This document shows, piece after piece, positions 1 to 11,563 of a stretch of 11,563 nt of DNA. The DNA comes from Bacteroidota bacterium (GTDB taxonomy: Bacteria; Bacteroidota; Bacteroidia; Chitinophagales; Chitinophagaceae). Below the pieces are notes generated by a model. The model saw nothing but the letters and a program-made list of their open reading frames with translations. It did not search any database and had not been told where the DNA came from. How positions within the stretch are numbered: position 1 is the first letter of the stretch; each line of letters opens with the position of its first letter. The stretch lies in contig JAEWJV010000590.1 of NCBI GenBank assembly GCA_023386395.1, positions 1 through 11,563 on the forward strand. Reading direction: 5' to 3'. The position numbers and the translations under genes are program-made.

Positions 1-102
1 ATTGTGCACTGTTTTGGAAGCTTCCTGCACTGCTGACTGCAGCGCATCCTCAATGCTTTTTTCTGATGAAGCAATTACTTCGATAACTTTTACAATTGGC
101 AT
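1..102 (-). CDS. Dodecin family flavin-binding protein, N-terminal part (runs off the window)
   Basis: The reverse strand from the ATG at 102 reads 34 codons without a stop to the window edge. The protein begins MPIVKVIEVIASSEKSIEDA and continues through QSAVQEASKTVHN. This matches the start of dodecins: a first beta strand of the VxKVIE type, then the helix with the S-x-E/K-S-x-E-D-A and A-x-x-E-A-S-K-T pattern. Dodecins are small proteins of about 65-75 residues that form hollow dodecamers and bind flavins (riboflavin or FMN) in the cytoplasm, acting as flavin buffers. About half the gene is visible, so the flavin-stacking tryptophan that normally lies further on cannot be checked. It lies 116 bp downstream of the histidine kinase on the same strand and could be co-transcribed or have its own promoter. 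Family identity rests on N-terminal pattern recognition only. Confidence 0.8.
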   Translation of the reverse strand, partial: MPIVKVIEVIASSEKSIEDALQSAVQEASKTVHN

Positions 103-218
103 AGAGCAATGTTTTAAGTGAATTAATTCCTTCAAAATAGCAATTACTATACCGTTATCGTTTATTACAGGATGTAATTATTTAACATTATAATTTATAA
201 GAGGAAAGGACGCCCGGT

Positions 219-1712
219 TTACATGTAATTCACTGCAACCGGGTTTACTACCGGCAATACAAACCTGAAAGCTGTGCCTTTTCCCGGTTCGCTCATTACT
301 TCAATTGTAGTTTGATGCAGCTCTAATATTTTCTTTACAATGGCAAGGCCAATGCCTATACCTTTTTTAGGCGAAGCTTCTTTTCCAAGCTGCTTATAAC
401 GTTCAAAAATATAAGCCTGGTCCTCAGGTGCAATGCCAATGCCGGTATCAGCAACCTGTACTTTAATCCCGGCATTTGTTCCTGATAACCGGATGGTGAT
501 ATCACCGCCATCAGGCGTGAACTTAAAAGCATTGTCCAACAAATTTTGAAATACCCTTTCCGTTAATGCAATATCAGCAAATACCCGTGGAAGATTTGAT
601 GGTGCCTGCATGTTTAAATGAATATTTCGTTCGTCAGCTTTTAACTGGTAGCTCATTAAAATATCGGAAGCAAGCTCGCTGATAAAAAATGCTTCTTTTT
701 CAGGTGTTACCAAATTGGCTTCCAGCTTGGCATATTGAAATAGCTGTTCAACAAGCCCTGATAATTTTTTGGAGCTGTCATGTACAACAGACAAATATTT
801 TTCTTTATCATTTTCTGAAAGCACATTTTTTTTCATCATCAATGTTTCCACGTATCCCTGCATGATGGATAGGGGAGTGCGCAGGTCGTGCGATACATTG
901 GCAATTAACTCCTGCCTGAATTTATCGGTGGCGGTTATTTTATCAAAATTATCCACGATCACATCCGCCATTTCATTAAACGTGGTGCTTAACATTCCCA
1001 AATCGCCTGAAGCATTTCCTTCAATGCGGGCAGAATAATCGCCTTCTTTAAAACGCTTTACTACCGAAGTAATTTTAGAAATGCTGCTTGTCATCAGAAA
1101 GAAGATAACTACACCCACTATTAATGCAACCAGCAATGCCGCAAAAAAAATATAAGTGCCAAGCCTGAAGTATAACTGGTTATTGATGGAGTTTAAAATC
1201 TCTTTTTGTTTTTCGCTTGCCAGCACCGCATACACATAACCTGTAAGCTTTCCGTTTTCATATACAGGTGCAGCAGAAAAAATGCTGGGTTCGCCTGGTT
1301 GCTTTGGATTATCGCCCATCGGGCGATGCATGGCATCGGCGGTAAGCCATTGCTTCACAGTATGAATATTTACATGATGCACCTGCACTGTTGTATCGGG
1401 CACAACATAATCGGTGATGTTGCCTGCCGTATCCAATAAATATACTTCCACACTTGGATTGGCAACCATGGTAGAATGTATGATGTCGTGCGTAACAGCA
1501 GTATCCGGTTTGCCGTTTTTAAGTGGCTGTGTAAAACTGGCAAGATGCTGCGCAATATCCCCGTATAATTCCTGGTGTGCAGTGGTAAAATACGATGTGG
1601 AGAAACGGGAGGCTATCAGCACAAACACAACACCCAATACAACAAGCAGTGCTGTGAATACGGCAGTGATCTTCCAGAATAATAAATTGCCTTTTATTTT
1701 TTTTGCAGGCAT
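219..1712 (-). CDS. Two-component sensor histidine kinase (HAMP, HisKA, HATPase_c)
   Basis: A 497-residue inner-membrane sensor kinase that autophosphorylates on histidine and should pass the phosphate to the response regulator encoded just upstream. Visible order: transmembrane helix 1 at about residues 13-35; an extracytoplasmic sensor domain at about 37-180 with a PDC/Cache-like look (strand pattern around VEVYLLDTAG and FSAAPVYENG); transmembrane helix 2 at about 186-208; a HAMP linker at about 208-262. The dimerisation/phosphoacceptor domain follows, with H275 in NVSHDLRTP. The ATPase domain has an N box at about 389-400 (QNLLDNAFKFTP), G1 DTGIGI at 422-427, F box FERY at 436-439 and G2 GIGIGLAI at 451-458, so it appears fully functional. 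The start at 1712 lies 38 bp after the regulator's stop, consistent with one operon. The ligand cannot be told from the sequence, and the sensor domain fold is inferred. Confidence 0.95.
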   Translation of the reverse strand: MPAKKIKGNLLFWKITAVFTALLVVLGVVFVLIASRFSTSYFTTAHQELYGDIAQHLASFTQPLKNGKPDTAVTHDIIHSTMVANPSVEVYLLDTAGNITDYVVPDTTVQVHHVNIHTVKQWLTADAMHRPMGDNPKQPGEPSIFSAAPVYENGKLTGYVYAVLASEKQKEILNSINNQLYFRLGTYIFFAALLVALIVGVVIFFLMTSSISKITSVVKRFKEGDYSARIEGNASGDLGMLSTTFNEMADVIVDNFDKITATDKFRQELIANVSHDLRTPLSIMQGYVETLMMKKNVLSENDKEKYLSVVHDSSKKLSGLVEQLFQYAKLEANLVTPEKEAFFISELASDILMSYQLKADERNIHLNMQAPSNLPRVFADIALTERVFQNLLDNAFKFTPDGGDITIRLSGTNAGIKVQVADTGIGIAPEDQAYIFERYKQLGKEASPKKGIGIGLAIVKKILELHQTTIEVMSEPGKGTAFRFVLPVVNPVAVNYM

Positions 1713-1750
1713 TGTATCATTTTTATAAACTGAGGTAAGCTACAGGCGAC

Positions 1751-2458
1751 TTACAATTCTTCATTAAACCTGTAACCAACGCCCCAGGTAGTTAAAATAT
1801 ATTTTGGATTGGAAACATCTTCTTCAATCTTTCCGCGTAAACGGTTAATGTGGCTATTCACCGTATGTTCATAGCCTTCAAAATCGTAGCCCCAAACAAG
1901 GTTTAATAAACGTTTGCGGCTGTAACTTTTACCGGGGTTGGATGCCAGCAATGCCATCAGTTCAAATTCTCTCGGTGAAAGTTCCACCCTCGTATTGTTG
2001 AGTGTAACTTTTCGTTTGTCCAAATCAATTTCCAGGCCGCCATACATTATAACAGCAGATGCCGGCGCTGCATCCTGCAACGCATCGCTGTCTTCTTTCC
2101 TGCGAAAAATGACTTTCACCCTTGCAATAAATTCCCTTACGCTGAAAGGTTTGGTGAGATAATCGTCAGCGCCTGTTTCAAGACCCATCACTTTATCAAT
2201 TTCTTCCGACTTTGCCGTAAGCATGAGAATAGGTGTAAGCCTGTCGGTTTGCCTTATCTTCCTGCAAATTTCCATGCCGTTAAGGCCGGGCAGCATAATA
2301 TCAAGAATAATTAGATCGAACCGCTCTTCTTTGGAAATTGTCAAACCTTTTTGGCCGTTAGGTTCAGCTATAATCCTGCAGCCCAGGTCGTAAAGATGTA
2401 TAGTGAGCAACTCCACAATGTTAGCGTCATCTTCTATTATCAAAACTTTTTTATCCAT
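1751..2458 (-). CDS. OmpR/PhoB-family response regulator
   Basis: A 235-residue cytoplasmic transcription factor, partner of the kinase that follows it. The receiver domain (about 1-120) has the acidic pair at E9-D10-D11, the phosphoacceptor D53 in LIILDIMLPG, the switch threonine T81 and the lysine K103 in LTKPF. All catalytic residues are present. After a linker, the C-terminal winged-helix DNA-binding domain (about 140-235) shows the family pattern LSPREFELMALL, the recognition-helix region EHTVNSHINRLRGKIE and the closing wing WGVGYRF. I chose the ATG at 2458 (MDKKVLIIEDD), not the in-frame ATG five codons upstream, because receiver domains start directly with the first strand. Regulator-then-kinase order with a 38-bp gap supports a single transcript. 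The target genes are not identifiable here. Confidence 0.95.
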   Translation of the reverse strand: MDKKVLIIEDDANIVELLTIHLYDLGCRIIAEPNGQKGLTISKEERFDLIILDIMLPGLNGMEICRKIRQTDRLTPILMLTAKSEEIDKVMGLETGADDYLTKPFSVREFIARVKVIFRRKEDSDALQDAAPASAVIMYGGLEIDLDKRKVTLNNTRVELSPREFELMALLASNPGKSYSRKRLLNLVWGYDFEGYEHTVNSHINRLRGKIEEDVSNPKYILTTWGVGYRFNEEL

Positions 2459-2792
2459 AAATATTACATGCACAAAGTTGGTGAATAAAATAAAGCAATA
2501 AGCGCCGTGATACTTTTGTTATAAACTATGCACGGGTGATGCGTTTATTGTTCAGGGAAGATCTCTTTCGTACCATGTTCATCTTTGCTTACCCACCGCC
2601 AAGATAGGACGAAGAAAGGATGGATTAGTTAAGGGTTTGATGGCGGCATAATGTACCTGGGCCTTGAAACTATACACCAGGAAAGCCTGCACAAGCACCA
2701 TACATAAAGCCGCCCTGCATACTTGCTTATTATGGGCTGTATAGCTATTTCATTGCCTGAATACAGGCCTTGCGTAACAAAAAAGCTTATAG
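2459..2792. other. Gene-free stretch upstream of the response regulator
   Basis: These 334 bases lie between the 124-residue gene and the response regulator, both on the minus strand, so the region should hold the promoter of the two-component operon. I could not pick out a convincing minus-strand TAnnTTTG element. A 40-codon open frame on the minus strand (2579-2701) has no recognisable protein character. No RNA gene, repeat or strong terminator is visible. Confidence 0.5.
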
Positions 2793-3167
2793 TCACAGCC
2801 ATCTTTTAATAGATGCCGCAGTGTCATGGGGACTTGTATTGAAAATAATTTTTGTACCGGGGGCATTGTAGTGAACAGTATTGATCAATTTTTCAAATAA
2901 AATAAAGTTGGAAGGTGGTACTCTAACACCCGCCCCTACCATAACAGCATCAAATTGTTTGCCTTTAAGTTGTTCTGCAAGGGCAGACAATTCAAGCACA
3001 CCGGTGTCAATAAGGTACATATCCGAATCATATCCTGCTGCTTTCAGATTTTCCCTTTCTGTTTTAAGCCCGGCTAATACTTTTTCAGCAGTCAAGCCTG
3101 GTAAAAATCCTGGTTGTGAGAAGTCGATCGTATGTGGGTTCAAACCCACGATTAAGATTTGGTACAT
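2793..3167 (-). CDS. Conserved hypothetical protein, small Rossmann-like
   Basis: A 124-residue soluble protein with no signal peptide or membrane segment. It begins MYQILIVGLNPHTIDFSQPG, continues with a helix-rich middle, then a strand FDAVMVGAGVRVPP and a closing NTSPHDTAASIKRWL. The alternation of hydrophobic strands (ILIVGL, DMYLID, DAVMVGAG, KIIFN) with helices suggests a small alpha/beta fold of the Rossmann or flavodoxin kind. Proteins of this pattern are known as uncharacterised conserved proteins in Bacteroidota and Proteobacteria, and I assign no function. The open frame extends upstream to 3257, but the extra 30 residues are low in structure and run into the neighbouring cupin remnant, so I use the ATG at 3167. 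The remnant upstream suggests the two once shared a transcript. Confidence 0.75.
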   Translation of the reverse strand: MYQILIVGLNPHTIDFSQPGFLPGLTAEKVLAGLKTERENLKAAGYDSDMYLIDTGVLELSALAEQLKGKQFDAVMVGAGVRVPPSNFILFEKLINTVHYNAPGTKIIFNTSPHDTAASIKRWL

Positions 3168-3244
3168 GTTGTATTTTTTTGTTTTAATGAGTGATGTATT
3201 TGGGACAAATTTTCTTTCAGGCATTTTTTTCCTGTTCTCCAGGC

Positions 3245-3370
3245 TTAAACGCTGCATACGGTTGTGACGGGCACTGTAAATTCAAACATGGCTGCAGCGA
3301 CATTGGTATCAGATGCTTCCAGCAGAAAGTCAATGTTAACCTGGCCGGATTTGATTGTTTCTTTTTTCAT
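3245..3370 (-). pseudogene. Truncated cupin-domain protein gene (N-terminal remnant)
   Basis: The minus strand from the ATG at 3370 encodes 41 residues, starting MKKETIKSGQVNIDFLLEAS and ending TVPVTTVCSV before a TAA at 3245-3247. The pattern K-S-G-x-V-x-I-x-F-L-L-E-A-S-D-T followed by a strand MFEFTVP matches the start of single-domain cupins of Bacteroidota, which normally run about 140-150 residues. Their metal-binding histidine motif (H-x-H-x(3,4)-E) should come soon after this point and is absent here. The downstream bases lead straight into the 124-residue gene. I infer an internal or 3' deletion that removed the cupin barrel. A genuine short peptide is possible but less likely. Confidence 0.55.
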
Positions 3371-3805
3371 AGTATCTTTTTATGAAGCAAACATATTGAG
3401 CCAAACCAACAAAGTTCTTGATTTGAGATAAGAAACTACTTTCAGGAAATTTTTTCCGTGCGGCTTAATGTAGCAAAACAAAAGTTGATATGATGTATTG
3501 CTAAGCCCGCATTTTGTTAAAGTGCTTTATTGTACGCCATTATTTAATTTTTGTTTCTTCAAATCTTTTTGCTGCTAAATAAGTGACTATATGCAGGCAA
3601 CACCGGGCTTGCTGCTATGCTGGCTGAACTGCAAATTCTCATCTTTAGTAATGCTATCAGCTACAGTCCGGGCAGGACTTTCATTGTTCGGTTTTAGTGC
3701 ATATCTTCATCAATAGTTTTTGAATTGGGCTATCGTTTTGTGGGCTGAACGATATAAAATTCCAGCACAGCAAGCCCTAACGTAAGCTGCAATAATTCTA
3801 TCGCA
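3371..3805. other. Strand-switch intergenic region between divergent gene blocks
   Basis: These 435 bases separate the minus-strand block (1-3370) from the plus-strand block (3806 onward). No coding frame is supported. The distal half is occupied by a large inverted repeat (described separately) and an inner hairpin with arms AGTCC and GGACT in the 3660-3685 area. The sequence between the repeat and the hydrolase start (3778-3805) contains TAACGTAAGCTGCA, whose last ten bases recur inverted after the hydrolase gene. Promoters for both divergent directions must lie here, but I see no clean TAnnTTTG element. Confidence 0.6.
3605..3777. repeat. Large bulged inverted repeat, possible cassette-boundary element
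   Basis: The left arm is GGGCTTGCTG (3605-3614), then CTA, then TGCTGG (3618-3623). The right arm is CCAGCA (3762-3767) directly joined to CAGCAAGCCC (3768-3777). The two arms pair perfectly over 16 bases apart from the three-base bulge CTA in the left arm. The intervening 138 bases contain a smaller hairpin (AGTCC, loop GGGCA, GGACT). Long arms, an extrahelical bulge and a structured centre resemble folded recombination sites such as integron attC. They are also compatible with a repeat of the REP/BIME kind or an RNA structure. Confidence 0.6.
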
Positions 3806-5310
3806 ATGATTAAAATTTTTACTTTTTATCTCTTATTAATTTCAGTTTTATGTTCTGCTCAAACAGATACATCAAAACAAACTAATCAAGAAATAATTTT
3901 TCATGAATTCAAAATGAAAGCTCATACAGGCGATAGCATTGCATATAGTCTGTCTCAAGTCAATGTGCCGGAGAATAGGCTTTCGATAAATTCCAATACC
4001 ATTCAATTATCAATACTTAAACTAAAAGCGAAATCAAAAACACCGTCTTTCCCGGTTTTATTTCTTGCCGGTGGACCTGGCCAATCGGGAATTAATTATA
4101 TCAGGGAAGAGTATTTTCAAAAACTGATTTTTCAACTGCAGGAAGACCATGATATTATTTTACTTGACCAGCGTGGTTCTGGCAGGTCTTTGCCATCGTT
4201 GGTTTATAAAGTACCTGCTTCTGATAAAAAGAATATATTTCTATCCCAGGAAAATATTATTCAGGTAGCAAATCAGATTTCCCGTGCCGGGGCAGATACT
4301 TTTAAACAAAGAGGTATTGACATTAGAGGATACAATACCATTCAGAATGCAGATGATATAAATGATATACGAATTGCGTTAGGTGCAGCGAAAATCAATT
4401 TACTTGCTATAAGTTACGGAACGCATCTTGCTTTAGCGGCTGCAAGAAAATACCCTGACTTTATTGATGATATGGTGTTGATTGGTGTTTCAGGATTAAA
4501 CGATATGCATCATTTGCCTTTTACGTATGACAGGCAACTTCAAAAGATTTCTGATTTAGCTGCACAAGATACTGCTATCAACAAACAGGTGCCTGATATG
4601 ATAGCGTTATTAAAGAAAGTATTAACTAAGCTTAAGAAAAAGCCGATTTTTATACAAGTAAAAGATAAAAAGAGCAATCAGATGATTGATATACCTGTTG
4701 GCAAATTCGGGCTTCAAATGATTCTCAGGCTTGATGCAGGTGATTCTTATGACTTCGTTTATTTCCCCGCTCTGTTGTATGGTATAGAAAAAGGCAATTA
4801 TGATTTGTTAAAGGAGTATGTTGAAAAGCGGTATAATCAGTTTAACGGTGAATATACTTCAGCCATTGGTATAATGCGTACAGCCTCCGGAGCAACCAAA
4901 GAAAGGTATGCAGAAATAGAACAACAAGGTAAAACAGCTTTGTTGGGAAATGCAATGAACACACCTGACATTTATTCAAAAAATTATTTTGGAGATATAG
5001 ATTTGGGAGATGATTTTAGAAAATCTTTTGCAAGCAACATAAGAACATTATTTATCAGTGGTACGATGGACAGTAATACACCGCCTGCAAATGCAGAAAA
5101 AGTAAAAAAGCTATTCACAAATGGCTTTCATATTCTTGTTCAATACGCCGGGCATGAAGATATGTTGCCTGATGAGGGTGTTCAAAAGGAGATTGTAAAC
5201 TTTTATGAAAAGAATCAAATCGACTTAACTAACGTTTCACTTCCAATACCAAAATTTGAACCACCTCTTAATAAATAGACTTGCATTTGATGATTATAAC
5301 TGCAGCTTAC
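3782..5310. repeat. 10-bp inverted repeat bracketing the S33 hydrolase gene
   Basis: GTAAGCTGCA at 3782-3791 lies 14 bases before the hydrolase start, and its exact reverse complement TGCAGCTTAC lies at 5301-5310, 22 bases after the stop. The gene is therefore bracketed by a perfect 10-base inverted pair. The right copy is followed by AGGCGGTTTGGC, which looks like the beginning of another arm, but no matching closing arm is present before the next gene. Confidence 0.55.
3806..5278 (+). CDS. Secreted S33-type alpha/beta hydrolase (prolyl/tripeptidyl aminopeptidase-like)
   Basis: A 490-residue serine hydrolase. An N-terminal signal peptide (about residues 1-18, hydrophobic core FYLLLISVLC, cleavage likely after CSA) sends it to the periplasm or outside. 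The mature part shows the S33 layout: the oxyanion-hole segment FLAGGPGQSG at 87-96, DQRGSGRS at 121-128, the nucleophile elbow AISYGT with S203, an inserted helical cap at about 225-400, then ISGTMDSNTPP with D422 and YAGHEDM with H450. The S203-D422-H450 triad is complete. The C-terminal part resembles the TAP-like domain of secreted tripeptidyl aminopeptidases. Known members remove N-terminal proline or tripeptides, and some act on small esters, so the exact substrate is not deducible. It is the first gene on the plus-strand side and is bracketed by a 10-bp inverted repeat, suggesting a self-contained unit. Confidence 0.88.
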   Translation: MIKIFTFYLLLISVLCSAQTDTSKQTNQEIIFHEFKMKAHTGDSIAYSLSQVNVPENRLSINSNTIQLSILKLKAKSKTPSFPVLFLAGGPGQSGINYIREEYFQKLIFQLQEDHDIILLDQRGSGRSLPSLVYKVPASDKKNIFLSQENIIQVANQISRAGADTFKQRGIDIRGYNTIQNADDINDIRIALGAAKINLLAISYGTHLALAAARKYPDFIDDMVLIGVSGLNDMHHLPFTYDRQLQKISDLAAQDTAINKQVPDMIALLKKVLTKLKKKPIFIQVKDKKSNQMIDIPVGKFGLQMILRLDAGDSYDFVYFPALLYGIEKGNYDLLKEYVEKRYNQFNGEYTSAIGIMRTASGATKERYAEIEQQGKTALLGNAMNTPDIYSKNYFGDIDLGDDFRKSFASNIRTLFISGTMDSNTPPANAEKVKKLFTNGFHILVQYAGHEDMLPDEGVQKEIVNFYEKNQIDLTNVSLPIPKFEPPLNK

Positions 5311-5373
5311 AGGCGGTTTGGCAATATGGCGGGGCGACGAATATATTTTCAACTTTTAGTAACCAAACCTCAA

Positions 5374-5922
5374 ATGAAATCATTCTTGACAATTTTAGCT
5401 GTCGCTTATATGACAATTACATTTGGACAGACTTCCAATTTGGTTGATACAAAAAGAAGCCACAAGGGTTTCTCTGTAATCTTCATTGACTCTTTAAAGA
5501 TATTAGAAGTTATAGGAACTTACGTCACATCGAACCACACGGCTGGATACAGGCTGATTCTTGACAGCAACCAAACTTTCCAAACGATAGGGTTTGACTG
5601 TATAAGCAAGTCAACAGTAGACAGCGGTCAATGGAGTTTATTAAATAGAAAGACACTTTTGCTTAAGTCGGATAAGATTGTAAAAGCTTATGACTTTTTT
5701 AAACTTGAGAGTTATTATTTTATTATTCCACAATTAAGCAGACAAAAGTTTATAAAAGATTATATGTCTACGAAGGCTGAATTTCAAAATGCCAAGCCTT
5801 TCATCGTTGATGGAAAAATATACAGTGTTGACCTTATGATTGCCATCTGTCTTACCCAAAAATACTTTGCAAAAGAATTTAAGGACTTATCATCTGGTGC
5901 AAATATGCCGCTTAGCTTTTGA
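5374..5922 (+). CDS. Secreted hypothetical protein
   Basis: A 182-residue protein with a signal peptide (MKSFLTILAVAYMTITFGQT, cleavage probably around residue 18). The remainder has alternating polar and hydrophobic strands, with segments such as AGYRLILDSNQTF, SGQWSLLNRKTLLLKSD and DFFKLESYYFIIPQ. That pattern recalls small secreted Bacteroidota proteins with a beta-sandwich or lipocalin-like repeat of strand-turn-strand units. I do not recognise a family. The frame stays open up to an ATG at 5281, but that upstream part is basic and reads through the repeat-like arm after the hydrolase gene. The ATG at 5374 gives a proper signal peptide and is preferred. The stop codon overlaps the first base of the next repeat element. 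Function unknown. Confidence 0.7.
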   Translation: MKSFLTILAVAYMTITFGQTSNLVDTKRSHKGFSVIFIDSLKILEVIGTYVTSNHTAGYRLILDSNQTFQTIGFDCISKSTVDSGQWSLLNRKTLLLKSDKIVKAYDFFKLESYYFIIPQLSRQKFIKDYMSTKAEFQNAKPFIVDGKIYSVDLMIAICLTQKYFAKEFKDLSSGANMPLSF

Positions 5923-6017
5923 GCGCAGCGTGTTTGCGCCTTGCAACTTAAAATAGTAAAACTGCACAAAAAATTAGTATTATATAACATACATTAGCGA
6001 GTTAGCAGCAAGGCAAA
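5922..6017. repeat. Inverted-repeat boundary element, copy A
   Basis: GCCTTGC-AAC (5938-5947) pairs with GTT-AGCA-GCAAGGC (6001-6014) over ten bases with a four-base bulge AGCA in the right arm. The left flank (5922-5969) matches 10471-10518 at 39 of 48 positions. The right end TTAGCAGCAAGGCAAA (6002-6017) matches 10629-10644 at 14 of 16. The two loci therefore carry the same element with conserved ends and a centre of different length (96 against 174 bases overall). The element starts at the last base of the preceding gene's stop codon. Confidence 0.6.
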
Positions 6018-6067
6018 CCAACCGCTCAACCAACAGGCACGACAAAAATGATAGTGACAAACTTTAA

Positions 6068-6914
6068 ATGAAAAAAATACCCGTAAGACATATAAAAGAT
6101 TCTTTTGAAGACCGCTTTAGCATAAGAGCTATTGAGCCTTTGGTGGCGGAAGGAGATTTGATTCATGAACTTCACCGGCACAACTTTTACTTTGTTTTAT
6201 TTATTAAAAATGGCACAGGCGAACACGAAATAGATTTTATTAAGTATGAAGTGGACAACTACTCAGTTTTTTTTATCCGGCCAGGGCAAGCATCAATTAA
6301 AACTTGAAAAAGGTACTACCGGGTTTCTGCTCCAATTTACTTCCGGTTTTTATGCTCCCCGTGAAAACCCGGCCGGCGTGGTGTTACGGAAGGCCAGTAA
6401 TAAAAACCATTGCCATGTGACCACAGAACGATTTGAAAAAATTGGTTTGCAATTGCAGGTTATCTTACGGGAGTTTATACAAAAGCAAGACCGGTACAAA
6501 GAAGTTATTAAAGCCAGTTTAGACATTCTTTTCATTGAATTAGTGCGCGAAAGCCCCCACCCAAACGAGGTTCCTAACGAAACCAAACTTTATGCCCAGG
6601 AGCGTTTGGAAGAATTGCAGTATTTATTGGAAAAAAATATTCATACCAAAAAGCAGGTAAGTGAGTATGCAGCAATGTTGAATATGACGCCGTATCAACT
6701 GAATGCTATTACAAAATCATTATTGCAAAAAACGGTTTTGGAGCTTATAAGCGACCATATTATTTTAGAGGCTAAGAGACTACTTATTGCTACTGCCAAT
6801 CAGGTAAATCAGGTTGCCGATATGCTGGGTTATGAAGACCCTTCTTATTTTATACGCTATTTCAAAAAACAAACAGGAATAACTCCCGAGGCTTTTCGCC
6901 AAAATTTTAAATAA
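6068..6914 (+). pseudogene. AraC-family transcriptional regulator, frameshifted
   Basis: Two overlapping frames make up one AraC protein. The first, from the ATG at 6068, gives 79 residues of the cupin-like sensor domain (HRHNFYFVLFIKNGTGEHEI, then FFIRPGQ) and stops at 6305-6307. The second frame continues the same domain (HQLKLEKGTTGFLLQFTSGF) and runs to a TAA at 6912-6914. It ends with the classic AraC double helix-turn-helix, including QVADMLGYEDPSYFIRYFKK and GITPEAFR. Joined at about 6289-6291 the protein is about 281 residues, the usual length. The break lies in CAAGCATCAA. Loss of a CA dinucleotide (originally GCA CAT CAA) or one extra G would explain it. It may be a real mutation or a sequencing indel. 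The operator pair that starts one base after its stop suggests it controls the genes downstream. Confidence 0.85.
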
Positions 6915-6971
6915 GTCCTGTTCAACCTCAAGTCTGTCCTATAAGGCAGGCTATCCACGTAGATATTTTTG
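6915..6971 (+). promoter_or_regulatory. Predicted AraC operator (two direct repeats) and -7 promoter element for the outer-membrane gene
   Basis: GTCCTGTT at 6915-6922 and GTCCTATA at 6936-6943 are direct repeats 21 bases apart, that is two helical turns, as expected for the two helix-turn-helix motifs or two monomers of an AraC protein. TATTTTTG at 6964-6971 fits the Bacteroidota -7 consensus TAnnTTTG and begins 28 bases after the start of the second box. The same arrangement with identical spacing occurs before the dehydrogenase gene at 7702-7758. Binding by the adjacent AraC protein is inferred. Confidence 0.65.
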
Positions 6972-7009
6972 TGGTATTAATTTTTAAATCACTTCACAAA
7001 AATATTTAC

Positions 7010-7675
7010 ATGAAAAAGATTTATTCCTTATCACTTTTAATCGCTGTAGTATTCAGTACACAAAATTTGCGTGCCCAGGATGCAACGTTCAGTTTCAGGC
7101 CTAAAACAGTTTCTGCAGAAGAATTGGTTGGCGATAAACGACAATTTGTACAGCTTCTGGTAAACAAGGTTTTTGCGGAAAGGAAAAAAATTGGCTTGCT
7201 CTCGGTTTCGTCTTACGCTGCCGGTTACGAAGGCAAGTCTGTTGAGAATGAATTTCAAAACACAACACTTATTTATCATCACTTATTCAAGGGAATCAGT
7301 ATCAATTCCGGCGCAAGTTTTACTTCTGCAGAGGGCTTGAAAAATTTTGTGGGCCTGCAGTATATGTATCAGAGCAAAACGCTTTCGTTGATGTTTATGT
7401 CAAGTTATTATTTTACCAATAGCCATAAAATTTCCAATTTTCTCCTCATAGAATATACACCTGTGATAAATGAGAACTGGTTTATTTATTCACGCTTACA
7501 GTTACATTACAACCATGATTTGGAAAAAGGAAATCATTTTCGAAGCTATGCGTATAGCCGTTTGGGCTTAACCTGCAAATATTTCAGTTTTGGACTTGCA
7601 CACAATTATGACTGCTATAGTGCAAATAAGAATACAAAAAACAACTATGGCCCATTTGTAAAACTGACTTTATAA
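7010..7675 (+). CDS. Outer-membrane beta-barrel protein, uncharacterised
   Basis: A 221-residue exported protein. The signal peptide (about 1-23) ends in LRAQD, cleaved after LRA. The mature part is rich in alternating aromatic and small residues typical of barrel strands (GLQYMYQSKTLSLMFMSSYYF, split by short turns; NWFIYSRLQLHYNHDLE; YAYSRLGLTCKYFSFGLAHNY) and ends KLTL. Strand count is roughly eight. I chose the ATG at 7010 because it gives a canonical signal peptide. The frame is open from a GTG at 6971, but that codon lies inside the predicted -7 element, so it cannot be in the transcript start region. The gene follows the AraC regulator and has its own predicted operator. It might be a porin-like or lipid-handling partner of the dehydrogenase and flavoprotein downstream, which is an inference from position only. 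Confidence 0.72.
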   Translation: MKKIYSLSLLIAVVFSTQNLRAQDATFSFRPKTVSAEELVGDKRQFVQLLVNKVFAERKKIGLLSVSSYAAGYEGKSVENEFQNTTLIYHHLFKGISINSGASFTSAEGLKNFVGLQYMYQSKTLSLMFMSSYYFTNSHKISNFLLIEYTPVINENWFIYSRLQLHYNHDLEKGNHFRSYAYSRLGLTCKYFSFGLAHNYDCYSANKNTKNNYGPFVKLTL

Positions 7676-7701
7676 ACAGCATACACAAAAACTAAAAAAC
7701 A

Positions 7702-7758
7702 GTCCTGTTGAACTGGCCAAATGTCCTGTAAAGCGGCCTCTAAGTCAATGTAATTTTA
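7702..7758 (+). promoter_or_regulatory. Second predicted AraC operator and -7 element, before the dehydrogenase gene
   Basis: GTCCTGTT at 7702-7709 and GTCCTGTA at 7723-7730 repeat the 21-base spacing seen at 6915-6943. The bases after the second box are conserved as well (GTCCTrTAArGCrGsCTmT in both). TAATTTTA at 7751-7758 matches TAnnTTTG at 7 of 8 positions and again starts 28 bases after the second box. Two independent occurrences with equal geometry in front of two genes next to an AraC gene make a shared operator the simplest explanation. Confidence 0.65.
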
Positions 7759-7783
7759 CATCGTAATCATAAAAAACAATAAA

Positions 7784-8392
7784 ATGAACAATAAAAAAAG
7801 AATTATCATAGTGGGTGCATCAGGCACCATGGGAAGGTATTTAACCTCTGCGTTTGAAAAAGAGCACGAAGTAGTTAAAGTAGGTACGAAAAGCGGCGAC
7901 TACCAGGTAGATATAACTTCCACCGATGCTATTGAAAAATTTTACAAAGAAGTTGGTGCTTTTGATGCCTTGATTTCTACAGCCGGACCCACTTTTGTGG
8001 GCCCATGGAAAAATTTAACTGATAAAGAATTCAGAAAAGGCGTTGACGGTAAAATGATGGGGCAAATCAACCTGGTACTTATCGGTCAGCATTATATTAA
8101 ACCAAAAGGCTCTTTTACTTTAATTTCCGGGGCTTTGACTTACGAGCCGCAACTTTATTTTGCCAATGCCTCGGCCGCAAACGCAGCCGTAGAAGCGTTT
8201 GTAAGGGCAGCAGCCATTGAATTAGAGAATGGTATCCGTATCAATGCAGTAAGCCCCACTGTCATTGAAAATTCCCCACATTATTTCGCATATTTTCCGG
8301 GCGAAATTCCTACGACTATGAAACAGCTTGAATATGGTTTTCGTAAAAGCGTATTTGGCGCGAATACAGGACAAGTAATAACACTTCACTAA
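7784..8392 (+). CDS. Short-chain dehydrogenase/reductase, degenerate catalytic site
   Basis: A 202-residue cytoplasmic SDR of the short type. The Rossmann cofactor motif GASGTMG lies at 11-17, a DIT cofactor-contact segment at 43-45, and STAGP at 65-69 replaces the usual NNAG. S115 in LISGAL is in the place of the catalytic serine. The canonical YxxxK is missing: around 125-133 the sequence is YFANASAAN, with no lysine at the +4 position. Such Y/K-less SDRs form a known subset annotated simply as short-chain dehydrogenases, and their activity is unclear. They may bind NAD(P) without classical hydride transfer. The predicted operator upstream places it under the AraC regulator. A small membrane-protein gene follows after 29 bp and is probably co-transcribed. 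Confidence 0.85.
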   Translation: MNNKKRIIIVGASGTMGRYLTSAFEKEHEVVKVGTKSGDYQVDITSTDAIEKFYKEVGAFDALISTAGPTFVGPWKNLTDKEFRKGVDGKMMGQINLVLIGQHYIKPKGSFTLISGALTYEPQLYFANASAANAAVEAFVRAAAIELENGIRINAVSPTVIENSPHYFAYFPGEIPTTMKQLEYGFRKSVFGANTGQVITLH

Positions 8393-8421
8393 TTGCAGGT
8401 ATAATATTAAAAGAAAACAAC

Positions 8422-8646
8422 ATGAAATCTAAGATGAAGCTAATAGCATCGCTGAAAATCTGGATAATAATTTTTCCGTCCATTACATTGTTTTACTACC
8501 TTTTTGGGGAAGCATTATCTATTTTTCCATTGTATGTAAGAACGCTTATACTAACACTTATATTAGTTCCCTGGATAGTATTTGCAGGCGTTCCGTTTGT
8601 TGATTGGGTTATTAAAAAAACTTCATCAGCTAATGAGGAAAAATAA
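8422..8646 (+). CDS. Small two-helix membrane protein, hypothetical
   Basis: A 74-residue protein with two predicted transmembrane segments, about residues 11-30 (KIWIIIFPSITLFYYLFG) and 38-62 (centred on TLILTLILVPWIVF), and a short charged tail KKTSSANEEK. There is no signal peptide cleavage site and no cysteine or histidine pair suggesting a cofactor. It begins 29 bp after the SDR stop and very likely belongs to the same transcript. I do not recognise a family. Small two-helix proteins of this kind are often annotated as hypothetical beside SDR or monooxygenase genes. A second possible start is the methionine at residue 5. Confidence 0.65.
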   Translation: MKSKMKLIASLKIWIIIFPSITLFYYLFGEALSIFPLYVRTLILTLILVPWIVFAGVPFVDWVIKKTSSANEEK

Positions 8647-8761
8647 AACAATTGAAAGAGATAAAACCACATCATTATCAGGCCAAATATTTATAGGCAC
8701 AATAGAAATGTATTACTGTTTTTCTTTGTAATTAATTTAGCTAACACTCAAAAATAATCGT

Positions 8762-9676
8762 ATGAGCGGTAAAAGACATTTTGATGCAATAATTGCCGGG
8801 GGCAGTTATTCAGGGCTTTCAGCAGCAATGGCATTAGGCAGGGCTTTAACAAAAGTGCTGATTATTGACAGCGGAAAACCTTGTAACAGGCAAACTCCAC
8901 ACTCGCATAATTTTTTAACGCAGGACGGAAAAACACCAAAAGAAATTTCGACACTTGCCAGGCAACAAGTGTCGATGTATGACACAGTTGAATTTCTTAA
9001 TGATTTGGCAACAAACGCAAGCAAAACCGAAACCGGTTTTGAAATTCAAACATTATCGGGAGAGATATTCACTGCTGCAAAATTGATTTTTGCTACAGGC
9101 ATTAAGGATAAAATGCCCGATATCAAAGGCTTTTCAGAATGTTGGGGCATTTCTGTTTTACATTGCCCTTACTGCCACGGATATGAAGTGAAAAATGAAG
9201 CAACAGGAATTTTGGGCAATGGCGAATACGGATTTGAATTTTCGAAACTTATTTCAAACTGGACAAAAGATTTGACACTATTTACAAATGGAAAATCAAT
9301 CCTGGCTCCCGAACAAACAGCAAAGCTTGAAAAGTATCACATTAAAACTGTAGAAAAAGAAATTGAAGAATTAGGCCACATCAACGGGCAACTTCAAAAT
9401 ATTATTTTTAAAGATGGTTCGAAGAAAACAGTTAAAGCCATTTATACACGGCTTCCATTTGAGCAACATTGCCAGATACCTGAAAACTTAGGCTGTGAAC
9501 TGACCGAAGACGGATACATAAAAATTGACGCTTCCAACAAAACAACAGTAAAAGGCATTTTTGCTTGTGGCGATAACGCAACCCAGATGCGAACAGTTGC
9601 AAATGCGGTAGCCATGGGAACAACGACAGGAATAATGGTAAACAAAGAACTTATTGAAGCAAAATTTATCAATTAA
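8762..9676 (+). CDS. NAD(P)/FAD-dependent oxidoreductase, thioredoxin-reductase-like, with CPYC disulfide
   Basis: A 304-residue cytoplasmic flavoprotein of the low-molecular-weight thioredoxin reductase fold. The FAD motif AGGSYSGLSAAMALGRA starts at residue 12, and the second FAD contact GIFACGDNATQ is near 264-274. The NADPH domain carries GNGEYG at 152-157. The redox-active pair is C135-P-Y-C138 followed by HGYE, not the CAT/VC of true thioredoxin reductases. Flavoproteins with CxxCHG[YWF]E include dithiol oxidases such as the GliT/HlmI type and many unnamed bacterial members, so the partner may be a small dithiol or peroxide-linked substrate and not thioredoxin. The gene sits 115 bp after the small membrane protein. 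A weak -7-like TTTCTTTG is at 8721-8728, and no GTCCT boxes are seen there. It may be co-transcribed with or independent of the SDR. Confidence 0.9.
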   Translation: MSGKRHFDAIIAGGSYSGLSAAMALGRALTKVLIIDSGKPCNRQTPHSHNFLTQDGKTPKEISTLARQQVSMYDTVEFLNDLATNASKTETGFEIQTLSGEIFTAAKLIFATGIKDKMPDIKGFSECWGISVLHCPYCHGYEVKNEATGILGNGEYGFEFSKLISNWTKDLTLFTNGKSILAPEQTAKLEKYHIKTVEKEIEELGHINGQLQNIIFKDGSKKTVKAIYTRLPFEQHCQIPENLGCELTEDGYIKIDASNKTTVKGIFACGDNATQMRTVANAVAMGTTTGIMVNKELIEAKFIN

Positions 9677-9732
9677 ATAAGTGAAATAAATTCAGAACTT
9701 TTAAACGCTAATGAATAGTGGGTTTACTTCGC

Positions 9733-9779
9733 AGCAGAGTCTTCGCTAAAGCATTAATGCAAGGCCACGAGGCCCTGCT
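9733..9779. other. Potential multi-stem hairpin in the intergenic region
   Basis: AGCAG (9733-9737) can pair with CTGCT (9775-9779). Between them lie the perfect palindrome GCATTAATGC (9751-9760) and GGCC-ACGA-GGCC (9763-9774). Together they can draw a small three-way-junction shape. It lies between the flavoprotein stop and the lipoprotein start and could be a terminator-like RNA structure or a boundary repeat. There is no U-run, so a standard intrinsic terminator is unlikely. Confidence 0.35.
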
Positions 9780-9818
9780 ATGACAGATACCTTGAAAATT
9801 ATAAAACCAAAAACTAAC

Positions 9819-10279
9819 ATGATAAAAACCTTAATTACATCTTTTGCCCTGGTCGCATTATTAAGCTGTGCACATAGATCAGACCCGATAACTTCAACCG
9901 CTTCTGCAAACGTGACTCATTGACAGCCGCATTTCTTGCGGGATGGAATAACAAAGATTCAACTGCCATTAGTAAGGCAATAGCTGAGAATGCAGTATTA
10001 ATGACCGACTCACTCGTCTATAGGGGCCTTTCCGAAATTTCGGATAATTGGATAAGCGGAGGCGTGAAAGTCGTAAGCAACCTAAAGACTTCATTTATTA
10101 TTAAAGAGACCGACATTAAAATTGCTTATTCGGCTGGTACATATACCCATGACTTGACTCCACCCGGCGGGGAAGTTTTTAAGATAAAGGGTAATTATAA
10201 TTTCGCATGGACGAAACAAACCAGTGGTGAATGGAAATTGAGGTTTATTCATATAGAAGATTTGAGCAGTCGGCGTTAA
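9819..10279 (+). pseudogene. NTF2-like (SnoaL/DUF4440-type) lipoprotein, frameshifted
   Basis: From the ATG at 9819 the frame encodes a lipoprotein signal peptide (MIKTLITSFALVALLSC, lipobox LLSC, then a TSTASANV linker) and stops at a TGA at 9921-9923 after 34 residues. The next frame is open from before this point to the TAA at 10277-10279 and carries an NTF2-like domain. It starts DSLTAAFLAGWNNKDSTAIS, with the strand VLMTDSLVYRG and the closing EWKLRFIHIE. The two parts fit as one protein of about 153 residues if a single base, for example an A in the AAA run near 9908-9910, was lost. Members of this fold act as small enzymes or ligand-binding proteins, and no function can be assigned. 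A TTG at 9920 could in principle start the second part alone, but it would lack both export signal and a normal start. Confidence 0.72.
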
Positions 10280-10309
10280 GGTAAACCAATTTGAATTTCG
10301 CAGTACGGC

Positions 10310-10411
10310 AGCCAACAATGGTCACTGCTGCACAACCTTAATTTTACGTCGCAACAGGGCCTGTGCTGTTGTTGGTGTTCGTGTGTGTGCCGTTGTTGTG
10401 TCTTGTGACCA
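10310..10411. repeat. Inverted-repeat boundary element, partial
   Basis: AGCCAACA (10310-10317) opens the segment, as in the element at 11301. TGGTCAC (10319-10325) pairs with GTGACCA (10405-10411). An inner pair CAACAG / CTGTTG lies near 10352-10371. It lies in the 405-base gap between the lipoprotein (ending 10279) and the YcxB-like gene (starting 10685). No coding frame in this gap is supported. It is instead filled by this element, the copy B repeat and a third AGCCAACA at 10534. Confidence 0.4.
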
Positions 10412-10470
10412 ACAACCGTAGCGCGGGAAAGGCGTGATGCCCTCATCTGGAATATCCCACTTGTTTTTAC

Positions 10471-10644
10471 AGCGTAGCGTACTTATGCCTTGCAGCTTAA
10501 AATAGTAAATCCGTACAAGTACTCAATGTATGAAGCCAACACTGCATGCTTGCGCTATCATGAGCTTTTATTTTTATCTTCAATTTTCATATTTCAGCTA
10601 ATACCACACTTTCAGCAATGCTAAGCCATTGGCAGAAAGGCAAA
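10471..10644. repeat. Inverted-repeat boundary element, copy B
   Basis: The second copy of the element at 5922-6017. The left end (10471-10518) matches at 39 of 48 bases, with eight of the nine differences being transitions. The right end (10629-10644) matches at 14 of 16. GCCTT (10487-10491) pairs with AAGGC (10637-10641). The centre is about 78 bases longer than in copy A and contains AGCCAACA at 10534-10541, suggesting a second element is nested inside or joined to it. Confidence 0.55.
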
Positions 10645-10684
10645 TTGACAACGCCTAAATTCAAACTATCTATTAATCATTGTA

Positions 10685-11290
10685 ATGGAAATCGTAATAA
10701 ATAATAAAACTGCATCCGAACTTATACTACAGACAAATAAAATTCGCTGGGCAGTTTATAAACAAAGATTAATATTTTCTTTTTTACTTGTCTTTCTATG
10801 TGGACTAATCTTCTTTTTTTCCGGACGTTCGCAGGGTTATGACAGTTTTGAATCAGATTATAAGTACAATAATGATTTTACCATTAGTTATGTTCACACA
10901 ACGCAATACAATTATCACATCCTGTTAGGGTTGGGCATTGCCTTTATGCTATTCTCAATTTATCTCGCCATTATTTACCTCATTTTACAAAAGAAAAAAT
11001 TCTTTAAGGCAGTAAATAAGGTTGCTTCCAGGCATGAAAGCGTGTCTGACATTTATGCTTTAAAAATTACTGACGAAGGTATCTATTATAAAGACGCTGA
11101 AATTATGCGTGAAGAAAAGTGGATTGTATTTTCTACATACAAGATGTATAAAAATAATTTAATGCTATTTCGTGACAATTTTTATATAAGCGCTTTAGTG
11201 ATTGGCAAAAGTCAATTATCAGATGCTGATTTTAATGAGCTATTAATTTTTATAAAAAAGATATTACCTGAAAAAGGATTTCTTAAATAA
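10685..11290 (+). CDS. YcxB-like membrane protein
   Basis: A 201-residue inner-membrane protein. A short cytoplasmic N-terminus is followed by a transmembrane helix at about 28-46 (RLIFSFLLVFLCGLIFFFSG region), an outside loop at about 48-76, and a second helix at about 77-102 (ILLGLGIAFMLFSIYLAIIY). The cytoplasmic C-terminal domain (about 105-201) has the pattern ITDEGIYYKDAEIMREEKW then FSTYKMYKNNLMLF. The strand order (turn DEGI, W-I-V-F, K-x-Y-K-N-N-L-x-L) is that of the YcxB-like C-terminal domain of unknown function. The usual pattern in the family is two helices then this domain, which fits. No operon partner is close: it stands alone between two inverted-repeat elements. Function unknown. 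Family call moderately sure. Confidence 0.7.
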   Translation: MEIVINNKTASELILQTNKIRWAVYKQRLIFSFLLVFLCGLIFFFSGRSQGYDSFESDYKYNNDFTISYVHTTQYNYHILLGLGIAFMLFSIYLAIIYLILQKKKFFKAVNKVASRHESVSDIYALKITDEGIYYKDAEIMREEKWIVFSTYKMYKNNLMLFRDNFYISALVIGKSQLSDADFNELLIFIKKILPEKGFLK

Positions 11291-11301
11291 AAAGCACTAC
11301 A

Positions 11302-11433
11302 GCCAACATCAGTTTCATGCAATAGCGGCTTTTGAACATTGGCTAAACTGAATATCTTTATTCAGCTTTTGTGCAATCGTGAAGCGACAAATCAATGAAT
11401 ACCGCTACTGCATAAAGCTGTTAACCGTTAGGC
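11302..11433. repeat. attC-like inverted repeat between two genes
   Basis: The outer boxes are GCC-AAC (11302-11307) and GTTAGGC (11427-11433), which pair with one unpaired A. GTTAGGC fits the integron R-box consensus GTTRRRY. Inside, ATGCAATAGCGG (11317-11328) pairs with CCGCTACTGCAT (11402-11413) at 11 of 12 positions. The total length of 132 bases lies within the range of integron attC sites. The left box lacks one base of RYYYAAC, so it is attC-like and not a strict match. The next gene starts seven bases after the right box. Confidence 0.55.
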
Positions 11434-11439
11434 GCAACA

Positions 11440-11563
11440 ATGGAGACCGAGGAACAAATATTACCAAAAGAGAATTTAGCCCGAGCCATTCGTTCTGGAA
11501 AAGAGTTTGGCTGGCGTCAGCAAGACTTTATAAGTACAGTTCTTGCGGCTCAATCGGCAGGAC
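11440..11563 (+). CDS. Hypothetical protein, N-terminal part (runs off the window)
   Basis: From the ATG at 11440 the frame is open for 41 codons to the window edge. It begins METEEQILPKENLARAIRSG and goes on with KEFGWRQQDFISTVLAAQSAG. The start is an amphipathic helix-rich segment with no signal peptide or membrane segment, so the product is probably cytoplasmic. I do not recognise a family from this much sequence. It lies seven bases after the GTTAGGC box of the attC-like repeat, a distance typical of cassette genes. The reality of the gene rests on the open frame, the charged, protein-like composition and the close fit to the boundary element. Confidence 0.6.
   Translation, partial: METEEQILPKENLARAIRSGKEFGWRQQDFISTVLAAQSAG

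Follow-up and report, generated by a model that had tools for sequence, protein, structure and literature searches.

The region between positions 3605 and 11440 of this Bacteroidota contig raises the question of whether its genes form an array of exchangeable cassettes, and whether the repeats between them are recombination sites akin to the attC sites of integrons. In the initial annotation, this part of the 11,563-nt stretch analyzed here (the full stretch being hereafter the window) was described as a series of single-gene units separated by five bulged inverted repeats (3605-3777, 5922-6017, 10310-10411, 10471-10644 and 11302-11433), possibly belonging to an uncharacterized attC-like cassette system of Bacteroidota. 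To the left of the repeat region lies, on the minus strand, a two-component pair (histidine kinase and response regulator, 219-2473) whose histidine kinase shares 93% identity with a Parafilimonas terrae kinase, and which points to the Chitinophagaceae. From 3806 onward the genes are on the plus strand, as proposed (the minus-strand ORFs listed are short and overlap genes taken as real). They include an alpha/beta hydrolase gene (3806-5278; Abhydrolase_1, E=4.6e-22), a gene for a protein of unknown family that is of secreted type by eye (5374-5922; no Pfam match), and a stretch (6068-10279) containing a frameshifted AraC gene, an unknown protein, an SDR enzyme, a small ORF, an FAD oxidoreductase and a DUF4440 protein. 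The reported lack of a tyrosine recombinase in the window was confirmed among the 10 proteins tested, and searches of the window against Rfam (at gathering) and for tRNAs returned no match.

A gapped inverted-repeat scan of the window recovered the first and the last of the five repeats, 3605-3777 and 11302-11433, with the outer arms of the former, GGGCTTGCTG and CAGCAAGCCC, paired at 10 of 10 positions. The inverted repeats of the window as a set are no more than chance, given that 13 score at least 30 and 2 at least 36, where 60 block shuffles gave means of 10.0 and 1.17, respectively. Single-strand DNA folds, with z-scores derived from 200 dinucleotide shuffles per repeat, gave z=-3.0 for the bottom strand of 11300-11435 (1/200 shuffles) and -2.0 for its top strand (7/200), -1.7 for the bottom strand of 3600-3790 (8/200), -0.2 and -0.5 for 5918-6028, -0.7 and -1.3 for 10308-10417, and +1.3 for the bottom strand of 10470-10655; by themselves, therefore, the last repeat has an unusual structure, the first does so weakly, and the other three do not. 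The repeats did not stand out in sliding 140-nt fold windows across the whole stretch.

Two covariance models of attC-like sites were built with the window sequence excluded, R1 from 15 phage-contig sites and R2 from 67 sites. The first attC-like pattern scan had yielded at least 120 stretches, and the sites recognized among 121 motif matches were L067 and L130, and later L017. The R1 sample was obtained from 27 loci after setting aside 6 chance matches (L144, L147, L150, L151, L154 and L159) and 6 near-duplicates (L139, L143, L145, L148, L155 and L157). In a MAFFT alignment of these 15 sites, 91.9% of cells pair and 16 of the 20 pairs vary on both sides, with a covariation of 0.649, compared with 0.165 after shuffling and a maximum of 0.119 after sliding. 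Over 0.93 Mb of control loci, the best scores outside one true array were 17.0 bits (R1) and 19.3 bits (R2), L017 being omitted from the second control as an array itself; the E-values of these home-made models are rough.

The segment 11300-11442 of the plus strand (hereafter S5) clearly belongs to this site family, scoring 48.4 bits with R1 (E=3.4e-9) and 67.6 bits with R2 (E=4.6e-15), and it is the sole supported member among the five repeats. It displays a left core GCCAAC, a stem CAGTTTCATGCAATAGCGG/CCGCTACTGCATAAAGCTG, a variable centre of about 73 nt and a right core AACCGTTAGGCGCAA; in comparison with the integron cores RYYYAAC...GTTRRRY, its right GTTAGGC fits while its left GCCAAC is one base short. 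The gene of the presumed cassette is the plus-strand ORF at 10685-11290, which stops about 10 nt before the site, and the next gene, judging from its position, would start at the ATG just behind the right core (11440-11563, plus strand) and exit the window. The gene at 10685-11290 and S5 are the only cassette-like unit in the window. The product has no Pfam family above cut-off, and 4 homologues at E<=1e-3 were found among 242 candidates from 5.77 billion proteins; by eye it is a membrane protein, YcxB-like being the label of the initial annotation. A search for viral contigs encoding it gave 5 stretches with no relative among them, and a search for viral contigs encoding a GGTTTGGC motif gave none.

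The remaining repeats fared differently. The first, delimited as 3595-3797 (203 nt, plus strand; S1) with the right end TAACGTAAGCTGCAA, upstream of the hydrolase gene, is a possible older or divergent site of marginal membership: it gave no match with R1, and with R2 it scored 20.7 bits (E=0.0024, filters off) vs. a control maximum of 19.3 bits (default filters, 929 kb). The repeats at 5922-6017, 10310-10411 and 10471-10644 had no R1 match and lay outside all 22 R2 rows at E<=10 with filters off, leaving 10310-10411 (plus strand) unsupported, and the assignment of all five repeats to one family was rejected by the R2 search. The right end of 5922-6017 does carry a match to the right-core consensus, GTTAGCAGCAA (6001-6011, plus strand), GTTRGCNGCAA occurring once in the window vs. 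0.09 expected, with at least one match in 16 of 200 shuffles. A blastn self-comparison also detected a direct repeat missed in the initial annotation, with 75% identity over 80 columns (E=1e-9), between 5890-5969, which spans the 3' end of the 5374-5922 gene and the left part of 5922-6017, and 10443-10518, which includes the left part of 10471-10644 and an apparent remnant of a similar gene end (both plus strand). This direct repeat starts inside the 5374-5922 gene, whose last 33 nt are part of it. The motif common to 5922-6017 and 10471-10644 gave a single match in the genome-collection scan, in an apparent coding sequence of a Clostridia contig, which was judged to be chance, and its shorter form had no match in viral contigs. 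No plasmid matched 5900-6060, and for 3500-11490 four plasmid records gave short matches only, within genes or unannotated.

Between the several genes of 6068-10279 no site was recovered with R2, a poor fit to single-gene units, and an array of such units throughout the window was rejected; elsewhere in 3605-11300, a decayed array amid ordinary genes is the most that can be assumed. One explanation for this state is that S5 is a lone relic, an old site captured once and now immobile within an ordinary chromosome, which would be compatible with the identity of the site proposed here. The weakness or absence of four of the five repeats in the models, the lack of a recombinase in the window and the nearby frameshifted AraC gene are in line with it; conversely, decay would have eroded the stem and the right core of S5, both of which are intact, and the reading frame of the cassette gene is open and its homologues are very few, as expected for exchanged genes. 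We consider the relic a serious possibility, although of less than even probability.

Beyond the window, the site family occurs in arrays. Each of the 15 viral records, which had been chosen for one site, has 2-11 sites; of the 80 rows in these records, which include the 15 R1 training sites, 2 read the same sites from the opposite strand, and 77 of the remaining 78 share the strand that predominates in their record. Among 12 named plasmid and phage records searched whole, out of many, 10 matched R2, including the plasmid of Chryseobacterium sp. SNU WT5 (7 sites on one strand), Myroides p63039 (9 sites, adjoined by resistance genes) and the Flavobacterium phages mumin6-1 (10 sites) and lillamy9-1 (12 sites). 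Further arrays were found on an Emticicia plasmid and others, some arrays being headed by a tyrosine recombinase. Rufibacter and Pontibacter records gave no R2 match at E<=0.001, and excerpts of them only weak ones (31.7 and 18.8 bits). Single or few genes in one orientation lie between the array sites, and these relatives resemble integrons in their tandem units of usually one ORF plus a palindromic site, in their AAC/GTT-type cores, and in cassettes that are mobile by sequence comparison.

Such a distribution might also be produced by a dispersed MITE or REP-like repeat hitch-hiking with genes and devoid of a cassette mechanism, given that the copies are many, palindromic and intergenic. Against it, the arms vary among copies while pairing is kept, and therefore the site copies are not recent duplicates; in addition, close relatives differ by whole genes plus site. 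We regard this explanation as most improbable. Terminator-like or regulatory hairpins, kept for expression rather than recombination, have in their favor that the stop codon is no more than 10 nt from the site edge in 10 of the 14 distinct phage loci where an ORF lies upstream, and that attC sites are thought to hold weak terminators, according to the accessible part of PMC9892861. However, the sites have the orientation of the neighboring genes in annotated plasmids and the opposite one in phages, their variable centre amounts to about 70 nt, and near-identical phages and two plasmids break at the cores, all of which makes hairpins of this kind very unlikely.

The breakpoints are as follows. 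Phages L130 and L139 share blocks of 97.5, 99.8 and 95.9% identity, and between GCTTATAACG and TAACTCCCC they hold three vs. two unrelated cassettes; only the left breakpoint of L139 (7801) falls within a called site (7794-7936), the core motif being present at the other three without a site call, and a further 237-bp difference occurs at 4215, away from any site. Between mumin6-1 and lillamy9-1, 6 of 8 merged breakpoints are no more than 20 nt away from a core, where 1.0 would be expected (P=5e-5), the remaining two being 27 and 690 nt from the nearest called core. The SNU WT5 and C. oryzae plasmids encode integrases 95% identical to each other, behind which 100 of 107 bp are identical up to ACAAGTT and then 13 of 60, with divergence beginning exactly after GTT; this stretch is a putative attI-like end behind a tyrosine recombinase, which would be a further likeness to integrons; the core-bounded differences themselves are a feature shared with integrons. 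An IS110 gene lies behind GGTAACA of another SNU WT5 site (this being the gene position, not the element ends), and insertion at the site core is likewise known for IS1111-attC elements. Scripted removal of group II introns restored GGTAAC, GATAAC and GCTAAC in L160 and L161 and TCAAC in Persicobacter L164, that is, four introns in site cores on three plasmids, with TAAC restored in three and CAAC in one. These introns, known here as group II only, share this position and their presence in integron-type cores with class IIC-attC introns, which insert at the R'' core in the available text of PMC7923331.

The arrays could be read as those of a classical integron or CALIN, with ordinary attC sites that are mobilized by a canonical IntI and simply occur in Bacteroidota. 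The attC-like architecture and the right core of S5, GTTAGGC, which fits GTTRRRY, accord with this; IntI genes have been reported from the Bacteroidetes/Chlorobi group (PMC2426708) and integrons from Bacteroidota (PMC9668308). The accessible portions of two further articles describe a complete integron in Salinibacter ruber M1, the only one in Bacteroidetes proper in that IntI and attC survey (PMC9024848), and a Polaribacter phage attC that recombines with IntI1 (PMC9892861). The phage-site cores identified here, one GTTAGC and the other GCT-TAT-AAC, are unlike GTTRRRY/RYYYAAC. Neither the Shewanella phage carrying an integron integrase nor Polaribacter phage P12002L, whose published attC is active with IntI1, matched R2 at E<=1, and the latter had no R1 match at E<=0.1. 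With the TIGR02249 integron-integrase model (cut-off 265), five recombinases scored 149.9-206.7 bits vs. 394.4 for the Shewanella integron integrase, and the 28+3+9 extra residues of the latter, the IntI-specific insertion, are absent from all eight Bacteroidota and phage recombinases aligned. Classical attC sites of an IntI integron were rejected on these recombinase scores and the alignment, yet this explanation keeps a small share of the probability, and we consider it unlikely.

For each of these five recombinases, NF040815 (XerA type) was the top NCBIfam match, although its cut-off of 220 was passed by only two of them (SNU WT5, 221.5; Flagellimonas, 238.5). The recombinases differ from XerA, XerC and XerD in their position at the head of cassette arrays and in their N-terminal extensions (about 77 aa in Chryseobacterium, about 210 aa in Rufibacter and Pontibacter). 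In contrast to integrons, SNU WT5, Rufibacter and Pontibacter have the recombinase transcribed along with the cassettes, and the phage cassettes have genes reversed relative to the site. The linkage between enzyme and sites is not tight: PF00589 was found in 1 of 15 viral records; in Adhaeribacter, mumin6-1 and lillamy9-1 (3 of the 12 named records), sites are present while a P0005 homologue is absent at E<=1e-20; a search for viral contigs encoding P0005 gave one weak partial relative only; and R2 matched nothing at E<=1 in the searched stretches of Cellulophaga phage Ingeline_1 and Polaribacter phage Freya_1, both of which possess a related integrase.

Phage attC clusters have been published, namely 17 CALINs in 10,705 genomes with IntI1 active on 5 of 6 phage sites and, in the available text, small phage genes and DNA methyltransferases that have attC-like sites between them, also in a phage of a Bacteroidota host (PMC9892861). 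They differ from the arrays described here, which occur in every one of the 15 viral records (a sample chosen for one site) as well as in two isolated Flavobacterium phages, and whose models do not match P12002L. In Riemerella anatipestifer, a 2026 paper reports, in its accessible part, that aph(3')-IVb with 140 bp of 3' flank integrates without homology, its authors suggesting a fold-dependent, site-specific mechanism that is not fully elucidated (PMC13148043). This case likewise concerns a member of Bacteroidota in which a gene with a 140-bp attC-like 3' segment enters a fixed chromosomal place; the available text names neither enzyme nor site family, and the likeness to the R2 family is by description only. 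Among the results listed in our literature searches, there was no Bacteroidota cassette system like the one described here.

Taken together, 11300-11442 is probably the folded site of an integron-like gene-cassette system of Bacteroidota, and the gene at 10685-11290 plus this site is a candidate cassette. Its bottom strand would extrude as a hairpin whose GTTAGGC/GCCAAC ends make the recombination core, where a XerA-like tyrosine recombinase, supplied in trans because none is encoded in the window, would cut, allowing the cassette to be inserted or excised. The initial proposal of an uncharacterized attC-like system thus finds strong support in the relatives, with arrays, recombinase-headed arrays, core-bounded differences and introns in cores; within the window it holds at 11300-11442 and marginally at 3595-3797, with the other three repeats unrecovered.

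On a wider reading, to which we give an even chance, the arrays would represent a second integron lineage common to Bacteroidota and their phages, with Xer-type recombinases lacking the I2 helix, their own attI and parasites (group II introns and IS110), and a gene pool to which phage methyltransferases belong as well as resistance genes of clinical relevance (MYO-1, OXA and AadS of Myroides), the cassette of the window being one chromosomal member. According to the accessible part of PMC7790495, cassette capture requires the I2 helix, which no other protein possesses, and recombinases without it would test the standing question of that need. The arrays also suggest a possible mechanism by which resistance genes integrate without homology in Riemerella, as far as this integration is described in the available text of PMC13148043. 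If the arrays are active, IntI-based software would miss them as complete integrons, and the phylum would have its own cassette economy across chromosomes, plasmids and phages.

The window encodes a histidine kinase on the minus strand (222-1712), 93% identical to one from Parafilimonas terrae, which marks the DNA as coming from a member of the Chitinophagaceae, and from 3806 onward all genes lie on the plus strand, as the initial annotation stated and the ORF listing bore out. This series starts at 3806 with an alpha/beta hydrolase, followed by an unknown protein (5374-5922), a frameshifted AraC-family regulator split in two overlapping ORFs (6068-6307 and 6246-6914), a second unknown protein, and then an SDR enzyme, a small ORF, a FAD oxidoreductase and a DUF4440 protein, the protein encoded at 10685-11290 being the last complete gene. 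Directly before the ORF at 7010 lies the top-scoring simple inverted repeat of the window (6956-7012; 18-nt arms, 89%), where no cassette-site signs were seen. The five inverted repeats proposed to separate cassette-like units, here S1 to S5 from left to right, showed as a set no excess over chance in a gapped inverted-repeat scan, which returned 13 repeats at score ≥30 vs 10.0 in shuffles and 2 at score ≥36 vs 1.17. When the repeats were folded as single-stranded DNA, the bottom strand of 11300-11435 was the sole outlier (z=-3.0, 1/200 shuffles), with z=-1.7 for 3600-3790 and values from -1.3 to +1.3 for the remaining ones. A direct repeat absent from that annotation was also found (5890-5969 and 10443-10518; 75% over 80 columns, E=1e-9); its first copy starts within the 3' end of the 5374-5922 gene, and thus 10443-10518 seems to retain a similar gene-end remnant. 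Further, GTTAGCAGCAA at 6001 matches the consensus of the right core, i.e., the AAC/GTT-type end of an attC-like site (0.09 expected; at least one match in 16/200 shuffles).

Viral contigs were scanned for TAACGTTAGCNGCAA and then tested for a complementary arm upstream, and among the matches listed were two sites with S5-like arms. The ends of these two, GCTTATAACA and AACGTTRGC, spaced 90-120 nt, were used in a second scan that yielded 27 loci, 21 of them judged to share one common architecture, and 15 after removal of near-duplicates. This pattern constrains the site ends only, not the stem; the alignment of the 15 sites supports one long helix in which 91.9% of cells pair and both sides change in 16 of 20 pairs, with a covariation of 0.649 vs 0.165 when shuffled and a maximum of 0.119 when the partner was slid. 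Covariance models were built without the window from these sites (R1) and from 67 phage and plasmid sites (R2). S5 (11300-11442) scored 48.4 bits over its full length with R1 and 67.6 bits with R2, S1 (3595-3797) scored 20.7 bits with R2, and S2 (5922-6017), S3 (10310-10411) and S4 (10471-10644) had no R2 match, even with filters off. The control maximum was 17.0 bits for R1 (99 loci, 931 kb), excepting locus L017, which is a true array itself (52.9, 47.3 and 20.2 bits), and 19.3 bits for R2 (98 loci, 929 kb). According to these scores and maxima, S5 is a member of the family, S1 is marginal and S2-S4 are excluded. The cassette idea was right in kind and is documented for S5; the array proposed for the window is mostly unproven. 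The finding is the wider site family.

All 15 viral records, which were chosen for holding one site, carry 2-11 sites (R1, E≤0.01; 80 rows, the 15 training sites included), with 77 of 78 rows on the record's majority strand and the other two of the 80 being opposite-strand readings. A distant blastn search with one site retrieved plasmids of Chryseobacterium sp. SNU WT5 and Adhaeribacter radiodurans, plus four weak matches elsewhere. The SNU WT5 plasmid has seven same-strand sites downstream of a gene annotated as 'site-specific tyrosine recombinase/integron integrase', and its cassette genes include RidA, MORN, metallophosphoesterase, GLPGLI, SRPBCC, ChaN-like, restriction and MazEF genes. 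The same block of ~200 bp (GTTGGGAAAAATCGCCC...GCCGAGCTGGCC) follows several sites of this locus (L160 2630-2810 and 5694-5870), and is possibly a gene-less cassette. R2 (E≤0.001) matched 10 of 12 named plasmid and phage records, including Emticicia oligotrophica pEMTOL01 (4 sites), Myroides odoratimimus p63039 (NZ_CP013691.1; 9 sites) and two isolated phages of Flavobacterium, mumin6-1 (10) and lillamy9-1 (12). Several genes annotated as DNA methyltransferases sit in the site-bounded arrays of both phages, as PMC9892861 reports for phage attC clusters lacking an integrase (CALINs). Plasmids of Rufibacter tibetensis and Pontibacter kalidii carry a 484-residue recombinase gene followed by same-strand single genes and IS110, with shorter attC-like intergenic spacers that match R2 weakly (31.7 and 18.8 bits, respectively); no R2 match at E≤0.001 was obtained in their full records.

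Taken in the orientation of the model, the site and its flanking genes point the same way in the window and in three annotated plasmids (SNU WT5, Emticicia and Myroides), and opposite ways in phages. Among 14 distinct phage loci with an upstream ORF, the stop lies at most 10 nt from the site edge in 10, including four inside the core, and the next ORF may begin inside the site. Some ORFs of loci L146, L149 and L171 start in or just after the preceding site, with the core read in frame near the N-terminus (motifs such as AVIS and AVMP). A site may thus supply the start codon of the next cassette.

Exchange at cores was observed in several comparisons. Phage contigs L130 and L139 share three blocks (97.5%, 99.8% and 95.9% identity), and between GCTTATAACGTTTTGCA and TAACTCCCCGCTAAG three genes in ~1.76 kb (63 aa; 230 aa, methyltransferase-like; 187 aa, exonuclease-like; both labels by motif) stand against two unrelated genes in ~0.73 kb. 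The left breakpoint of L139 (7801) falls inside a called site (7794-7936), and the other three display the core motif, uncalled by R1; an additional 237-bp difference lies away from any site. Between mumin6-1 and lillamy9-1, six of eight merged mosaic boundaries are 20 nt or less from a core (vs 1.0 expected; P=5e-5), and the remaining two are at 27 nt and at 690 nt, the latter with GTTATAAGC at the break. The SNU WT5 and C. oryzae plasmids have an integrase in common (95%) and the next 107 bp (100/107 identical), and part exactly at the end of GTT, continuing as GGGAAAAATCG and AGCGGTAAGCG (13/60 following bases identical), the pattern that different first cassettes entering one attI would leave. 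Joining the flanks of two SNU WT5 group II introns and one from Adhaeribacter restored GGTAAC, GATAAC and GCTAAC, and a fourth intron, from Persicobacter, gave TTCAAC; according to PMC7923331, IIC-attC introns insert into the bottom strand of attC at its R'' core (TTGT/T). An IS110 gene in SNU WT5 lies at most 40 nt after GGTAACA, splitting it from the remainder of another site.

The SNU WT5 recombinase displays, by eye, the usual catalytic motifs, with an N-terminal extension of 77 residues. It scored 221.5 bits on NF040815 (XerA type, cut-off 220), a cut-off passed by two of five recombinases (SNU WT5 and Flagellimonas), and 206.7 bits on the integron-integrase model, below the cut-off of 265, as did Flagellimonas (205.9), Rufibacter (199.4), Pontibacter (193.5) and phage G047 (149.9); the Shewanella integron integrase scored 394.4 bits. 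In an alignment, stretches of 28, 3 and 9 residues in one region of the Shewanella enzyme have no counterpart in any of the eight Bacteroidota or phage enzymes, and in our reading these gaps would include I2, the IntI-specific extra helix that, according to PMC7790495, is required to capture cassettes and occurs in no other protein. A recombinase query (P0005) had at least 8000 homologues at E≤1e-20, the named ones noticed among the best 120 being Flavobacteriales; at that threshold, none was found in three of the 12 named records, despite sites there. A Phage_integrase domain occurs in one of the 15 viral records, G047, beside an eight-site array; phages Ingeline_1 and Freya_1 encode related integrases, and no sites were found in the stretches searched. 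That the enzyme acts on these sites is what we infer. Recombinases of 308-324 residues occur in four named records (W03, W04, C. oryzae and Myroides), seven of ten with an R2 site 188-205 bp ahead, and are paired with IS91 transposases in the last two.

Phage attC clusters have already been published, IntI1 being active on five of six sites, one from a Polaribacter phage (passages of PMC9892861); this phage was matched by neither model, and the Shewanella phage integron had no R2 match. PMC2426708 and PMC9668308 mention integrons or IntI from Bacteroidota, and for Riemerella, PMC13148043 (2026) reports that a gene with a 140 bp attC-like 3' flank integrates without homology, suggesting a fold-dependent site-specific mechanism. 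Full-text searches of open-licence papers turned up no prior description of this Bacteroidota system. On Myroides p63039, R2 sites adjoin GNAT, OXA, MYO-1, AadS and CatB genes, and the clinical resistance genes OXA, MYO-1, AadS and CatB are found beside sites at 6264-9110, 12328-12465 and 15670-15970; given this adjacency, these four look like cassettes of this system.
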